The position numbers were made by a program, and so were the translations under genes. Below the pieces are notes generated by a model. That model saw nothing but the letters and a program-made list of their open reading frames with translations. It did not search any database and was not told the DNA's origin. A stretch of 64,000 nucleotides of DNA from Pseudomonas sp. S04 (GTDB lineage Bacteria > Pseudomonadota > Gammaproteobacteria > Pseudomonadales > Pseudomonadaceae), in the NCBI RefSeq assembly GCF_009834545.1, contig NZ_CP019427.1, forward strand, positions 3,602,001 to 3,666,000, in the 5' to 3' direction. This document shows, one piece after another, positions 1 through 64,000 of the stretch. Position 1 is the first letter of the stretch; the number at the start of each line of letters is the position of its first letter.

Positions 1-672
1 CGCCAGTTGCGCCCAACTGCTGACCTGCACTTGCCCCGCCCAACCTGGCAACGGCTTGCCTTTGAGCCTGGCCAGCAAGTCACCGCCGCCAAACGGCCGG
101 TTGCAGATCACCGCCACCCCTCGCTCGCGACACAACGGCAACAGGCGCTTCTCGGCGGCCCGGTCATCGAGGGCATAGTTGATCTGCAGGAAGTCCAGCG
201 ACTCGGCCTTGAGCAGGGCCTCGACCTCGGCATAGGCGCTGGCGCTGTAATGGCTGACGCCGATGTAGCGAATCCGCCCGGCCGCCTTCCACTCTCGCAG
301 CGTCGGCAGATGGCTCTGCCAGTCCAGCAAGTTGTGGATCTGCATCAGGTCGACACGGTCAGTCTGCAGCAAGCGCAAGGACTGCTCCATTTGCCGAATG
401 CCTTCATCGCGACCTCGGGTCCACACCTTGGTCGCCAGGAAGGCCGGCGAACGCGGCTCGTGGATCGACAGCAACTCGCCACTGGTCTGTTCGGCCCGCC
501 CATACATCGGCGAGCTGTCGAGCAGCGTGCCGCCCTTAGCGAACAACGCATCGAGCACCGCCGGCAACTGTTGGTAGGACGCCGTTCCCGGTGCGACATC
601 AAAGCCGCGATAGGTGCCCAACCCGACGATGGGCAAGGGTTCGGAACTGGAAGGAATGGCGCGGGTCAGCAT
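1..672 (-). CDS. Aldo/keto reductase (3' end beyond the window)
   Basis: NAD(P)H-dependent oxidoreductase of the aldo/keto reductase superfamily, probably soluble and cytoplasmic. Reading the minus strand, 224 codons are visible and the frame leaves the window before a stop. Family features seen are an N-terminal VGLGTYRG strand, LLDSSPMYGRAE (the catalytic Asp-Tyr region), ATKVWTRG, VDLMQIHN and the RYIGVSHY segment. There are two in-frame ATGs. The one at 672 has AGGAGG 7 nt upstream, while the one at 678 would be only one base from it, so 672 is chosen. It diverges from the hydrolase at 715. The substrate cannot be told from sequence. Confidence 0.85.
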   Translation of the reverse strand, partial: MLTRAIPSSSEPLPIVGLGTYRGFDVAPGTASYQQLPAVLDALFAKGGTLLDSSPMYGRAEQTSGELLSIHEPRSPAFLATKVWTRGRDEGIRQMEQSLRLLQTDRVDLMQIHNLLDWQSHLPTLREWKAAGRIRYIGVSHYSASAYAEVEALLKAESLDFLQINYALDDRAAEKRLLPLCRERGVAVICNRPFGGGDLLARLKGKPLPGWAGQVQVSSWAQLA

Positions 673-700
673 GTTCATGCCTCCTGGTCCGATCGATGTA

Positions 701-710
701 CTAACGTTAG
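701..710. promoter_or_regulatory. Perfect 10-bp palindrome CTAACGTTAG between divergent genes
   Basis: The perfect palindrome CTAACGTTAG sits in the 42-bp gap between the start codons at 672 (minus) and 715 (plus). Its position fits an operator acting on both genes, but a 10-bp palindrome can occur by chance and no regulator gene is adjacent. Confidence 0.2.
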
Positions 711-714
711 ACGA

Positions 715-1479
715 ATGTCGCGCATCCTGATGTCCATCGTGCTCATCGCTGTAGCGCTGTACCTCGCGCTCTGTACGGGACTGTGGGTGTTCCAGCGCGC
801 GCTGATCTACTACCCGCAAGCGCGTTCCGCTGACAGCGCGACAACCCTAGTGAGGCTTGCGGTGGATGAGACCCAGGTGCTGGTCAGCGTCCGTCAGCGC
901 GACGGGCCCCAGGCCCTGATCTACTTCGGCGGTAATGCCGAGGATGTCTCGGCGAACCTGCCGCAGTTTGCCCAGGCCTTTACCGATCACGCCCTGTACC
1001 TGATGCACTACCGGGGTTTTGGCGGCAGCGGCGGCTCACCTTCGGAGGAAGCGATTGCCGCGGATGCGCTGGCACTGTTCGATCAGGTCTACGCCGAGCA
1101 CCGACAGGTTGTGGTGGTCGGTCGCAGTCTAGGCTCTGGGGTCGCGGTGCGCCTGGCCAGCCAACGGCCGGTGGCGCGACTGATCCTGATTACCCCCTAC
1201 AACAGCCTGGAAGAGCTGGCCGCCCGCCAGTTGCCAATCTTCCCGGTGCACTGGCTGCTGCGCGACCGCTACGACTCCTGGAAGTACGCCCCGCGCATCC
1301 TGGTGCCAACCCTGCTGCTGGCCGCCGAACATGACGAGGTCATCCCCCGCGCCAGCACCGAGCGTCTGCTACGCCAGTTCGCCCCCGGCGTGGCCAGGCT
1401 CGAGGTCATACCCGGCACGGGACACAACTCCATCGCCGCCAGCCCCAGGTACCTGCCGTTGCTGCGCGATGGGATGTGA
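715..1479 (+). CDS. Membrane-anchored alpha/beta hydrolase
   Basis: A 254-residue serine hydrolase of the alpha/beta fold (YfhR/ABHD-like). One hydrophobic segment at about residues 3-25 should anchor it in the inner membrane. The nucleophile elbow is GRSLGSG, the acid is probably the Asp of AAEHDEVIP and the catalytic His lies in PGTGHNS near the C-terminus. The open frame runs far upstream over the opposite-strand reductase gene, so that extension is not real. The ATG at 715 is the first start that leaves the divergent gene free. No good ribosome-binding site is visible, and the ATG at 730 is an alternative. Substrate unknown. Confidence 0.8.
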   Translation: MSRILMSIVLIAVALYLALCTGLWVFQRALIYYPQARSADSATTLVRLAVDETQVLVSVRQRDGPQALIYFGGNAEDVSANLPQFAQAFTDHALYLMHYRGFGGSGGSPSEEAIAADALALFDQVYAEHRQVVVVGRSLGSGVAVRLASQRPVARLILITPYNSLEELAARQLPIFPVHWLLRDRYDSWKYAPRILVPTLLLAAEHDEVIPRASTERLLRQFAPGVARLEVIPGTGHNSIAASPRYLPLLRDGM

Positions 1480-1509
1480 GGGCTGCGTCAACGGCCGCAG
1501 GACGTTCAT

Positions 1510-3066
1510 TCAACTTGGCAACACTGGGCTAAGTAATACCCGCGTCACCCGCCGCTCTTCGACCTCGACCACGGTCAGGTTCCACCCTTCCCAGGTGAGT
1601 GTGTCGCCAATCACCGGCAGGCGGTCCAGCAGGCTCATGACCAGTCCCGCGAGGGTCTGGTAGTCATCCGTGGCCTTGGCCTGGAAGCCGATCTGCTGGC
1701 GCACCTGGCTCAGGTTCAAGGCGCCGCTGACCAGGAAACCATTGCCCTGGGCGACAATGTTCGGGCCTTCGATTTCGCTGGCGTCCGGCAACTCACCGGC
1801 GATCGACTCAAGGATGTCGGTCATGGTCAGCAAGCCAATGAAGTCACCGAACTCGTTCACCACAAAGGCGATGTGCGTCGACTCCTTGCGCATCTGTTCC
1901 AGCGCATTGAGGATCGAAAAACTCTCCAGCAGGTTGATCGACGTGCGGGCCATGGCTTCCAGGTTGGGCTGGTGGCCTGCGAGCAATTCCTTGAGCAGCT
2001 CTTTCTTGTGGACGAAGCCCAGCGGCTCATCGATGCGGCCCTCGCGGATCAACGGCAACCGCGAGTACGAGGAGTGCATCAGTGTGGTCCGGATCGCCTC
2101 GGCCGAGTCGGCCAGGTCAATGTAATCGACCTCGGCCCGCGGCGTCATCGCGCTGCGGATCGGCCGCTCGGCCAATTGCAGGACGCCGCTGATCATCACC
2201 CGCTCGCGGCGATCGAAGACCTGATCGGCGTCAGTGCCTTCGAGCATGTCGGCAATCTCCTCGCCCACTTCATCGGCGTGCAAGCTACGCCCGCCGAGCA
2301 AACGCAACACTGCGTGCGCAGTGCGCTCGCGCATCGGCCGGTGCCCTTGCAGACTCTTCTTGCGCCGCGCCCGCGCCAACTGGTTGAACAGCTCGATCAG
2401 GATCGAGAAGCCAATGGCCGCGTAGAGGTAGCCTTTGGGGATGTGGAAACCCAGGCCCTCGGCGGTCAGGCTGAAGCCGATCATCATCAAAAAGCCCAGG
2501 CAGAGCATGATCACCGTCGGGTGGCCGTTGACGAAGCGCGTCAGCGGCTTGCTGGCGATGATCATCAGGCCGATGGAGAACACCACGGCAATCATCATCA
2601 CCGACAGGTGTTCGACCATGCCCACCGCAGTGATGACCGCGTCCAGCGAGAACACCGCATCCAGCACCACGATTTGCGCCACGATTGGCCAGAACAGCGC
2701 ATAGGCGGCCGTCCCGGTGCGGGTGGCAACGTGGCCTTCGAGACGCTCGTGCAACTCCATGGTCGCCTTGAACAACAGGAACACACCACCGAACAACATG
2801 ATCAGGTCGCGGCCAGAGAAGACCTTGTCGAACACCTCGATCAAGGGCTCCGTGAGGGTCACCATCCACGAAATACTCGCCAGCAAGCCCAGGCGCATCA
2901 GCAATGCCAGCGACAGGCCGATGACCCGGGCACGGTCACGCTGCTCGGGCGGCAGTTTGTCGGCCAGGATGGCAATGAACACCAGGTTGTCGATGCCGAG
3001 CACCAGCTCCAGCACAATCAGGGTCAACAGGCCAAGCCAGGCCGTGGGATCTGCAATCCATTCCAT
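1510..3066 (-). CDS. TerC-family membrane protein with CBS and CorC/HlyC domains
   Basis: A 518-residue inner-membrane protein of the YoaE/YegH type. About seven membrane segments fill residues 1-235, with the TerC signature acids in [11 protein letters not shown] (E20, D26) and [16 protein letters not shown] cytoplasmic tail follows, with a CBS pair (roughly 295-415) and a C-terminal transporter-associated CorC_HlyC domain (about 430-515). TerC relatives are linked to manganese or other metal homeostasis and metal loading of secreted proteins; the CBS part usually senses nucleotides. The gene stands alone. I looked for a yybP-ykoY manganese riboswitch in its leader and did not find the consensus. 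Confidence 0.88.
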
Positions 3067-3401
3067 AGGGATTATTTACTCTCTCGAATCAGCTTGAACG
3101 ATTGACGCGCACGCAAGTACGACGCCCTGCAACGCACAATGGGGGCGGTTTGGTTCGGGGTAAAGGGTGCTGCGCAACAGGCGAGGAAGGTGCCTGGGCG
3201 GTTTATCGCAACCGTGATAGGTGCGATGGACCTACGGGCGCTGACTGAGGGAAACGAGGCTGCAAGGTGAGCGAAGCGACTGGGAGGCTCCAGGAGGGTG
3301 TTCATACGGACCTGTAGAAAATTGGGTCCATGATCCTACAGTGCGGCAGGGTTTTTCTGCCGCGCAGAGTTATTACAAGATTTGACACGATCGACCACTG
3401 A
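3067..3401. other. Gene-free, hairpin-rich leader of the TerC gene
   Basis: About 335 bp without a convincing gene. It contains a perfect 7-bp stem GCGGCAG/CTGCCGC (3343-3363) without a T-run on either side. A CTGTAG/CTACAG pair (3312-3317 with 3336-3341) lies just before it. A 77-codon minus-strand frame spans 3072-3305 but has low-complexity, non-protein-like composition and is not called. The region may be a long 5' leader or a small RNA. Confidence 0.4.
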
Positions 3402-3485
3402 TTACACCGGGGAAATGGTGGCAAGGGCGCCGATCATGATTGTCAGCAGAAGGAATCCACCGAGAAACATCGCCATCTTGAACAT
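3402..3485 (-). CDS. Putative 27-residue membrane protein
   Basis: A tiny open frame of 28 codons including the stop. The product starts MFKMAMFLGGFLLL and continues as one hydrophobic helix (residues about 5-23), ending ISPV. GGAGG lies 4 nt before the ATG, which is strong translational evidence for such a short frame. It sits alone between the MFS transporter and the TerC gene, all on the minus strand. I do not recognise the family. Single-helix small proteins often modulate membrane complexes, but that is inference. Confidence 0.55.
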   Translation of the reverse strand: MFKMAMFLGGFLLLTIMIGALATISPV

Positions 3486-3639
3486 CGCGCCTCCAAAAAT
3501 TTGTCCAGGGTTACGGCCCTATTGTGGCGCCCCGGCTGTACCGAAAACAGCGTCAGGTACAGATGAAAAATACGTATCAGATGGCGCTGTACGGCTTGGT
3601 TGAAGGCGAGCCCGTCGAGACGCTCGACCCTGATCAAAA

Positions 3640-5043
3640 TCAGTCGGGAGTGCCTGACTGACCGCGTTTGCCCAGCGCAAAATGGCTTATCAGCAACGCC
3701 AGAATGATCAACACGGTGGCCACCGCGAAGCTGGCGTGCATCCCCTGGGCCAATGCGGGCGCAGACGCAACCGACACATCCGCCGCCGTGGAGAAGGCAA
3801 ACAGCGCGCCCATGCACGCCGCCCCACTGATCAGCCCCAGGTTGCGCGACAGGCTGAGCAGGCCTGCCACCACGCCCCGTTGCTGCGGGTCGATGCCGGC
3901 CATGATCGAGGTATTGTTGGCCGCCTGGAACAACGCATAACTGGCGGTCAGCAACAGCATCGGCATGAGGTAGCCGGGCACTGCGCTGGCGCTCGGCAAT
4001 AGCGCCAGCGCCGTGGCGCCAAGCGCCATCCCCAACAGCCCGGCCTGGGTCATGCGGCGCGTGCCCCAACGGTCGACCAGGCGCCCGGCTGGCACACCGC
4101 TGAGGGCCGCGACTGCGGGCCCCGCCGCCAGCACCAAGCCCACTGCCAGGGCATCGAGCCCCAGGCCGCGAGCCAGGTAAAACGGCCCGACCACCAGAGT
4201 CGACATGATCACCGTCGACACCAGCAGGCTCATCGCCAGACCCGCGCTCAATTGCCGATCGCCCAGCAGTTGCAGGCGGACCAAGGGTACCGCCACCCGC
4301 CCCTGGCGCCAGACAAACAGCCCAGCGCCCGCGGCTGCCAGCAGCAACAGCACCCAGTGCCCCTGGGTCATGGCCAACGCGTAGGCACCCAGGGTCAACG
4401 CCAGCACCAGGCTCCCTGGCAGATCAAAACCGCGCGGTTTGCCTTTGGCGAACGGCCCATCCGCCGGCAGGTAGCGCCAGGCCAGCCAGCCATTGAGCAG
4501 GCCCAGCGGCACGCTGACCAGGAAGATTGCCTGCCAGCCGCTGGCGACCAGCAACACCCCGCCCAGCGCCGGACCCAGCGTGGTGCCGATCGCCGACAGG
4601 CTGCCCAGCAGGCCCATGGCGCTGCCAATCCGCGCCTTGGGCACAGTCTCGCCCACCAGCGCCAGGGTCAGGGCGAGCATGATCGCCGCGCCAAATCCCT
4701 GCAGCGCCCGTGCTGCGATCAGCCAGCCAAGACTGGGCGCCAGGCCGCAGAGCAATGAGGCCAGGGTGAACAGGCTGATGCCACACAGCAGCAGGCGTCG
4801 CCGCCCCATGAGGTCACCGAGGCGACCGGCACTGACCAGCAAGGTGGTGATGCTCAGCAGGTAGGCCAGGACAATCCATTGCACCTGGGCAAAAGAGGCC
4901 TCGAACGTCCCGGCCAGGGCTGGCAGACCAGCATTGGCGATACTGGTATCGAGTGACGGCAACAGCATCGACAGTGACAGGCTGGCCAGTGCCCAGCGGC
5001 TCGGTGGCGCTTGGGCGGCGGTTGTTGTGGAGAGAGTGTTCAT
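3640..5043 (-). CDS. MFS drug exporter, DHA2-like
   Basis: A 467-residue major facilitator with 12-14 predicted helices. Seen are the helix-1 Asp in LDTSIAN (D32), motif A GRLGDLMGRRR between helices 2 and 3, the RALQGFGAA segment and the helix-5 motif C GPALGG that marks proton-driven drug antiporters. It most resembles the EmrB/QacA drug:H+ antiporters. It diverges from the LysR regulator at 5172, a common arrangement for regulator-controlled efflux, so that protein is the likely controller. The substrate is unknown. Confidence 0.85.
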   Translation of the reverse strand: MNTLSTTTAAQAPPSRWALASLSLSMLLPSLDTSIANAGLPALAGTFEASFAQVQWIVLAYLLSITTLLVSAGRLGDLMGRRRLLLCGISLFTLASLLCGLAPSLGWLIAARALQGFGAAIMLALTLALVGETVPKARIGSAMGLLGSLSAIGTTLGPALGGVLLVASGWQAIFLVSVPLGLLNGWLAWRYLPADGPFAKGKPRGFDLPGSLVLALTLGAYALAMTQGHWVLLLLAAAGAGLFVWRQGRVAVPLVRLQLLGDRQLSAGLAMSLLVSTVIMSTLVVGPFYLARGLGLDALAVGLVLAAGPAVAALSGVPAGRLVDRWGTRRMTQAGLLGMALGATALALLPSASAVPGYLMPMLLLTASYALFQAANNTSIMAGIDPQQRGVVAGLLSLSRNLGLISGAACMGALFAFSTAADVSVASAPALAQGMHASFAVATVLIILALLISHFALGKRGQSGTPD

Positions 5044-5171
5044 GGATTAGGCCTTGTGCTCGGTGATGGCGAAAGCCTATGCCTGAGTGAGATAAGGCGG
5101 AAGACGCAGCATTTACACTTTATAGCTGCAGCAAACGCCATCCCAGGTGCGCAGCGTGCTACCGTTGCCCA

Positions 5172-6104
5172 ATGTCGACGCCTGATCTGAACCTGCTGAT
5201 TACCCTGGACGCCCTGCTCGCCGAAGGCAGTGTGGCGCGCGCGGCCCAGCGTTTTCACTTGAGCCCCTCGGCGATGAGCCGGGCCCTGGCTCGTTTGCGC
5301 ACCACCACCGGCGACCCGCTGCTGGTGCGGGCCGGGCGCAGCCTGGTACCGACGCCACGGGCCATCGAGCTGCGCGAACAGGTGCGCCAACTGGTGCAGG
5401 ACGCCAGCGCCGTGTTGCGCCCCGTCGAACAGCTGGACATCGGGCATCTGGTGCGCACTTTCACGCTGCGCACCAGCGACGGATTTGTCGAAAACTTCGG
5501 CCCGGCATTGATCCAGCGCCTGGCCGCAGAGGCGCCCGGTGTGCGCGTGTACTTCCTGCAAAAGCTCAGCAAGGACAGCGCCCCCCTGCGCGAGGGAAGT
5601 GTCGACCTGGACACTGGCGTGGTCGAGCCAGGGACCAGCCCCGAGCTGCACACTCGCCTGCTGTTCGAGGATCGTTTTGTCGGCGTGGTACGCCACGGGC
5701 ACCCCTTGAGCCAGGGCCAAATCACCGTTGCCCGCTACATGGACGGGCAACACGTGCTGGTTTCCCGTCGCGGCCTGGCCAAGGGGCTGCTGGATCAAAC
5801 CTTCAATAGCCAGGGTCTGCAACGCAACATCGCGACCCTGGTCAGTGGATTCGCTGCCGCATTGGCGCTGACCCGCGACTCGCAGTTGATCGCCACGGTG
5901 CCCGAGCGCCATACCCGGCACTTGCGCAGTGAGCTGTTCAGTTTCACCTTGCCGCTGCCCACCCCGGCCATCGGCCTGTCGCTGATCTGGCACCCACGAA
6001 TGGACGCCGACCCTGCCCATCGCTGGCTGCGCGGCTGCATACGCGAGGTGTGTACCCAGGTGCTTGCTCAACCCGACACGTTGAGCAAGATCGTTCAAGC
6101 CTGA
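5172..6104 (+). CDS. LysR-family transcriptional regulator
   Basis: A 310-residue LysR-type regulator. The winged helix-turn-helix is at residues about 5-62, with SVARAAQRFHLSPSAMSRALARLR as the recognition region. The effector-binding domain of the NodD/PcpR-like periplasmic-fold type occupies the rest. It is divergent from the MFS exporter at 3640-5043 across a 128-bp shared promoter region, so it probably controls that gene and itself. The ATG at 5172 is the family-typical start just before the DLNLL segment; no strong ribosome-binding site is seen. Confidence 0.88.
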   Translation: MSTPDLNLLITLDALLAEGSVARAAQRFHLSPSAMSRALARLRTTTGDPLLVRAGRSLVPTPRAIELREQVRQLVQDASAVLRPVEQLDIGHLVRTFTLRTSDGFVENFGPALIQRLAAEAPGVRVYFLQKLSKDSAPLREGSVDLDTGVVEPGTSPELHTRLLFEDRFVGVVRHGHPLSQGQITVARYMDGQHVLVSRRGLAKGLLDQTFNSQGLQRNIATLVSGFAAALALTRDSQLIATVPERHTRHLRSELFSFTLPLPTPAIGLSLIWHPRMDADPAHRWLRGCIREVCTQVLAQPDTLSKIVQA

Positions 6105-6160
6105 AGCCAACAACCCTTCTATGATCTCGCCATCAACCTGCTCAAGGACGGTGGCAAACC

Positions 6161-6802
6161 ATGGCGACGCACAAGCTCTTCTGGCAAGACCCTTATCGAA
6201 CCGAGCTGCAAACGCGGGTCACCGCGGTCGAGGGGGATGCGGTGTGTCTCGAACAGACAGTGTTCTTTGCCTTTTCCGGTGGCCAGGAGAGTGACAGCGG
6301 AACCCTCGCGGGCCTTGCAGTGCTGGCGGCGGAAAAACATGGCCTGGAGATTGTCTACACCCTGCCCACCGGGCATGGCCTGCAGGTGGGCAGCGAGGTC
6401 GAGATGCGCATTGACTGGGCGCGGCGCTACCGCTTGATGCGCCTGCATTTTGCTGCGGAAATGGTCCTGCAACTGGTCTACCAGCTTGAACCGGGCATCA
6501 CTCGCATCGGTGCCCATATCTCGGCCGACAAGGCGCGCATCGACTTTGCCCGCGAGACCAGCATCGCCACCCTGTTCCCGCAGATCGAGTCCCAGGTCGC
6601 TACCTTGTTGAGCGCCGACCTGCCCATCATCACCGCCTTCAGCGATGAAGCCGCGCAGCGCCGCTACTGGCACGTCGAAGGATTTGCGCGAATGGCCTGT
6701 GGTGGCACTCACCCACGCTCCACCGGGGAAATCGGCGCCCTCAAGCTCAAGCGCAAGAACACCGGCAAAGGCAAGGAGCGCATCGAAATCACGTTGCTCT
6801 AG
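6161..6802 (+). CDS. AlaX-like alanyl-tRNA editing protein
   Basis: A 213-residue stand-alone homologue of the editing domain of alanyl-tRNA synthetase, expected to hydrolyse Ser- or Gly-tRNA(Ala) in the cytoplasm. The C-terminal zinc motif CGGTH is present (C180, H184). The first zinc motif, normally HxxxH, reads HFAAE (H96, E100), so one ligand is Glu instead of His. The N-terminal FSGGQESDSG segment matches the family's PxGGGQ-type loop. It is a single gene after the LysR regulator. Loss of a zinc His could mean altered metal binding or specificity. Confidence 0.83.
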   Translation: MATHKLFWQDPYRTELQTRVTAVEGDAVCLEQTVFFAFSGGQESDSGTLAGLAVLAAEKHGLEIVYTLPTGHGLQVGSEVEMRIDWARRYRLMRLHFAAEMVLQLVYQLEPGITRIGAHISADKARIDFARETSIATLFPQIESQVATLLSADLPIITAFSDEAAQRRYWHVEGFARMACGGTHPRSTGEIGALKLKRKNTGKGKERIEITLL

Positions 6803-6905
6803 GCGTCGCTGGCAAGCCAGCTCCCACAGGTTGAGTAGGTGTACCCAAAATCTGCGAACACCCAGAACCACTGTGGGAGCGGGCTTGCCCGCGATGGGGC
6901 CGGCC
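6803..6905. repeat. REP pair (REPIN-like)
   Basis: Two inverted REP palindromes, GGCAAGCCAGCTCCCACAGG (6812-6831) and CTGTGGGAGC-GGGC-TTGCCCGC (6870-6892), with a spacer that includes GTGTACCCAAAATCTGCG. The same spacer type recurs in inverted form at 34870 and in variant form near 10215 and 56010. It lies between convergent genes. Confidence 0.8.
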
Positions 6906-6924
6906 CATTCAACATCGATGATGC

Positions 6925-7521
6925 CTACACCAACACGCCCAACCAGGCCGACAGCAGCAGCAACACCGCCAACCCACGGTTCATCCGCACAAACGCCCGG
7001 GGCGAACGCAATACCCGGGCGCTGCCCACGCCCAACAGCGCCCACAGGGTCATGCACGGCAGGCAGGTCAGGAGGAACAACAGTGACAACAGCAGCATCC
7101 GCGACGCCTGTTCCCCGTCGCCGGCAAACACGCTCGCCACGGCCACCGCCATCATCCAGACTTTGGGGTTGATCACTTGCAGGGCCGCGGCGCCGAGCAC
7201 GCCCATACCGGCGTCGCGCGTGTCGGTCGAATCCAGCGCAGGCGGTGGACTGCGAAAGATCTGCCAGGCCAACCAGCTCAGCCACAACGCCCCGGCCCAG
7301 ACCATCGCCTGTTGCACGCGCGGGAACCGCAGCAGCGTCTCACCCAGCCCGAGCCCGACACTCAACACCACCAGCGCCGCCGCGACACAGGCGCCGAGAA
7401 TAATCGGCAGGGTGGCAACCAATCCGCGCCGGGAACCGTGACTCAGGACCAGGATATTGAGTGGCCCCGGGGTGATCGAGGCCACGAAGGCAAACAACAG
7501 AAAAGGCAGGAACGACAGCAT
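6925..7521 (-). CDS. LysE-family translocator
   Basis: A 198-residue inner-membrane exporter of the LysE/RhtB superfamily with about six hydrophobic helices. The N-terminal SITPGPLNILVLSHGSRRG and the ALQVINPKVWMM segment are family hallmarks. Members export amino acids and related small metabolites. AAGGAG lies 8 nt before the ATG. The AraC-type gene at 7573-8409 is immediately upstream in the same direction, 51 bp away, which suggests the two are co-transcribed or that the regulator controls this exporter. Confidence 0.88.
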   Translation of the reverse strand: MLSFLPFLLFAFVASITPGPLNILVLSHGSRRGLVATLPIILGACVAAALVVLSVGLGLGETLLRFPRVQQAMVWAGALWLSWLAWQIFRSPPPALDSTDTRDAGMGVLGAAALQVINPKVWMMAVAVASVFAGDGEQASRMLLLSLLFLLTCLPCMTLWALLGVGSARVLRSPRAFVRMNRGLAVLLLLSAWLGVLV

Positions 7522-7572
7522 GGCAGGGACTCCTTGATCAGACAGGGGTCCATGCTCGCGCGCCGGCGGGGT

Positions 7573-8409
7573 TCAGTCTGGAAGGTTTGAGCAGCGCTTA
7601 CGGTAATCGGCCGGGGTGAGCCGATAGGCACGGCGGAACCAGCGCCCCAGATGACTCTGATCGGCAAAACCCAGGGCACTGGCAACCTGCGCCGGAGTTT
7701 CGCCCCGCGCCAGCCACAAGCGCGCCCGGGCCAGGCGCAGCTGGATCAGATAGGCATGGGGCGCCAGCCCGAACGCCGCCTTGAAGGCGCGGCTCAGGCG
7801 AAAACGGTCGACGCCACAGACCTGGGCCAATTGATCCAGGCCGATGTCTTCAAAGGCGTGGGCCTGCAGGTAGTCACGCGCCACCTGGGCCACCCGTGGC
7901 AGGCGCGGATCATAGGTCTGGCGCTGACGCCAGTCGAGGTGCCGGGTGAGCGCGGCCAACAAGTTGTCGGTGGCGCTCTGGCGCACGATGCGCAACTCGC
8001 CCCGGTGCAGCGCCTGGAAAGCCTGGCCAATGCACATTGCCAGGCCCGGATCCTGGCTCAGGGTGTCGGCGAAGCCCAACTGGCTGTGCTGCGGCACCTG
8101 CTCGAACAGCAAGCGCAGTTGCTGCTCCAGCCACGCCGGATCGAAGTACAGCATGGAGTAGGTGAAACCTTCCTCGGTCGGGGCCTGCCCATCGTGGATT
8201 TCCCCCGGCTCCAGCATGAACACCTTGCCGGGCGTACTGAGGTGGCGCACCCGCCGGCAATTGAACTGCTGCACGCCCTGCTCGGTGATTCCCACCAGGA
8301 AGCTGTCGTGCCAGTGCGGGTCATAGGCGTGGCCCTGGAAATGCGCGCGGATCGACTCGATCCCAGTGTCGGGATCCTGGGACAGTTCGATCCAGTGGTG
8401 ATCGTCCAT
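7573..8409 (-). CDS. AraC-family regulator (cupin-type sensor)
   Basis: A 278-residue AraC/XylS regulator. The N-terminal cupin-like domain has YDPHWHDSFLVGITEQG followed by the PGEIHDGQ loop. The C-terminal pair of helix-turn-helix motifs spans about 185-275, with IGLDQLAQVCGVDRFRLSRAFK and TPAQVASALGFADQSHLGRWFRR. The frame opens at 8436, but the ATG at 8409 is preceded by GGAGG and matches the usual family start. It lies directly upstream of the LysE-type exporter, its probable target. Confidence 0.86.
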   Translation of the reverse strand: MDDHHWIELSQDPDTGIESIRAHFQGHAYDPHWHDSFLVGITEQGVQQFNCRRVRHLSTPGKVFMLEPGEIHDGQAPTEEGFTYSMLYFDPAWLEQQLRLLFEQVPQHSQLGFADTLSQDPGLAMCIGQAFQALHRGELRIVRQSATDNLLAALTRHLDWRQRQTYDPRLPRVAQVARDYLQAHAFEDIGLDQLAQVCGVDRFRLSRAFKAAFGLAPHAYLIQLRLARARLWLARGETPAQVASALGFADQSHLGRWFRRAYRLTPADYRKRCSNLPD

Positions 8410-8496
8410 GGTGCCTCCGGCGCCAGCACTGGGCAAAAAATTCGGGCGATCAACTTACCGCGCTTTGCATCTCGCTGTTTAGAAGATTTGTGCAGC

Positions 8497-8931
8497 TCAT
8501 CCCGCCGCCGGAAAAATCCTCGCCGCCACCAGGCCGGCCATTGCCAGCAGGCAAGCCAGCCCTAGCCCATAGGCAATCGTGCGCCATGGCTGCCAGCCGC
8601 CGAGGTACATCAGGGTGTGCAGCACCCGGGCACTGGTGAACAGGCAAAACAACCCGGGTGCGAGCTGGTCATCGGCTTCCAGGGCCAGACACAAGCCGCC
8701 CAGCGCAAAGAACAGCGGAATGTTTTCCAGGTCATTGGCCCAGGCTTTGCCGGCCCGATGTACCTGGGGCAGTTCCTGAGGTAGCGCCGGGCGCTGGAAA
8801 AATCGCGCATCCTCAGCGTTGGTGAACACCCGGTGGCGGATACGAAAGAACCCCTGGTAGCAGGAGATGAGCAACATTTTCCCGAACAACAGCAGCACAC
8901 ACAGGGCATAGACGTGCAGCGGGCTGTTCAT
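8497..8931 (-). CDS. MAPEG-family membrane protein
   Basis: A 144-residue four-helix membrane protein of the MAPEG family, relatives of microsomal glutathione transferase. Diagnostic segments are FRIRHRVFTNAEDA and VHRAGKAWANDLENIPLFFALG, which correspond to the glutathione-contact region. The frame is open further upstream, but that part overlaps the next gene out of frame. The ATG at 8931 overlaps the stop of the DUF2834-like gene as ATGA, pointing to translational coupling. The function is probably detoxification or membrane-lipid metabolism. Confidence 0.82.
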   Translation of the reverse strand: MNSPLHVYALCVLLLFGKMLLISCYQGFFRIRHRVFTNAEDARFFQRPALPQELPQVHRAGKAWANDLENIPLFFALGGLCLALEADDQLAPGLFCLFTSARVLHTLMYLGGWQPWRTIAYGLGLACLLAMAGLVAARIFPAAG

Positions 8932-9254
8932 CCCTGCCCCCTGGCGCCGGGCTTGGCGCAAAAGCCATTGACCACCAGGTACAGCAGCGGGCCGATCGAG
9001 ACGAAGATCGCGGTGAGCAGCAAATACGGCAGCACCGATACCAAGGAGCGGCCCTTGGCCCGGGCGTCCCGGTACATCCAGACGCCGGCCATGCCCGCCA
9101 GCAGGTAGAGATCGATGACCACCTGGGCGGTATCCGGCCGGGACAAAAGGCCCATCCCGAACGCCAGCAGCGATTGCTCGGCGATCAACAGGGTCCAGCC
9201 GGTGTACAGGGAAAATCCGCTCAAGGCGGCCAGGGCGAGATAGGGTCGAGACAT
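8928..9254 (-). CDS. DUF2834-like small membrane protein
   Basis: A 108-residue protein with three hydrophobic helices. Its central VVIDLYLLAGMAGVWMYRDARAKG segment followed by SVLPYLLLTAIFVSIGPLLYL resembles the DUF2834 family, whose function is unknown. The start at 9254 is the first ATG that fits the family N-terminus (MSRPYLALA). Its stop codon overlaps the start of the MAPEG gene, so the two form a tight operon. It diverges from the XRE regulator. Confidence 0.7.
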   Translation of the reverse strand: MSRPYLALAALSGFSLYTGWTLLIAEQSLLAFGMGLLSRPDTAQVVIDLYLLAGMAGVWMYRDARAKGRSLVSVLPYLLLTAIFVSIGPLLYLVVNGFCAKPGARGQG

Positions 9255-9319
9255 GCGGTGCTTCCTGCAATCGGCGGTTGATGAGCAGCACGTTAGTGCT
9301 ATCGTCGCCCGGCCCTCAA

Positions 9320-9334
9320 TGACCTCTGAGGTCA
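9320..9334. promoter_or_regulatory. Inverted repeat TGACCT-CTG-AGGTCA, candidate operator
   Basis: Perfect 6-bp arms with a 3-bp spacer lie in the 115-bp gap between the divergent DUF2834-like gene (start 9254) and the XRE regulator (start about 9370). XRE regulators usually bind such short dyads, so this is a reasonable site for autoregulation and control of the two small membrane genes. Confidence 0.4.
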
Positions 9335-9369
9335 TGGACGCCTACCCCTTGCACGGCCAGAGTCAACGT

Positions 9370-10191
9370 ATGGATATCCGACCCTTTCCCCGCACGACAC
9401 CCCCGACCACCGCCGGCGAGCAGTTGCGCCTGCTGCGCCGCCAGGCCCGCCTGAGCCAGCTCGACCTCGCCTTGATCGCGGGGGTTTCCCAGCGTCACCT
9501 GAGCTGCATCGAAACCGGCCGCGCCCAGCCGAGCCCCGGCACCCTGCACAACCTGCTGACCGCCCTGGAGGCACCCTTGGAGCAGTGCAACCGCGTGTTC
9601 CTGGCATCCGGTTATGCGCCGCGCTACGAAGCGACGCCCCTGACGGCGCCGCCCATGGAGGCGGTGCGCGGCGCGATCAGCCATGTCCTGCACGCCAACA
9701 ATCCCGCACCGGCGATTGTCCTGGGCAGCCACTGGCAAGTGCTGGCCGCCAACGCCAGCACTGCCGTGCTCTTCGACCTGGTGGGACTGCCGGCCGATGC
9801 GGCGGTGGAGCTCAACCTGCTGGTGACGCTGCTGCAGCCGGGCGGACTGGGCGACCATTTGCGCAACGCCGAGGAGATCCGCAGCCTGGCCTGGCAGCGC
9901 GCAACCCGCGAGGCCATGGCCAACCCGACCCTGGCCCAGCTCCTGGACACCCTGCCCGCCCCGGTCAACCCGCCGCCGATGACAGCCGAACTGCCGCCGC
10001 TGGTACTGACGCGCATCGACTGCGCCCAGGGCGAATTGAACTTCCTGTCGACCTTCACCACCTTCGGCATGCCCCAGGACATCACCCTGAGCTCACTGCG
10101 CATCGAGCACCTGATCCCGGCCGATGCCCAGACCTGGCAAATCATGACCCGAGCGTACGAGCAGTCGTTGCAAGGCAACACCGAGGGGTGA
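9370..10191 (+). CDS. XRE-family regulator with MmyB-like ligand domain
   Basis: A 273-residue regulator. The helix-turn-helix is at about residues 17-72, with LRLLRRQARLSQLDLALIAG and VSQRHLSCIETGRAQPS. A large C-terminal domain of the MmyB type follows, with HWQVLAANASTAVLF. This domain is thought to bind hydrophobic ligands such as fatty acids in actinobacterial relatives. In-frame starts at 9319, 9334 and 9370 are possible. 9370 is preferred because it leaves the inverted repeat at 9320-9334 in the promoter. It probably controls the divergent MAPEG/DUF2834 pair. Confidence 0.8.
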   Translation: MDIRPFPRTTPPTTAGEQLRLLRRQARLSQLDLALIAGVSQRHLSCIETGRAQPSPGTLHNLLTALEAPLEQCNRVFLASGYAPRYEATPLTAPPMEAVRGAISHVLHANNPAPAIVLGSHWQVLAANASTAVLFDLVGLPADAAVELNLLVTLLQPGGLGDHLRNAEEIRSLAWQRATREAMANPTLAQLLDTLPAPVNPPPMTAELPPLVLTRIDCAQGELNFLSTFTTFGMPQDITLSSLRIEHLIPADAQTWQIMTRAYEQSLQGNTEG

Positions 10192-10375
10192 GGCTGCGCT
10201 CCCACAGGTCTGGTGGCCGTACGCAAAATCTGCAAGCAACCAAAGCCACTGTGGGGCTGGGCCGGGCGGCGCTCCGCTAGCCCGGGAAGGCGGTGTGCCA
10301 GGAACCATAAATGTTGGCTGTAGCGGCCCCATCGCGGGCAAGCCCGCTCCCACAAAGGAAATTCATACACTAGGA
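10192..10375. repeat. REP cluster downstream of the XRE regulator
   Basis: REP-type arms GCTCCCACAGG (10199-10209), CACTGTGGGG and GCGGGCAAGCCCGCTCCCAC (10333-10352). The segment with GTGGCCGTACGCAAAATCTG closely resembles one at 55990-56030. One arm is the variant GGGCGGCGCTCCGC seen again at 36240, 56053 and 63570. No gene. Confidence 0.75.
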
Positions 10376-10824
10376 AAAAAGCAGGCCGGCCGGTAGGCCG
10401 CCTCGCCCGCCCTTACCACTCAGGCCGACTGTCAGGTCGCCGTGCTTTTGCTCTTGATCTTGATCCACCTGCCCCTTCGGCAGGCTGAGCGAAGGTGTCC
10501 ATCAGGGGGGAGGCGCGTAGCGCCGTGCGGCGAAGCCGCATACATCGAGAGGAGGTGCAGCGAAGCAAACCGGAGGCGATGCCCCCGGATGGATACCGTA
10601 GCGAAGGGACCCCGAGCCTTGGCGAGGGGCCGAACGCTGGGGCTGAGACTTTTTGGGTACTTTTGTGTCGTTTGACAAAAGTGCCTCGCCGTAAGGGCGA
10701 AACCCTAAGCCGCCATCACCGCAGCAACGGATATACCCACAAAACCAGGACTTCACCCACTGCGCTGTAGACCGCTTCTAACCTGCCAGACCGCCACCTT
10801 GCGTGGCGGTCCAGGGCCATGGCC
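10376..10824. repeat. Composite dispersed repeat; no gene seen
   Basis: After a REP arm and GATTCATACAC comes AAGCAGGCCGG-CCGGTAGGCCGCCTCGCCCGCCC, then CTCTTGATCTTGATCCACCTGC with the CGGCAGGCTGAG hairpin half. The same order occurs at 45400-45540, and the first part again at 63613-63660. The rest (to about 10720) contains TTTTTGGGTACTTTTGTG and CCTCGCCGTAAGGGCGAAACC, which I recognise as common intergenic repeats of Pseudomonas. Open frames here are not protein-like. Confidence 0.65.
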
Positions 10825-11925
10825 TTACTTGTCGGTCTTGATGCTGGTCCAGACCCGAGTACGCACCCGCTCCAGCTTTTGTGGCAACGGCTGCACCACA
10901 TACAGGGTTTTCAACGCCTCGCTGGTGGGCGTCAGGTTGGGGTTGCCGGTAATTTCCGGGTTGATCAGCGCCAGTGAGTCCTTGTTGGCATTGGGGTAAC
11001 CGAGGAAGTCACTGATGGGGGCGATGACTTTCGGGTCCAGCAGGTTGTTGAGAAACTCGTGGGCCTCGGAGACGTTTTTTGCGCTCTTGGGGATGGCAAA
11101 GGTGTCGAACCAGATCGGTGCGCCCTCCTTGGGCAGGCGCCAATCGACCACCACGCCGTTGCCGGATTCCTTGGCGCGGTTGCCGAACTGATAAAAGCTG
11201 CCGGAGTAACCGATGGCCACGCAAATATCGCCATTGGCGATGTCGGTCATGTACTTGGCCGAGTTGAAATAAGCCACGTAAGGGCGAACCTTGAGCAGCA
11301 GGGCCTTGGCCTTCTCGTAGTCATCCGGGTTCTGGCTGTTGGGGTCCAGCCCCAGGTAATGCAGGGCCAATGGCAGGATTTCCGTCGGCGAATCGAGCAT
11401 GGCCACGCCGCAGGCTTTCAACTTCTCCATGTTCTCTGGCTTGAACACCAGGTCCCAACTGTCCACGGGGGCATTTTCACCGAGGGCGGCCTTGACTTTG
11501 GCCGGGTTGAAACCAATCAGCACCGTGCCATACATGTACGGCACGCCGTACTGGTTGCCCGGGTCGTTCTGGTTCAGCAGCTTGAGCAAGACCGGGTCCT
11601 GGTGCTGCCAGTTGGGTAACTTCGACTTGTCGAGTTTCTGGAACACCCCGGCCTTGATCTGGGTCTCGAGAAACTGGTTGGAGGGCACCACCAGGTCGTA
11701 ACCCGAGTTGCCGGTCAACAACTTGGCCTCCAGGGATTCGTTGGTGTCGAAGGTGTCCCAGGTGACCTTGATACCACTTTGCTTGGCAAAGTCCTTGGGC
11801 ACGGACGGCAGGATGTAGTCCGCCCAGTTGTACACCCTCAATTCGCGCTGTTCGGCGTGCACGGCGCTGGCTAGCAGCGTCAGCCCACACAAGGTGGCGC
11901 CCAGAATACGGTTCATCGTGACCAT
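10825..11925 (-). CDS. Polyamine ABC transporter substrate-binding protein (PotF/SpuD-like)
   Basis: A 366-residue periplasmic binding protein for putrescine-type polyamines. The signal peptide occupies residues 1-about 25 (MVTMNRILGATLCGLTLLAS, cleaved after VHA). The mature part starts REQ-like and has LRVYNWADYILPSVPKDF and GYDLVVPSN, typical of PotF/PotD. The frame opens with TTG at 11940, but the ATG at 11925 has GGGGA 8-9 nt upstream. No permease or ATPase lies nearby, so it must borrow one from elsewhere. The neighbour upstream is a remnant of agmatine deiminase, which recalls PA0295 beside aguBA in P. aeruginosa. Confidence 0.87.
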   Translation of the reverse strand: MVTMNRILGATLCGLTLLASAVHAEQRELRVYNWADYILPSVPKDFAKQSGIKVTWDTFDTNESLEAKLLTGNSGYDLVVPSNQFLETQIKAGVFQKLDKSKLPNWQHQDPVLLKLLNQNDPGNQYGVPYMYGTVLIGFNPAKVKAALGENAPVDSWDLVFKPENMEKLKACGVAMLDSPTEILPLALHYLGLDPNSQNPDDYEKAKALLLKVRPYVAYFNSAKYMTDIANGDICVAIGYSGSFYQFGNRAKESGNGVVVDWRLPKEGAPIWFDTFAIPKSAKNVSEAHEFLNNLLDPKVIAPISDFLGYPNANKDSLALINPEITGNPNLTPTSEALKTLYVVQPLPQKLERVRTRVWTSIKTDK

Positions 11926-12161
11926 GAATGGTTTCCCCAAATGCGGCGTTAGTTCGACGGTTTTTATGTTCTGTAAACGGCAGCGGGTTAAACGATAGCC
12001 AAGGGCAGGCGAATCCGGATTCTAGTTAGGGTTTGAGTGCACGTTCCGGGATCGGCCAACTGCCCCGATTGTTGCCCAGGGACGCAGCGGGACACAGTGC
12101 GGCCTTGGCCAAAAGGGGATCGTAATGGCCAAAATAAATGGCCATTTGGCTCAATGCGCGG

Positions 12162-12412
12162 CTATACCTGCGGCTGGTGGCTGGTCACGCAATGGATGCC
12201 GCCACCGCCACCGCCGGCGCTGATCGCGTCGATGTCCAGTTGCACCACTTCGCGGTCCGGGTAGAGCTGGGTCAGCAACTCAAGGGCCCGGCGATCGGCC
12301 GCCCGGTCACCAAACTGCGGTGCCAGCACGGCGCCGTTGATCACGAAGTAGTTGATGTAGCCGGCGGCAAAATCCGGGTTGTTTTTACTGAACTTGTTGT
12401 TGCGCGGCTTGT
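12162..12412 (-). pseudogene. 3' remnant of agmatine deiminase gene (aguA-like)
   Basis: About 83 codons of an agmatine deiminase C-terminus. Seen are YINYFVINGAVLAPQFGD, the FPD-like YPDREVVQLD and the nucleophile region GGGGGGIHCVTSHQP, ending at a TAG at 12162-12164. Full-length enzymes are about 365 residues, so roughly three quarters of the gene is missing. The break coincides with the inverted-repeat element at 12416-12498. The glycine run before IHC is two residues longer than usual. Loss of agmatine catabolism at this locus follows, unless another copy exists. Confidence 0.8.
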
Positions 12413-12415
12413 GTG

Positions 12416-12498
12416 CAAAAGGGGACTGTGCAAAAGGGGACAGATTTATTTAGCTCCCGATTTATTTGGCTCCCGTCAAATAAATCTGTCCCCTTTTG
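12416..12498. mobile_element. Palindromic MITE-like element with 21-bp inverted repeats
   Basis: The arms at 12431-12451 and 12478-12498 are perfect 21-bp inverted repeats containing AAAAGGGGACAGATTTATT. The loop holds two copies of GGCTCCCG or GCTCCCG. A partial extra arm GCAAAAGGGGACTG lies at 12416-12429. The AAGGGGACAGATTTATTT terminus is one I associate with small palindromes mobilised by IS200-like or RAYT transposases in Pseudomonas. The element abuts the truncated agmatine deiminase gene and probably marks the deletion point. Confidence 0.7.
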
Positions 12499-12534
12499 GG
12501 AAGGTGCTCCAACCCGACAAGAGGCCGCGGTAGC

Positions 12535-12927
12535 TTACTCTTCCAGACGCCCGCTCCCCTCGCGATCCTGCCGGTAGTGCCGGGCCAATGGAAATGCCGG
12601 CAACCAGGACTCGCGACGGATCACCCAGCTTTCATAGGTGGGCATCAACTGGTCAGGGGCATCCAAAGAACCCAGGTTGACTTCCACTTCGTCGGCGCTG
12701 CGGGCGAACACCGACGAGCCGCAGCGCGGGCAGAAAAACCGCCCGGCGTAATCCCGCGTTTCGCCTGTGATGGTCACCGCCGCTTCGGGAAATATCGCAG
12801 AGGCGTGAAACAGCGCGCCGTGGTGCTTGCGACACTCCAGGCAATGACACAGCCCAACCCGATAGGGCTGGCCCGCCGCTTCGATGCGTACATCGCCACA
12901 TAGGCAACCGCCGGTGAATCGGTGCAT
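12535..12927 (-). CDS. GFA/CENP-V family zinc protein
   Basis: A 130-residue protein of the glutathione-dependent formaldehyde-activating (GFA, Mss4-like) fold. The zinc cysteines are visible in order: GGCLCGDVR, CHCLECRK and FCPRCGSSVF. Family members are small cytoplasmic zinc proteins, and few have a proven reaction. The frame opens at 12951, but the ATG at 12927 has AGGAG 8 nt upstream and matches the family N-terminus. A second GFA gene lies at 59501-59899. Confidence 0.86.
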   Translation of the reverse strand: MHRFTGGCLCGDVRIEAAGQPYRVGLCHCLECRKHHGALFHASAIFPEAAVTITGETRDYAGRFFCPRCGSSVFARSADEVEVNLGSLDAPDQLMPTYESWVIRRESWLPAFPLARHYRQDREGSGRLEE

Positions 12928-13031
12928 GGTCGTGCTCCTGATGCAAGTCATCGATCAGCGCAGCCGAGTGACTCCCCGGTGCGATCCTGTCGAGGGTAAA
13001 AATAGCAGCTGGACCACCGTGCCGGATCGCA

Positions 13032-13502
13032 TCAGCCCAATACCGGAATCACCCGCGACGGCTTCACCGACTTAAACGAAAAACTCGAATAAATCTCCTT
13101 CACCGCTGGCAAGGTCTGCAGCACTTCGCGGGCGAATTCGCCGAAGGACTCCAGGTCCTTGGCCACCACTTCCAAGAGAAAATCGTAGCGTCCGGAGACG
13201 TTGTGGCAAGCGACGATTTCCGGGATCTGCAGCAGACGCTGTTCGAACGTGCGGGCCATTTCCTGGTTGTGGGATTCCATCATCACGCTGACAAAAGCCG
13301 TCACGCCGTACCCCAGGGCCTTGGGCGAGAGGATCGCCTGGTAGCCAGTGATCACCCCGCTTTCCTCAAGGATTTTCACCCGACGCCAGCACGGCGAAGT
13401 GGTCAGGGCCACCTGGTCCGCCAGTTCGGCGGTAGTCAGGCGGGCGTTGCCCTGCAGGGCGTTCAGCAGGGCTTTGTCAGTACGATCCAGGCCGGCGGGC
13501 AT
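13032..13502 (-). CDS. mdeR: Lrp/AsnC-family regulator, MdeR-like
   Basis: A 156-residue feast/famine regulator. The N-terminal helix-turn-helix (about 5-60) includes LNALQGNARLTTAELADQVAL and SPCWRRVKILEESGVI. The C-terminal RAM effector domain has VMMESHNQEM and GRYDFLLEVVAKD. It is divergent from the methionine gamma-lyase gene 124 bp away. In P. putida, an Lrp-type MdeR sits next to mdeAB and activates it, which is the basis for the symbol. The ATG at 13502 is the conserved start; the upstream open frame is not family-like. Confidence 0.82.
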   Translation of the reverse strand: MPAGLDRTDKALLNALQGNARLTTAELADQVALTTSPCWRRVKILEESGVITGYQAILSPKALGYGVTAFVSVMMESHNQEMARTFEQRLLQIPEIVACHNVSGRYDFLLEVVAKDLESFGEFAREVLQTLPAVKEIYSSFSFKSVKPSRVIPVLG

Positions 13503-13626
13503 ATCTTGCCTCTTAATCTTGTTTTTATGGGTTTGTATTCCAATTAGCCGTTTATAAACGGGCAAGTTTGGAATTTATCGCGTTGAATTTGAGCATAGCA
13601 TTGTAGGAAATCAGGGAGCGTTAACC

Positions 13627-14826
13627 ATGAACAATAAAAACAACGAACTTGGCTTTTCTACCCGTGCGATTCACCACGGCTACAACCCGCTGGATAACCA
13701 GGGGGCGTTGATCCCGCCGATCTACCTCACGTCCACCTTCACCTTCCCCACCGCCGAATACGGCGCCGGCTGTTTTGCCGGCGAACAACCCGGGCATTTC
13801 TACACGCGGATTTCCAACCCGACCCTGGCGCTGCTGGAGTCGCGCATGGCGACCCTGGAAAACGGCGAGGCGGCCGTGGCCTTCAGTTCCGGCATGGGCG
13901 CGATTGCCGCAACCCTCTGGACCTTGCTGCGCCCGGCGGACGAGATCATCGTCGACCGTACCCTGTATGGCTGCACCTTCGCCCTGCTGCACCACGGCAT
14001 CGGCGAGTTCGGGGTCAAGGTGCGGCATGTCGACCTGTCCAACCTCAGCGAGTTGCGCGCAGCGATCAGCCCGGCCACGCGGATGATCTACTGCGAAACA
14101 CCGGCCAACCCGACCATGCAACTGGTGGACATCGCCGCCGTGGCCGAGATCTCCCGGCAGCACCCGCAGGTCACCCTGGTGGTGGACAACACCTATTGCA
14201 CCCCTTACCTGCAACGCCCACTGGAGCTGGGCGCGGACGTGGTGGTGCACTCGGCCACCAAGTACCTCAGCGGCCATGGCGATATCACCGCCGGGATCGT
14301 GGTCAGCAGCCAGGCACTGGCTGACCGGATCCGCTTGCAAGGCCTCAAGGACCTGACCGGCGCGGTGATGTCGCCCCAGGATGCCTTCCTGCTGATGCGC
14401 GGGCTCAAGACCCTGGCCCTGCGCATGGAGCGCCATTGCAGCAACGCCCAGGTGATCGCCGAGTATCTGCAGGCGCACCCGGCAGTCGAGTGGGTGACCT
14501 ACCCTGGCCTGGCGTCCTTTCCCCAGCACCAACTGGCCTCACGGCAAATGAAATTGCCCGGCGGCATGATCGCCTTCGAACTCAAGGGTGGCCTGGTCGA
14601 CGGCCGGCGCTTCATGAACGCCCTGCAGCTGTTCAGCCGCGCGGTCAGCCTGGGCGACGCCGAGTCCCTGGCCCAACACCCGGCCAGCATGACCCACTCC
14701 ACCTACTCCCCGGAGCAACGCGCCGAACACGGCATTTCCGAAGGGCTGGTACGCTTGTCGGTGGGCCTGGAGGACATCGCCGACCTGCTGGCCGACGTCA
14801 CCCAGGCCCTCGACGCTTGCTCCTGA
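13627..14826 (+). CDS. mdeA: L-methionine gamma-lyase
   Basis: A 399-residue PLP enzyme of the Cys/Met metabolism family, splitting methionine into 2-oxobutyrate, methanethiol and ammonia. It closely follows the P. putida enzyme that I can recall. Features are FSTRAIHHGY at the N-terminus, YTRISNPT, the PLP-lysine motif SATKYLSGHGD (Lys about 212) and, importantly, Cys116 in TLYGCTFALL, which separates methionine gamma-lyases from cystathionine gamma-synthases. GGGAG precedes the ATG. It is followed 12 bp later by the dehydrogenase that consumes its 2-oxobutyrate. Confidence 0.9.
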   Translation: MNNKNNELGFSTRAIHHGYNPLDNQGALIPPIYLTSTFTFPTAEYGAGCFAGEQPGHFYTRISNPTLALLESRMATLENGEAAVAFSSGMGAIAATLWTLLRPADEIIVDRTLYGCTFALLHHGIGEFGVKVRHVDLSNLSELRAAISPATRMIYCETPANPTMQLVDIAAVAEISRQHPQVTLVVDNTYCTPYLQRPLELGADVVVHSATKYLSGHGDITAGIVVSSQALADRIRLQGLKDLTGAVMSPQDAFLLMRGLKTLALRMERHCSNAQVIAEYLQAHPAVEWVTYPGLASFPQHQLASRQMKLPGGMIAFELKGGLVDGRRFMNALQLFSRAVSLGDAESLAQHPASMTHSTYSPEQRAEHGISEGLVRLSVGLEDIADLLADVTQALDACS

Positions 14827-14838
14827 GGGAGACCAACG

Positions 14839-17529
14839 ATGACTACCCCAGACCTGCTCCATCAGGGCCCGCCCTGCGCCCAGGATGAAGACCCGCAAGA
14901 AACCCGCGAGTGGCTCGACGCCCTGGCCTCGACCCTCGCCGCCTGTGGCCCTGAGCGCGCCCGCTACTTGCTCAAGCGCCTGCAAGAGTACGCCGGCGAG
15001 CACGGCATCAACCACGACGCCCAGGCCTTTTCCGCCTACCGCAACACCCTGTCGCTGGAGCAACAGGGCACCTACCCCGGTGACCTGCTGCTGGAAGAGC
15101 GCATCACCAGCCTGCTGCGCTGGAACGCCCTGGCCATGGTGGTCCGGGCCAACCATGCCTACGGTGAACTGGGCGGCCACATCGCCAGTTACGCCTCGGC
15201 GGCAGAGATCTTCGAGGTGGGTTTCCAGCACTTTTTCCGTGGCGATGGCGACAATGGCCAGCGCAACGCCGACCTGGTGTTTTTCCAGCCGCACTCGGCA
15301 CCCGGGGTCTATGCCCGGGCCTTTCTCGAAGGGCGCTTGAGCGAGGAGCAACTGGCCAACTATCGCCAGGAAATCAACGGTCCCGGACTGTGCTCCTACC
15401 CTCACCCGTGGCTGATGCCGGACTTCTGGCAGTTCCCCACCGGCTCCATGGGCATCGGCCCGATCAGCGCGGTGTACCAGGCGCGGTTCATGCGCTACCT
15501 GCAGCACCGCGAGTTGCTGCAGACCGAGGGCCGGCATGTCTGGGGGGTGTTTGGCGACGGCGAGATGGACGAGCCCGAGTCCATCGCCGGCCTGTCCCTG
15601 GCAGCCCGCGAACAACTGGACAACCTGACCTTTATCGTCAACTGCAACCTGCAACGCCTGGACGGCCCGGTGCGCGGCAACGGCCAGATCATCCAGGAAC
15701 TCGAAGCGCTGTTCGCCGGTGCCGGCTGGAATGTGATCAAGGTACTGTGGGGCTCGGAGTGGGATGCACTGTTTGCCCGCGACACCGACAACGTCCTGCT
15801 CAAGCGCCTGGCAGCCACCCCGGACGGCGAATACCAGACCCTTGGCGCCCATGACGGTGCCTATAACCTGGAGCACTTTTTCCAGAAAGACCCGCAAGTG
15901 CGGCGCCTGGTGGAACACATGAGCGTCGAGGAGATCAATGGCCTGAAACGCGGCGGCCACGACTTGCGCAAACTGCACGCCGCCTTCGCCGCCGCCAAGG
16001 CCTGCAAGGGCCGGCCGACGGTAATCCTGGCCAAGACCAAAAAGGGCTATGGCATCGGCGCGGCCGGCGAGTCGCGGATGACCGCGCACCAGGCGAAAAA
16101 ACTCGATGTCGCCGCCCTGCTGGCGTTCCGCGACCGCTTCCACCTGCCGCTGTCGGACCAGGATGTCGAACAATTACGCTTCTATCGTCCGCCCGAGGAC
16201 AGCGCCGAAATGCGCTACCTGCGCGCCCGGCGCCAGGCCCTCGGCGGTCCGCTGCCGGCGCGCAAGAGCGCTGCGCCGCAGATTCCGGTGCCGGCGCTGG
16301 CGTTGTCGGGCGGCTTTGCGCTCAAGGCGCAAGGCAAGGAAATGTCCACCACCATGGCCGCCGTGCGCCTGCTGACGGCCTGGCTCAAGGCGCCAGAACT
16401 GGGGCCGCGAGTGGTGCCGATCGTCGCCGATGAAGCACGCACCTTTGGCATGGCCAGCCTGTTCCGCCAGATCGGTATCTACTCGCCCCACGGCCAGTTG
16501 TACGAGCCGGAAGACAGCGGCTCGATCCTCTCCTACCGGGAGTCACGCAATGGCCAGTTGCTGGAAGAAGGCATCACCGAGGCCGGCGCCCTGTCCTCCT
16601 GGGTCGCGGCCGCGACCTCCTATTCAGTACACGGCGTGCCGATGCTGCCGGTGTACATCTACTATTCGATGTTCGGCTTCCAGCGGGTCGGCGACCTGAT
16701 CTGGGCCGCCGCCGACCAGCGCTCCCGGGGCATTTTGCTCGGCGCCACGGCGGGCCGGACCACCCTCGGTGGCGAGGGCCTGCAACATCAGGACGGCTCC
16801 AGCCTGGTGATGGCGGCGATGGTGCCCAACTGTCGTGCCTGGGACCCGTGTTTTGCCGGGGAACTGGCGGTGATTCTCGACCACGCGGCCCGGCGCCTGC
16901 TGGAACAGCAGTGCGACGAGTTCCACTACGTCGCGGTGATGAACGAAAACTACCCGCAGCCGAGTCTCGACGACAGCCAGCATGCCGATGTCCTGCGCGG
17001 CCTGTATCGCTATTCGCGCAGTTGCACCGAGCCGTCGCAAATTCGCCTGCGCCTGGTGGGCTCCGGGGCGATATTGCGCGAAGTACTCGCGGCCAGCGAG
17101 TTGCTCGCCAAGGACTGGGGCATTCACACCGAGGTGTTCAGCGCCACCAGCTTCAGCGAACTGGCGCGCGAGGCCCGCGAGGTCGAGCGCGACAACCGCC
17201 TGCAGACCGGCGAGCCACGCAGCAGCCATTTGCAGCAACAGCTCGGCGGTCGCCAACCGATCATCGCCGCCAGCGATTACGTGCGTGCCTGGCCGCAACT
17301 GATCGGCCAGTACCTGGAGGCGCCCTACACCACCCTGGGCACCGACGGGTTTGGCCGCAGCGACAACCGCGCCAACCTGCGGCAGTTCTTTGAGGTGGAT
17401 CAGCACAGCATTGTCCTGGCCGGATTAAAAAGTCTGGTGGACCACGATGGCCTCGACGCTGGCATACTCAGCGAGGCGATCGGCCGCTACCGCCTCGATC
17501 CAGCGCGAAGCGCGCCTTGGGATCGCTGA
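14839..17529 (+). CDS. mdeB: 2-oxobutyrate/pyruvate dehydrogenase E1, homodimeric (MdeB)
   Basis: An 896-residue thiamine-diphosphate enzyme of the AceE type. The ThDP/Mg motif is GDGEMDEPES (from residue 239), followed by NCNLQRLDGPVRGN, both characteristic of homodimeric E1. The C-terminal transketolase-like half contains EEGITEAGALSSW. The product should decarboxylate 2-oxobutyrate and pass propionyl groups to lipoyl E2, giving propionyl-CoA. Position right behind mdeA matches P. putida mdeB. No E2 or E3 gene is adjacent, so it must use those of another complex. Confidence 0.88.
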   Translation: MTTPDLLHQGPPCAQDEDPQETREWLDALASTLAACGPERARYLLKRLQEYAGEHGINHDAQAFSAYRNTLSLEQQGTYPGDLLLEERITSLLRWNALAMVVRANHAYGELGGHIASYASAAEIFEVGFQHFFRGDGDNGQRNADLVFFQPHSAPGVYARAFLEGRLSEEQLANYRQEINGPGLCSYPHPWLMPDFWQFPTGSMGIGPISAVYQARFMRYLQHRELLQTEGRHVWGVFGDGEMDEPESIAGLSLAAREQLDNLTFIVNCNLQRLDGPVRGNGQIIQELEALFAGAGWNVIKVLWGSEWDALFARDTDNVLLKRLAATPDGEYQTLGAHDGAYNLEHFFQKDPQVRRLVEHMSVEEINGLKRGGHDLRKLHAAFAAAKACKGRPTVILAKTKKGYGIGAAGESRMTAHQAKKLDVAALLAFRDRFHLPLSDQDVEQLRFYRPPEDSAEMRYLRARRQALGGPLPARKSAAPQIPVPALALSGGFALKAQGKEMSTTMAAVRLLTAWLKAPELGPRVVPIVADEARTFGMASLFRQIGIYSPHGQLYEPEDSGSILSYRESRNGQLLEEGITEAGALSSWVAAATSYSVHGVPMLPVYIYYSMFGFQRVGDLIWAAADQRSRGILLGATAGRTTLGGEGLQHQDGSSLVMAAMVPNCRAWDPCFAGELAVILDHAARRLLEQQCDEFHYVAVMNENYPQPSLDDSQHADVLRGLYRYSRSCTEPSQIRLRLVGSGAILREVLAASELLAKDWGIHTEVFSATSFSELAREAREVERDNRLQTGEPRSSHLQQQLGGRQPIIAASDYVRAWPQLIGQYLEAPYTTLGTDGFGRSDNRANLRQFFEVDQHSIVLAGLKSLVDHDGLDAGILSEAIGRYRLDPARSAPWDR

Positions 17530-17577
17530 ATCAACTGCAAGACCTTTATGAGTCATTACCCACAGGAGTGGAACACC

Positions 17578-18711
17578 ATGAGTCGTATCAATAAAAAAAC
17601 CACCCAACTGCTCAGCGCCATGATCCTTGCCGGCCTGTCCTGCCATGCCCTGGCTGAGGACACCATCCGCATCGGCATCGCCGGACCGAAAACCGGCCCG
17701 GTAGCGCAATACGGTGACATGCAGTTCAGCGGTGCCCGCATGGCCATCGAGCAGATCAACGCCCGTGGCGGCGTCGACGGCAAACAGCTGGTGGCCGTGG
17801 AATACGACGATGCCTGCGACCCCAAGCAGGCGGTGGCGGTCGCCAACAAAGTAGTCAACGACGGCATCAAGTACGTGGTCGGGCACCTGTGCTCCAGCTC
17901 CACCCAGCCAGCGTCGGATATCTATGAAGACGAAGGCATCGTGATGATCACTCCGGCCGCGACCAGCCCGGAACTGACCGCACGCGGCTACAAGATGATC
18001 TTCCGCACCATCGGCCTGGACAACGCCCAGGGCCCGGCGGCGGCGCGCTACATCGTCGGCCTGAAACCAGCCAATGTCGCGGTGCTGCACGACAAGCAGC
18101 AGTACGGTGAAGGCATCGCCACCTCGGTGCGCGAGATCCTCGGCAAGGAAGGCATCAAGGTGGCGATGTTCGAAGGTATCAACGTCGGCGAACGCGACTA
18201 CTCCTCGATCCTGACCAAGCTCAAGCAGGCCAATGTCGACTTCGTGTACTTCGGCGGCTATCACCCGGAAATGGGCCTGCTGTTGCGCCAGGCCAAGGAA
18301 AAAGGCCTCAGCGCCCGCTTCATGGGCCCGGAAGGCGTGGGTAACGACTCGATCTCGCAGATCGCCAAGGACGCTGCCGAAGGCATGCTGGTAACCCTGC
18401 CTAAATCCTTCGACCAGGACCCGGCCAACCAGGCGCTGGTAGCGGCCTTCACCGCGAAACAGGAAAACCCCAGCGGCCCGTTTGTCCTGCCGACCTACTC
18501 GGCGGTGGACGTGATTGCCGGCGCGATCGTCGCGGCCAAGAGCGAAGACCCGGAAAAAGTCGCCGCGGCGATCCACAGCGGCACCTTCAAGACCCCTACC
18601 GGCGACCTGAGCTTCGACGAAAAAGGCGACCTCAAGGACTTCAAGTTCGTGGTCTACGAATGGCACTACGGCAAGCCGAAGACCGAAGCTGGGCAAAGCG
18701 CCGGTCTCTGA
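17578..18711 (+). CDS. Branched-chain-type amino acid ABC binding protein (BraC/LivK-like)
   Basis: A 377-residue periplasmic binding protein. The signal peptide runs to CHALA (about residue 27). The mature part begins EDTIRIGIAGPKTGPVAQYGD, then YDDACDPKQAVAVANKVVNDG and GHLCSSSTQPASDIYEDEG, nearly identical in pattern to P. aeruginosa BraC. AGGAG sits 9 nt before the ATG at 17578; an upstream ATG at 17548 lacks a site. It is co-directional with mdeAB, 48 bp downstream, without permease genes. Methionine or a branched-chain amino acid is the plausible ligand, using an existing BraDEFG system. Confidence 0.87.
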   Translation: MSRINKKTTQLLSAMILAGLSCHALAEDTIRIGIAGPKTGPVAQYGDMQFSGARMAIEQINARGGVDGKQLVAVEYDDACDPKQAVAVANKVVNDGIKYVVGHLCSSSTQPASDIYEDEGIVMITPAATSPELTARGYKMIFRTIGLDNAQGPAAARYIVGLKPANVAVLHDKQQYGEGIATSVREILGKEGIKVAMFEGINVGERDYSSILTKLKQANVDFVYFGGYHPEMGLLLRQAKEKGLSARFMGPEGVGNDSISQIAKDAAEGMLVTLPKSFDQDPANQALVAAFTAKQENPSGPFVLPTYSAVDVIAGAIVAAKSEDPEKVAAAIHSGTFKTPTGDLSFDEKGDLKDFKFVVYEWHYGKPKTEAGQSAGL

Positions 18712-18721
18712 AGCTATGCCG

Positions 18722-18860
18722 AAACTGTAGGAGCGGGTGCCCGCTTGCGGTGCCCGCTTGCGGCCTGCTCGCGATGGTCGTCAACGATAACGCGCGCTGC
18801 CTGAAACAACGCGTCGCTCTTGAGATCATCGCGAGCAAGCTCGCTCCCACCTATGTCTCA
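18722..18860. repeat. REP pair downstream of the mde operon
   Basis: Inverted REP-like arms: GTAGGAGCGGGTGCCCGC with an extra GGTGCCCGCTTGCGG copy, and ATCGCGAGCAAGCTCGCTCC. The spacer GATGGTCGTCAACGATAACG is the complement of the CGTTATCGTTGACGACCATC core seen in other REP pairs of the window. It lies between convergent genes and may act in mRNA 3'-end protection. Confidence 0.75.
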
Positions 18861-18931
18861 CAAAAAACACCGGATCTTCGCTTGATGCCGATCAGTTAAG
18901 CAATTTGCGCAGTACCTGTAGCATCTGTCGC

Positions 18932-19948
18932 TTAATTAGGGTCCAGCAACCCACCGTGCCAGTTACGCGATACCTGGCTGCCGGTGAACTTCGCGACCAC
19001 CGTGCCCTGGGCCACCAGGCGGTCCCGATGGCGGGTGACCATCCGCCCGGCCTGTTCGGCCAGCAGCACCACCTCGGAAGACGGATCCCCCGGGCGCCCG
19101 ATAATCCGCGCGAATCGCTGCCCCTGCTCGACGACATCCCCCAGTGCCTTCTCAAACACCAGCACCCCCGGCTGCGGTGCCAGGATGGTTTCCATCTGGC
19201 CCATGTCCATGGCCTCGACAGGCCAGTCCACAGGCTCACGCGCCTCATCGATGACCCCATGGCCACACAACCAGGCATACAAGCCCTCGGCGTCCTGCGC
19301 GGCATCGGCATCGCTGACATCGCCCTGCCCACGCAGCTCCAGGGTCGCGGCCATTTGCCGCTGGTTCACGCCTGCACGCAGCCAGGGGCTGATCAGGGCT
19401 TCTTCGAAAGAACCGTCACCGCCGTCATCCCAGATGATCGCCACGTCCATGCGCATCGCCGCCGCCAGCGCGCGGCCGCGAGGCCAGAAACTGCGGTGCA
19501 GGTAGAGGTATGGCAGGGCTTCGTCGTCGGTGTGCAAGTCCAGCACCACGTCGGCGCTGGAGGCCAGTTGCACCAGCTTTTTTTGCCAGTGCTGGACCAC
19601 GGTCGACGGCTGGGCCATCGCCGCCGACTGGTCGAAACCGCGGTTGAAATTGTGTCCCGTGGCATCGTGGAAACGCCCGAGAATCCGCCCCTGGCGAAAC
19701 TGCCCGATGCCCAGAGGATTGGCCTGGGGCACCACCGTCACCGAGCCCTTGAGCCGACCTGCGGCTTGGGCCCGGGCCAACTTGGGCATCAGCAGGTGCA
19801 GCACCAGCATGCCGGCGATTTCATCGGCATGTACCCCGGCCTGAAGGTGCACGGCAGGGCCCTGGCCGGCGCCGGCGTAACGCCAGGCGCCGACCCGCAC
19901 CGGGTCGCCGTTATTGTTCGGCACACTGAATGAAATATCCTCGACCAT
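18932..19948 (-). CDS. Succinylglutamate desuccinylase/aspartoacylase-family hydrolase
   Basis: A 338-residue zinc carboxypeptidase-fold amidohydrolase of the AstE/AspA family, which removes acyl groups from N-acylated amino acids. The zinc ligands are suggested by QAGVHADEIAG (His and Glu of the HxxE motif) and LDLHTDDEA (His). NPLGIGQFRQGRILGRFHDATGHNFNRGF is the Arg/Asn substrate region. It is the last gene of a six-gene minus-strand operon with an amino-acid ABC transporter and a DMT permease, so its substrate is probably the imported N-acyl compound. Confidence 0.83.
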   Translation of the reverse strand: MVEDISFSVPNNNGDPVRVGAWRYAGAGQGPAVHLQAGVHADEIAGMLVLHLLMPKLARAQAAGRLKGSVTVVPQANPLGIGQFRQGRILGRFHDATGHNFNRGFDQSAAMAQPSTVVQHWQKKLVQLASSADVVLDLHTDDEALPYLYLHRSFWPRGRALAAAMRMDVAIIWDDGGDGSFEEALISPWLRAGVNQRQMAATLELRGQGDVSDADAAQDAEGLYAWLCGHGVIDEAREPVDWPVEAMDMGQMETILAPQPGVLVFEKALGDVVEQGQRFARIIGRPGDPSSEVVLLAEQAGRMVTRHRDRLVAQGTVVAKFTGSQVSRNWHGGLLDPN

Positions 19949-19966
19949 CCGCCTGTCCTCCCCTGT

Positions 19967-20938
19967 TCATGGCTGCTGCTCAATGGATTGCCGGTCGCGT
20001 TCGGCCTGCTCCGGCGTCGCCGGCGGATACAGCGGCTGCGAGACCGAACACTCGGCCCCGACCACCTCCTGGCTGCCATGCCGCCCAAAGATCATCGCCA
20101 GGGTGCCGCTGATCGCGATCAACCCGGCGCCGATGATCAGCGAGCCATCCAGCAGCGTGCCCCAGACCAGGCTCGACAGGGCAAACGCCCAGATCAGCCC
20201 GGTGTATTCGAAAGGTGCGAGCAAGGTCGCGGTGGCCCGCTGGAAGCTGGCGAACAGCAGGAACTGACCGATCCCGCCCACCAGCCCCGCCGCAAGCATG
20301 CCCAGCCAGGCCGGGGTCGGTGCCGGGGTGTGGGTCCAGGGCAACGCCACCAGCATGCACACCACAAACACCACATTGGTGATCAGCATCTGTTCCAACA
20401 CCGAGGTCTGTTCATCGACCTGACGCAACTGGATGTAGGTGAAGGCCCAGCACATGGCGGCCAGCAGGGTCAGTACCACCGGCCACGGGTCCTGGATCTG
20501 GGTCGGGCGGCAGGCGATCACCACCCCGACAAAACCGATGATCAGGCTCAGCCACTGCCAGGTGTTGGCGCGCTCCTTGAGCATCACTGCCGCCAGCACC
20601 GTAACCATGATCGGCGCCGAGAAATACAGGGTGGTCATCTCCGCCAGGGTCAGGTCGCGGGCGGCGGTGTAATACAGCAGCCAGGCGACAATCGACAGCA
20701 AGCCGCGCACCACCAGCAAGCGCCGGCTTGGCGAGCGCCAGGCCCGTTGTACCAGTTGCAGGCGGCCCACCAGCAGGCAGGCGACGACCACCACCAGGCT
20801 GCGCCAGAACAGGATGCTGACCACCGAATAATCGGCCACCAGCCACTTGATGCCGGCGTCCTGCAGGGCCAGGAAGGCGTAGCCCAGGGTGCACAGGCCA
20901 ATGCCTTGCAATGAGCGGTCGACCCGCGAGCTACTCAT
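19967..20938 (-). CDS. EamA/DMT-family transporter
   Basis: A 323-residue inner-membrane protein with about ten helices in two EamA repeats (roughly 10-140 and 155-290), a drug/metabolite transporter of the RhaT/YdcZ superfamily. The start could be GTG at 20941 or ATG at 20938; both overlap the stop of the upstream permease gene, so translation is coupled. The C-terminal tail (residues about 296-323) is polar and Gln/Glu-rich. It may export a product of the pathway or import its substrate. Confidence 0.84.
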   Translation of the reverse strand: MSSSRVDRSLQGIGLCTLGYAFLALQDAGIKWLVADYSVVSILFWRSLVVVVACLLVGRLQLVQRAWRSPSRRLLVVRGLLSIVAWLLYYTAARDLTLAEMTTLYFSAPIMVTVLAAVMLKERANTWQWLSLIIGFVGVVIACRPTQIQDPWPVVLTLLAAMCWAFTYIQLRQVDEQTSVLEQMLITNVVFVVCMLVALPWTHTPAPTPAWLGMLAAGLVGGIGQFLLFASFQRATATLLAPFEYTGLIWAFALSSLVWGTLLDGSLIIGAGLIAISGTLAMIFGRHGSQEVVGAECSVSQPLYPPATPEQAERDRQSIEQQP

Positions 20939-21645
20939 CACACCGACCTGCGCACGGGAGTACCACGGCGTTCGGCGAAGGCAAACAGCGCCTCGATCAG
21001 GAACGTCAGGCAGACATACACCAGTGCCACCAGCAGCAACGGTTCATAGACCTGCAGGGTCTGGGCGCGCACGACGTTGGCGGCGCCCAGCAGGTCGATC
21101 ACCGCGATGGTCGAGGCCAGCGCCGTGGACTTGAGCAGCATCACACACTCCCCGGCCAGGGTCGGCAACAGCAAGCGCATGGCCCGGGGCAGGCGCACCC
21201 GCAGCAGCGCCTGGCGCGCCGTCATGCCAAAGGCCGAGGCCGCTTCCATCTCGCCCTTGGGCACCGCCAGCAGGCCGCCGCGAATCACTTCACCGACATA
21301 GGCCCCCACCGACAGCACCAGGGCGAACACGATGTACCAGTAGCCATCGCGCAGGTAGGGCCACAGGAAGCTGGCGCGCAGCAGCGGGAACTGGGCAAAC
21401 AGGCTGCCCAGGCCGTAGTAGAAAATGTAGATCTGGATCAGCAGCGGCGTGCCGCGCCACAGGCTGGTGTAGAGCAGGCTGGCCTTGGCCAGCAGACGGT
21501 TTTTCGAGATCCGCGCCAGGGCCACCAGCACCGCCAGGACGAAGCCCAGCACGCTGGCGATCAGCAGGATGCTGATGGTGGTCTGCAACCCTCGGCCCAA
21601 CAGGGCGGCGTACTCGATTATCCACGCTGCAATCATCTCATTCAC
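20938..21645 (-). CDS. Amino acid ABC transporter permease (HisM/OccM type)
   Basis: A 235-residue permease with five to six helices. It contains the RGTPLLIQIYIFYYGLG opening and the EAA-loop region VPKGEMEAASAFGMTARQALLRVRLPRAMRLLLP, the site that docks the ATPase. It is the second permease of a polar amino acid importer. Its start overlaps the end of the first permease by 4 bp. OccM/HisM relatives import basic amino acids and opines, but specificity rests with the binding protein. Confidence 0.88.
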   Translation of the reverse strand: MNEMIAAWIIEYAALLGRGLQTTISILLIASVLGFVLAVLVALARISKNRLLAKASLLYTSLWRGTPLLIQIYIFYYGLGSLFAQFPLLRASFLWPYLRDGYWYIVFALVLSVGAYVGEVIRGGLLAVPKGEMEAASAFGMTARQALLRVRLPRAMRLLLPTLAGECVMLLKSTALASTIAVIDLLGAANVVRAQTLQVYEPLLLVALVYVCLTFLIEALFAFAERRGTPVRRSV

Positions 21646-22355
21646 TCAGCCAAAGGCATCCAGCGACGAATGCGTCGCTCCAGCCGTCCCGACAGGTAGT
21701 TGGACAGTAGCGTCACCGCGTAATACAGCGCGGCGGCGGTGAGGTAGAACAGCAGGTAGTGGCGGGTCGAACCCGCGCCCTGCTTGGCGGTGTACAGCAA
21801 CTCGTTGGTGCCGACCACGCTGATCAGGGCGCTGTCCTTGATCAGGTTGATCCACAGGTTGGCCATCCCGGCCATCGCATAGGGCGCCATGATCGGCAGG
21901 GTGACGCGACGGAACAGGCCAAAGCCGCTGAGGCCGAAGGCTCTTCCCGCCTCGATCAGGCCAAAGGGGATTGCCTGGATCGCCGCGCGGAAAATCTCCG
22001 AGGCGTATGCCCCCTGCACCAGCCCCAGGACGAGGATCGCCGCCAGCGGCCCGCTGACGTCTATCGCGTCGTAGCCCATGTGGGCCATAAGGGCGTTGAG
22101 CAGCATGGAGCCGACGTAGTACAGCAGCAGGATCAGCAGCAGCTCCGGGATCGCGCGGAACAAGGTGGTGTAGCCGCGCATCAGGGCCGCGATCGGTTTC
22201 GGCGCGCCCAACTTGAGGCAGGCCACCACCAGCCCGATCAACAACCCGACCACAAACGCTCCGGCGGATATCTGCAGGGTCATCCACAACCCACGCAACA
22301 AGGCCCCGCCCCATCCTCGTTCGCTGAAGCCGATCAATTCGAACATTGCAGGCAT
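21642..22355 (-). CDS. Amino acid ABC transporter permease (HisQ/OccQ type)
   Basis: A 237-residue permease of the His/Glu/Gln/Arg/opine family. FRAIPELLLILLLYYVG and the EAA loop IPFGLIEAGRAFGLSGFGLFRRVTLPIMAP are visible. GGAGAG lies 5 nt before the ATG at 22355, preferred over the internal ATG at 22346. It is separated from the upstream binding-protein gene by 274 bp that contain REP hairpins and overlaps the next permease by 4 bp. Confidence 0.88.
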   Translation of the reverse strand: MPAMFELIGFSERGWGGALLRGLWMTLQISAGAFVVGLLIGLVVACLKLGAPKPIAALMRGYTTLFRAIPELLLILLLYYVGSMLLNALMAHMGYDAIDVSGPLAAILVLGLVQGAYASEIFRAAIQAIPFGLIEAGRAFGLSGFGLFRRVTLPIMAPYAMAGMANLWINLIKDSALISVVGTNELLYTAKQGAGSTRHYLLFYLTAAALYYAVTLLSNYLSGRLERRIRRWMPLAE

Positions 22356-22407
22356 TTCACTCTCCGGTTACTGACCTTCAACCGCCTGTGGCGGTCTGGC
22401 CCCATCG

Positions 22408-22616
22408 CGGACAAGCCTGTAGGAGCGAGCTTGCTCGCGAAAGACTCAAGAACGCCGCGTTGAGTCAGGCTCGGCGCGTTATCGTTGGCGACCATCGCGA
22501 GCAAGCTCGCTCCTACAAAGACTGGGTTCACAACATCAGCATGTGCACCGCCGCACTCCTTGTGGGAGCTGGCGCCCGCTTGCGGCTTGCCAGCGATGGC
22601 GGCCTCAGCCACGGCG
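22408..22616. repeat. REP pair inside the ABC operon
   Basis: Arms GTAGGAGCGAGCTTGCTCGCGA (22421-22442 region) and ATCGCGAGCAAGCTCGCTCC (22496-22515) face each other around a core with TTATCGTTGGCGACC. A further half-REP GTGGGAGCTGGCGCCCGC follows near 22562. It lies between the binding-protein and permease genes of one operon, a place where such hairpins typically stabilise the upstream mRNA. Confidence 0.8.
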
Positions 22617-22629
22617 ACCCGGTTTGTCG

Positions 22630-23412
22630 TCAGAAGGCAGGTTTCACGCTGGTTCCGAAATAGTGCTGCGACAGGTCGTCATAGTCCTTGCTTGCCAGCA
22701 GGGTCTGGATCGCCTGGTCGAGGCGCGCCTTGAGGGCGGCGTCGTCCTTGCGCAGGCCGGCGCCGACGCCTTTGCCGAAGATCGGGTCGTACGGCACGGT
22801 GCTCAGGTACGCGAGGTCCTTGGCATCGGCGGTCTTGACGAACTCGGTCATGGCGGTGCCGTCGGCCATCATCAAGTCGAGACGCCCGGCGATCAGGTCG
22901 GCGTTGGCCGAGTCCTGGGTGTCGTAGTACTTCACGTCGGCGATTTTTTCGTATTTGGCCTTCAGGTAGCTGGCGCTGACGGTGGAGTTCTGCACGCCGA
23001 TGATCTTGCCCTTGAGGTCATCCGGGTATTTGCTCACCGAGCTGCCCTTGGGCCCGACCACGGCGATCGCCGAATCGTAGTAGGCCTTGCTGAAGGCGAT
23101 CTGTTTCTCGCGTTCGGCGGTGACTGACATCGAGGAAAAAATCACGTCGATCTTCTTCGCCAGCAGCGAAGGAATGATGCCGTCCCACGCCACCTCCTTG
23201 ATCTCGCACTCGGCCTTCATCGCGCTGCACAGCTTGTGGATCAGGTCGACTTCAAAACCCTTCCACTCACCGTTGGGCTGCTTCTCGGTGTACGGCGGAT
23301 AAGGTTCGGCCGCCACCGCGAACCTGATCGGCTGTGCCTGCGCGGCGCTCATGCCGGCCAGCATCACGCAGGCCACGCCCGTCAACCAGTTTGCCAAACG
23401 TCGATTTGCCAT
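22630..23412 (-). CDS. Amino acid ABC transporter substrate-binding protein
   Basis: A 260-residue periplasmic family-3 binding protein (HisJ/LAO/OccT-like). A signal peptide ends at SAAQAQ (about residue 27). The mature start is IRFAVAAEPYPPYTEKQPNG, and the ligand-contact segments EVAWDGIIPSLLAKKIDVIFSSMSVTAER and GVQNSTVSASYL follow. It belongs to the operon after the ATPase gene. The ligand is not predictable here; the ornithine cyclodeaminase divergent from the operon hints at ornithine or an N-acyl/opine derivative. Confidence 0.87.
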   Translation of the reverse strand: MANRRLANWLTGVACVMLAGMSAAQAQPIRFAVAAEPYPPYTEKQPNGEWKGFEVDLIHKLCSAMKAECEIKEVAWDGIIPSLLAKKIDVIFSSMSVTAEREKQIAFSKAYYDSAIAVVGPKGSSVSKYPDDLKGKIIGVQNSTVSASYLKAKYEKIADVKYYDTQDSANADLIAGRLDLMMADGTAMTEFVKTADAKDLAYLSTVPYDPIFGKGVGAGLRKDDAALKARLDQAIQTLLASKDYDDLSQHYFGTSVKPAF

Positions 23413-23439
23413 GATGTTTCCCCGTCTTGTTATTGTGTT

Positions 23440-24279
23440 TTAGCGAGTCTGATGAGCGTTGACGAACTGTCGGCAACGCTCGCTGCGTGGGTGTACAAAC
23501 ACTTGGTCCGGCGTACCGGTTTCCTCGATCAGCCCCTGATGCAGGAAGGCGACATTGGATGAGACATCGCGGGCGAAGGCCATCTCATGGGTCACCAGGA
23601 TCATGGTCCGGCCTTCTTCGGCGAGCGAGCGGATCACCCGCAACACTTCGCCCACCAGTTCCGGGTCGAGTGCCGAGGTCGGTTCATCGAACAGCATGAC
23701 TTTGGGCCGCATGGCCAGGGCCCGGGCGATGGCCACCCGCTGCTGTTGGCCGCCGGAAAGAAACGCCGGGTACTCGTTGCGCTTGGCCGCCAGCCCCACC
23801 CGTTCGAGCAGGGCTTCAGCGCGTTCGGTGGCCTCGGCCCGGCTCTCGCGCAGGACCTGGGTGGGCGCCTCGATCAGGTTCTCCAGCACCGTGCGATGGG
23901 GCCAGAGATTGAAGTTCTGGAACACCATGCCCAGGCTCGAGCGAATCCGCACCAGTTGCCTGGCGTCGGACACCAGCGGCGCGCCAGGACGGGAATGGTT
24001 GAGGCGGATGCTTTCACCGTCCACCAGGACGCGCCCCTGGTCCGGCACTTCGAGCATATTGATGCAGCGCAGCAAGGTGCTTTTGCCTGAGCCACTGGCG
24101 CCGATCAGCGAGACCACTTCGCCTTCGCGGGCCGTCAGCGAGACGCCCTTGAGCACCTCGATGTTGCCGAAGCGTTTATGCAGGCGATCGACTTCGATCA
24201 TTGTCCGGGCGGCCTGAGGAATCTCCCCGACGTCAGCATCCGGGCCTGGGATTCGCTCTACCAAGGGTGAAAACCGCAT
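23440..24279 (-). CDS. Amino acid ABC transporter ATP-binding protein
   Basis: A 279-residue ATPase of the HisP/GlnQ type. Walker [10 protein letters not shown], signature [15 protein letters not shown], Walker [13 protein letters not shown] and the switch His in LVTHEM are all intact. The start at 24279 has GAGG 7 nt upstream. A second ATG at 24201 ([12 protein letters not shown]) matches the core family start and cannot be excluded. It is the first gene of the operon that continues with binding protein, two permeases, DMT transporter and AstE-like hydrolase. Confidence 0.88.
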
Positions 24280-24438
24280 GCCAGTGCCTCATTCGAAGTG
24301 AAGAAAGCCAAGCCCGCAACCAGCCGGGAACAGAAGGTGCGCTCAACATAGTTCAAGCTGAACAGTCGTTCAACAGAAAACTCAGCGCGGTTCGCGTTCG
24401 ATGCCAACAGGTCGTTTTCACGACAGTCCGGGCGCTTT

Positions 24439-24475
24439 CCCGATGCCCACAGCCGATTCGGCTGTGGGCATCGGG
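24439..24475. promoter_or_regulatory. Perfect 17-bp hairpin between ABC operon and ornithine cyclodeaminase
   Basis: CCCGATGCCCACAGCCG pairs exactly with CGGCTGTGGGCATCGGG, leaving a 3-nt loop ATT. No T-run follows on either strand. It lies in the 323-bp gap 24280-24602 between divergent genes, about 130 bp upstream of the cyclodeaminase ATG. It could be a processed leader hairpin, a protein-binding dyad or an insulator. The remainder of the gap shows no gene. Confidence 0.55.
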
Positions 24476-24602
24476 TATTCGACCGCAACCGCTGCGCCAT
24501 AGCCACGGATTGGCCGAGATAGACCGGCGCTTACCCCGACAATGGCGCTATGGCCAACTCCTGCATCTCCTCCCCTCAAACGCTAATAAAAAAGGTACGC
24601 CC

Positions 24603-25649
24603 ATGACCCGTTACGTTGACGTCAATGACCTGAGCCGCCTCGTCCAGGCCAAAGGCCTGACCTGCTGCCTGACTGAAATGGCCGAGTACATTCGCCAGGA
24701 CTACCTGCGCTGGGAAGACTTCGAGAAATGTGCCCGCCTGGCCAACCACTCGCCGGAGGGCGTGATCGAGTTGATGCCGGTGTCGGATGCCGCGCTGTAC
24801 GCCTTCAAGTACGTCAACGGTCACCCGAAAAACACCCATAACGGCATGCTGACGGTCATGGCCTTTGGCGCGTTGGGGGATGTCGATACAGGCAAGCCGG
24901 TCCTGCTCAGCGAGATGACCCTGACCACCGCCATTCGCACCGCCGCCACCTCCGCCCTGGCCGCACGCTACCTGGCCCGGCCAGACAGCCGGCGCATGGC
25001 GCTGATCGGCAACGGCTCGCAAAGTGAATTCCAGGCCCTGGCATTCCACACCCTGCTGGGCATCGAAGAACTTAGCCTGTACGACATCGACCCGGCCGCC
25101 AGCGCCAAACTACAGGCCAACCTGAGTGCCTACCCGGCCCTGAAGATCACGATTGCCGCCAGCGTTGCCGATGCCGTGCGCGGAGCCGATATCGTCACCA
25201 CCGTGACCGCCGACAAGGCCTACGCGACCATCCTCACCCCACAAATGATCGAACCCGGCATGCACCTCAATGCCGTGGGTGGTGACTGCCCTGGCAAGAC
25301 CGAGTTGCACCGCGACATCGTCGAGCGGGCCCGGGTGATCGTCGAGTACGAACCGCAAAGCCGCATCGAGGGCGAGATCCAGCAGATGCCCGCGGATTCG
25401 CCGGTGATCGAATTCTGGAAAGTGGTCAACGGCCAGGAACAGGCTCGACGAAGCGCCGACGAAGTCACCCTGTTCGACTCCGTGGGCTTCGCCCTCGAGG
25501 ACTACTCGGCCCTGCGCTACGTGCTGGACGTGGCCGAGGCCCTGGACATCGGCAGCGAGATTGAACTGGTGCCGACGCTACAGGACCCGAAAAACCTGTT
25601 CGCCTTGCTCCAGCCGCCCGTGGTCGCCGCCCACTTGCGCCGCGCCTGA
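24603..25649 (+). CDS. ocd: Ornithine cyclodeaminase
   Basis: A 348-residue NAD-dependent enzyme of the ornithine cyclodeaminase/mu-crystallin family, converting L-ornithine into L-proline plus ammonia in the cytoplasm. Recognised segments are ELMPVSDAALYAFKYVNGHP, the Rossmann motif LIGNGSQSEFQALAFH and the catalytic-Asp region LNAVGGDCPGKTELH, all as in the P. putida enzyme. The reading frame is open upstream to 24201, but the ATG at 24603 (MTRYVDVNDLS) is the family start, with AAGG 8 nt before it. It diverges from the ABC operon and converges with the BASS gene. Confidence 0.87.
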   Translation: MTRYVDVNDLSRLVQAKGLTCCLTEMAEYIRQDYLRWEDFEKCARLANHSPEGVIELMPVSDAALYAFKYVNGHPKNTHNGMLTVMAFGALGDVDTGKPVLLSEMTLTTAIRTAATSALAARYLARPDSRRMALIGNGSQSEFQALAFHTLLGIEELSLYDIDPAASAKLQANLSAYPALKITIAASVADAVRGADIVTTVTADKAYATILTPQMIEPGMHLNAVGGDCPGKTELHRDIVERARVIVEYEPQSRIEGEIQQMPADSPVIEFWKVVNGQEQARRSADEVTLFDSVGFALEDYSALRYVLDVAEALDIGSEIELVPTLQDPKNLFALLQPPVVAAHLRRA

Positions 25650-25665
25650 GCAATCGGCCCTTGAT

Positions 25666-26664
25666 TCAGGGATCGACCTGGCCCATCAGTTCGGCCACCG
25701 TCTCCGGGCGTTTGGCGTAGCGCTGGGCCAGCACCGCACAGACCATCAGTTGAATCTGGTGGAACAGCATCAGGGGCAGGATCAACAGGCCGATAGTGCT
25801 GCCGGCAAACAGCACCTGGGCCATCGGCACGCCGGTGGCCAGGCTTTTCTTCGAACCGCAGAACAAAATAGTGATGCGGTCTTCCTGGTTGAAACCAAAG
25901 GCCTTGCCCAGTAGCGTCGCCGCGATCAACACCAGCGCCAGGACGATACAGCAGGCCAGCACCAGGCCCGCCAGTTCCCACAGCGGAATCTGCTGCCACA
26001 GCCCTTCGTTCACCGCCTCGCTGAAGGCGCCGTAGACCACCAGCAGAATCGAGCCCTGATCGACGAATTTCAGCCAATGCTTGTTGCGCCCTACCCAGGC
26101 GCCGACCCAGCGGCGTGCGATCTGCCCGGCCACAAACGGCAGCAGCAACTGCAGGCTGATCTTGAGGATGGCATCGAGGGTCGAGCCGCCGTCGCCGTGC
26201 ACATTCAGGAGCAAGGCCACCAGCAAGGGCGTGAGGAAGATCCCGAACAGGCTGGATGCCGCCGCACTGCAGATGGCCGCCGGAATGTTGCCGCGCGCCA
26301 GGGAGGTAAAGGCAATCGCCGACTGCACCGTGGCCGGCAACGCACAGAGGTAGAGCATGCCCATGTACAACTCATTACCGACCATCGGTGAGAGCAGCGG
26401 CTTGAGCGCCAGGCCCACCAGCGGGAACAGCACAAAGGTCAGGCCGAACACCAGCAGGTGCAGGCGCCAGTGGCCGGCACCGGCGATGATCGACTCACGG
26501 GACAGCTTGGCCCCATGCAGGAAAAACAGCAGGGCAATCGCGCCGTTGGTCAGCCAGCCAAAGCCGACCGCGGCCTGGCCGCTGACGGGCAGCAGGCTGG
26601 CCAGGAGCACCACGCCGATCAGGGTCAGGGTGAAGTTGTCGGGCAGGAAACGAGGACGGGTCAT
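25666..26664 (-). CDS. Bile acid:sodium symporter family (YfeH-type BASS)
   Basis: A 332-residue membrane transporter with about nine to ten helices. The segments TNGAIALLFFLHGAKLSRE and ALPATVQSAIAFTSLARGN are typical of the SBF-like YfeH/P7 group, as is CGSKKSLATGVPMAQ near the C-terminus. Substrate unknown; some members carry organic acids. It diverges from the AraC regulator at 26748, its likely controller. The frame opens at 26673, and the ATG at 26664 is taken because GGA lies 8 nt upstream. Confidence 0.82.
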   Translation of the reverse strand: MTRPRFLPDNFTLTLIGVVLLASLLPVSGQAAVGFGWLTNGAIALLFFLHGAKLSRESIIAGAGHWRLHLLVFGLTFVLFPLVGLALKPLLSPMVGNELYMGMLYLCALPATVQSAIAFTSLARGNIPAAICSAAASSLFGIFLTPLLVALLLNVHGDGGSTLDAILKISLQLLLPFVAGQIARRWVGAWVGRNKHWLKFVDQGSILLVVYGAFSEAVNEGLWQQIPLWELAGLVLACCIVLALVLIAATLLGKAFGFNQEDRITILFCGSKKSLATGVPMAQVLFAGSTIGLLILPLMLFHQIQLMVCAVLAQRYAKRPETVAELMGQVDP

Positions 26665-26747
26665 CGGTATCATCCGGGGGTTGCCAAGTACGTAGCGGCG
26701 ACTCTAACGTGACTGCCGATTACCGACTAACGCCAAAGAGCCAGCAG

Positions 26748-27536
26748 ATGCCGCCTAAAGGACATGACCAGAGCTACCGGCGCAGTGTGCCCGGGCTGCC
26801 CAGCCTGCCACGACCGGTCTACGGGCGCACCGAGTCACTGCCCAATCGCGCCCTGACCCGCCGCCACAGCCATCCCTGGGTGCAATTGTCCTACGCCATT
26901 CAAGGGGTGCTCGAGGTGCAGACCAGCGCCGGGCGCTTCGTCGCGCCGCCGCAACGGGCCGTGTGGATCCCCGCCGGCGTGCCGCACCGGGTGTTCAGCT
27001 CGCCGCGCACGGAAATGCGCAGCCTGTACCTCGATTGCAGCGTCACCGCCTGGGCGCAGCCGCGATGCCACGTGCTCGGGGTCAGCGATCTGTTGCGCGA
27101 ACTGATCCGCCGCTTCAGCCAGATGCCGGTGGAATACCAGGAGGACGGCGCCCAGGGACGACTGGTCCAAGTCCTGCTCGACCAATTGGCCGAGGCGCCG
27201 CAGATCGACTTGATGCTGCCCCTGCCACAGGACAGCCGCCTGCAGAAAATCTACCAGAGCCTGCAACTGCACCCGGAGCAGGCCACCACCCTGGGCCACT
27301 GGAGCGAAAAATTCGCGGTCACCGAAAAGACCCTCAGCCGCCTGTTCCTGCGCGATACCGGCCTGACCTTCCGCGCCTGGCGCCAGCGCTTGCGTCTGCT
27401 CGGTGCGCTGACCCCGCTGGAACAGGGCGAGCGTGTTACCGACGTGGCGCTGGCCTGCGGCTACGACTCGACCTCGGCCTTCATCGCCGCCTTCCGCCAG
27501 CAATTCGGCGCCACACCCGGAGAGTTCTTTCCCTGA
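26748..27536 (+). CDS. AraC-family regulator
   Basis: A 262-residue AraC regulator with an N-terminal cupin (TRRHSHPWVQLSYAIQGVLEV, then APPQRAVWIPAGVPHRV). Its C-terminal double helix-turn-helix spans about 165-260 (TLGHWSEKFAVTEKTLSRLF and RVTDVALACGYDSTSAFIAAFRQQFG). The open frame begins with GTG at 26709; the ATG at 26748 is preferred because it fits the family start. It is divergent from the BASS transporter with an 83-bp gap, so that gene is the expected target. Confidence 0.85.
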   Translation: MPPKGHDQSYRRSVPGLPSLPRPVYGRTESLPNRALTRRHSHPWVQLSYAIQGVLEVQTSAGRFVAPPQRAVWIPAGVPHRVFSSPRTEMRSLYLDCSVTAWAQPRCHVLGVSDLLRELIRRFSQMPVEYQEDGAQGRLVQVLLDQLAEAPQIDLMLPLPQDSRLQKIYQSLQLHPEQATTLGHWSEKFAVTEKTLSRLFLRDTGLTFRAWRQRLRLLGALTPLEQGERVTDVALACGYDSTSAFIAAFRQQFGATPGEFFP

Positions 27537-27672
27537 GCGCACGACCACCTTGCTGCGACCAATTGTCCCGAAGCCGGCACCCATCGCCGCGATTTTGATA
27601 GGATGCTGCCCTTTCACGGTGACCCCCCTGCCAGGTCAACTCGACTGCCAGGTGGCCAAAGGGCGTTGACGC

Positions 27673-28278
27673 ATGAGTGTTTTGATGAATCGCCGCAAGG
27701 TGATTGCAGGTATGGGGCTGTTGGGCCTGGGGCTGCTGACCGGCTGCGACACTCGCGGCGAGCTGTCATACAAATACGGCAAGGACCTGAGTGACAAGAT
27801 CCTCGGGCGCACCTTCAAGTTGAAAGACACCAATGGCGATGTGCAAACCCTGTCGAGCTTTCGCGGGATGATGCCGATGGTGTTCTTCGGGTTTACCCAA
27901 TGCCCGGCGATCTGCCCCACCACGCTTGCGCGTGCGGCGAAAATCAAGAAGCTGATGGGCAAGGATGGCGACCGCCTGCAGGTGATCTTCATCACCCTGG
28001 ACCCGGAACGGGACACCCCGCAAGTACTCGACGCCTACGTCAAGGCTTTCGACCCATCGTTTGTCGCGTTGTACGGCAGCCTCGAAGAAACCGCGGCCAC
28101 GGCCAAGGAGTTCGACGTGTTCTTCGAGAAGGTCCCCAGCGGCTCGACCTACACCCTGTCCCACACCGCGACCAGTTATGTTTATGACTCCAGGGGCACC
28201 CTGCGCCTTGGATTGTCCCAGTCGCTTTCGGCACAAGAGTGTACGGAAGACCTGCTCACCGTCATGGAGGTCTGCTAA
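27673..28278 (+). CDS. SCO1/SenC-family copper protein
   Basis: A 201-residue thioredoxin-fold lipoprotein-like protein that delivers copper to the CuA site of cytochrome oxidase. A hydrophobic N-terminus with LLTGCDTRG gives a likely lipobox Cys near residue 25. The copper-binding CxxxC is QCPAICP (C77, C81) and the third ligand is His164 in TLSHTAT. Its stop overlaps by one base with the start of the PCuAC gene, so the two form a translationally coupled copper-delivery pair. Confidence 0.88.
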   Translation: MSVLMNRRKVIAGMGLLGLGLLTGCDTRGELSYKYGKDLSDKILGRTFKLKDTNGDVQTLSSFRGMMPMVFFGFTQCPAICPTTLARAAKIKKLMGKDGDRLQVIFITLDPERDTPQVLDAYVKAFDPSFVALYGSLEETAATAKEFDVFFEKVPSGSTYTLSHTATSYVYDSRGTLRLGLSQSLSAQECTEDLLTVMEVC

Positions 28279-28748
28279 TGACCGCATCGTTCAGCAAAAG
28301 CCGTATCAAACAGTTGCTCCTGGGTGTTTCCCTGCTGGGCCTGGCCTTGCAGGCCTCGGCCCAGACCCAGGTCGATGACGCCTGGGTTCGCGCCACCGTC
28401 GCCGGGCAGCAAGCCACCGGGGCGTTCATGACCCTGACCGCCAGCACCGACAGCAAGCTGCTGGGCGTGCAATCGCCAGCGGCGAAAATCGTCCAGGTGC
28501 ATCAGTCGACCATGAAGAACGACGTGATGAGCATGCAACCGGTGGAGTCCGTCGCCCTGCCTGCCGGCAAGGCGGTGTCGTTCGACCCCCACGGCTACCA
28601 CGTGATGCTGATCGACCTGGTGGCCCAGGTGAAGGAAGGCGACAGCGTGCCGCTGACCTTGATCGTCGAAAACGCCAAGGGTGAAAAAGAGTCGATTGAA
28701 GTCCAGGCCCCGGTGCGGGCGCTGAACATGGCCGACCACAAGATGTAA
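28278..28748 (+). CDS. Periplasmic copper chaperone PCu(A)C
   Basis: A 156-residue periplasmic copper(I) chaperone. A signal peptide ends at QASA (about residue 27). The copper motif H-M-x(n)-M...HxM is seen as VHQSTMKNDVMSMQ and later GYHVMLID. PCuAC extracts or passes Cu(I) for CuA assembly together with SCO proteins, which matches the overlapping upstream gene. The ATG at 28278 overlaps the SCO stop codon (TAATG). Confidence 0.88.
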   Translation: MTASFSKSRIKQLLLGVSLLGLALQASAQTQVDDAWVRATVAGQQATGAFMTLTASTDSKLLGVQSPAAKIVQVHQSTMKNDVMSMQPVESVALPAGKAVSFDPHGYHVMLIDLVAQVKEGDSVPLTLIVENAKGEKESIEVQAPVRALNMADHKM

Positions 28749-28806
28749 TCCAGGGTCGCGGCGCACCGGTTGGCGATTGCAGTGTTGATCCTCTCGAAGG
28801 TAGTAT

Positions 28807-28821
28807 TGAGAACGATTCACA
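28807..28821. promoter_or_regulatory. Candidate Fur box upstream of the FecI-like gene
   Basis: TGAGAAC-G-ATTCACA matches the 7-1-7 Fur consensus TGATAAT-N-ATTATCA at 10 of 14 positions and lies 23 bp before the GTG start of the sigma factor. Iron repression of such surface-signalling sigma genes is usual. Confidence 0.45.
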
Positions 28822-28843
28822 CTAACATCTGGAAAGCCGACCG

Positions 28844-29350
28844 GTGCAACCCCCTTCGACCCGCAAGCTGGGCTTCTTCTTCAGCGACCATCACCGCTGG
28901 CTGTTGCAGCATATCCAGCGTCGCCTGCGCAATCACGCGGACGCCGAGGACACTGCCGCCGATACCTTCTGCCAGATGCTGGTGGCCCGGGTCGACCCCG
29001 ACAGCATCGAACAACCGCGCGCCTTCCTGGCGACCATCGCCCGCCGACTGATCTTTGACCGCCATCGTCGGCGCAAGCTGGAGCTGGCGTACCTGGAACG
29101 CTTGTCGGCACTTCCCGAATTGCTCGCGCCCTCCCCCGAAGAACAATTGCAGCTGATTGAAGCCCTGGTGGCGATTGACCGGGCCCTCGACGGCTTGCCC
29201 CTGGTCGTCAAGGCCACCTTCCTCTACAGCCAACTGGACGGCCTGACGTACGTCGAGATCGCCCGTCGTCTGAACTTGTCCGAGCGCACCGTCAGCCGCT
29301 ACATGAAACAGGCCCTGCGCCAGTGCTGTCTGAGCGAGATGAGCTCATGA
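28844..29350 (+). CDS. FecI-like ECF sigma factor
   Basis: A 168-residue extracytoplasmic-function sigma-70 factor of the iron-starvation group. Region 2 is FFSDHHRWLLQHIQRRLRNHADAEDTAADTFCQM with the DAED signature; region 4 is GLTYVEIARRLNLSERTVSRYMKQAL. The start is GTG at 28844 directly after the Fur-like site. It overlaps the FecR gene by ATGA, and the TonB receptor with a signalling domain follows. The trio forms a standard cell-surface signalling unit in which this factor transcribes the receptor gene. Confidence 0.9.
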   Translation: MQPPSTRKLGFFFSDHHRWLLQHIQRRLRNHADAEDTAADTFCQMLVARVDPDSIEQPRAFLATIARRLIFDRHRRRKLELAYLERLSALPELLAPSPEEQLQLIEALVAIDRALDGLPLVVKATFLYSQLDGLTYVEIARRLNLSERTVSRYMKQALRQCCLSEMSS

Positions 29351-30315
29351 GTGCGCCGCGCCTGGACCCTCTCAGCGAGCAGGCCATCGACTGGATGGTC
29401 AAGTTGCGCGCCGGCCAGCCCGACGCCGGACTGCAAGAACGCTTCAATGCCTGGCTGGCCATGGACCCTGCCCACGCACAGGCCTGGGCCACGTTGCAGG
29501 AACGCCTCGGCGGCTCGTTCAATACCCTGCGCGCCCTTGATCGACGGGTTCCCGGCCAGGCCGCGCAAGCTCGACAGTTGCTCCTGCAACCCCAGGGCTC
29601 GCGCCGCGATGCGCTACGGCTGATCGCTGGCCTCGGCCTGCTCGGTGGCGGTCTGTGGCTGGGGGCGCGCAGTCCACTGGGCGACAACCTGTTCGCCGAC
29701 CTGCACACCGGGCGTGGGCAGCGCCGGGACTTCAACCTGGCCGATGGCAGCCGCCTGAGCCTGAACGCCGAGAGCGCGGTCGACCTGCAGTTCGATGGGC
29801 AGCAACGACTGGTGATCCTGCGCCACGGCGAACTACTGATCCAGGTGGCCGCCGATCCCCGGCGTCCGTTGCGCGTACGCACCGCCCAAGGCGAAGTGTG
29901 CGCGCTGGGCACGCGTTTCCTGGTGGCCCAGGAACGTGATGCCAGCCGGGTCCTGGTGCTTGAGCATGCAGTCCAGGCGAGCCTGTTCGACGGCAGCCAG
30001 GCGGTCCTGCAGGAAGGCCAGTCGGCTCTGCTCTACCGGCAACGAATAGTCCGTCTCGCCGGTGATCAACGGCATCGCGCCGACTGGCTGGACGGGCGCC
30101 TGAACGTGCTCGACGAACCTCTGGAACAGGTGGTGAATGCCCTGCGCCCCTACAGCCGTGGTTTTGTCCGGGTGGCCCCCGCGATTCGCGATCTGCGGGT
30201 GCAAGGGGTATTCCCCCTCAACGACCCGGACAAAACCCTGGCCGCCCTGGCGGAAACCCTACCGATCCGGGTCCAGCGCTACAGCCCCTGGCTGACCCTG
30301 ATTCAAGCGAAATGA
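29347..30315 (+). CDS. FecR-like anti-sigma/sensor protein
   Basis: A 322-residue single-pass inner-membrane regulator. The cytoplasmic N-terminus has the DUF4880-type SEQAIDWMVKLRAGQPD and FNAWLAMDPAHAQAW. A transmembrane segment at about 84-102 (LIAGLGLLGGGLWLGA) and the periplasmic FecR domain follow (TGRGQRRDFNLADGSRLSLNAESAV and LDGRLNVLDEPLEQVV). It links the TonB receptor's signalling domain to the sigma factor. The ATG at 29347 overlaps the sigma gene's stop. Confidence 0.9.
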   Translation: MSAPRLDPLSEQAIDWMVKLRAGQPDAGLQERFNAWLAMDPAHAQAWATLQERLGGSFNTLRALDRRVPGQAAQARQLLLQPQGSRRDALRLIAGLGLLGGGLWLGARSPLGDNLFADLHTGRGQRRDFNLADGSRLSLNAESAVDLQFDGQQRLVILRHGELLIQVAADPRRPLRVRTAQGEVCALGTRFLVAQERDASRVLVLEHAVQASLFDGSQAVLQEGQSALLYRQRIVRLAGDQRHRADWLDGRLNVLDEPLEQVVNALRPYSRGFVRVAPAIRDLRVQGVFPLNDPDKTLAALAETLPIRVQRYSPWLTLIQAK

Positions 30316-30417
30316 CAGCCGCCAGGATTATTTTTTGAAAATCGATCTTATTTGTGTCTGGTTTTCATTTCTCATCCCACCTATCTCCTGACACTTCCAC
30401 ACGATCAGGAGAACGCT

Positions 30418-32859
30418 GTGTTTAACCCGTGGCCCAATGCCCTTTCCTTCGCCGTTGCCCTGGCAACCCTGGCCAGCCCTGTCCTGGTGCAGGCGCAGAG
30501 CCTGTCCTTCAACCTCCCGGCCGGTCCGCTGGCCCGCACGCTGAATGCCATTGCCAGCCAGAGCGGGCAGATCATTTCCCTGGACCCTGGCCTGGTACAG
30601 GACAAGCTGGCACCCGCCGTGATCGGCCAGATGCCCACCGAACAGGCCCTGCACATGGCCCTGGCCGGCAGCGGCCTGCAACTGCGCGTGACCGGGCAAG
30701 GCAACTACAGCGTCGAGCCGACCACGGACAGCCAGGACGCCCTGCAACTGGGGCTCACCAGCATTGTTGAACAAAGCACCGACGCCACCACCGAGGATTC
30801 GGGCTCCTACGCCGCCCGCGCGGTAACCATCGGCAAGGGCAGCCACAGCCTCAAGGAAATCCCCCAGTCGGTCAGCGTGCTGACCCGCAAGCAAATGGAT
30901 GACCAGGGCCTCACCGACCTCAAGGATGCGGCCAACCAGACCACCGGCCTGGTGGGCGTCCAGGGCGTCGGCAAAGGTATGATCCTGACGTCCCGCGGGT
31001 TCCAGATCGATGACTGGCAATACGACGGCGTGCCAATCCCGCGCAATACCTACGCGCTCGGCAACTGGGCGACCCAGGACCTGATCTTCTTCGACCGCAT
31101 GGAAGTGCTGCGCGGTGCATCGGGCCTGCTCCAGGGCGCGGGCAGCCCGGGCGGTGCGATCAATCTGGTACGCAAGCGCGGCCAGAACGCGCCGACCGTG
31201 GCCCTCACGGCCAAGGCCGGGACCTGGGATCACTACGGCCTGCAACTGGACGCCGGTGGTCCGCTGAACAGCAGCGCCACCGTGCGCGGCCGGGTGGTGG
31301 CGGACGAGGACCAGAGCCAGTCGTTCATCGACTATGAATGGAGCAAGACCCATTCGTTGTACGCGGCACTGGACTTCGACCTGCAGGACGACACCACCCT
31401 GGGCCTGGCCGTGAGCAATTCCGACGCCTCCGCCCGGCCCATGCTGCGGGGCCTGCCGCGCTACGCCAACGGCGATCCGGTGGACGTTCCGCGCTCGACC
31501 TACACCGGCTCCGGGTGGAACCGCTCGCACATCGATGTCACCACGGTCTACGCCGACCTTGAGCACCGATTCAACGACGACTGGAGCGCCAAGGTCGGCG
31601 CGGTACGCATGAGCGAAAACAACGACTCGACCCAACAGCGGGTGCAAAGCAGCGGGGATGGCCTCAACCTTGATGGCAGCGGTGTGCAATATGCCGACTG
31701 GGTCACCGACTTCGACTCCACCAAGGTCGGCCTGGACGCTAACCTGGTCGGCCGCTTCGAAGCCCTGTCGATGGCCCAGGAAATCATCGTCGGCGGCAAC
31801 TACTCCAAGTTCACCTCCGATGACCGCATCGCCCGGACCTTCAACGACAGCAACGACAGTATTTTTGCGATCAACCACCAGCGCCCCGCCATCAGCTACG
31901 AAAGCCTGCTCAACACCCCGGGAGGGCGTGGCACCAGCAGCAGCTACGACATTCGACAAAAAGGCCTGTACGGCACTTGGCGGGTCAAGCCGATCGAGCC
32001 CCTGACCCTGATCCTTGGCAGCCGGGTCAGTTGGTATGACTACCGCTACAGTGCCTCCAACGAGGCGGCCATCAGCCACGTCGTTACGGTCAATGAGCCC
32101 AGTAGCATGAGTGAAACCGGCGAAGTCACACCCTTCCTCGGCGCCATCTACGCGCTCAACCCGCAATGGTCGGTCTATACCAGCTACACCGACGTGTTCC
32201 AGCCGCAAAGCGAGCGCGACGCCAGCGGCTCGGTGCTCAAGCCGGTGATCGGCAGCAACTACGAAATCGGCCTCAAGGGGGAGTTGCTGGACGGACGGAT
32301 CAACACCTCGCTGGCGCTGTTCCGTTATGACCAGGAAAATCGCGCGGTAAATGACGTCGCGGCGGGCTATGCCTGCGATGGCTGGTACTGCTCGACGGCC
32401 TCGGGTAAGGTCCGCAGCCAGGGGTTGGACGCCGAGATCAGCGGCGAAGTGCTGGACGGCCTGCAACTGTTTGCCGGCTACACCTACAACACCACCAAGT
32501 ACCTCGACGACCCGGTCAACGAAGGACGAGTCTTCAGCCAGTGGACGCCCAAGCATATGTTGCGGGTGTGGAGCGACTACCAGTTCAGCGGCGACTGGCG
32601 CCAGGTCAGCACCGGCCTGGGCTTCACCAGCCAAAGCCACACCCTGGGTTACGAGCGCACCTATGACGTCCCGGGCTACACCCTCTGGAACGCGCGCCTG
32701 GGCTATCAACTGAGCCCGGAAATCGGCCTGGCGCTCAACGCCAACAACCTGTTCGACAAACACTACTACGCGGCGGGCTACAACCAGCTCGATGGCAACA
32801 ACAACTTCGGCGACCCGCGCAACCTGATGTTCAGCGTCAAATACACGCCGACGTTCTGA
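30418..32859 (+). CDS. TonB-dependent siderophore receptor with signalling (STN) domain
   Basis: An 813-residue outer-membrane transducer. A signal peptide ends at LVQAQ (about residue 27). The STN secretin-like domain follows (SLSFNLPAGPLARTLNAIAS to YSVEP), then the plug (KEIPQSVSVLTRKQMDDQ, GVPIPRNTY, EVLRGASGLLQGAGSPGGAINLVRK) and a beta-barrel ending in Phe (KYTPTF). The start is GTG at 30418 with AGGAG 6 nt upstream; the longer open frame is not signal-peptide-like. It is the output gene of the FecI/FecR pair. The pattern resembles ferric siderophore receptors such as FpvA and FoxA; the ligand is unknown. Confidence 0.9.
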   Translation: MFNPWPNALSFAVALATLASPVLVQAQSLSFNLPAGPLARTLNAIASQSGQIISLDPGLVQDKLAPAVIGQMPTEQALHMALAGSGLQLRVTGQGNYSVEPTTDSQDALQLGLTSIVEQSTDATTEDSGSYAARAVTIGKGSHSLKEIPQSVSVLTRKQMDDQGLTDLKDAANQTTGLVGVQGVGKGMILTSRGFQIDDWQYDGVPIPRNTYALGNWATQDLIFFDRMEVLRGASGLLQGAGSPGGAINLVRKRGQNAPTVALTAKAGTWDHYGLQLDAGGPLNSSATVRGRVVADEDQSQSFIDYEWSKTHSLYAALDFDLQDDTTLGLAVSNSDASARPMLRGLPRYANGDPVDVPRSTYTGSGWNRSHIDVTTVYADLEHRFNDDWSAKVGAVRMSENNDSTQQRVQSSGDGLNLDGSGVQYADWVTDFDSTKVGLDANLVGRFEALSMAQEIIVGGNYSKFTSDDRIARTFNDSNDSIFAINHQRPAISYESLLNTPGGRGTSSSYDIRQKGLYGTWRVKPIEPLTLILGSRVSWYDYRYSASNEAAISHVVTVNEPSSMSETGEVTPFLGAIYALNPQWSVYTSYTDVFQPQSERDASGSVLKPVIGSNYEIGLKGELLDGRINTSLALFRYDQENRAVNDVAAGYACDGWYCSTASGKVRSQGLDAEISGEVLDGLQLFAGYTYNTTKYLDDPVNEGRVFSQWTPKHMLRVWSDYQFSGDWRQVSTGLGFTSQSHTLGYERTYDVPGYTLWNARLGYQLSPEIGLALNANNLFDKHYYAAGYNQLDGNNNFGDPRNLMFSVKYTPTF

Positions 32860-32938
32860 ACCCACAACCTGCGCCTCAGCGCCGGACATCAGAGGATGCC
32901 CGGCCTGCGTAAATGGTGGTAGGACAGAGTCTTCAATC

Positions 32939-32979
32939 GAGCATCATCGAATGCTCCCAACGTGACCTTTGACGGTCAC
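32939..32979. terminator. Two successive short hairpins after the receptor gene
   Basis: GAGCAT-CATCGA-ATGCTC (32939-32956) and GTGACC-TTTGAC-GGTCAC (32962-32979) are perfect 6-bp stems 5 nt apart. They lie 80-120 bp after the receptor stop codon. No T-run follows, so a terminator role is only possible. Confidence 0.3.
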
Positions 32980-33015
32980 AGCAGGCCATTTCTCATTGCA
33001 TACTCATACAACTCT

Positions 33016-33180
33016 TTATCGTTGCTGATTCCCAACTTCTAGCACCAGCAAGGCGCAGCCCACGCCGGCAAAAGAACCCAGGGAGCGGCGAAAACCACCG
33101 CCCAGCCCGGCATTCAAGGCCATGAAATTGACCGGACCGGGGCTGTACATGACGCTGAAGGCGTAGAGAAAGATTTCCAT
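33016..33180 (-). pseudogene. 5' fragment of a LysE-family translocator gene
   Basis: Fifty-four codons starting MEIFLYAFSVMYSPGPVNFMA and continuing as the first helices of a LysE/RhtB exporter (about 200 residues when intact), then breaking off at LLVLEVGNQQR and a stop. Just past the break, in another frame, is a different C-terminal-looking tail (LGISNDKELYEYAMRNGLL, 32976-33034), so two gene ends appear joined by a deletion. The remnant has no ribosome-binding site. Confidence 0.65.
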
Positions 33181-33380
33181 GAGCTGGCTTGCTGAACCTT
33201 GAGAGTGGCGATGCCCTGCAAGGGCGATAGACCCGTTGCAATTGACTGAGCGACGCAGTCTACGCAAGCAGCTGCCGACCTGGCTTGTACCTGTGCGGGT
33301 GATGAAATTGCTCATTGACGCAGGACCACCCGCCGCTTATTGATAGGCCCCGCCGATCACTACAATAAAAGGACGACTCA

Positions 33381-33890
33381 TTGACCAGCCTCAGACAGCG
33401 TGCCGCCCAGGGCCTGAAGGTGGGCGACAGCTTCACCCTCAGCCGCCACTTCAGCGAGGCCGACATCCAGGACTTCGCGAAGATTTCCCGTGACTACAAC
33501 CCGGTGCATTGTGATGCCCGCTTCGCCGAGGCACGTGGCTTTCGGGCGCCGGTGTCCCACGGCCTGCTGACCGCCAGCCTGCTCACCGAAATCGGTGGAC
33601 AGATTGGCTGGTTGGCGGCTGGCATGACATTCGAATTCAAGAAGCCGGTGTATGCCGGCGACCGCATCACCTGCCACTGGGTCATCACTGAAATCACCGA
33701 CAACGCCCGGGCCAAGGCGGTAGTAACCATGACCAACGAAGACGACGTTGTGGTGTTGCAGGCCCATACCAGCGGCATCGTACCGAGGGCAGAAGAACGG
33801 CAAATCCTCAGCCGGATGCTGGCCGAAGGCGACCCCAGCAACGGCGCCCGTGAAGCCTGCGCCCTGGCGACGCCTGCTATGCTGCTCTGA
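33381..33890 (+). CDS. MaoC-like (R)-specific enoyl-CoA hydratase
   Basis: A 169-residue hot-dog-fold hydratase. The catalytic Asp-His dyad lies in the hydratase-2 motif DYNPVHCD (D38, H43), then [23 protein letters not shown]. PhaJ-type enzymes hydrate trans-2-enoyl-CoA to (R)-3-hydroxyacyl-CoA, linking beta-oxidation to polyester synthesis, though MaoC homologues act in other pathways. The start is TTG at 33381 with AAGGA 7 nt upstream, and no ATG is available nearby. Single gene followed by a hydrolase. Confidence 0.84.
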
Positions 33891-33952
33891 CACCGCGACG
33901 CCGAGATCCCCTGCTGCTGGGGTCCGTCAACGATTTTCACGGGAGCGCACAG

Positions 33953-34840
33953 ATGAACCGTCTCACTGCGAAAGACTTTGCCCCTGAACTGCTGGAACTC
34001 TACGACTACTACGCCCATGGGCGAATCAACCGCCGCCAGTTCCTCGATCGAGCGGCGTTGTTCACCTTCGCCGGCATGAACGCCAGTGCCCTGCTCGCCG
34101 CCCTGAGCCCCAACTATGCGCTGGCCGAACAGGTGGCCTTTACCGACCCGCAGATTCTCGCCGAGTACGTCACTTACCCCTCGCCCAAGGGCCATGGCGA
34201 AGTTCGCGGCTACCTGGTGCGCCCGGCCAAGGCCAGCGGCAAGCTGCCAAGCGTGGTGGTGGTGCATGAGAATCGCGGGCTCAACCCCTATATCGAGGAT
34301 GTCGCACGGCGCCTGGGCAAGGCCGGCTTCCTCGCCCTGGCGCCCGACGGCCTGAGTTCGGTGGGCGGTTATCCGGGCAACGATGACAAGGGTCGCGAGC
34401 TGCAGGCCAAGGTCGACCCGGCCAAGCTGATGAACGATTTTTTCGCCGCTATCGAGTGGCTGATGAAACACGACGCCAGCAACGGCAAAGTCGGGATGAC
34501 CGGCTTCTGTTATGGCGGTGGGGTGTCCAATGCCGCCGCGGTGGCCTACCCGGAACTGGCCGCGGCCGTGCCCTTTTATGGCCGCCAGCCGGACGCCAAG
34601 GATGTACCACGGATCAAGGCACCGCTGCTGTTGCACTACGGCGAGCTGGACAAGGCAATCAACGAAGGCTGGCCAGCCTATGAGCAGGCCCTGAAGGCCA
34701 ATGGCAAGACCTATGAAGCCTACATCTACCCCGGCGCCAACCACGGCTTCCACAACGACTCGACCCCGCGCTACGACCAGCAAGCCGCTGAACTGGCCTG
34801 GAGCAGAACCCTGGCCTGGTTCAATCGATACCTGGTCTAG
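33953..34840 (+). CDS. Dienelactone hydrolase family protein (YghX-like)
   Basis: A 295-residue alpha/beta hydrolase of the dienelactone hydrolase group with a cysteine nucleophile: GFCYGGG (C186), and the His in GANHGFHND. The N-terminal part has [16 protein letters not shown], a twin-arginine-like or membrane-adjacent segment seen in YghX proteins. The conserved [22 protein letters not shown] strand is present. The ATG at 33953 follows GGGAG. Substrate unknown. It converges on the DUF1289 gene across the REP array. Confidence 0.86.
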
Positions 34841-34869
34841 AAGCTGCCCTGACAAGGGACCAAGTTGTT

Positions 34870-36270
34870 CGCAGATTTTGCATGTACCCACTCAACCTGT
34901 GGGAGCGGGCTTGCCCGCGAAAAGCCTGAGGGCGCTGCTGGGTAGCAGCCTGTACGCGTCATCGTTGACGACCATCGCGGGCAAGCCCGCTCCCACAGTA
35001 ATTTGCGGTGCTTGCAAATCCTGCATGCACCCACTGAACCTGTGGGAGCGGGCTTGCCCGCGAAAAGCCCGAGGGCGCTGCTGGGTGTCAGACTGTACGC
35101 GTCATCGTTGACGACCATCGCGGGCAAGCCCGCTCCCACAGTAATTTGCAGTGCTTGCAGATCCCGCATACACCCACAGAACCTGTGGGAGCGGGCTTGC
35201 CCGCGAAAAGCCCGAGGGCGCCGCTGGGTGTCAGACTGTACGCGTCATCGTTGACGACCATCGCGGGCAAACCCGCTCCTACCGTTATTTGCGGTGCTTG
35301 CAAATCCTGCATGCACCCACTGAACCTGTGGGAGCGGGCTTGCCCGCGAAAAGCCTGAGGGCGCCGCTGGGTGTCAGACTGTACGCGTCATCGTTGACGA
35401 CCATCGCGGGCAAGCCCGCTCCCACAGTAATTTGCAGTGCTTGCAAATCCTGCATGCACCCACTGAACCTGTGGGCGCTGCGGGGTGTCAGACTGTACGC
35501 GTCATCGTTGACGACCATCGCGGGCAAGCCCGCTCCCACAGTAATTTGCAGTGCTTGCAGATCCCGCATGCACCCACTGAACCTGTGGGAGCGGGCTTGC
35601 CCGCGAAAAGCCTGAGGGCGCCGCTGGGTGTCAGACTGTACGCGTCATCGTTGACGACCATCGCGGGCAAGCCCGCTCCCACAGTAATTTGCAGTGCTTG
35701 CAGATCCCGCATGCACCCACTGAACCTGTGGGAGCGGGCTTGCCCGCGAAAAGCCTGAGGGCGCCGCTGGGTGTCAGGCTGCACGCGTCATCGTTGACGA
35801 CCATCGCGGGCAAGCCCGCTCCCACAGTAATTTGCAGTGCTTGCAAATCCTGCATGCACCCACTGAACCTGTGGGAGCGGGCTTGCCCGCGAAAAGCCTG
35901 AGGGCGCCGCTGGGTGTCAGACTGTACGCGTCATCGTTGACGACCATCGCGGGCAAGCCGGCTCCCACAGTAATTTGCGGTGCTTGCAAATCCTGCATGC
36001 ACCCACTGAACCTGTGGGAGCGGGCTTGCCCGCGAAAAGCCTGAGGGCGCCGCTGGGCATCAGATTGTACGCGTCATCGTTGACGACCATCGCGGGCAAG
36101 CCCGCTCCCACAGTAATTTGCAGTGCTTGCAGATCCCGCATACACCCACTGAACCTGTGGGAGCGGGCTTGCCCGCGAAAAGCCTGAGGGCGCCGCTGGG
36201 TGTCAGACTGTACGCGTCATCTTTGACGACCATCGCGGGCAGACGGAGCGCCGCCCGACTCTCTCCCACC
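34870..36270. repeat. Tandem array of ten 143-bp REP-pair units (BIME/REPIN array)
   Basis: Unit starts (GTGGGAGCGGGCTTGCCCGC) lie at 34899, 35042, 35185, 35328, 35471, 35585, 35728, 35871, 36014 and 36157. The spacing is exactly 143 bp, except after the fifth unit (114 bp), which has lost 29 bp including most of its first REP arm. Each unit has a forward REP arm, about 55 bp with GGCGCCGCTGGGTGTCAGAC and TCATCGTTGACGACC, an inverted REP arm and a 42-45 bp linker (TAATTTGC-R-GTGCTTGC). Two linker alleles alternate irregularly. The array separates two convergent genes. Open frames inside it are artefacts of the repeats, since the period is not a multiple of three. Confidence 0.95.
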
Positions 36271-36290
36271 AAAAAGAGCGGGTAGTCAGT

Positions 36291-36470
36291 TCAGCTGGAT
36301 TTTTTTAGTTTCTTCAAACGCAGCGTTGCCCGTTGCACTGCCGCCATCTTTTCCGGGCGCTTCATGCGTTTCCATTGGCGGATGTCGTCCTTGGTCCGGC
36401 CGCAGCTGACACACAACTCGCCGCTCAACTGGCAGACGGCGATGCACGGGTTCTCGATGTCCTTGGCCAT
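36291..36470 (-). CDS. DUF1289-family small protein
   Basis: A 59-residue cytoplasmic protein with the DUF1289 pattern: ENPCIAVCQLSGELCVSCGRT, giving four cysteines in CxxxC...CxxC spacing that likely bind a metal, then the basic helix WKRMKRPEKMAAVQRA. It was read directly from the minus strand. It begins 3 bp after the stop of the gene at 36474-36788, so the two are an operon. The family function is unknown. Confidence 0.85.
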   Translation of the reverse strand: MAKDIENPCIAVCQLSGELCVSCGRTKDDIRQWKRMKRPEKMAAVQRATLRLKKLKKSS

Positions 36471-36473
36471 GGT

Positions 36474-36788
36474 TCAACCCCGCAGCGCTTCGCAGGCGAA
36501 CTGCACGTGAGTCGCGATCTGCTGGAACGCCACCTCGGCCTCGCGCAATGCGACTGCCGTCAGCTCGAGCATGCGCTCGCCCTCACCGCTGGCCAGTGCC
36601 CGATCCAGCTGGGCCTGCGCCTCGAACACCCAGGTCACCCGCAGGCTGGCGGGAAACCGTTGATAGTCGACCTCGTGGGTCAACCAGCAGAAGCCGACAA
36701 TCTCGGCCTTGGCCGTTTCGCAAGCCTCGGTCAGGGTAGCGATCAGGCGCCGCTCGATGTGCGCCTGTTCGCGTTTACTCAGTGCCAT
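36474..36788 (-). CDS. Conserved hypothetical protein
   Basis: A 104-residue soluble, mostly helical protein: ALSKREQAHIERRLIATLTEACETAKAE, then GFCWLTHEVDYQRFPASLRVTWVFE. It has no transmembrane segment. AAGGAA lies 5-6 nt before the ATG. I associate this type with conserved Pseudomonas proteins of unknown role that precede DUF1289 genes. Function not inferred. Confidence 0.75.
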   Translation of the reverse strand: MALSKREQAHIERRLIATLTEACETAKAEIVGFCWLTHEVDYQRFPASLRVTWVFEAQAQLDRALASGEGERMLELTAVALREAEVAFQQIATHVQFACEALRG

Positions 36789-36925
36789 GGGGGTTCCTTG
36801 AATGACGGGCGGCTAAAGCGCCCATCATACGTGACCGACGCCCACTCAGCGGGCGCTGGTGAGCGTGGACCGGTTTTTCTGCCAGCCTTGTGCAGGCCAA
36901 ACGCAAAAAAGCCCAGCACTAAGCT

Positions 36926-38347
36926 TAATGCTGTTCACTTAAGCGGAGCAGCCTTACGGTCCACTGGGAACCGGGTCTTTGAAATCTTCACCGTCCTTGG
37001 CCTCGAAGGCCTGGGGCGGTGATCCAGAAACAATCCCCCGATACCTGCCCTCAGTTCCGCCAAGCGTCTCCCTGTCGCTGAAACTGGATTGGCTGCTGCC
37101 ATCACGATCAATTGCACGGCGATGTACTGACAGGCCGGTTTGAAACGGATGTCCGAAGGCGCTCGACCAAACGCCACCGCCGCTTGGCTCGCTTCCCGGC
37201 GAATCACGTTGTAAGCCAGCAACAGCCCCCACACTTCCTGATAGATCAGCTCGATTTTTTTGCTGCGCAAGGTCATTGCGTTCTGTTGCATTGAACTCTT
37301 GATGTCCCTGAAACCCAACTCGATCTCCCAACGCTCCTGATAAAGTTTGGCAACAGCCTTAGTGGTGTAGGTCTTGGCCGGCAAGGACGTCATGACGGTT
37401 TTCACTTTGCCTTGAATTTCATAGCTGACTTCGCGTACCTCCCAGTGCGAGGGAAGAGTCGGATTTCGCTTTCTGGCCTGTGGCGAGACTTTCATACGCA
37501 CCAAACGGTCGCGCTGGTTGTAGCGGGCCACTTCCTCGCAGACCAGTCCCTTTTTTGCCGGGATCAACCAATGACGGCTGGTGCCCGTTCTACTTAGGCT
37601 CAACAGCAGCTCCGCGCCCCAGAACCCTTTGTCGAACAGCGTCACCGAGTGGTCGGGAATCTGCTGCAAAAACTCGTCGGCCAGGCGCATTTCACTGCGT
37701 CGGTAGGGGCTCAATTGTGCATCTAGGATCACGTGCGAACGCACATTCATTAGCGCCACCAGGCGCAGCATCGGAAACGGTGTCTGGCGATCGCTGGGGG
37801 TGTTTCCCGACCCGAAGTGATCTCGAAGCTCGGGCGTATCCGGGGTGCGAAAAAGCGCACCGTCCACCGCGAAAACCTGCAAATTATGCCAGGCATCATC
37901 GTCATAGCGCTCTGCGCCCCAATGGTTGCCGGTCTTACGGAACAACCACTCAACAGGATCGGCGCCGAGCCGTTTACGAGCTTCGGTTACACCACTGCGC
38001 GCCAGCAAATGGTCAGAGGCCAGGCCTTGGGCGCAGATGTTCAAACGCCTGGCCACCTCGTGAACCGGCTCGTCACGAAATAACGCCATGCCAAGCACTA
38101 GCCACAGCACTTGATCAGCGGGCAGGCGCCGCCGGCGAATGGTCGCCTGACTGGAGAGGTCGAGCGCAGACGCTACCCACTCGATGGGAATGTTTTGGGT
38201 GAAGGTGCTCAGGTCGCAGAAGTTAAAAAGGTCGTCGAGGTCGAGCAGGTCCTGTTGAACAGACATAAAAAATCCGATGCCAGAGGTCTGGCATCGGATT
38301 TTCTAGGAAGCCCGGCGTGAGCTCAAATGCTTAAGTGAACAGCATTA
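36926..38347 (-). mobile_element. IS4-type insertion sequence, intact, 1422 bp
   Basis: Perfect 19-bp terminal inverted repeats, TAATGCTGTTCACTTAAGC at 36926-36944 and its complement at 38329-38347. They are flanked by a 12-bp direct target duplication CAGCACTAAGCT (36914-36925 and 38348-38359). One transposase gene fills the element. The duplication is exact, which suggests a fairly recent insertion. The target was the stem-loop of a terminator. Confidence 0.95.
36935..38266 (-). CDS. IS4-family transposase
   Basis: A 443-residue DDE transposase. The catalytic acids are suggested by VFAVDGALFRTPD (first Asp), VTLFDKGFWGAEL (second Asp) and YQERWEIELGFRDIK, the IS4 Y-(2)-R-(3)-E-(6)-K signature with the third acid. 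The N-terminal LPADQVLWLVLGMALFRDEPVHEV matches the IS4 insertion-type N domain. The frame is unbroken, and its stop codon falls inside the left inverted repeat, so the repeat encodes the last residues. It reads on the same strand as mqo upstream. Confidence 0.93.
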   Translation of the reverse strand: MSVQQDLLDLDDLFNFCDLSTFTQNIPIEWVASALDLSSQATIRRRRLPADQVLWLVLGMALFRDEPVHEVARRLNICAQGLASDHLLARSGVTEARKRLGADPVEWLFRKTGNHWGAERYDDDAWHNLQVFAVDGALFRTPDTPELRDHFGSGNTPSDRQTPFPMLRLVALMNVRSHVILDAQLSPYRRSEMRLADEFLQQIPDHSVTLFDKGFWGAELLLSLSRTGTSRHWLIPAKKGLVCEEVARYNQRDRLVRMKVSPQARKRNPTLPSHWEVREVSYEIQGKVKTVMTSLPAKTYTTKAVAKLYQERWEIELGFRDIKSSMQQNAMTLRSKKIELIYQEVWGLLLAYNVIRREASQAAVAFGRAPSDIRFKPACQYIAVQLIVMAAANPVSATGRRLAELRAGIGGLFLDHRPRPSRPRTVKISKTRFPVDRKAAPLK

Positions 38348-38423
38348 CAGCACTAAGCTGGGCTTTTTCACATCGATTGAAAACCTGCGCGCCCCTCAAA
38401 CGGGCTGAAGGGCGCCCAAGGTC

Positions 38424-40070
38424 TTACAGCGCCATGTCGGCCGCTGGGTTGCTCGGCACAGGCTTGGCCGGGGCTGCCGGGGTTGCAGCCGGCGCCAGGG
38501 CCGGGTTGATCGCCGGCGGCGGATCCAGTTGCAGGACCTCGCTGGTGTAAGCCCATTCCTGGGCTACACGGGCTGGATCATCGTTGAGCTTGGTACCGTA
38601 GCTCGGCACGATCTGGTGCAGTTTTTCCTGCCAGGCCGGGGTCGCTACCTTGTCCTTGAAGACCTTCTCCAGCACGCTGAGCATGATCGGTGCTGCGGTC
38701 GAAGCGCCTGGCGATGCGCCCAGCAAACCGGCGATGCTGCCGTCTTGCGAAGCCACGATCTCGGTGCCCAACTTCAGCACGCCGCCCTTCTCTTCGTCAC
38801 GCTTGATGATCTGCACGCGCTGACCGGCCTGCCACAGACGCCAGTCTTCAGCCTTGGCGTTCGGGAAGTATTCCTTCAGGGCGTTCATGCGGTCGGCGTC
38901 CGACAGCATCAACTGACCGGCCAGGTATTCAACCAGTGGGTACTGCTCAATGCCCACCTTGGTCATTGGCCAGAAGTTGTGGGTGGTGGTGCTGGTCAGC
39001 AGGTCGAAGTACGAGCCTTCCTTGAGGAACTTGGTGGAGAAGGTCGCGAATGGGCCAAACAGGATCACGCGCTTGCCATCCAGCACGCGGGTATCCAGGT
39101 GCGGAACCGACATCGGCGGTGCGCCAACCGACGCCTTGCCGTAGGCCTTGGCCAGGTGTTGCTGGGCAATGGTCGGGTTCTCGGTGACCAGGAACGAACC
39201 ACCCACCGGGAAACCGGCATATTCCTTGGCTTCCGGGATACCGGACTTCTGCAGCAGGTGCAGGGCACCGCCGCCAGCGCCGATGAACACGAACTTGGCG
39301 TCGGTCTGGGTTTCGCTACCGTCTTTCAGGTTCTTGTAGGACACACGCCAGGTGCCGTCCTCGTTGCGCGCGATGTCTTCGACTTCGCTCGACACTTTCA
39401 GCGAGAAGTTCGGCTTGGTCTGCAGATAACCGGCGAACTGGCGGGTGATCTCGCCGAAGTTGACGTCGGTGCCCAGGGGCGACCAGGTGGCGGCGATCTT
39501 CTGGTTCGGATCACGGCCTTCCATCATCAGCGGGACCCATTGCTTGATCTGGGCCGGGTCTTCGGAGTACTGCATGCCAGCGAACAGCGGGCTAGCCTGC
39601 AGGGCTTCGTAGCGCTTCTTGAGGAACTTGATGTTGTCGTCGCCCCACACAAAGCTCATGTGCGGCGTGGAGTTGATGAACGAACGAGGATCTTTCAGGA
39701 CGCCGTTCTTGACCTGCCAGGCCCAGAACTGACGGGAAATCTGGAAGGCTTCATTGATTTCAATGGCCTTGGGGATTTCGACCTTGCCGTTCTTGTCTTC
39801 CGGCGTGTAGTTCAGCTCAGCCAGGGCGGAGTGGCCGGTACCGGCGTTGTTCCAGCCGTTGGAGCTTTCCAGGGCGACGCCGTCGAGACGCTCGACCATC
39901 TCCATCGACAGGCCAGGCTCAAGTTCGTTGAGCCAGACACCCAGGGTGGAACTCATGATGCCGCCACCGATCAACAGCACATCGACTTTTTTGGTTTCAG
40001 CTGCATGCACAGGCATCAGGGCCATCGACATGGCCAGGCCAAGTAGCCCCTTGTTCATTTTTTTTAACAT
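38424..40070 (-). CDS. mqo: Malate:quinone oxidoreductase
   Basis: A 548-residue FAD-dependent peripheral membrane enzyme oxidising malate to oxaloacetate and passing electrons to quinone. The FAD-binding motif is [19 protein letters not shown], followed by [22 protein letters not shown] residues ([20 protein letters not shown]), typical of Mqo. There is a hydrophobic leader ([19 protein letters not shown]) and a Pro/Ala-rich C-terminal tail (about the last 30 residues) not needed for catalysis. The ATG at 40070 has AGG 8 nt upstream. Its terminator has been split by the IS4 element. Confidence 0.92.
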
Positions 40071-40525
40071 TCGGTAATACCTAGGATAGAACGCCATTCA
40101 CCCCGTTCACGATCATGAGGCGCCCTGGCTGGCAACATGCACTGGCGCATGCCGACGAACCCCGCACTCAGGAAGATCGGTGGGTGAACATATAAGGCCG
40201 ACAAACACTGTCGACTTCACGTTTAGGCCCCTCCCGCGCTGACTTTCTTGTAAGTCATTGGCTTCAGCTACATGGGTGACACTAATTTCGGATACAACTT
40301 CAAGCGCAGTGATTAAACAGAGTAGACCCGCTTGCTCAAATACGCCCGTCAACCGCTTCGCGGCACTCACACCCAACGCCTGAAGACGCCGGATGCCCAT
40401 GATCCCCGAGGCCGCGAGCCTCCGTGCCGCGGCATTCTACCTCAGGTGCGGCGCTCAACGAACCCGCAAAACCGCTTGATTACCGCCTGCAGCGGCCATT
40501 GGCAAAAACCGTTTAAATTGGCCCC
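40071..40525. other. Intergenic region upstream of mqo
   Basis: 455 bp with lower GC near the mqo start and no repeat. A 95-codon minus-strand frame (40113-40400) lacks family resemblance and a convincing ribosome-binding site. A small inverted pair GACTT/AAGTC is near 40240. It probably holds the mqo promoter, but no site can be named. Confidence 0.4.
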
Positions 40526-41149
40526 TTACTGCGCCGTGCCATTACGCGGTTTGTAGAACAGAAACTTACCGGTCTCGGCGGTCTTGATGTACGTGCGCGA
40601 CCAGTCGGGTTTCACATTGCGATCATGGAAATACAAGGCGCCCAGGGTGCGGTCCTTGAGTTGCTGGTTGAGGGCCTTGCGCGCGATCTCCTTGGCCTCG
40701 GTGTACTCGCCCTCCTCCCGGACCTGATCCGAGCGCCCGTCGCACCACCAGGAAAACTGGCAGGCGCGGGTCTCGACGCCCTGCTTGACCACGCCACACA
40801 CGGTGTCGGGAAAACCTTCATGGCCCAGGCGGTTCATCACCACGCTGGCCACCGCTTCCATGTCGGCCGTGGAGATACCTTTAGCCTCCCAGTAGATCGT
40901 CCGCGACAGGCAGGTGATGGCATCATCCAGCGGCGCCTTGCCTACCGGATCGACCACCTGCACCTCGCTGGGGGTGATGGCCTGGGTCTTGGGCACCGGA
41001 GCCGTCCCGGCCTTGTCGACGACTTTCTGCTCGAGGACCTCGGCCTTGTCCTCGACCACCGCGGCCGGTTTTTGCGCCGTTTGTGCCGCGACTGCCTGGC
41101 TACCCAGGAGCGCGAATAGCAAACCACTGACCATCCAGATGCAACGCAT
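40526..41149 (-). CDS. SleB-type cell wall hydrolase
   Basis: A 207-residue secreted or periplasmic protein. A signal peptide lies at residues 1-about 24 (MRCIWMVSGLLFALLGSQAVAA), then a linker rich in Lys, Val and Glu. A Hydrolase_2 (SleB) domain from about residue 75 has CLSRTIYWEAKGISTADMEAVASVVMNRL with the catalytic Glu in YWEA, then CQFSWWCDG. Relatives are lytic transglycosylase-like peptidoglycan hydrolases. The frame opens upstream at 41260, but the signal peptide fixes the ATG at 41149. It diverges from the CAP gene. Confidence 0.86.
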   Translation of the reverse strand: MRCIWMVSGLLFALLGSQAVAAQTAQKPAAVVEDKAEVLEQKVVDKAGTAPVPKTQAITPSEVQVVDPVGKAPLDDAITCLSRTIYWEAKGISTADMEAVASVVMNRLGHEGFPDTVCGVVKQGVETRACQFSWWCDGRSDQVREEGEYTEAKEIARKALNQQLKDRTLGALYFHDRNVKPDWSRTYIKTAETGKFLFYKPRNGTAQ

Positions 41150-41301
41150 GAGCGCACCCTGCTGATAGATTGGCGACGGGCCCAAACAGTCGACACTGCG
41201 GCCGATTGACAGGCTTAAGCGTAGCTGCGAAGTAAAAACCCATTGCGCGACCCGGGGCAAGATCGCGCATCATGTGCCCAGTCAGTTCAAGGGAGACTTC
41301 C

Positions 41302-42156
41302 ATGCGCGTCCTGTCATCCATTTTGCGTCTTGCCACGTTGTCGCTGGCAATCGGCTTTGCCAGCAGCGCGGCGGCCACCGAGGAAAGCCAACTGGTGGAG
41401 TCGATCAACACCTATCGCAGCCAGATCCAGCGCTGCGCGGGCCAGGCCGCCGGCGAATTGCCTGCGCTGGCGGCCGACCCGCGACTGGTACTGTCCCCCG
41501 ACAGTAATCTGGGCGACCTGCAACAGGCCATGGCCCGCGCGGCGTACCCGATGGTCAACGTGCAGGCGATCACCCTCAAGGGCCCACTCAATGCCCAGGC
41601 AGCGATGAAAGCGGTGCAGGAAAGTTTTTGCCAGGTGGTGCTCGACCCGCAGTTCGTCGATATCGGGGTCAGCCGCGCTGGCCCGACATGGCGCATCGTC
41701 CTGGCGCGGCCGCTATTGAGTGGACGCCTGGGGGATTGGCAAACCGAAGGCCAGAAGCTCCTGGAGTTGATCAACAGCGCCCGCGCCCAACCGCGCCAGT
41801 GCGGCACCCAGGCGTTCAGCGCCACCGCGCCCCTGGCCTGGAACGCCACGCTCGCCACTGCCGCCCAGGATCACAGCCGGTCGATGGCCAACAACAATTT
41901 CTTCGATCACAAGGACCGCGACGGCCGCACCCCCGGCGACCGCGCGGAACTGGCCGGCTACAGCGGCCAACTGGTGGGCGAGAACATCGCCGCCGGCCAG
42001 GACACTCCGCGCAAAGTGCTCGACGGCTGGCTGTCCAGCCCCGGGCACTGCGCCAACCTGATGAACCCGCAATTCAGCGAGCTGGGCGCGGCCTATGCGG
42101 TGGACCCGAAAAGTGACGCCGGCATCTACTGGACCAGCCTGTTCGGCACGCCATAA
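41302..42156 (+). CDS. Secreted CAP-domain (SCP/PR-1-like) protein
   Basis: A 284-residue exported protein. The signal peptide ends at SSAAA (about residue 25). A partly conserved N-terminal half (about 26-140) is followed by a CAP domain (about 147-284) with ELINSARAQPRQCG, AAQDHSRSMANNNFFDHKDRDGRTPGDRAELAGY, GENIAAGQ and SPGHCANLMNPQFSELGAAY, carrying the His/Glu cavity residues. The function of bacterial CAP proteins is unsettled. GGGAG precedes the ATG at 41302. Confidence 0.87.
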   Translation: MRVLSSILRLATLSLAIGFASSAAATEESQLVESINTYRSQIQRCAGQAAGELPALAADPRLVLSPDSNLGDLQQAMARAAYPMVNVQAITLKGPLNAQAAMKAVQESFCQVVLDPQFVDIGVSRAGPTWRIVLARPLLSGRLGDWQTEGQKLLELINSARAQPRQCGTQAFSATAPLAWNATLATAAQDHSRSMANNNFFDHKDRDGRTPGDRAELAGYSGQLVGENIAAGQDTPRKVLDGWLSSPGHCANLMNPQFSELGAAYAVDPKSDAGIYWTSLFGTP

Positions 42157-42166
42157 ACCACGCGCC

Positions 42167-42385
42167 TTAACGCCGGTCATCCGACAACGGCGTCGGCTCG
42201 TCAGGTGGTGGTACCTGGGGGTTGGCGCCGGGCGCATCCGGGTCCATCGGACGCTCGACATCAGTGCCCTGATCCTGGCGATCGGGATCGCCATTGACGT
42301 TGGGGTCAGTCACCGGATCGTGTTGCCGGGCCGGATCTGGTGGATCACTGGGGCTGGGTTCATTCGGGGTAAACATCGACATCAT
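42167..42385 (-). CDS. Small acidic Pro-rich protein
   Basis: A 72-residue, highly polar, disordered-looking protein (NEPSPSDPPDPARQHDPVTDP, DPDAPGANPQVPPPDEPTP). GAGG lies 6 nt before the ATG at 42385. It has no signal peptide or helix. It lies 65 bp downstream of a second protein of the same character on the same strand. Function unknown; codon use and a ribosome-binding site support expression. Confidence 0.6.
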   Translation of the reverse strand: MMSMFTPNEPSPSDPPDPARQHDPVTDPNVNGDPDRQDQGTDVERPMDPDAPGANPQVPPPDEPTPLSDDRR

Positions 42386-42450
42386 CGTGCACCTCATGCA
42401 AGACGCCTGAGGGGCGCCAGGCCCCGCCAGGCGTTTGGTTCAAGGGGTAA

Positions 42451-42654
42451 TCAGTCATTGGGCAGCGGCATATCCTTGTCACTGGGAATGCCATCGCCCT
42501 CGCTGGGTTCGTTCCAGTCCTCAGGCCGTTTGCGAGGTACCACATCCGGACGCGCCAGCGGATCGGACAACCGTGGATCGTCCTCCGGTGCCGGGTCGGC
42601 AGTGGAAGGATCATCGTCCAGGGGTTCGTCCTGGAAACTCGAGTCAGTAGACAT
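42451..42654 (-). CDS. Small acidic Pro-rich protein (second of a pair)
   Basis: A 67-residue disordered-looking protein rich in Asp, Pro and Ser (DEPLDDDPSTADPAPEDDPRLSDP, RKRPEDWNEPSEGDG). GAGG lies 5 nt before the ATG at 42654. It shares composition and DP repeats with the next gene at 42167-42385, suggesting an old duplication or related role. It diverges from the peroxiredoxin gene. Function unknown. Confidence 0.62.
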   Translation of the reverse strand: MSTDSSFQDEPLDDDPSTADPAPEDDPRLSDPLARPDVVPRKRPEDWNEPSEGDGIPSDKDMPLPND

Positions 42655-42825
42655 AGTCACCTCACCGATTGAGGTCCAGAAAGCCTGGGCCGTACTCGTT
42701 GGAAGGCGGCCATGCGCCGGGGTGCGGGCGAGATGACGAACGGTTTGCGGCTGCCGGGCCAGGCGGCAAATCCCGACTAGGCTGAGTCAGGCCTGTACCT
42801 CATCCCACGACTCAAGGAGACTCCC

Positions 42826-43479
42826 ATGGCATTGCGCATCAACGACCTCGTCCCCGACTTCAGCGCCGACACGGACCAGGGCCCGATCCAGTTCCATGAC
42901 TGGATCGGCTCGGGCTGGGCGATCCTGTTTTCTCATCCCAAGGATTTCACCCCGGTATGCACCACCGAATTCGGCGCGGTGGCGCAACTGGCCGCCGAAT
43001 GGGCCAAGCGTGGTACCCAGGTGATCGGCGTGTCCGTGGACAGTGCCGACTCGCACACCCAGTGGAAGACCGACATCGAAGGTTTCTGCCGCGCCAGGGC
43101 CGACTTCCCGATCATTGCCGACGAGGGCCTGGCTGTCTCCAAGGCGTTCGACATGCTGCCCGCCGAAGCCTACCTGCCCGATGGCCGGACGGCCGCCGAC
43201 ACCGCCACGGTACGCTCGGTATTCATCATCGGACCGGACAAGAAACTCAAGTTGTCGATGACTTACCCGATGTCCGTCGGGCGTAACTTTGCCGAGGTGC
43301 TGCGCGCCCTGGATGCCTTGCAGTTGACCTACAACGTACCGCTGGCGACTCCGGCCAATTGGCAGGCGGGACAGGATGTAATCGTCGCCCTGGCGCTCAA
43401 CGATGAGCAGGCCCGGGACAAGTACGGCAGCCTGGACATCCACCTGCCGTATCTGCGCACCACCGCGGCGCCGAAGTAA
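42826..43479 (+). CDS. 1-Cys peroxiredoxin (Prx6-type)
   Basis: A 217-residue thiol peroxidase reducing hydrogen peroxide and organic peroxides in the cytoplasm. The active-site motif is HPKDFTPVCTTEFG with the peroxidatic Cys45. The long C-terminal extension (SMTYPMSVGRNFAEVLRALDALQLT and the last 50 residues) and lack of a conserved resolving Cys place it in the Prx6/LsfA-like group. AAGGAG lies 6 nt before the ATG. Confidence 0.92.
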   Translation: MALRINDLVPDFSADTDQGPIQFHDWIGSGWAILFSHPKDFTPVCTTEFGAVAQLAAEWAKRGTQVIGVSVDSADSHTQWKTDIEGFCRARADFPIIADEGLAVSKAFDMLPAEAYLPDGRTAADTATVRSVFIIGPDKKLKLSMTYPMSVGRNFAEVLRALDALQLTYNVPLATPANWQAGQDVIVALALNDEQARDKYGSLDIHLPYLRTTAAPK

Positions 43480-43526
43480 GCGCAAACGACAGCCGCCCGG
43501 CCGTAACGACGGCACGGGCGCTTGCC

Positions 43527-44885
43527 CTACACCAGGCGTTCGATCTTCTGATGGCGCCACACCAGCCGGTAGTAGGCAGTCTGCAGTGCCAGCATGCTCA
43601 GGTAGGCCACTGGAAAGGCCATCCACACCCCAGGCAGACCGAAACGTGCATTGAGCAGGTAGGCCACCGGCAACTCGACACCGAGGATGCAAAACAGCGA
43701 GATCGCCACCGGCACCAGCACCGTACCGCTGGCCCGCATGATCCCGCCGATCACCGACTGGAAGCCGAACACCAACATGCTCCAGAGCATGATGTGCAAC
43801 AGGTGCTGGGCCTGCGCCTGGGTCGCCGGCTCTGTGATGAACAACCCCAGCAGCCAGTGCGACAACAGGTAGCCCAGCAGCACCAGGCCGCCAGTCAACC
43901 CGACGTTGATCAACAGGCCCGTGCGCAGGATCGGGCCAATGCGCTCGACGCGTCCGGCACCAATGGCCTGGGCCCCGAGGATCGAGGCGGTGATGGCGAT
44001 CGACAGCGCGGGAAACTGCACGTAGTTGACGATCTGCGTGACCGCGCCGTACGCCGCCGTGGCCTGGGAGCCGTGCTGGTTGACCAGCGCCAGGATCACC
44101 AGTTCGGACAGTGAAATCACCACCATCTGCAGCCCCGTGGGCAAGCCGATCCGCAGCACCTTGGCCAGGATCACCCGGTCCAGGCGCATCGCGGCCAGCA
44201 ACGCACGATCCGGGGCCAGCACATGAGCCTTGCGGTTCAAGTGCCAGACCAACCACAGCATCGCCGCCAGGTTACCCGCCAGCCCGGCCCACGCCGCACT
44301 CTGAATCCCCATCTCGGGCAAGCCGAACCAGCCGCGAATCAACGCCGGCGTCAGCAACAGGCCAATGCAGGTCGAGACCACCAGCGCCAACAGCGGCGAC
44401 AACGTATCGCTGACCCCGCGCAACAACTGGGTGAACAGCACAAACACCAACAGCAGCGGCATGGTCCACATCATCACGCGGGCGTAGGCGACCGCATCCT
44501 CCAGCACGTCCGCCGGGGTGCCCAAGCCCTGCAATGCCTGCCGGGCGAACACACTGCCGAGCAGCGCCGCGACCAGGCCGATCAGCGCTCCCAGCAGCAG
44601 CGTGGTGCCGGCGATGGCCTTGACCATCGCCGGCTCACGCGCGCCCCAGGCCTGCCCAATCAACACCCCGGCGCCGGCGCCCAGGCCGATCACCAGGGCA
44701 ATGAAGAAAAACACGATGGGGAACATCCCGGACACCGCCGCCAGCGCCTGGGTACCAAGCATTTGACCGATGTAAATACTGTTGACCGTGCCCGACATCG
44801 ACTGCAGGAAATTCGAAAGCACCATCGGGGCGAGGAACAGCAGGTAGGTTTTCCAGAGGGGGCGCGGCGAAACCGGGTTGTGCAT
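43527..44885 (-). CDS. MATE-family multidrug exporter
   Basis: A 452-residue inner-membrane exporter with twelve predicted helices in two MatE repeats. Characteristic segments are APMVLSNFLQSMSGTVNSIYIGQMLG, ALVIGLGAGAGVLIGQAWGA and, in the second half, AAWAGLAGNLAAMLWLVWHL and QFPALSIAITASILGAQAIGAGR. It probably exports cationic compounds by Na+ or H+ antiport. The ATG at 44885 is chosen over the upstream extension from 44909. Single gene. Confidence 0.89.
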   Translation of the reverse strand: MHNPVSPRPLWKTYLLFLAPMVLSNFLQSMSGTVNSIYIGQMLGTQALAAVSGMFPIVFFFIALVIGLGAGAGVLIGQAWGAREPAMVKAIAGTTLLLGALIGLVAALLGSVFARQALQGLGTPADVLEDAVAYARVMMWTMPLLLVFVLFTQLLRGVSDTLSPLLALVVSTCIGLLLTPALIRGWFGLPEMGIQSAAWAGLAGNLAAMLWLVWHLNRKAHVLAPDRALLAAMRLDRVILAKVLRIGLPTGLQMVVISLSELVILALVNQHGSQATAAYGAVTQIVNYVQFPALSIAITASILGAQAIGAGRVERIGPILRTGLLINVGLTGGLVLLGYLLSHWLLGLFITEPATQAQAQHLLHIMLWSMLVFGFQSVIGGIMRASGTVLVPVAISLFCILGVELPVAYLLNARFGLPGVWMAFPVAYLSMLALQTAYYRLVWRHQKIERLV

Positions 44886-45049
44886 GGAGGATCCATCTCG
44901 GACAGGCAAGAGAATGTGCTCGCCGCAGTCTACGCCAAATCGCTTCTAGCTGGCCTGGTGGAGGGAAGCGAGGTGACTAGGGAATGGGTATAGCGGTGCC
45001 ATAATCCTGGTCCAAGCGTTCTGAGGCTAAGGCAGCACGCATTTTTTGG

Positions 45050-45400
45050 TCACTTCGTTCATCCAGGCAGTGTGCGGTATCGTTGACGACCATCGCGAGC
45101 AAGCTCGCTCCCACAGGATTTACGGCGTGCCCATAGATTGCAGCAACCCGGGATGGCCCCATCGCGAGCAAGCCGCAAGCGGGCACCCGCTCCACAGTGT
45201 CCGGTATATGCAGGGACCTGTGGGAGCTGGCTTGCCAGCGATAATCGCAAGGACGGCGCGGTGCATCAGGCAGTGTGCGGCATCGTTGACGACCATCGCG
45301 AGCAGGCTCGCTCCCACAGGATTTACGGCGTGCCCATAGATTGCGGTAATCCGGGATGGCCCCATCGCGGGCAAGCCCGCTCCCACAGGGGAGATTCATA
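45050..45400. repeat. REP-pair cluster with a 203-bp partial duplication
   Basis: CAGGCAGTGTGCGG then CGTTGACGACCATCGCGAGCA with GCTCGCTCCCACAGGATTTA occurs twice, starting at about 45064 and 45267. Between them is a forward arm TGTGGGAGCTGGCTTGCC (about 45220), and the block ends with ATCGCGGGCAAGCCCGCTCC (about 45365). Open frames here are repeat artefacts. No gene lies between 44886 and 45597. Confidence 0.8.
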
Positions 45401-45540
45401 CACCAGGGAAAAGCAGGTCGGTAGGCCGCCTCGCCCGCCCTTGCCACTCAACAGGCCGAGCGTTAGCTCGCCTGCAGCTCTTGATCTTGATCCACCTGCC
45501 CCATCGGCAGGCTGAGTGAAGGTATGCATCCGGATTTTGG
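45400..45540. repeat. Second copy of the dispersed composite repeat
   Basis: After a REP arm, GATTCATACACCAGG leads into AAGCAGGTCGGTAGGCCGCC, then TCGCCCGCCCTTGCCACTCA and CTCTTGATCTTGATCCACCTG with CGGCAGGCTGAG. The order matches 10351-10500. It has lost one GGCC block relative to that copy. Non-coding. Confidence 0.7.
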
Positions 45541-45597
45541 TTACCACCATGGAGGCCTTGAGCGAGTAGCGCAGTGCCGGATGGGCCCGGTGCCGGG

Positions 45598-46050
45598 TTA
45601 TTTCAGGTCCAGGCAATAGGTGTAGTAGCCCGGGTCGCGGACGTAGCCCAGCGACTCGTAGAGGCGCTGCGCGATATGGTTGTCCGTGGCGGTTTCCAGG
45701 ACCAAGCCCTTGGCCCCGGTGGCCACGGCGAACTCCCGGGCGGCGTTCATCAACAAGCTCCCTACTCCGCGCCCGCGGGCCTGGGAGGCGGTGAACAGGT
45801 CGCTGAGCAGCCAGGTGCGATGGGCATCGATCGAGGAAAAACTGGGGTACAGCTGCACGAAACCCAGCGCCTGGCCGGACGCATCCTGCACATAGAAGAT
45901 CACCGACTCGTCGCGGGCCAGGCGCTCGGCGAGGAACTGCCGCGATTGAGGCAGGTTCGCTGGCTGGCCGTAGAAACCTCGGTAGGCATCGAACAGGCCG
46001 GCAACTTGATCCACACGGGAAGCATCGGCGCGCAGCAGTTCAAGGGTCAT
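45598..46050 (-). CDS. GNAT-family N-acetyltransferase
   Basis: A 150-residue acetyl-CoA-dependent acetyltransferase. The acetyl-CoA loop is SQARGRGVGSLLMNAAREFA (Q/RxxGxG/A), followed by GLVLETATDNHIAQRLYESLGYVRD, the usual C-terminal signature. Its acceptor is unknown. The ATG at 46050 is used; the preceding frame opens with an unlikely TTG. Single gene beside the aminopeptidase pair. Confidence 0.88.
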   Translation of the reverse strand: MTLELLRADASRVDQVAGLFDAYRGFYGQPANLPQSRQFLAERLARDESVIFYVQDASGQALGFVQLYPSFSSIDAHRTWLLSDLFTASQARGRGVGSLLMNAAREFAVATGAKGLVLETATDNHIAQRLYESLGYVRDPGYYTYCLDLK

Positions 46051-46140
46051 GGGCAACTCGGATCAGGTCAGGGCTCGATCCTGAAGTCTAGCCAAGCCCG
46101 CCAGCCACGCACGGGCTTTTCTGAGCGCCAGGCCCCGCGA

Positions 46141-46932
46141 TCAAACAATCGGGGCAAACCCGGCCGGGGTGTCCGGCCAGGGGCTCAGCACCTCGAAGCC
46201 ATCGGCGGTTACCGCCACCATGTGCTCCCACTGCGCCGAAAGTGAGTGATCCTTGGTCACCACCGTCCAGCGATCGCCCAGGGTGCGGGTGTGGGGTTTG
46301 CCAGCGTTGAGCATCGGCTCGATGGTGAAGATCATCCCCGGCTTGAGGATCAGGCCCTGGCCGGGATGGCCGTAGTGCAGCACCTGCGGCTCGTCGTGAT
46401 AGACCTTGCCGATACCGTGGCCGCAGTACTCGCGCACCACGCTGTAGCCCTCGCGGTGGGCCACGGTTTGGATCGCATGACCGATGTCGCCCAGGGTCGA
46501 GCCCGGGCGCACGGTGCGGATCCCCGCACACATGGCTTCATAGGTGGTCTCGACCAGGCGTCGGGCGTCCGCGCTGGGTTCGCCGACGAAGTACATGCGG
46601 CTGGTGTCGCCGTACCAGCCGTCCTTGACCACCGCGATGTCGATGTTGAGGATGTCGCCGTCCTGCAGGGCCTTGCCCGAGGGAATGCCATGGCAGACCA
46701 CCTGGTTGACCGAGGTGCATACGGTTTTCGGGAAGCCGTGATAACCGACGTTGCCGGGAATGGCTTGCTGCACGTTGACGATGTAGTCGTGGCAGATTTT
46801 ATCCAGTTGATCGGTGGTGACCCCCGCCTTGACGTGCGGGGTGATCATCGCCAGCACTTCGGCAGCGAGCATCCCGGCCGTACGCGACTGGGCGATCTGT
46901 GCCGGGGTATTGAGCGGGACTTTCGCACTCAT
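46141..46932 (-). CDS. map: Type I methionine aminopeptidase (paralogue)
   Basis: A 263-residue cytoplasmic metalloprotease removing N-terminal Met. All five metal ligands are in place: D98 (NIDIAV), D109 (YGDTSRM), H172 (GHGIGKVYHDEP), E205 (FTIEPML) and E236 (WEHMVAVT). The start at 46932 overlaps the stop of the ParD-like gene (ATGA). It is unlikely to be the housekeeping copy, which normally sits by rpsB; pairing with a small DNA-binding-like protein is unusual. Confidence 0.9.
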   Translation of the reverse strand: MSAKVPLNTPAQIAQSRTAGMLAAEVLAMITPHVKAGVTTDQLDKICHDYIVNVQQAIPGNVGYHGFPKTVCTSVNQVVCHGIPSGKALQDGDILNIDIAVVKDGWYGDTSRMYFVGEPSADARRLVETTYEAMCAGIRTVRPGSTLGDIGHAIQTVAHREGYSVVREYCGHGIGKVYHDEPQVLHYGHPGQGLILKPGMIFTIEPMLNAGKPHTRTLGDRWTVVTKDHSLSAQWEHMVAVTADGFEVLSPWPDTPAGFAPIV

Positions 46933-47195
46933 CGCGAGGTCCCCCCGACCGCCCGCACTGCCGGGCTCAAGGCCTGGTCCGCCGGTGCGCACAGTTGGTT
47001 CAAGTCGAGGCCACCGGCCTGTTCGGCACGAATCAGCAAACGGCAGATATCGCTGTGGTCGAGGTTGGGATGCAACTCACTCAACATGCCGATACGCATC
47101 CAGTGCTCGGCCTGGGCGTTGATCGAGCGACTGAGCGCATCACTGGCGACACGCAGGTTCTCATGCATGCCTTCGGAAATTTTTACGATACCCAT
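46929..47195 (-). CDS. ParD-like ribbon-helix-helix protein
   Basis: An 88-residue protein. The N-terminus has a ribbon-helix-helix pattern: strand GIVKISEGMHENLRVASDAL, then helix SINAQAEHWMRIGML. The C-terminal half (HSDICRLLIRAEQAGGLDLNQL) resembles ParD-like antitoxin relatives. It overlaps the methionine aminopeptidase by 4 bp, where a toxin gene would normally be. A perfect inverted repeat 22 bp upstream could be its operator. No ParE or other toxin is present. Confidence 0.72.
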   Translation of the reverse strand: MGIVKISEGMHENLRVASDALSRSINAQAEHWMRIGMLSELHPNLDHSDICRLLIRAEQAGGLDLNQLCAPADQALSPAVRAVGGTSR

Positions 47196-47216
47196 GGCGC
47201 CACTCAATATGAAATG

Positions 47217-47231
47217 TATACGTTTCGTATA
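47217..47231. promoter_or_regulatory. Inverted repeat TATACG-TTT-CGTATA, candidate operator
   Basis: A perfect 6-3-6 dyad 22 bp upstream of the ParD-like start at 47195. AT-rich TA-operator-like dyads of this size are typical binding sites of ribbon-helix-helix antitoxins. The TA-rich arms may overlap the promoter -10. In the 210-bp gap to the amidase gene nothing else stands out. Confidence 0.5.
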
Positions 47232-47417
47232 TTAAGCCAATCCAGGGCGCGATCGCAATTGGCGGATTGCACAGGTGGGTGAAGGCGGCCTTCCCTTGGC
47301 GTGACACGCCGCGAAAAAATCTTGGCCTGCTTCTTTTAGCCGCGCCTTGGTGTTAAATAGCCCGCTCAGGGCGCAAGCCCGGACCCTGGCGGGTAATACA
47401 GTGCAATGAGAGCCGAT

Positions 47418-49127
47418 ATGAAACAGCAGTTTGAGGTCACCGAGGTATCCATTGCGCAGCTGCGGGCTGCGCTCGAATCCGGCCGGACAACTTCGGTTGA
47501 GCTGGTCCAGGCCTATCTTGCGCGAATCGCCGCCTACGATGGCGCCGACACCCCCACCGCGCTGAATGCCGTGGTGGTGGCCAACCCGGACGCGCTGCAG
47601 GAAGCCCGGGCCAGCGATGAGCGGCGCGCCAAGGGCCAGACACTCGGACCGCTGGATGGCATCCCCTACACCGCCAAGGACAGCTACCTGGTCAAGGGCC
47701 TCACCGCCGCCTCCGGCAGCCCGGCCTTCGCCAATTTGATCGCCTACCGCGATGCGTTCACCATCGAACGGCTGCGCGGCGCCGGCGCAATCTGCCTGGG
47801 CAAGACCAACATGCCGCCCATGGCCAACGGCGGTATGCAGCGTGGGGTCTACGGCCGCGCCGAAAGCCCGTACAACGCCGCCTACCTCACCGCGCCCTTC
47901 GCCTCCGGCTCCTCCAACGGTGCCGGCACCGCGACCGCCGCCAGTTTTGCCGCCTTCGGCCTGGCCGAGGAAACCTGGTCGAGCGGTCGTGGGCCGGCGT
48001 CGAACAATGGCTTGTGTGCCTACACGCCATCGCGCGGGGTGATCTCGGTGCGCGGCAACTGGCCGCTGACCCCGACCATGGACGTGGTGGTGCCCTTTGC
48101 CCGCACCATGGCCGACCTGCTGGAAGTCCTCGACATCGTGGTCGCCGAGGACCCCGATACCCGTGGCGACCTGTGGCGCCTGCAACCCTGGGTGCCGATC
48201 CCCAGCGTGGCCTCGGTGCGTCCGGCGTCCTACCCGGCACTGGCCGCCAACGCCGCAGCCCTCGCCGGCAAACGCTTCGGCGTGCCCCGTATGTTCATCA
48301 ATGCCGACCCGGAGGCCGGGACCAGCGCCGCGCCGGGAATCGGTGGCCCGACCGGGCAGCGCATCCACACCCGCGAGTCGGTGATCGGTCTCTGGCAAGA
48401 GGCATGCCAGGCTCTGGAAGCGGCTGGTGCAGAAGTCCTCGAAGTGGACTTCCCGCTGGTCTCCAACTGCGAAGGCGATCGTCCCGGCGCGCCGACCGTG
48501 TTTACCCGCGGCCTGGTGTCCAAGGAGTTCCTCCATCACGAACTGTGGGACCTGACAGCCTGGGCCTTCGACGATTTCCTGCAGGCCAACGGCGATCCGC
48601 AGTTGCAGCGCCTGGTGGACGTCGACGGTGCGCTGATTTTCCCCCACGACCCCGGCACCCTGCCCAACCGCGAAGGTGACCTGGTCGCCGGCATGGACGA
48701 ATACGTGCGCATGGCCGAACGCGGCATCACCCCCTGGGACCAGATCAGCACGGTGCCTGACGGCCTGCGCGGCCTGGAGCAGACCCGGCGCATCGACCTC
48801 GAGGAGTGGATGGACCGCCTGGGGCTCGACGCCGTGCTGTTCCCCACCGTCGCCGACGTGGCGCCGGCCAATGCCGATGTCGATCCGGCGGCCGCGGATA
48901 TCGCCTGGAGCAACGGCGTGTGGGTAGCCAACGGCAACCTCGCGATCCGCCACCTGGGCGTGCCGACCGTCACCGTGCCCATGGGCGTCATGCCGGACAT
49001 CGGCATGCCCGTTGGGCTGACCTTTGCCGGTCGGGCCTATGACGATTCGGCGCTGCTGCGGTTTGCCTCGGCATTCGAGTCCACAGGTTCCAAGCGCCAG
49101 GTCCCGCCGCGCACCCCGCCACTGTGA
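47418..49127 (+). CDS. Amidase-signature hydrolase
   Basis: A 569-residue amidase-signature enzyme hydrolysing C-N bonds, probably of aryl or alkyl amides. The Ser-cisSer-Lys triad region shows Lys in YTAKDSYLV, a Ser in ASGSSNGAG and the nucleophile in EETWSSGRGPASNNG. The EETWSS loop differs from the common GTDTGGSIR form, suggesting a divergent subgroup. Starts at 47406 and 47418 are both possible; GAGAG stands 5 nt before the latter. Single gene, convergent with the TonB gene. Confidence 0.83.
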   Translation: MKQQFEVTEVSIAQLRAALESGRTTSVELVQAYLARIAAYDGADTPTALNAVVVANPDALQEARASDERRAKGQTLGPLDGIPYTAKDSYLVKGLTAASGSPAFANLIAYRDAFTIERLRGAGAICLGKTNMPPMANGGMQRGVYGRAESPYNAAYLTAPFASGSSNGAGTATAASFAAFGLAEETWSSGRGPASNNGLCAYTPSRGVISVRGNWPLTPTMDVVVPFARTMADLLEVLDIVVAEDPDTRGDLWRLQPWVPIPSVASVRPASYPALAANAAALAGKRFGVPRMFINADPEAGTSAAPGIGGPTGQRIHTRESVIGLWQEACQALEAAGAEVLEVDFPLVSNCEGDRPGAPTVFTRGLVSKEFLHHELWDLTAWAFDDFLQANGDPQLQRLVDVDGALIFPHDPGTLPNREGDLVAGMDEYVRMAERGITPWDQISTVPDGLRGLEQTRRIDLEEWMDRLGLDAVLFPTVADVAPANADVDPAAADIAWSNGVWVANGNLAIRHLGVPTVTVPMGVMPDIGMPVGLTFAGRAYDDSALLRFASAFESTGSKRQVPPRTPPL

Positions 49128-49175
49128 CCTGCACGGGACTGGCGCCGCCCTGGCGCCAGTCCCGTGCCCCGCGTC

Positions 49176-49997
49176 TCACTTGATCCGGTAATGAAAGGTA
49201 TTGCGCACCGCTGGTACAGCCACCGCGCGACCGTCCACCATGCGTGGCTGATAGCGAAAGGTGTTGGCCGCCGCCAATGACGGACGCATGAACAACGGAT
49301 GGCAGCCGTCGAGCACCCGCGGGTTTTCCACTTTGCCCTGGGGGTTGACGGTGTATTCCACCGAGCAGTCGCCCTCGATGTTCTTGTCCAGGGCTCGCTG
49401 CGGATAATCCGGCGCCTCCTTGCTCAACGGCAGGTACTGACGACTGTCGGCCGCCGCCTGCTGGCGCGTGCGTTCGGCTGCCTGGCGCGCCTGGTCGGCA
49501 CGCTGCGCCTGGTCTGCCTGCTGCTGGGCCAGGCGTTGCTGCTCGGCTTCGCGGCTGCGCTGCTCCTGGGCCACGCGCTGGCGTTGTTGCTCGGCCTCGC
49601 GAGTGCGCTGCTCTTCGACCCGCTTGCGAGCGAGGCTCGCCTGTTCCAATTTGCGGGCCTGGATCTGCGGGTCGACTGCCGGTTTGACCGCTGCCGGAGC
49701 CGCTGGTACCGGCGCGGCCACTACCGGCGCAGGCGGCGCAGGCTCGACCACCGTCGGCAGCGGTTCAGCGGCGGGGACCGGGGCTGGCGGCGCCGGGGGC
49801 AACATCACCAATTGGGTCCGCAGCACCGCAGCCGGCGCTGGCGGTGGTGGCGCCACCGACCAAGTGTGCACCAGCAACGCCAGGACCAGCACATGCAGCG
49901 CCACTGCCAGGCCCGCCGCCAGGCTATTGCGCCAGAACCCCGACTGATCGGCGCGCGGCAACACCAGGGCTGGGTGGGCCATGCTCATGCTGGTCAT
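49176..49997 (-). CDS. tonB: TonB energy transducer
   Basis: A 273-residue inner-membrane protein spanning the periplasm. One helix at about 24-45 (SLAAGLAVALHVLVLALLVHTW, with the family His), then a Pro/Ala-rich stretch (VAPPPPAPA, PAPVVAAPVPAAPA) and an Arg/Gln/Glu-rich coiled segment (about 115-195). The C-terminal TonB domain is YPQRALDKNIEGDCSVEYTVNPQGKV to FRYQPRMVDG. Its ATG overlaps the ExbD stop. It ends the phytase operon, so it is probably dedicated to the receptor encoded there. Confidence 0.9.
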   Translation of the reverse strand: MTSMSMAHPALVLPRADQSGFWRNSLAAGLAVALHVLVLALLVHTWSVAPPPPAPAAVLRTQLVMLPPAPPAPVPAAEPLPTVVEPAPPAPVVAAPVPAAPAAVKPAVDPQIQARKLEQASLARKRVEEQRTREAEQQRQRVAQEQRSREAEQQRLAQQQADQAQRADQARQAAERTRQQAAADSRQYLPLSKEAPDYPQRALDKNIEGDCSVEYTVNPQGKVENPRVLDGCHPLFMRPSLAAANTFRYQPRMVDGRAVAVPAVRNTFHYRIK

Positions 49998-50440
49998 TGC
50001 GGCGCCTCGGTAACCAGTCCGAGGTTGCTCACCCCGCCCTGCTGCAACGCCGCCATGGCCGCCACCACCGTGCCGTAGCCAGCGTCCTTGTCGGCGCGGA
50101 TATAGACCTGGGTCTGGCTGTTGGCCGCAACGATGTCCGTGACCTTGGCCCGCATCTCGTCCAGGGTCAGCGCGCTGTCGGTCTGCTGCTGGGTGTCGAG
50201 TTCCCCTCCCAGGTTCCAGGAGTAACCGCCCCCAGCCTGCACCGACAGCGTGAGGATCTGTTGGCGGCTGTCAGTGGCCAGGGCTTCGCTGGCGACCTTG
50301 GGCAGCTCGATCTTCACGCCCTGGGTGAGCATCGGCGCGGTGACCATGAAGATCACCAACAGCACCAGCATCACGTCGATATAGGGCACGACGTTCATTT
50401 CGGCCTTGGGCCCGTGTTTGCGTTGCGGCCTGACTAACAT
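49994..50440 (-). CDS. exbD: ExbD/TolR-family protein
   Basis: A 148-residue protein with a short cytoplasmic N-terminus, one helix carrying the proton-channel Asp (NVVPYIDVMLVLLVIFMVTAPM) and a periplasmic TolR-like domain (QVYIRADKDAGYGTVVAAMAALQ). Together with ExbB it forms the proton-driven motor energising TonB. AGGAGA precedes the ATG. The gene lies 14 bp after exbB and overlaps tonB by 4 bp. Confidence 0.9.
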   Translation of the reverse strand: MLVRPQRKHGPKAEMNVVPYIDVMLVLLVIFMVTAPMLTQGVKIELPKVASEALATDSRQQILTLSVQAGGGYSWNLGGELDTQQQTDSALTLDEMRAKVTDIVAANSQTQVYIRADKDAGYGTVVAAMAALQQGGVSNLGLVTEAPQ

Positions 50441-50454
50441 TGGCTCTCTCCTGC

Positions 50455-51165
50455 TCAGGCGGCTACGGCCAGGTTGATGGAGCCGCCGTGCAACGTGCGA
50501 TGCAGGCGTACTTGCAGCTCATTGCCGAAGGCGTAGTAACGGGTCAGCAGGGTCTGGCTGCGTGCAGAAAAACGGTTGTAGGCGATCACCGCGGGAATCG
50601 CCGCAAACAGGCCGATAGCGGTGGCAATCAGCGCTTCGGCGATGCCCGGCGCCACCGTGGACAAGGTTGCCTGCTGCACCTGGGACAGGCCGAGGAAGGA
50701 GTTCATGATCCCCCACACGGTGCCGAACAGGCCGATGTAAGGGCTGACCGAACCGACCGTGGCGAGAAACTGCAGGCCCTTTTCCAGCTTGATCTCCTGC
50801 TCGCTGAGGGCCACGAACATGGCTCGCTCCACGCCCTCGAGTACCACCTCGGGATTGTTGCCGGGGTGCTGGCGCAGTTGGCTGAAGGCCTGTAGGCCGC
50901 TATGGAACACCGGCTCGATGCCGGCCTCGGGATCGCTGCTCTGCGCGGTCTCGCGGTACAACGGCTGCAAGTCCGGGGCACTGCGAAAGCGCTGGATAAA
51001 CGCATTGGCCTGGCGCTCACGCTGGCGCAGCACACGGCTGCGGGCAATGATCAGGTACCAGCTGAGTACGGACGCCAGCAACAACGTGAGCATGACGGCT
51101 TTGACCAACAGACTGGCGTCGCTGATCAGCCCCCAGACGGTCATGTGTTCCAGTGTGGCCTGCAT
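50455..51165 (-). CDS. exbB: ExbB/TolQ/MotA-family proton channel protein
   Basis: A 236-residue inner-membrane protein with three helices (about 13-37, 128-155 and 165-195). The conserved block is LEKGLQFLATVGSVSPYIGLFGTVWGIMNSF followed by GIAEALIATAIGLFAAIPAVIAYNRF. Sequence is nearer TolQ than classical ExbB, but the operon context with TonB and a receptor supports a TonB role. AAGGAG lies 7 nt upstream of the ATG. The gap of 96 bp to the phytase gene may hold an internal signal. Confidence 0.9.
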   Translation of the reverse strand: MQATLEHMTVWGLISDASLLVKAVMLTLLLASVLSWYLIIARSRVLRQRERQANAFIQRFRSAPDLQPLYRETAQSSDPEAGIEPVFHSGLQAFSQLRQHPGNNPEVVLEGVERAMFVALSEQEIKLEKGLQFLATVGSVSPYIGLFGTVWGIMNSFLGLSQVQQATLSTVAPGIAEALIATAIGLFAAIPAVIAYNRFSARSQTLLTRYYAFGNELQVRLHRTLHGGSINLAVAA

Positions 51166-51261
51166 GGTGAAGCTCCTTGGTGGGTGCCCGGCGGCGGTTG
51201 CCGTGCAACGGCCGCCAGGCTATTCGATGAAAAACCGATGACAGGTTGATGACAGCCGCGG

Positions 51262-53175
51262 TCAGGGCAATTGCAGCGCCTGGGTGACCTCGGCCCAAGG
51301 CACGAACTTGAAGTTCTGGGTCTGTTCGGGCATCCGCTTGCGCCCGTCCTGCACCACCAGCATGCCCTTGCTCCAGGCCCCGCCGAGGTTGACCGCGGTG
51401 ACCTCCAGGCCGTCGGTTTCTGCGGCACCGTCGATGCCGGCCGGCGCATTCAGGCCGACCCGAAAGGCCCCGCGGGAGGCGAAGGGCGGCTCGGCGTCCA
51501 GCACCAGGTAGCTGTCGTTGCCTTGGCTGGAGATCACCAGGTAGTCATGGCTCGGGCTTTGATACAGCGCCAGGCCCTCGACATCGGCGTGCAGTTGCGG
51601 GCCGACCTTGATCACGCTGGTCAACTGCGCCGGCTGATCGGCACGGGCATCCACCGCCCAGACCCCCACGTCCTCTTCGCCGAGGAACAGGCGCTGGCGT
51701 TGATCGTCGGCCACACAGCCTTCGGGCTGGCTGTCGACCTTGAACTGGCGCACCAACTCACCCTGCACCACACCACTGGGTGCACTCAGGCGGTATTGCA
51801 GGAAGGTGCCATCCTTGCCGTTGGCAATTGCATACAGCTCGCCACTGGCGGGCTGGAACAGGCAGATGCCATAGATGTCCTTGAGCGGCGTGGCGATCTC
51901 GCCGGCCTCGCGCAACTCACCGCTGCTGCGGTCGATGCTGAACAGGCTGAGGCTGTTGTGATCGCGATTACTCGCCACCGCGAGGTCGACCGTCTGCTGG
52001 CGGAGCTTGAAGTTGGGCCGCACGTCGACATTGTTCAGGCGCCCCACCGGCAACTCCTGAAGCAGCTTGCCTTGCAGGTCATAGGCCAACAGGCCCTGCT
52101 TTTTGTTGGTGCCCAGGACCCGGCTCAAGGCCGGTTGTTGCGGGTGAATCCAGATCGCCGGATCGTCCGCCGCATCGCCCTGGCGCCCGACCGGGTCACT
52201 CTGGGCCAGCGCGCCGACGCTCGGCAGCACCGGTGCCAAGGGCACAGGCTTGGCCTGCCAGTCCAGTTCGCCCTGGTACAGACGCCCGTCGTCGTCATCA
52301 CGCAGCAAAAGTTGCAGGCCGTTGGCGGTGGTCCGCAGGGCGAGGTTCTGCGGTTCTTTCAACTCACTCACGGGCAGTTTTGCTACGGCGCTCCACGCAG
52401 CGTCCTGCTGCTGATACAGGTGCAGCTGTGCCGCCTTGGGGTCTAGCCCGACCACGCCGCCCGGCACCAGCGCCATGGCCCCGGCCTCCTGGCTGATATC
52501 GCCAAAGGGCTTGCGCAGGGCCACCGGCACCCGCAACACCTCGGCCTCAGGGTGGGCCGGATAGGCCCACCAGCCGACGTTTTCCTCGTTGACCAGTAAC
52601 TGGTTGGCGCCATCGTCGACCTGGCAGAACTGCGCCGAAGGCGGCAGCGGCAAACCTCGAACCCGCTGCGGTTGCGGGTTCAACTGTGCACCGTGGCCCA
52701 CCAGCCACTGCTCACCCTTGCCCTCCTCGCCCACCAGGAACAGGAACAGGTTGCTGGCGTCGTCGCGGTACAGGCACAGGCCATTGACCGCAAAGTCCCG
52801 CGTTGGCAGATACACCGGCTGGCCAAAACGCCGCTGGCGCGGATCAAGGCTGACCAGCAGTGCCTGCTGCCGACTGTTGTCGAGACTGGCCAACAGCACC
52901 TGCTGGCCGGCAGCCCGGCGGTCCAGGCCACTGAAAGTGCCAGCCAGGTTGGCCAGCGGCGCACCTTGTTCGTCTAGCAACAGCAAGCCATCGCGCTCAC
53001 TGGCCGCCAGGCGCTGCGGGCCGAGGTCGGCCGGCAAGAACGCCAGTGCATCCACAGTGAGACCGGGGGCCCAGGGGCTGAGAGTCAACTTCGGCCCGGC
53101 GGCCAACGCCTGGCCCGTGCCCAGGCAGATCAAGGCGGCCAACAGGCAGCGCTTGGGGGAAAACGAAATAGTCAT
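51262..53175 (-). CDS. Beta-propeller phytase, two-domain
   Basis: A 637-residue exported calcium-dependent phytase (3-phytase family) releasing phosphate from phytate. A signal peptide ends at QALAA (about residue 26). The C-terminal domain (about 310-637) has the family landmarks DAADDPAIWIHP, GTNKKQGLLAYDLQGK, PEGCVADDQRQRLFLGEEDVGVW, DVEGLALY and SQGNDSYLV. The N-terminal half (about 27-300) looks like a second, degenerate propeller, as in tandem-domain phytases. AAGGA precedes the ATG. It lies 46 bp behind the TonB receptor gene. Confidence 0.9.
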   Translation of the reverse strand: MTISFSPKRCLLAALICLGTGQALAAGPKLTLSPWAPGLTVDALAFLPADLGPQRLAASERDGLLLLDEQGAPLANLAGTFSGLDRRAAGQQVLLASLDNSRQQALLVSLDPRQRRFGQPVYLPTRDFAVNGLCLYRDDASNLFLFLVGEEGKGEQWLVGHGAQLNPQPQRVRGLPLPPSAQFCQVDDGANQLLVNEENVGWWAYPAHPEAEVLRVPVALRKPFGDISQEAGAMALVPGGVVGLDPKAAQLHLYQQQDAAWSAVAKLPVSELKEPQNLALRTTANGLQLLLRDDDDGRLYQGELDWQAKPVPLAPVLPSVGALAQSDPVGRQGDAADDPAIWIHPQQPALSRVLGTNKKQGLLAYDLQGKLLQELPVGRLNNVDVRPNFKLRQQTVDLAVASNRDHNSLSLFSIDRSSGELREAGEIATPLKDIYGICLFQPASGELYAIANGKDGTFLQYRLSAPSGVVQGELVRQFKVDSQPEGCVADDQRQRLFLGEEDVGVWAVDARADQPAQLTSVIKVGPQLHADVEGLALYQSPSHDYLVISSQGNDSYLVLDAEPPFASRGAFRVGLNAPAGIDGAAETDGLEVTAVNLGGAWSKGMLVVQDGRKRMPEQTQNFKFVPWAEVTQALQLP

Positions 53176-53221
53176 GGAAGTCCTTGGTGATGTATTGCCC
53201 GAATCTGTGGTCCGCAGGGAA

Positions 53222-55765
53222 TCAAAAATGGGTAAAGGTCAGGCCGAGCTTGAAGGTCGGGCCGTACTCTTCGTATTGGGCGTTGTAGGCGCCGTGGCCG
53301 GTGTAGACGTAGTACGACTCGTCCGTGAGGTTCTGCGCCTCGAAGTTGACCTGCAGGTTCTTGGTCAGCGAGTAACGCGCACTGAAGTCAACGAAGGTCT
53401 GGGCATCCACGTGCAGGTCGTGGGCCTTGTCGTTGATCGCGGCCAGCTCATAGAGGTAGTCGGACTTGTAGTTGGCCGACAGGCGCAGGCTGAGCTTGTC
53501 GTCTTCCCAGCCGAGCATCAGGTTGCCGACGGTGTCCGACTGGCTCGGCAGGTCGATGCTGCGCTTGCGGTTGCTGCCGCTGGCGGCGTCGAAGCCTTCA
53601 ATCTGCGCATCAGAACGGCTGAAGGTGGCGTTGGCGCCCAGCAGCAGGCCGTTCCAGGGGGCGGGCAGCCAGTCGTATTTCTGCGAGTAGGCCAGTTCCA
53701 GCCCGTAGAGCTTGGCGCTGTCACCGTTGGTGAAGGTGTGGGCCTCGGAGAAATCGACCCAGGCACCGCTGCCGGCGACGTCGGTGTTGTAGACGAAGTT
53801 CTGGATGTCCTTGTAGAACACGAACGCCGAGACCGTGCCGGCACGGCCCATGTAGTGCTCGATGCCCAGGTCCAGGTTGCTCGACTCCAGGGGCTTGAGG
53901 TTGGGGTTGCCAAAGGTTGCCTCGTCATCGTCGATGACAAACCCCGGCGCCAGTTGACCGAAGGTCGGCCGCACCACGGACTTGGTCCAGGCCGCGCGCA
54001 CCTGGGTGTTCTTGTCCAGTTGGTAGCGCGCGTGCAGGCCGGGCAACCAGTGGTGATAGCTACTCTTGCTGTCGCTGGCCTCGAACTCGCCGTCGTTGAC
54101 CCCGGTGCCCTTGGCCGCGAACTCGGTGCCTTCGTAGCGCATGCCGGCAATGAAGCGCCAATCGTCGATGTCCAGGGTGTTCATCAGGTAGCCGGCGTTG
54201 ATGTCCTCGCTCATCTTGAAGTCGTTGACCCGTGACTCGGTCTCGTCATAGAAGTCCGCCCGGTCGAGGCCGCCGATCAGGTCCTTGATCGCGCTGCCAC
54301 TGATGCCCGGACCGAACTCGCCGAGACGGTAGTGCACCTTGCCCTTCTGGAACTGGCTGAGGTTGAGCTGTTCATCACTGAACCCCAGGTCGTCGAAGTC
54401 CTCATAGACCCAGGCGTCGAGGTTGTTGTCTTTGTTGCGCCGGCTGACCTTGCCGCCGAACTTGACCTGCGACGCATACCCGCTGAGGTCATAGTCGCGG
54501 GCCAGGTCCAGGCGCAGGTTTTTCTCGGTGTCGGTAGTTTTCTGCTGTTCCCAGTCGACCTTGTCGAGGCTGAAGTTGTCGGGGTTGTAGAAGTCCTGGC
54601 CGATGATCAGCCGCGGCTTTTCGCTGTCGTAGAAACCACTGCCGGCAAAGTCCTCGGCGCCGCTGAAGGCGGCATTGGCGATGTGCCCCGGGCTGTCTTC
54701 GCTGGAGCGGCTGTAACCGGCCTGGCCGCTGAGGGTCCACAGGCCCAGCAGGTGCTCGCCACCCAGCACGTAGGATTGGATTTCCTGGGTTTCCTCGCGC
54801 TGCTTGAGCTTGCGCTTGCCATCGGCGTCCCCCAGTTCACCGGCGGCCTGGGGCTCGGCGAACTCGATGCTGGTGGAGTTGCGCGTCTCGCTGTCCTTGT
54901 AGCGGCTGTAGAGGGTGCGCAGGTAATAGCTGCTCAGGTCGTCGGGCTTGTAATCGAAGTTCAGGCCGCCGCCGCTGCGCTCCCGACTGATGTCGTAGTC
55001 ACGCTGCTCGAACTCCTCGAGCCGTGCGCCCCGCTCGAAGTCCCAGGCGCCGCCGGTCTCGACGTTGTCCGAAGCGAAGTCACGCTTCTGCCAGCTCAGC
55101 GCCGCGGCCACGCCGAAGTTGTCGATGCCATCGCCGAGGCTGAAGCGGTCGCTGATCGCCCCGGAAAATTTCGGGCTGGTCTGATGGCTGTTCTGGTCAT
55201 AGCTGGCCTCGCTGCTGCCGGTATAGAACAGGCCCTGATGATCGAAGGCCGACAGGCTCTGCACATCCACGGTGCCACCGAGGGAGTTGGCATCCATGTC
55301 CGGGGTCAGGGTCTTGATCACCGAGAGCGATTGCACCAGCTCCGCCGGCAATACATCGAGGGCCACGGCGCGGCGCTCGCTTTCCGGCGAGGGCACCAGG
55401 GTGCCGTTGATGGTCACGCTGTTGAGGTCCGGTCCCAGGCCCCGCACGCTGACAAACCGGCCTTCGCCCTGGTCGCGCTCGACGCTGATCCCCGGTAGGC
55501 GTTGCACCGCCTCGGCCACGTTCTCGTCCGGCAATTGCGCCACGCCGTCGGCATGCACCACGCTCTTGATGCTGTCGGAGCGGCGCTGTTCCTTGAGCGC
55601 CTGATCGATACTGGCGGCCTGGCCGACCACTTCGATGTGCTCGGTCTGGCCGGCGGTTTCGGCGGCGTGCAAGCGGTCGCTGGCTATCGCCAGGGCCAGG
55701 GCGGTCAGCGTGAAACTGACAAGCCCGGCGGTGCCGCTGCGCGGGTGGCTGCTGCGCTGGTACAT
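53222..55765 (-). CDS. TonB-dependent receptor of the phytase operon
   Basis: An 847-residue outer-membrane receptor without a signalling STN domain. The signal peptide is in the first 35 residues (to LHAAE). The plug shows EHIEVVGQAASIDQALKEQRRSDSIKSVV and NVAEAVQRLPGISVERDQGEGRFVSVRGLGPDLNSVTING, the TonB-receptor type with an SVRG box often seen in non-siderophore (carbohydrate-like) receptors. The barrel ends in HF. The ATG at 55765 follows a G-run; the upstream extension is not signal-like. It is first in the operon with phytase, ExbB, ExbD and TonB. Ligand inferred as inositol phosphates. Confidence 0.87.
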   Translation of the reverse strand: MYQRSSHPRSGTAGLVSFTLTALALAIASDRLHAAETAGQTEHIEVVGQAASIDQALKEQRRSDSIKSVVHADGVAQLPDENVAEAVQRLPGISVERDQGEGRFVSVRGLGPDLNSVTINGTLVPSPESERRAVALDVLPAELVQSLSVIKTLTPDMDANSLGGTVDVQSLSAFDHQGLFYTGSSEASYDQNSHQTSPKFSGAISDRFSLGDGIDNFGVAAALSWQKRDFASDNVETGGAWDFERGARLEEFEQRDYDISRERSGGGLNFDYKPDDLSSYYLRTLYSRYKDSETRNSTSIEFAEPQAAGELGDADGKRKLKQREETQEIQSYVLGGEHLLGLWTLSGQAGYSRSSEDSPGHIANAAFSGAEDFAGSGFYDSEKPRLIIGQDFYNPDNFSLDKVDWEQQKTTDTEKNLRLDLARDYDLSGYASQVKFGGKVSRRNKDNNLDAWVYEDFDDLGFSDEQLNLSQFQKGKVHYRLGEFGPGISGSAIKDLIGGLDRADFYDETESRVNDFKMSEDINAGYLMNTLDIDDWRFIAGMRYEGTEFAAKGTGVNDGEFEASDSKSSYHHWLPGLHARYQLDKNTQVRAAWTKSVVRPTFGQLAPGFVIDDDEATFGNPNLKPLESSNLDLGIEHYMGRAGTVSAFVFYKDIQNFVYNTDVAGSGAWVDFSEAHTFTNGDSAKLYGLELAYSQKYDWLPAPWNGLLLGANATFSRSDAQIEGFDAASGSNRKRSIDLPSQSDTVGNLMLGWEDDKLSLRLSANYKSDYLYELAAINDKAHDLHVDAQTFVDFSARYSLTKNLQVNFEAQNLTDESYYVYTGHGAYNAQYEEYGPTFKLGLTFTHF

Positions 55766-55839
55766 GGTGGTCCCCCCCAAGAGTCCGATAACGCCAGGCA
55801 AGACGCCCGGCAACTGGGAGGGCACGCTAGGGGTGGGGA

Positions 55840-55857
55840 ATGACGGTTCTGTGACAG
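55840..55857 (-). promoter_or_regulatory. PHO-box-like site before the phytase operon
   Basis: On the minus strand CTGTCAC-AGAA-CCGTCAT, against the PhoB box CTGTCAT-N4-CTGTCAT, has 12 of 14 half-site positions matching. It lies 75 bp upstream of the receptor start codon, with TAGCGT 10 nt downstream as a weak -10. PhoB sites normally replace the -35 element, and the spacing fits. Confidence 0.7.
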
Positions 55858-55911
55858 CCACTGCCAGATGGCCCGGTAAACAGGGGGTTTAGCGCGGTTT
55901 TCCTGGGACAG

Positions 55912-56147
55912 TGAGCTGATTTGACCTCTGATACGAGGGGGCCGATCAGCATTTTGCTCTGACTTGAGAGCATCGCGAGCAAGCTCGCTCCCACAGGTTT
56001 AGTGGCCGTACGCAAGATTTGCAGGCAACCAGATTTACTGTGGGAGAGGCCGGGCGGCGCTCCGCTTGCTCGCGATGGCGATTTCCCAGGCACCACGCGC
56101 TGGGTGGCGCAAAAATCGCGTGTCCCAGGCTGAGCTGATTCGACCTC
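55912..56147. repeat. REP pair enclosed by 17-bp direct repeats between the PHO boxes
   Basis: TGAGCTGATTYGACCTC occurs at 55912-55928 and 56131-56147 (one mismatch). Just outside the left copy is CCTGGGACA and just before the right copy its complement TGTCCCAGG. Inside lie ATCGCGAGCAAGCTCGCTCC (55973 on) and the variant arm GGGCGGCGCTCCGCTTGCTC (about 56052). The layout resembles a REP element inserted with target duplication. Confidence 0.6.
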
Positions 56148-56153
56148 CCTGCC

Positions 56154-56171
56154 CTGTCACCCAACTGTCAC
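56154..56171 (+). promoter_or_regulatory. PHO-box-like site before the GGDEF-like gene
   Basis: CTGTCAC-CCAA-CTGTCAC consists of two identical half-sites, 12 of 14 positions matching CTGTCAT-N4-CTGTCAT. It ends 51 bp before the ATG at 56223. TGTGCT 10 nt further on is a poor -10. A second such box on the opposite strand serves the divergent phytase operon. Confidence 0.7.
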
Positions 56172-56222
56172 AGACATCTGCTGTGCTGGCGCGCATTGCT
56201 CGTTCGCCAAAGGATCACGGCC

Positions 56223-57137
56223 ATGTTCTCAGTACTCAAACCCCACCGCTGGAAACTGCTCCTGCTGCTGTTGGCCGCCAACCTGGGGCTGCTCCTGCAC
56301 CTGGCCTGCGGCGAGTTGAAAAGCGTCGGCGAATGGGTCTGGCTGGATATCGTCGGTGAAGGCGGCTCGGCCCTGCTGGCCCTGGTCTGGCTGGGCCTGG
56401 TGCTGAAAAGTCGGCCCGCCGGGCGGGTCACCAATTACCTGGCGCTAGGCCTGGGCTGCATCTTTTTCTCCTGGTGGATCGACAGCCTCGACGAGTTTAT
56501 CCGCCTGCCTGACAGCATCACCTGGGATCACTGGCTGGAGTCCGGGCCGATGCCGGTGGGCATGCTCCTGCTGACCCTGGGCATCTACCACTGGCACCGC
56601 GAACAACTGGCGATCAGCGCGCAGATGGAAAAACGCGAGCGGCTGTTTCGCGAACACCGGCTGTTCGACAAGCTCACGCCCTTGGGCGGTGCCGACTATC
56701 TCAAGCGCCAACTGGCCAGCAGCCTCGACGAAAGCCTGGAGCAGCAGCAACCGCTGTCGCTGCTGGCCCTGGACCTGGACAACTTCGCCGCCATCAACCA
56801 GGCCTGTGGTCACGCTGAAGGCGACGCCGTGCTGCAGGCCGTGAGTCACTTGCTGCTGCTCAACCTGCGGCGCCAGGACCTGCTCTGCCGCCTGGCCGGC
56901 GATCGTTTTGTGGTGGTGCTGGCCAACACCGGCGAAAGCCAGGCGCGGTTACTGGCACTGGAGCTGCAACAGGCGGTGCACGGCCTGGCCCACAAAACCC
57001 GCCAGCACGGCGAACGCTTGCACCTGTCGGCAAGCACCGCGGTGGTGATGGCCATGGACGAATCCCCCGAGCAGTTGCTCAAACGCCTGAACCTGGCGCT
57101 GGCCCGGGCCAAGCAGCCGCTGGCCAAGACGGCCTGA
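56223..57137 (+). CDS. Membrane protein with degenerate GGDEF domain
   Basis: A 304-residue protein. Four to five helices lie in residues about 9-130 (KLLLLLLAANLGLLLHLACG, ALLALVWLGLVL, NYLALGLGCIFFSWW, GPMPVGMLLLTLGIYHW). A GGDEF-like domain (about 150-300) follows, with DLDNFAAINQACGHAEGDAVL, but the signature is AGDRF (225-229) instead of GGDEF. The metal-binding Glu is Arg, so cyclic-di-GMP synthesis is doubtful; it may bind GTP or act as a sensor. It is behind a PHO-like box and 9 bp before an AraC regulator. Confidence 0.8.
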   Translation: MFSVLKPHRWKLLLLLLAANLGLLLHLACGELKSVGEWVWLDIVGEGGSALLALVWLGLVLKSRPAGRVTNYLALGLGCIFFSWWIDSLDEFIRLPDSITWDHWLESGPMPVGMLLLTLGIYHWHREQLAISAQMEKRERLFREHRLFDKLTPLGGADYLKRQLASSLDESLEQQQPLSLLALDLDNFAAINQACGHAEGDAVLQAVSHLLLLNLRRQDLLCRLAGDRFVVVLANTGESQARLLALELQQAVHGLAHKTRQHGERLHLSASTAVVMAMDESPEQLLKRLNLALARAKQPLAKTA

Positions 57138-57146
57138 GGCGCGCAC

Positions 57147-58184
57147 ATGACCTGCAAAACCCTGTGGTACGAAAACGACAGTCGCTTCATTCCCGGGCAC
57201 TACCAGCCGGCGACCCTGATCGACCTGGCCCTCTCGCGGGATATCGACAGCCATCGCCTGTTGCGCGGCACCGGGCTGTTCCATGAGGACATCCTGGCCG
57301 GCCAGACCCGCCTCAGTCCCCAGCAGTTCTTCGCCTTGATTGGCAACAGCAAGCGGCTGCTCGACGCCGACGACAGCAGCTTCCTGTTTGGCCAGCGTTT
57401 GTTGCCGGGGCATTACGGTGCCGCCAGCCATGCCCTGCGCCACGCGCAAAACCTGCACCAGGCTCTCGACACCCTGGTCCAGCAGCAGGCGCTGCTCAGT
57501 CCCTTGGTCACCCCGCAACTGGTGCTGGATGAGCAGTACGCCTACTTCTACTGGCTCGACAGCTGCGGCGCAGGCGAGCAGTGGCGCTTCCTGCTGGAAG
57601 CGAGCATGACCTCGCTGGTCGCCATGAGCCAATGGCTCAGTGGCCAGCGCCTGCCCTGGCAATGCAGTTTAAGCTACGACGAGCCCCGTTATGTCGAACA
57701 GTACTGGGTGCACCTGGGCGAGCAAACCCAGTTCCAGCGCCCGCTGGACATGATGCGCATTCCCCGCCAGTACCTGACGCAAGCCTGGCCCGGTGCCTCC
57801 GCCACGGCCGGCCAGGTCGCACGCCAGGAAGCCCAGCAGCAGTTGGACCAGTTGGGCCATGCCAGCAGTTTTCTCGCCTGCCTGTACCGTTACCTGCAAA
57901 GCCAAGTCCGCCAGGCGCCGAGCCTGGAGCAGGCGGCTCACGCCTTCGCCATGAGCCCGGCCACCCTCAAGCGCAAGTTGCACAAGCACGACACCGGCTT
58001 TCAGCAGCAGGTTGACCTGGTGCGCAAACATGTGGCGCTCTACCTGTACCAGGTCAAGGGTATGAACAACGAGGAAGTCGCGGCCTACTTGAACTTCAAC
58101 GACCCGGCGAACTTTCGGCGCTCGTTCAAGCGCTGGACCGGCAGCACCCCCAACCTGATCCGCCAGTTGTTCTGTGGAGCCTGA
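57147..58184 (+). CDS. AraC-family regulator (arabinose-binding-type N-domain)
   Basis: A 345-residue regulator of the OruR/ArgR-like AraC group with a long N-terminal sensor domain (PATLIDLALSRDIDSHRLLRGTGLFHEDI, DDSSFLFGQRLLPGHYGAASHALRHA). The C-terminal helix-turn-helix pair (about 250-340) shows LEQAAHAFAMSPATLKRKLHKHDTGF and NNEEVAAYLNFNDPANFRRSFKRWTG. It is co-directional with the GGDEF-like gene, 9 bp downstream. By position it may tune the divergent phytase operon; that is inference. Confidence 0.86.
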   Translation: MTCKTLWYENDSRFIPGHYQPATLIDLALSRDIDSHRLLRGTGLFHEDILAGQTRLSPQQFFALIGNSKRLLDADDSSFLFGQRLLPGHYGAASHALRHAQNLHQALDTLVQQQALLSPLVTPQLVLDEQYAYFYWLDSCGAGEQWRFLLEASMTSLVAMSQWLSGQRLPWQCSLSYDEPRYVEQYWVHLGEQTQFQRPLDMMRIPRQYLTQAWPGASATAGQVARQEAQQQLDQLGHASSFLACLYRYLQSQVRQAPSLEQAAHAFAMSPATLKRKLHKHDTGFQQQVDLVRKHVALYLYQVKGMNNEEVAAYLNFNDPANFRRSFKRWTGSTPNLIRQLFCGA

Positions 58185-58262
58185 AACGCCGCAGGCTATC
58201 GAAAGCGCAACCGGGCATTGTTATGCTCGGCGCCTGTCCCCGTCTTTTGCGCAGAGCCCTGA

Positions 58263-59468
58263 ATGCCCCCATCCCTGAACGCAGACCGCAGTCCCTGGCA
58301 GGTGTTCTGGGTGTTCCTGCGCCTGGGCCTGACTTCCTTCGGCGGCCCGATTGCCCATCTGGGCTACTTTCGCCAGGAGTTCGTGGTGCGTCGGCGCTGG
58401 TTGAGTGAGCGCAGCTACGCCGAGCTGGTCACGCTCTGCCAATTCCTGCCCGGCCCGGCCAGCAGCCAGGTCGGCATCGCCCTGGGCCTGTCACGGGCCG
58501 GCTACCGTGGCGCGCTTGCCGCCTGGTGCGGCTTCACCCTGCCCTCGGCCCTGGTGTTGATCCTGTTCGCCCTCGGCCTGCACGACTACGGCGACGTGTT
58601 GCCCGGCGGCATTGTGCATGGCTTGAAAGTGCTGGCGGTGGCGGTAGTCGCCCAGGCGGTCTGGGGCATGGCGCGTTTGTTGTGCCCGGACCTCCCGCGC
58701 ATCCTGCTGATGGCCGCTACCACGTGCCTGGTGCTGATGCTGCCAACTGCCTGGGCCCATGTCGGGGTGATTGCCACGGCCGGGATTGCCGGGCTGTTGC
58801 TGTTCAAGCCGACACCCACCCTCGAGCACGAGCCGTTGCCGATCACCGTCAGCCCGCGCGCCGGGCTGTTTTGGCTGGTGCTGTTTGCGGTGCTGCTGGT
58901 GGGCCTGCCGATCCTCGCCCAACTGCTGGCGAGCCCGACCCTGAGCATGCTCGATGCCTTCTACCGCACCGGCTCGCTGGTGTTCGGCGGCGGCCACGTG
59001 ATGCTGCCGTTGCTGCAGGCCGAAGTGGTGCCCAACGGCTGGGTCAGCAATCAGACTTTCCTCGCCGGCTATGGCGCGACGCAGGCGGTACCTGGGCCGC
59101 TGTTCACCTTCGCGGCCTTTCTCGGTGCGTCGATGCAAGGCCCAAAATCGGGTTGGCTCGGTGGCCTGCTGGGACTGCTGGCGATTTTCGCGCCGTCGTT
59201 CCTGCTGGTGGTCGGCGCACTGCCGTTCTGGGAGCGGCTGCGGCGCAACCTGCGCATGCAGGCGGCAATGCTCGGGATCAACGCCGCGGTGGTCGGCCTG
59301 CTGCTGGCAGCGCTGTATCAGCCGGTCTGGACCAGCGCCATCCTCACCCCGGCAGACTTTGCCCTGGCCCTGGTGGCACTGCTGGCGCTGATGTTCGCCA
59401 AGGTCGCGCCGTGGAAGGTGGTGCTGGGGTGCGGCTTGGCGGGCTGGGGCCTGGATGTCATCCTGTGA
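58263..59468 (+). CDS. chrA: Chromate transporter ChrA
   Basis: A 401-residue long-chain CHR-family membrane protein with two homologous halves. The first has FGGPIAHLGYFRQEFVVRRRWLSERSYAELVTLCQFLPGP and the second FGGGHVMLPLLQAEVVPNGWVSNQTFLAGYGATQAVPGP. ChrA expels chromate from the cytoplasm by proton-motive force. The ATG at 58263 gives the usual short N-terminus. No regulator ChrB or ChrF is adjacent; a GFA protein follows. Confidence 0.9.
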   Translation: MPPSLNADRSPWQVFWVFLRLGLTSFGGPIAHLGYFRQEFVVRRRWLSERSYAELVTLCQFLPGPASSQVGIALGLSRAGYRGALAAWCGFTLPSALVLILFALGLHDYGDVLPGGIVHGLKVLAVAVVAQAVWGMARLLCPDLPRILLMAATTCLVLMLPTAWAHVGVIATAGIAGLLLFKPTPTLEHEPLPITVSPRAGLFWLVLFAVLLVGLPILAQLLASPTLSMLDAFYRTGSLVFGGGHVMLPLLQAEVVPNGWVSNQTFLAGYGATQAVPGPLFTFAAFLGASMQGPKSGWLGGLLGLLAIFAPSFLLVVGALPFWERLRRNLRMQAAMLGINAAVVGLLLAALYQPVWTSAILTPADFALALVALLALMFAKVAPWKVVLGCGLAGWGLDVIL

Positions 59469-59500
59469 GCCATTCGACGACTATGCAGGAACCTCGGTAC

Positions 59501-59899
59501 ATGGATCAGTCACACCGCGGCAGTTGCCTGTGCGGCGCCGTCAGCTACCAGCTCAGCAGCCCACTCAAGGCCTTCACCCATTGCCATTGCCGCAAATGCC
59601 AGAAAGCCCATGGCGCGGCATTCGCCACCTATGCCAGTGCGCCCAGGTCGGCGCTGGCGATCACGGCCGAGGCGTCGCTGCTCAAGGCCTACGAATCCTC
59701 CCCCGGGGTCACCCGCCAGTTCTGCGGGCACTGCGGTTCATCGCTGTTCTGGTCGAATGCCCGAGGCGCGTTCCCGGACTGGATCTCGATTGCTGTCGCG
59801 ACCCTGGACACCCCGTTCCAACCCACCAAGCAAAGCCACAGTTGCCTCGAGGCGAAGGCCTGCTGGTATCAGCTCGACGACGCGCGGTTACCCAGGTAG
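59501..59899 (+). CDS. GFA/CENP-V family zinc protein (second copy)
   Basis: A 132-residue Mss4-like zinc protein with GSCLCGAVSYQ, HCHCRKCQKAHGAAF and FCGHCGSSLFWS, giving the expected cysteine pairs. It is more like typical GFA proteins than the one at 12535-12927. In-frame ATGs at 59483 and 59501 exist; AGGA stands upstream of the second. Its 3' end overlaps the converging epimerase gene by 31 bp. Confidence 0.87.
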   Translation: MDQSHRGSCLCGAVSYQLSSPLKAFTHCHCRKCQKAHGAAFATYASAPRSALAITAEASLLKAYESSPGVTRQFCGHCGSSLFWSNARGAFPDWISIAVATLDTPFQPTKQSHSCLEAKACWYQLDDARLPR

Positions 59900-60861
59900 C
59901 TGAAGGCTGATTGCAGCGCGGCCTCGGGCGTACGCGGGGCATAACCCAGTTGCTGCTTTGCCTTGTCGATGCAGTATTGCTGGCGCACTTGATGGAACAT
60001 CCGCACCTGACTTTGCAACAGCTGGGCCGGCCGCCCGGTCAGCCGCGCCCGCGCCTCCTCGATCCACGCCAGCGCCAGCAATAGCCAGCGCGGCGCCGGC
60101 GCGGGCAGCCGATAGCCCGGAGCGACCGCGTTGGCCGCGTCGATGATCTGCGCCAGGGACGAGCAATGTTCGTTGGCCAGAATATAACGCTGCCCAGGCT
60201 GGCCCTTCTGCGCGGCCAGGATCATGCCCGCGGCCACGTCCCGCACATCGACAAAATTGAAATGAAAGCCCGGGTCCAGCGGCAGTTTGCGCTGCCTGAC
60301 CGACTCGATGAACCCCATGGTGTCGGTCAGGCGCGTCGCGTTCGGGCCGATCATGGCCGAAGGCAAGACCGCGACCATCCACAGGTCCAGGGCTCGCGCC
60401 GTGTCCCAGGCAACTTGCTCGGCGAGGATCTTCGAGCGGTAGTAGGCGTTGTCCGGCTCGACGTTCCACTGCTGCTCATCCAGCGCCTGCCCGTTGTGAC
60501 CGATAGCCGCCACGGAGCTGACGTAGACCACCCGCCTGACCCCGGCGCGCTTCGCTGCGTGCAAGACCCGGCGAGTGCCCTCGACATTCGGCTGGACAAT
60601 CTCGGCCTGGGGATCGCGGGCCCAGTGCTTGAACACCGCCGCCACCTGGAACAACACCTCGACGCCCTGTAGCGCCTGGAACAACGTCTCTTCGTCGAGC
60701 AGTTCGACGTACACCAGTTCGCAATCCAGGCCCTGGAACGCCGCGCGGTTGTCGATATCGCGAACCCCGGCCCGGACCCGATAGCCCTGCCCAAGCAAGG
60801 CCCGGACCAGGGTATTGCCCAGGTGCCCATTGGCCCCGGTGACCAGACATGACTGACTCAT
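59869..60861 (-). CDS. NAD(P)-dependent epimerase/dihydroflavonol reductase-like protein
   Basis: A 330-residue extended short-chain dehydrogenase. The Rossmann motif is LVTGANGHLGNTLVRALLGQGY, VYVSSVAAIGHNG holds the catalytic Ser, and YYRSKILAE carries the YxxxK pair. The pattern is that of the dihydroflavonol-4-reductase/hopanoid-associated sugar epimerase-like group (GTRRVLHAAKRAGVRRVVYVSS). Substrate unknown. The stop lies inside the converging GFA gene. Confidence 0.87.
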   Translation of the reverse strand: MSQSCLVTGANGHLGNTLVRALLGQGYRVRAGVRDIDNRAAFQGLDCELVYVELLDEETLFQALQGVEVLFQVAAVFKHWARDPQAEIVQPNVEGTRRVLHAAKRAGVRRVVYVSSVAAIGHNGQALDEQQWNVEPDNAYYRSKILAEQVAWDTARALDLWMVAVLPSAMIGPNATRLTDTMGFIESVRQRKLPLDPGFHFNFVDVRDVAAGMILAAQKGQPGQRYILANEHCSSLAQIIDAANAVAPGYRLPAPAPRWLLLALAWIEEARARLTGRPAQLLQSQVRMFHQVRQQYCIDKAKQQLGYAPRTPEAALQSAFSYLGNRASSS

Positions 60862-60933
60862 AGCGCCTCGTTGCTCCCTGTTGTGGCGGTCAGCATAGAC
60901 TCTGCCCCGGAGGGGAGAGTCAAGGACACCGGG

Positions 60934-60984
60934 GACACCATCAACGCGATCGAGAACGAACGCTACGACCCGAGCCTGCCCCTC
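60934..60984 (+). pseudogene. Remnant of a small XRE regulator gene
   Basis: Seventeen codons reading DTINAIENERYDPSLPL match the recognition-helix end of the small Cro/CI-type regulators (about 65-70 residues, usual text xTINAIExxxYxPSLxLA). Neither the preceding helices nor the C-terminus are present. It sits in the 121-bp gap between two minus-strand genes, the second of which converges on it. Confidence 0.6.
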
Positions 60985-62428
60985 AGTCGTGAGCTACTCG
61001 GGCGCGCTTGAGCAGTTTCTTGCAGCGCTCGGACAGGTGCAGCACGCGCAGGTGCTTGCCGGCCTTGGCGTAGCGCTCGCGCAAGGTGTCCAGGGCGGCG
61101 ATGGCCGAGTAGTCGACGAAGCTCAGGTGCCGGCAGTCGAGAGTCACCTGAGGTGGGTCGCCGGCACTGTCGAACTGGTTGAGAAACGGCGTGGTCGAGG
61201 CGAAGAACAGCGTGCCATGCACCCGGTAGAGTTTGCTGCCGTCGGGTTCCAGATGGCTGTCGGCATACAGCTGGCGAGCTTGCTGCCAGGCAAAGTTGAG
61301 CGCGGCAATGATAATCCCGCACAACACCGCAGTGGCCAGGTCAGTGAAAACCGTGACCAGGGTCACCGCGACAATCACCAACACATCGTTCAGCGGCACC
61401 TTGTTCAGCACCCGCAGGGAAGCCCAGGCGAAGGTCTGCTGCGAGACCACGAACATCACCCCGACCAGGGCCGCCAGGGGAATGCGCTCGATCAGCGGTG
61501 ACAGGAACAGCACGAACAGCAGGATCATCACCCCGGCCACCACGCCGCTGAGCCGTCCACGCCCACCGGAGCTGAGGTTGATCACGGTCTGGCCAATCAT
61601 CGCGCAGCCGCCCATGCCCCCGAACACCCCAGACACCATATTGGCCGCGCCCAGCGCCACACACTCACGGTCCGGGTAACCACGGCTCTCGGTGATCTCA
61701 TCGGTCAGGTTCAGGGTCAACAGGGTTTCCAGCAGCCCCACCAGCGCCATCAACACCGCGTAGGGAGCAATGATGCGCAGGGTCTCGAGGGTCCAGGGCA
61801 AGTCGGGGAATGCCAACACCGGCAAGCCGCCGGCAATGTGCGCCATGTCCCCCAGGGTACGGGTCGGCAGGCCCAGCAGGTAGACCGCCGCACCGACACC
61901 GAGAATCGCCACCAGGGCCGGCGGCACCGCCCGGGTCAGGCGTGGCATCAGGTAGACAATCGCCATGGTCGCGGCCACGAGGCCAAGCATCAGGTACAGC
62001 GGCGTCCCGCTGAGCCAGGCTTCCCCGCTCTTGAAATGCTCCAGTTGCGCCAGGGCAATGATAATCGCCAGGCCGTTGACGAACCCCAGCATCACCGAAT
62101 GCGGCACCATGCGCACCAGCTTGCCCAGGCGCAACAGGCCGAACGCAAGCATGATCAGCCCGCCCAGCAGCACGGTGGCGAGCAAGTACTGCACGCCGTG
62201 CTGGACCACCAGCGCGACAATCACCACCGCCATCGAACCGGCCGCACCGGAGACCATGCCCGGGCGGCCGCCGAACAGCGCGGTCAGGGTGCAAATGATG
62301 AAGGCGCCGTAGAGCCCCATCAACGGATTGAGGTGGGCCACGAGGGCGAAGGCGATGCACTCGGGCAACAGGGCGAAAGACGTGGTGAGTCCGGCCAGGA
62401 CATCGGCGCGCAGACGTTGAGGTTTCAT
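60983..62428 (-). CDS. SulP-family inorganic anion transporter with STAS domain
   Basis: A 481-residue SLC26/SulP membrane protein. Residues 1-about 370 are transmembrane, with DVLAGLTTSFALLPECIAFALVAHL, the N-terminal signature, and GVFGGMGGCAMIGQTVINLSSGGRGRLSG. The C-terminal STAS domain (about 385-475) includes VHGTLFFASTTPFLNQF and VTLDCRHLSFVDYSAIAAL. Substrates of this family are sulfate, bicarbonate or other anions, and specificity cannot be read. It is 202 bp from the divergent BASS gene. Confidence 0.9.
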   Translation of the reverse strand: MKPQRLRADVLAGLTTSFALLPECIAFALVAHLNPLMGLYGAFIICTLTALFGGRPGMVSGAAGSMAVVIVALVVQHGVQYLLATVLLGGLIMLAFGLLRLGKLVRMVPHSVMLGFVNGLAIIIALAQLEHFKSGEAWLSGTPLYLMLGLVAATMAIVYLMPRLTRAVPPALVAILGVGAAVYLLGLPTRTLGDMAHIAGGLPVLAFPDLPWTLETLRIIAPYAVLMALVGLLETLLTLNLTDEITESRGYPDRECVALGAANMVSGVFGGMGGCAMIGQTVINLSSGGRGRLSGVVAGVMILLFVLFLSPLIERIPLAALVGVMFVVSQQTFAWASLRVLNKVPLNDVLVIVAVTLVTVFTDLATAVLCGIIIAALNFAWQQARQLYADSHLEPDGSKLYRVHGTLFFASTTPFLNQFDSAGDPPQVTLDCRHLSFVDYSAIAALDTLRERYAKAGKHLRVLHLSERCKKLLKRARVAHD

Positions 62429-62631
62429 GGCTTACCTGAAAATGGCGACCGGGGCAGCCGGCCGTGGAGGATTGCGGGAAAAGGCGCTGAATGTTACGCA
62501 ATTGCCGGCGGACGAACCAGTCGTGGCGGGGGCCAGCCGTCAATGGGGATTTTGTAACAACTGGCGACCTGTGCATTTCCAGACTGCGTGCTACACCTTG
62601 GTGAGCCTCCTTACCCTCGAGCCGACCGCCC

Positions 62632-63531
62632 ATGACCGCCACACCCCTGTTGACCGCGTTCCTGCCCATTGCACTGGGCATCATCATGCTGGGCCTGGGG
62701 TTGTCACTGACCCTGGCCGACTTCACCCGCGTGGTGAAATACCCCAAGCCTGTGCTGATCGGCCTGGTCTGCCAGTTGTTGGTGTTGCCGTTCCTGTGCT
62801 TCCTGATCGTCCAGGGTTTTCGCCTGGAGCCGGCACTGGCCGTCGGCCTGATGCTGCTGGCCGCCTCCCCCGGCGGCACCACCGCCAACCTCTACAGCCA
62901 CCTGGCCCACGGCGACGTGGCGTTGAACGTGACGCTGACGGCGGTCAACTCGATGATCGCGATCCTCAGCATGCCGTTGCTGGTGAACCTGTCGCTGCTG
63001 TATTTCATGTCCGCCGACCAGGCCATCCCCCTGCAATTTGCCAAGGTGCTGCAGGTGTTCGCGATTGTCCTGTTGCCGGTCGGCCTGGGCATGCTGGTGC
63101 GGCGCTACTGGCCACGCTTTGCCAACCGCATGGAAAAACCGATGAAAATCGTCTCCGCCCTGTTCCTCGTCGGCACGGTGACCATCGCCTTCATCAAGGA
63201 CTGGCAGACCGTGGTCGACTACGCGCCGGTCGTGGGCCTGGCCGCCCTGCTGTTCAACCTGCTCAGCCTGGCCATCGGCTACGGCGTCCCCCGCCTGCTC
63301 CGCCTACCCCAGCGCCAGGCGGTGGCCATCGGCATGGAAATCGGCATCCACAACGGCACCCTGGCCATCGCCCTGGCACTCAGCCCGAGCCTGCTGAACA
63401 ACTCCACCATGGCCATCCCGGCCGCCATCTACAGCTTCATCATGTTCTTCACCGCCGCAGGATTCGGCTGGTGGGTCAACCGCGTGCACGGCAAGCAGTT
63501 GGCGTTGGAGGAACGGGAGTTGGCTGGGTGA
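62632..63531 (+). CDS. Bile acid:sodium symporter family (BASS) transporter
   Basis: A 299-residue membrane protein with about nine to ten helices. LGLGLSLTLADFTRVVKYPKP near the start and the second-site motif LMLLAASPGGTTANLYSHLAHGDVALNV are the classical SBF family signatures, with GIHNGTLAIALAL at the C-terminal half. This is a different branch from the YfeH-type copy at 25666. It probably imports an organic acid with Na+. The ATG at 62632 is the family start; upstream frame extensions are shadows. Confidence 0.87.
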   Translation: MTATPLLTAFLPIALGIIMLGLGLSLTLADFTRVVKYPKPVLIGLVCQLLVLPFLCFLIVQGFRLEPALAVGLMLLAASPGGTTANLYSHLAHGDVALNVTLTAVNSMIAILSMPLLVNLSLLYFMSADQAIPLQFAKVLQVFAIVLLPVGLGMLVRRYWPRFANRMEKPMKIVSALFLVGTVTIAFIKDWQTVVDYAPVVGLAALLFNLLSLAIGYGVPRLLRLPQRQAVAIGMEIGIHNGTLAIALALSPSLLNNSTMAIPAAIYSFIMFFTAAGFGWWVNRVHGKQLALEERELAG

Positions 63532-63544
63532 GTCAGCGAAACGC

Positions 63545-63660
63545 GGCGAGACCGCCATCGCGGGCAAACGGAGCGCCGCGCGGCCCTCTCCCACAGAGAT
63601 ATTCCAGTGCGGGAAAGCAGGCCGGCCGGTAGGCCGCCTCGCCCGCCCGTACCACTCACC
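63545..63660. repeat. REP-variant arms and third copy of the composite-repeat head
   Basis: ATCGCGGGCAAACGGAGCGCC with CTCTCCCACAG is the cut REP variant also seen at 36233-36270. It is followed by GCGGGAAAGCAGGCCGGCCG and TAGGCCGCCTCGCCCGCCC (63613-63660), shared with 10376 and 45408. Non-coding gap between the BASS and sigma genes. Confidence 0.65.
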
Positions 63661-63706
63661 CACCATCGCACCGCTCTTGCCGTAGACATTCCCGTCCCGT
63701 TACTAT

Positions 63707-63721
63707 TGCTAATAATTCTCA
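63707..63721. promoter_or_regulatory. Fur box upstream of the partial sigma factor
   Basis: TGCTAAT-A-ATTCTCA matches the 7-1-7 Fur consensus TGATAAT-N-ATTATCA at 12 of 14 positions. It ends 21 bp before the ATG at 63743, where it would block the promoter under iron sufficiency. Confidence 0.7.
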
Positions 63722-63742
63722 CTAACAAAAAACACCAACGCG

Positions 63743-64000
63743 ATGAGCGACTCTCCAACCGCCACTCACCAGCAGCACGTCGAAGCCCTATACGTGGGCC
63801 ACCAAGGCTGGCTTTACGCCTGGCTGCAGCGAAAACTGGGAAACCGGGTAGAGGCCGCAGACCTGATGCACGACACCTTCATCCGCATCCTGGCCGCCAA
63901 GTCAGTGCCAGACCTGGTCGAACCCAGGGCCTATCTGACCTGCGTAGCCAAGGGCATCCTGATCAACTGGTACCAACGCCAGGCACTGGAACGCGCCTAC
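63743..64000 (+). CDS. FecI-like ECF sigma factor (5' part, cut by window end)
   Basis: Eighty-six codons of a sigma-70 factor of the iron-starvation type. Region 2 is visible as ALYVGHQGWLYAWLQRKLGNRVEAADLMHDTFIRIL, followed by EPRAYLTCVAKGILINWYQRQALERAY. The frame is open at the window edge, and full length would be about 165-170 residues. The nearby Fur box and the analogous set at 28.8 kb suggest that FecR and TonB-receptor genes follow outside the window. Confidence 0.87.
   Translation, partial: MSDSPTATHQQHVEALYVGHQGWLYAWLQRKLGNRVEAADLMHDTFIRILAAKSVPDLVEPRAYLTCVAKGILINWYQRQALERAY

Follow-up and report, generated by a model that had tools for sequence, protein, structure and literature searches.

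The 64,000-nucleotide stretch of the soil bacterium Pseudomonas sp. S04 that was analysed (hereafter the window) carries an island encoding a TonB-dependent receptor (TBDR), a phytase, ExbB-, ExbD- and TonB-like proteins, a GGDEF-like protein and an AraC-family regulator (Table 1). By its sequence, the phytase belongs to the beta-propeller family, as it carries a PF02333 domain and is similar to solved 3-phytases. ExbB, ExbD and TonB C-terminal domains, as expected of a TonB energiser, are encoded beside the TBDR; the ExbB/ExbD pair scores above the TolQ/TolR cut-offs and is thus TolQR-like. The GGDEF-like protein harbours LAGDRF (76/76) instead of the GG(D/E)EF signature of active diguanylate cyclases and, as the catalytic signature is missing, a cyclic-di-GMP output is not to be assumed. 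AlphaFold models built from 15-row alignments were poor (pLDDT of 65.1 for the GGDEF-like protein and 54.5 for the AraC protein). A structured mRNA leader of the TBDR gene was unsupported (fold z-score of -0.51) and positions 50000-58000 gave no Rfam match at gathering score. Phytate is the main phosphorus store of plants. It is also described as a main form of organic phosphorus in soil (PMC4844319).

Table 1. Genes and predicted control sites of the island (window positions; counts are relatives keeping a PHO box with a score of at least 13).
Feature	Position	Strand	Evidence
TonB protein	49176..49997	-	profile match
ExbD/TolR-like protein	49994..50440	-	profile match
ExbB/TolQ-like proton channel protein	50455..51165	-	profile match
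Predicted -10 hexamer TCGAAT, exbB promoter	51222..51227	-	10 nt past exbB box
Third half-site TTTTCAT of exbB PHO box, 11-bp register	51227..51233	-	pattern, matrix
Third PHO box CTGTCATCAACCTGTCAT, upstream of exbB (exbB-exbD-tonB)	51238..51255	-	pattern, matrix, 73/80 relatives
Phytase, 637 aa, PF02333 in C-terminal half	51262..53175	-	signal-peptide-like N-terminus by eye
TonB-dependent receptor (TBDR)	53222..55765	-	TIGR01782
Predicted -10 TAGCGT, TBDR promoter	55824..55829	-	10 nt past box, as pst TAGGGT/TAGAGT
PHO box of TBDR-phytase operon, CTGTCACAGAACCGTCAT	55840..55857	-	pattern, matrix, 76/78 relatives
Candidate conserved 17-bp operator, copy 1, TGAGCTGATTTGACCTC	55912..55928	+	72 bp start to start from TBDR PHO box
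Candidate conserved 17-bp operator, copy 2, TGAGCTGATTCGACCTC	56131..56147	+	23 bp start to start before GGDEF PHO box
PHO box of GGDEF-like/AraC operon, CTGTCACCCAACTGTCAC	56154..56171	+	perfect pattern match, matrix, 44/75 relatives
Predicted -10 region TGTGCT (weak hexamer), GGDEF promoter	56182..56187	+	10 nt past box; conserved footprint
Degenerate-GGDEF protein (LAGDRF); N-terminus helical, probably membrane	56223..57137	+	
AraC-family regulator; proposed binder of the 17-bp operator	57147..58184	+	9 bp past GGDEF-like gene

The initial annotation described a 457-bp gap between the TBDR/phytase operon and the GGDEF-like/AraC pair, with one PHO-box-like 18-mer facing each way. The length of the gap and the position and strand of both 18-mers are correct; they lie 74 nt upstream of the TBDR ATG (55765) and 51 nt upstream of the GGDEF-like ATG (56223), respectively. 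Both have the anatomy of PHO boxes, but the island contains three such sites, the overlooked one being located upstream of exbB, in the 96-bp gap that separates it from the phytase gene. This third site is the strongest of the island, with three half-sites in 11-bp steps (51227-51255, minus strand). The boxes are direct repeats of two 7-bp half-sites with an 11-bp period, and a predicted -10 lies 10 nt past each of them as in pst promoters. TAGCGT of the TBDR promoter is a clear hexamer, whereas TGTGCT (GGDEF) and TCGAAT (exbB) fit the pst hexamers less well. A scan of positions 55700-56300 for sigma-70 promoters and terminators found nothing. The genome encodes PhoB (TIGR02154, 359.7 bits, above cut-off).

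The rarity of these sites was assessed with the consensus pattern CTGTCAYNNNWCTGTCAY, the reversed pattern serving as control. With up to three mismatches, the window contains 10 matches versus 6.2 expected and 7 of 100 shuffles reach 10; this loose pattern alone is therefore not significant, which speaks for the boxes being chance matches. By contrast, the 6.1-Mb genome contains eight sites with at most one mismatch versus none for the control. Three of the eight belong to the island, and the plus-strand site at 56154 is the sole perfect match of the genome. With two mismatches, 35 sites versus 26 control sites were found, which are mostly noise. Of the other five sites with at most one mismatch, which lie elsewhere in the genome, one precedes a gene that we take to be pstC (a Pfam search gave no match for it), another is close to a delta-aminolevulinate dehydratase gene and a third is close to an ABC transporter gene.

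Ranking by a PhoB matrix, as proposed by the initial annotation and done here with a half-site matrix built from pst boxes, gives the four top scores of the window to island sites: 51238 (25.3), 51227 (22.7), 56154 (19.8) and 55840 (17.7), the fifth site scoring 14.1. They also stand above the genomic background, as only one of 784,252 positions in 400 kb sampled from the genome reaches the score of the TBDR box and none reaches those of the other island sites. Their scores are within or near the range of the sites used for training. This training set comprises 18 distinct 18-mers, all of which came from 13 pst loci (L142 gave none) except for a single one taken from a PhoX locus (L111), and the matrix may be narrow. 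PhoX promoters as a training source gave matches with up to three mismatches in some loci only, and the PhoX locus of the genome itself (L118) has a single match, with three mismatches. As the training sites were chosen with the same consensus pattern, the pattern and matrix tests are not independent.

The boxes are also conserved in the orthologous promoters of relatives (Table 1), against a background of 0.0021 matches per 160 bp in the remainder of these loci. The GGDEF box is less well conserved, with scores under 13 for 31 of 75 relatives. Conservation is also weaker in another 20 islands, where boxes scoring at least 11 precede the TBDR gene in 17, exbB in 11 and the GGDEF-like gene in 8. 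The counts across loci leave out two loci without a usable TBDR start (L045 and L070) and five that end ahead of the GGDEF gene (L041, L053, L070, L085 and L093), and count one isolate twice, as two contigs (L038 and L039). Given the strict matches, the matrix ranks and this conservation, chance matches are an extremely improbable explanation, and the claim of the initial annotation that such sites are very unlikely to arise by chance is borne out. The GTCA repeats could also be read by another OmpR-type regulator, for example one similar to TctD, since this family reads tandem repeats and PhoB and TctD are reported to share promoters in Pseudomonas aeruginosa (PMC4513871). However, the scores that a matrix trained on pst sites gives to the island boxes fall in or close to its training range and the island genes concern phosphorus, which makes such a regulator very unlikely.

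The gap also contains a 17-bp element, TGAGCTGATTYGACCTC, which the first reading of the sequence had missed. Its only two exact copies in the genome both lie in this gap, the next best match having two mismatches. Two copies with at most two mismatches are found in the gap of all 74 relatives in which both gene starts are available and of 18 of 20 more distant islands; its conservation is no lower than that of the PHO boxes. Among 149 genomes, the exact 16-base core is present in 28 of the 44 that have the island AraC gene (E value of 1e-90 or better) and in one of the 105 that lack it, and 33 of 34 exact core sites adjoin the AraC gene. Looser look-alikes occur in phytase codons. Linkage, length and phasing indicate that the AraC protein of the island is most likely the binder of this element, which is a so far undescribed control site. 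In the window, exbB has no operator within two mismatches, the best candidate having three. This does not hold as a blanket claim, as 20 of 100 loci have an operator-like stretch with one or two mismatches no more than 200 bp from exbB, which blurs the contrast with exbB. Each of these stretches is located inside the last phytase codons and we would take them for a coding coincidence.

Among relatives, the distance between operator and box varies almost only by whole helical turns. When the operator was sought near the box, all 98 TBDR promoters gave 61 (9), 71-73 (88) or 82 bp (1), and 87 of 94 GGDEF promoters gave 22-23 (55) or 33-34 bp (32), with one-base shifts also seen inside these classes. 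One GGDEF promoter (L200) has a distance of 5, and no operator was found within 150 bp in the other six (L201 and L203-L207). The class of distance changed at least seven times on the tree at TBDR and at least nine times at GGDEF. In an earlier count, 5 TBDR and 14 GGDEF rows were below thresholds, and the values of 170 (L104) and 181 (L033) resulted from taking the GGDEF-side copy. The distance between the two operators ranges from 77 to 810 bp with 47 distinct values and no helical phase (R of 0.25; the list includes two zeros, where one copy was taken twice), and a DNA loop of set phase between them was therefore rejected as a requirement. A target-site duplication around the REP pair was rejected as well, both operator copies being kept in relatives whatever the DNA between them.

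The initial annotation predicted joint induction of both operons by low phosphate. Control by PhoB fits the anatomy, position, rarity and conservation of the boxes and their spacing to the -10, but low phosphate as sole inducer is not established, as a second conserved element beside both gap boxes implies a second input. Low phosphate alone is therefore probably not the whole signal. According to a proteomic report on three Pseudomonas strains, there was no evidence of PhoBR regulation of their phytases, which were concluded to lie, unexpectedly, outside the PHO regulon; the account does not state whether the medium contained phytate (PMC5082522). A second signal would reconcile this report with the boxes. 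An ordinary PHO regulon, in which low phosphate alone induces the operons and the 17-bp element has only a slight modulating effect, would agree with the strength and conservation of the boxes, with the reported induction of a phytase and its TonB-dependent transporter (TBDT) by phosphate depletion in Flavobacterium johnsoniae (PMC8115612) and with the listing of the phytase PhyC among common Pho scavengers (PMC4415409). It is nevertheless rather unlikely, given the proteomic report and an operator that is phased to the boxes and matches or exceeds them in conservation. Conversely, the AraC protein together with phytate or another plant compound might drive the promoters in any phosphate state, PhoB only tuning them (OR instead of AND logic). 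M9 is a phosphate-rich medium. In a Pseudomonas syringae microarray, bean leaf extract in M9 is reported to induce a phytase gene together with an AraC gene close to it (PMC2803797), so that starvation may not be required; the shared induction of these two genes would also suit joint control by PhoB and AraC. This dominance of a plant signal, which operator conservation would also favour, is unlikely, as relatives retain the PHO boxes and their pst-like spacing and as the strong box of exbB is not accompanied in this genome by an operator at two mismatches or fewer.

Like the island promoters, Pseudomonas PhoB promoters of the pstS/pstC type have two or three 7-bp half-sites with an 11-bp period, 10 nt from a TAGxGT-type -10. 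Two of the three island promoters differ by an additional phased 17-bp operator, and the GGDEF box usually has C as the second base of its first half-site (in 61 of 83 distinct sequences). In the quadripartite promoters of P. aeruginosa, PhoB and a second regulator also act at a defined distance, but TctD is described as an OmpR-type protein that represses from directly downstream (PMC4513871), whereas the island operator is upstream, tied to an AraC-family gene and shifts by whole turns. The ugp operon of Escherichia coli also combines two nutritional inputs, phosphate and carbon, but through separate promoters for PhoB and cAMP-CRP according to PMC4415409, whereas both island sites serve one promoter. 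In F. johnsoniae, the phosphate-depletion-induced Fjoh_1367-1368 likewise associate a phytase with a TBDT; the account in PMC8115612 describes neither a dedicated TonB-ExbBD nor an AraC operator, both of which the island has (the operator being predicted). Lastly, a Pho box also precedes a cyclic-di-GMP domain gene, rapA, in Pseudomonas fluorescens Pf0-1, but RapA is reported to be an active phosphodiesterase (PMC3032545), in contrast to the degenerate GGDEF domain encoded by the island.

Taken together, these data favour, with reasonable though not high confidence, the reading that the island is a conserved system for scavenging phytate in which PhoB acts at three promoters (those of TBDR-phytase, exbB-exbD-tonB and GGDEF-like-AraC), uptake being under the joint control of PhoB and AraC. 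The TBDR and GGDEF promoters would be composite, with the PHO box 10 nt before the -10 and the operator upstream on a fixed helix face. At low phosphate, phosphorylated PhoB would recruit the polymerase. The AraC protein, sensing phytate or a product of phytate, would act with PhoB or the polymerase to give full induction and would feed back on its own operon, whereas exbB, for which this genome offers no good operator, would be expected to respond to phosphate in a simpler way. The receptor would then import phytate using its own TonB-ExbBD energiser, and the phytase, probably periplasmic, would release phosphate. More tentatively, an undescribed AraC-family sensor of phytate (or inositol phosphate) and PhoB might work from one common DNA face at the two divergent promoters, and the full phytate system would then be made only if phosphate is scarce while phytate is available; the presumably catalytically dead GGDEF protein of the AraC operon might adjust AraC, and a purple acid phosphatase gene might have joined the circuit in one lineage by insertion behind the same composite promoter. 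If the model of joint control holds, starvation screens without phytate would overlook these genes, and a bacterial sensor of phytate would have become available.

The initial annotation had described two PHO-like sites in the gap between the genes of the TonB-dependent receptor (TBDR) and the GGDEF-like protein. Both 18-mers are present, at the positions and on the strands claimed, but the island total is three: an additional box (CTGTCATCAACCTGTCAT, with a third half-site) lies in the phytase/exbB gap and is the strongest match of the window. Together with the TBDR and GGDEF boxes, this exbB box gives all three presumed transcription units a box, in each case on the strand of the unit itself. 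The claim that such sites are unlikely to occur by chance was borne out at high stringency. With at most one mismatch, the whole 6.1-Mb genome contains 8 sites (0 for the reversed control), of which 3 are in the island; the binomial probability of finding 3 of 8 sites within three 160-bp promoters is about 3e-12, a descriptive figure since the island had been picked by a reader. By itself, the count obtained in the window with a loose pattern (3 mismatches; 10 matches vs 6.2 expected) would not impress. Sites looser than one mismatch are mostly noise, as the genome holds 35 sites vs 26 for the reversed control at two mismatches.

Features of the phytate island and of its intergenic regions (window coordinates)
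Feature	Position	Strand	Remark
tonB, exbD-like and exbB-like genes	49176-51165	minus	after phytase
Operator-like stretch, e.g. TGGGCTGACGTGACCC	51165-51365 equivalents in L031-L110		within last phytase codons
exbB PHO box	51238-51255	minus	
Phytase gene	51262-53175	minus	after TBDR
TBDR gene	53222-55765	minus	
Conserved leader segment	55792-55812		before TBDR; GCCGGGC/GCCTGGC hairpin
TBDR PHO box	55840-55857	minus	
17-bp operator, first copy	55912-55928		
REP-like inverted pair (CATCGCGAGCAAGC)	55971-55984 and 56064-56077		within the intergenic gap
17-bp operator, second copy	56131-56147		
GGDEF PHO box	56154-56171	plus	
GGDEF-like gene	56223-57137	plus	
AraC gene	57147-58184	plus	9 bp behind GGDEF-like gene

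The four island sites also rank first in the window with a half-site matrix built from the boxes of phosphate-transport (pst) promoters. Among 784,252 sampled positions, one equals the score of the TBDR box and none equals those of the other three sites, although this is a ranking and not an independent test, as the training sites were selected by the same consensus pattern. PhoB is encoded in this genome. In relatives, pst promoters show TAGGGT, TAGAGT or a similar hexamer 10 nt after the box; TAGCGT stands at the same distance after the TBDR box, and the corresponding hexamers of the GGDEF (TGTGCT) and exbB (TCGAAT) boxes are poorer. Elsewhere in the genome, PHO-like half-sites in an 11-bp register (TTGTCATCAGCCTGTCACCCGGGTGTCAT; G000:C1:1771990-1772018, loci L011 and L012) stand 33-44 bp before a DUF3859 (PF12975) gene, which is a candidate new member of the PHO regulon. 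A second PstS-type protein is encoded about 27 kb before the window (G000:C1:3574406-3575344); its 3.9-kb locus, L134, has no PHO-like site at up to 3 mismatches.

The island was compared with the best 80 of 432 loci encoding phytase relatives. GGDEF-like and AraC genes are found beyond the TBDR gene in 75 of the 80, the remaining five ending at a contig end. Boxes scoring at least 13 are located within 160 bp before TBDR in 76/78 relatives, before exbB in 73/80 and before the GGDEF-like gene in 44/75, the background rate elsewhere in these loci being 0.0021 per 160 bp; in alignments, the boxes are conserved islands amid variable DNA. Twenty further islands, mostly more distant (TBDR identity down to 68%, AraC down to 57%), carry boxes of at least 11 before TBDR (17), exbB (11) and GGDEF (8). 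By these counts, the GGDEF box is the least secure one in the genus, yet it is perfect in this genome.

The phytase (637 residues) has its phytase domain in the C-terminal half and is similar to solved 3-phytases. ExbB and ExbD exceed the TolQ and TolR cut-offs, which makes the energiser TolQR-like. The GGDEF domain is degenerate, and as LAGDRF is found in 76/76 orthologs encoded beside the AraC gene, we do not expect cyclase activity; a low-confidence model of this protein predicts long N-terminal helices. The AraC-family gene is the sole one encoding a DNA-binding regulator among the island genes scanned.

A 17-bp element, TGAGCTGATTYGACCTC, occurs twice in the TBDR/GGDEF gap, in the same orientation and spaced by 219 bp. 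Its 16-base core has exactly two exact copies in the genome, both in this gap, the next best site having 2 mismatches. Both gene starts are available in 74 relatives, whose gap varies from 314 to 884 bp; among these, two copies of the core are found in 73 (at most 3 mismatches) and two copies of TGAGCTGANNYGACCY in all 74 (at most 2 mismatches); 18 of the 20 further islands have at least two copies. The exact core is present in 29 of 149 genomes of the genus (0 for the reversed control): in 28 of the 44 that carry the AraC gene (E of at most 1e-90) vs 1 of the 105 that do not (Fisher p about 7e-18), and 33 of 34 sites are beside that gene. This co-occurrence does not by itself prove binding, since operator and gene form one linked locus. 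Every one of the 43 genomes in which phytase gave a match carries the AraC gene, the match in genome G044 being only 171 residues long; genome G082 has the AraC gene and no phytase match. We infer that the 17-bp element is the target of the island AraC protein, which would co-control phytate uptake with PhoB. Folding of the leader segment before TBDR is not superior to that of shuffled sequences (z -0.51).

Measured start to start, operator and box at TBDR lie 61 (9 loci), 71-73 (88) or 82 bp (1) apart, and this holds for all 98 loci that have a TBDR start. At the GGDEF promoter (94 loci), the distance is 22-23 (55), 33-34 (32) or 5 bp (one), and six loci have no operator within 150 bp. These counts are those of the fuller set, a stricter count having used fewer rows. 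No distance falls between classes. On the TBDR tree (FastTree), the class changed at least 7 times at TBDR and at least 9 times at GGDEF; base by base, 16 changes are found at each promoter, those in excess being shifts of a single base inside a class. The 16 larger steps all fall on 10-12 bp; were every size between 1 and 15 bp equally likely, this would have a probability of about 7e-12, a rough estimate since the model takes no account of the one-base shifts. Because distances change by helical-turn classes, the operator-bound protein would act together with PhoB or polymerase, and this phasing is the strongest sign of such joint action. No helical phase was found in the spacing between the two operators.

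An operator-like stretch with 1-2 mismatches was detected near exbB in 20 of 100 loci, which might point to a third operator. It always lies within the last phytase codons, and the best match near exbB in the window has 3 mismatches; we take it to be a probable coding coincidence of the WAEVT codons. Even so, it makes exbB stand out less clearly from the other two promoters, and co-control by PhoB and the AraC protein is therefore taken as slightly less likely. Four loci (L203, L204, L205 and L207) carry a purple acid phosphatase gene between TBDR and GGDEF. It is directly preceded by a PHO-like box in L205. In L203, a box-like site and, 22 bp from it, an operator-like copy precede the gene, an arrangement that resembles the GGDEF promoter of other loci; the L203 gene is apparently behind the same composite promoter.

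M9 is a phosphate-rich medium, and pathovar phaseolicola presumably belongs to P. amygdali. From tag numbers and the gene order in P. amygdali (L099), we infer that PSPPH_2990 and PSPPH_2994 are the phytase and AraC genes of the island. In the accessible part of one study, these genes, encoding a phytase domain protein and an AraC regulator, are listed at 3.2-fold and 2.3-fold, respectively, under bean leaf extract in M9, with no connection drawn between them (PMC2803797). A study of phytases from three Pseudomonas strains reports no evidence of PhoBR regulation and suggests phytate itself as the inducer (PMC5082522). In other works, phosphate depletion induces both the phytase of F. johnsoniae and the associated TBDT (PMC8115612), phytase PhyC is among the listed Pho-regulated scavengers, and some PHO boxes show no visible phosphate control (PMC4415409). 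It is common for scavenging genes to be preceded by PHO boxes; in the literature surveyed, which takes in few subscription papers and was read as extracts, we came across neither PHO boxes nor the 17-bp operator being described for this Pseudomonas island. Taken together, the published expression evidence makes it unlikely that phosphate alone would be the whole signal for the island.
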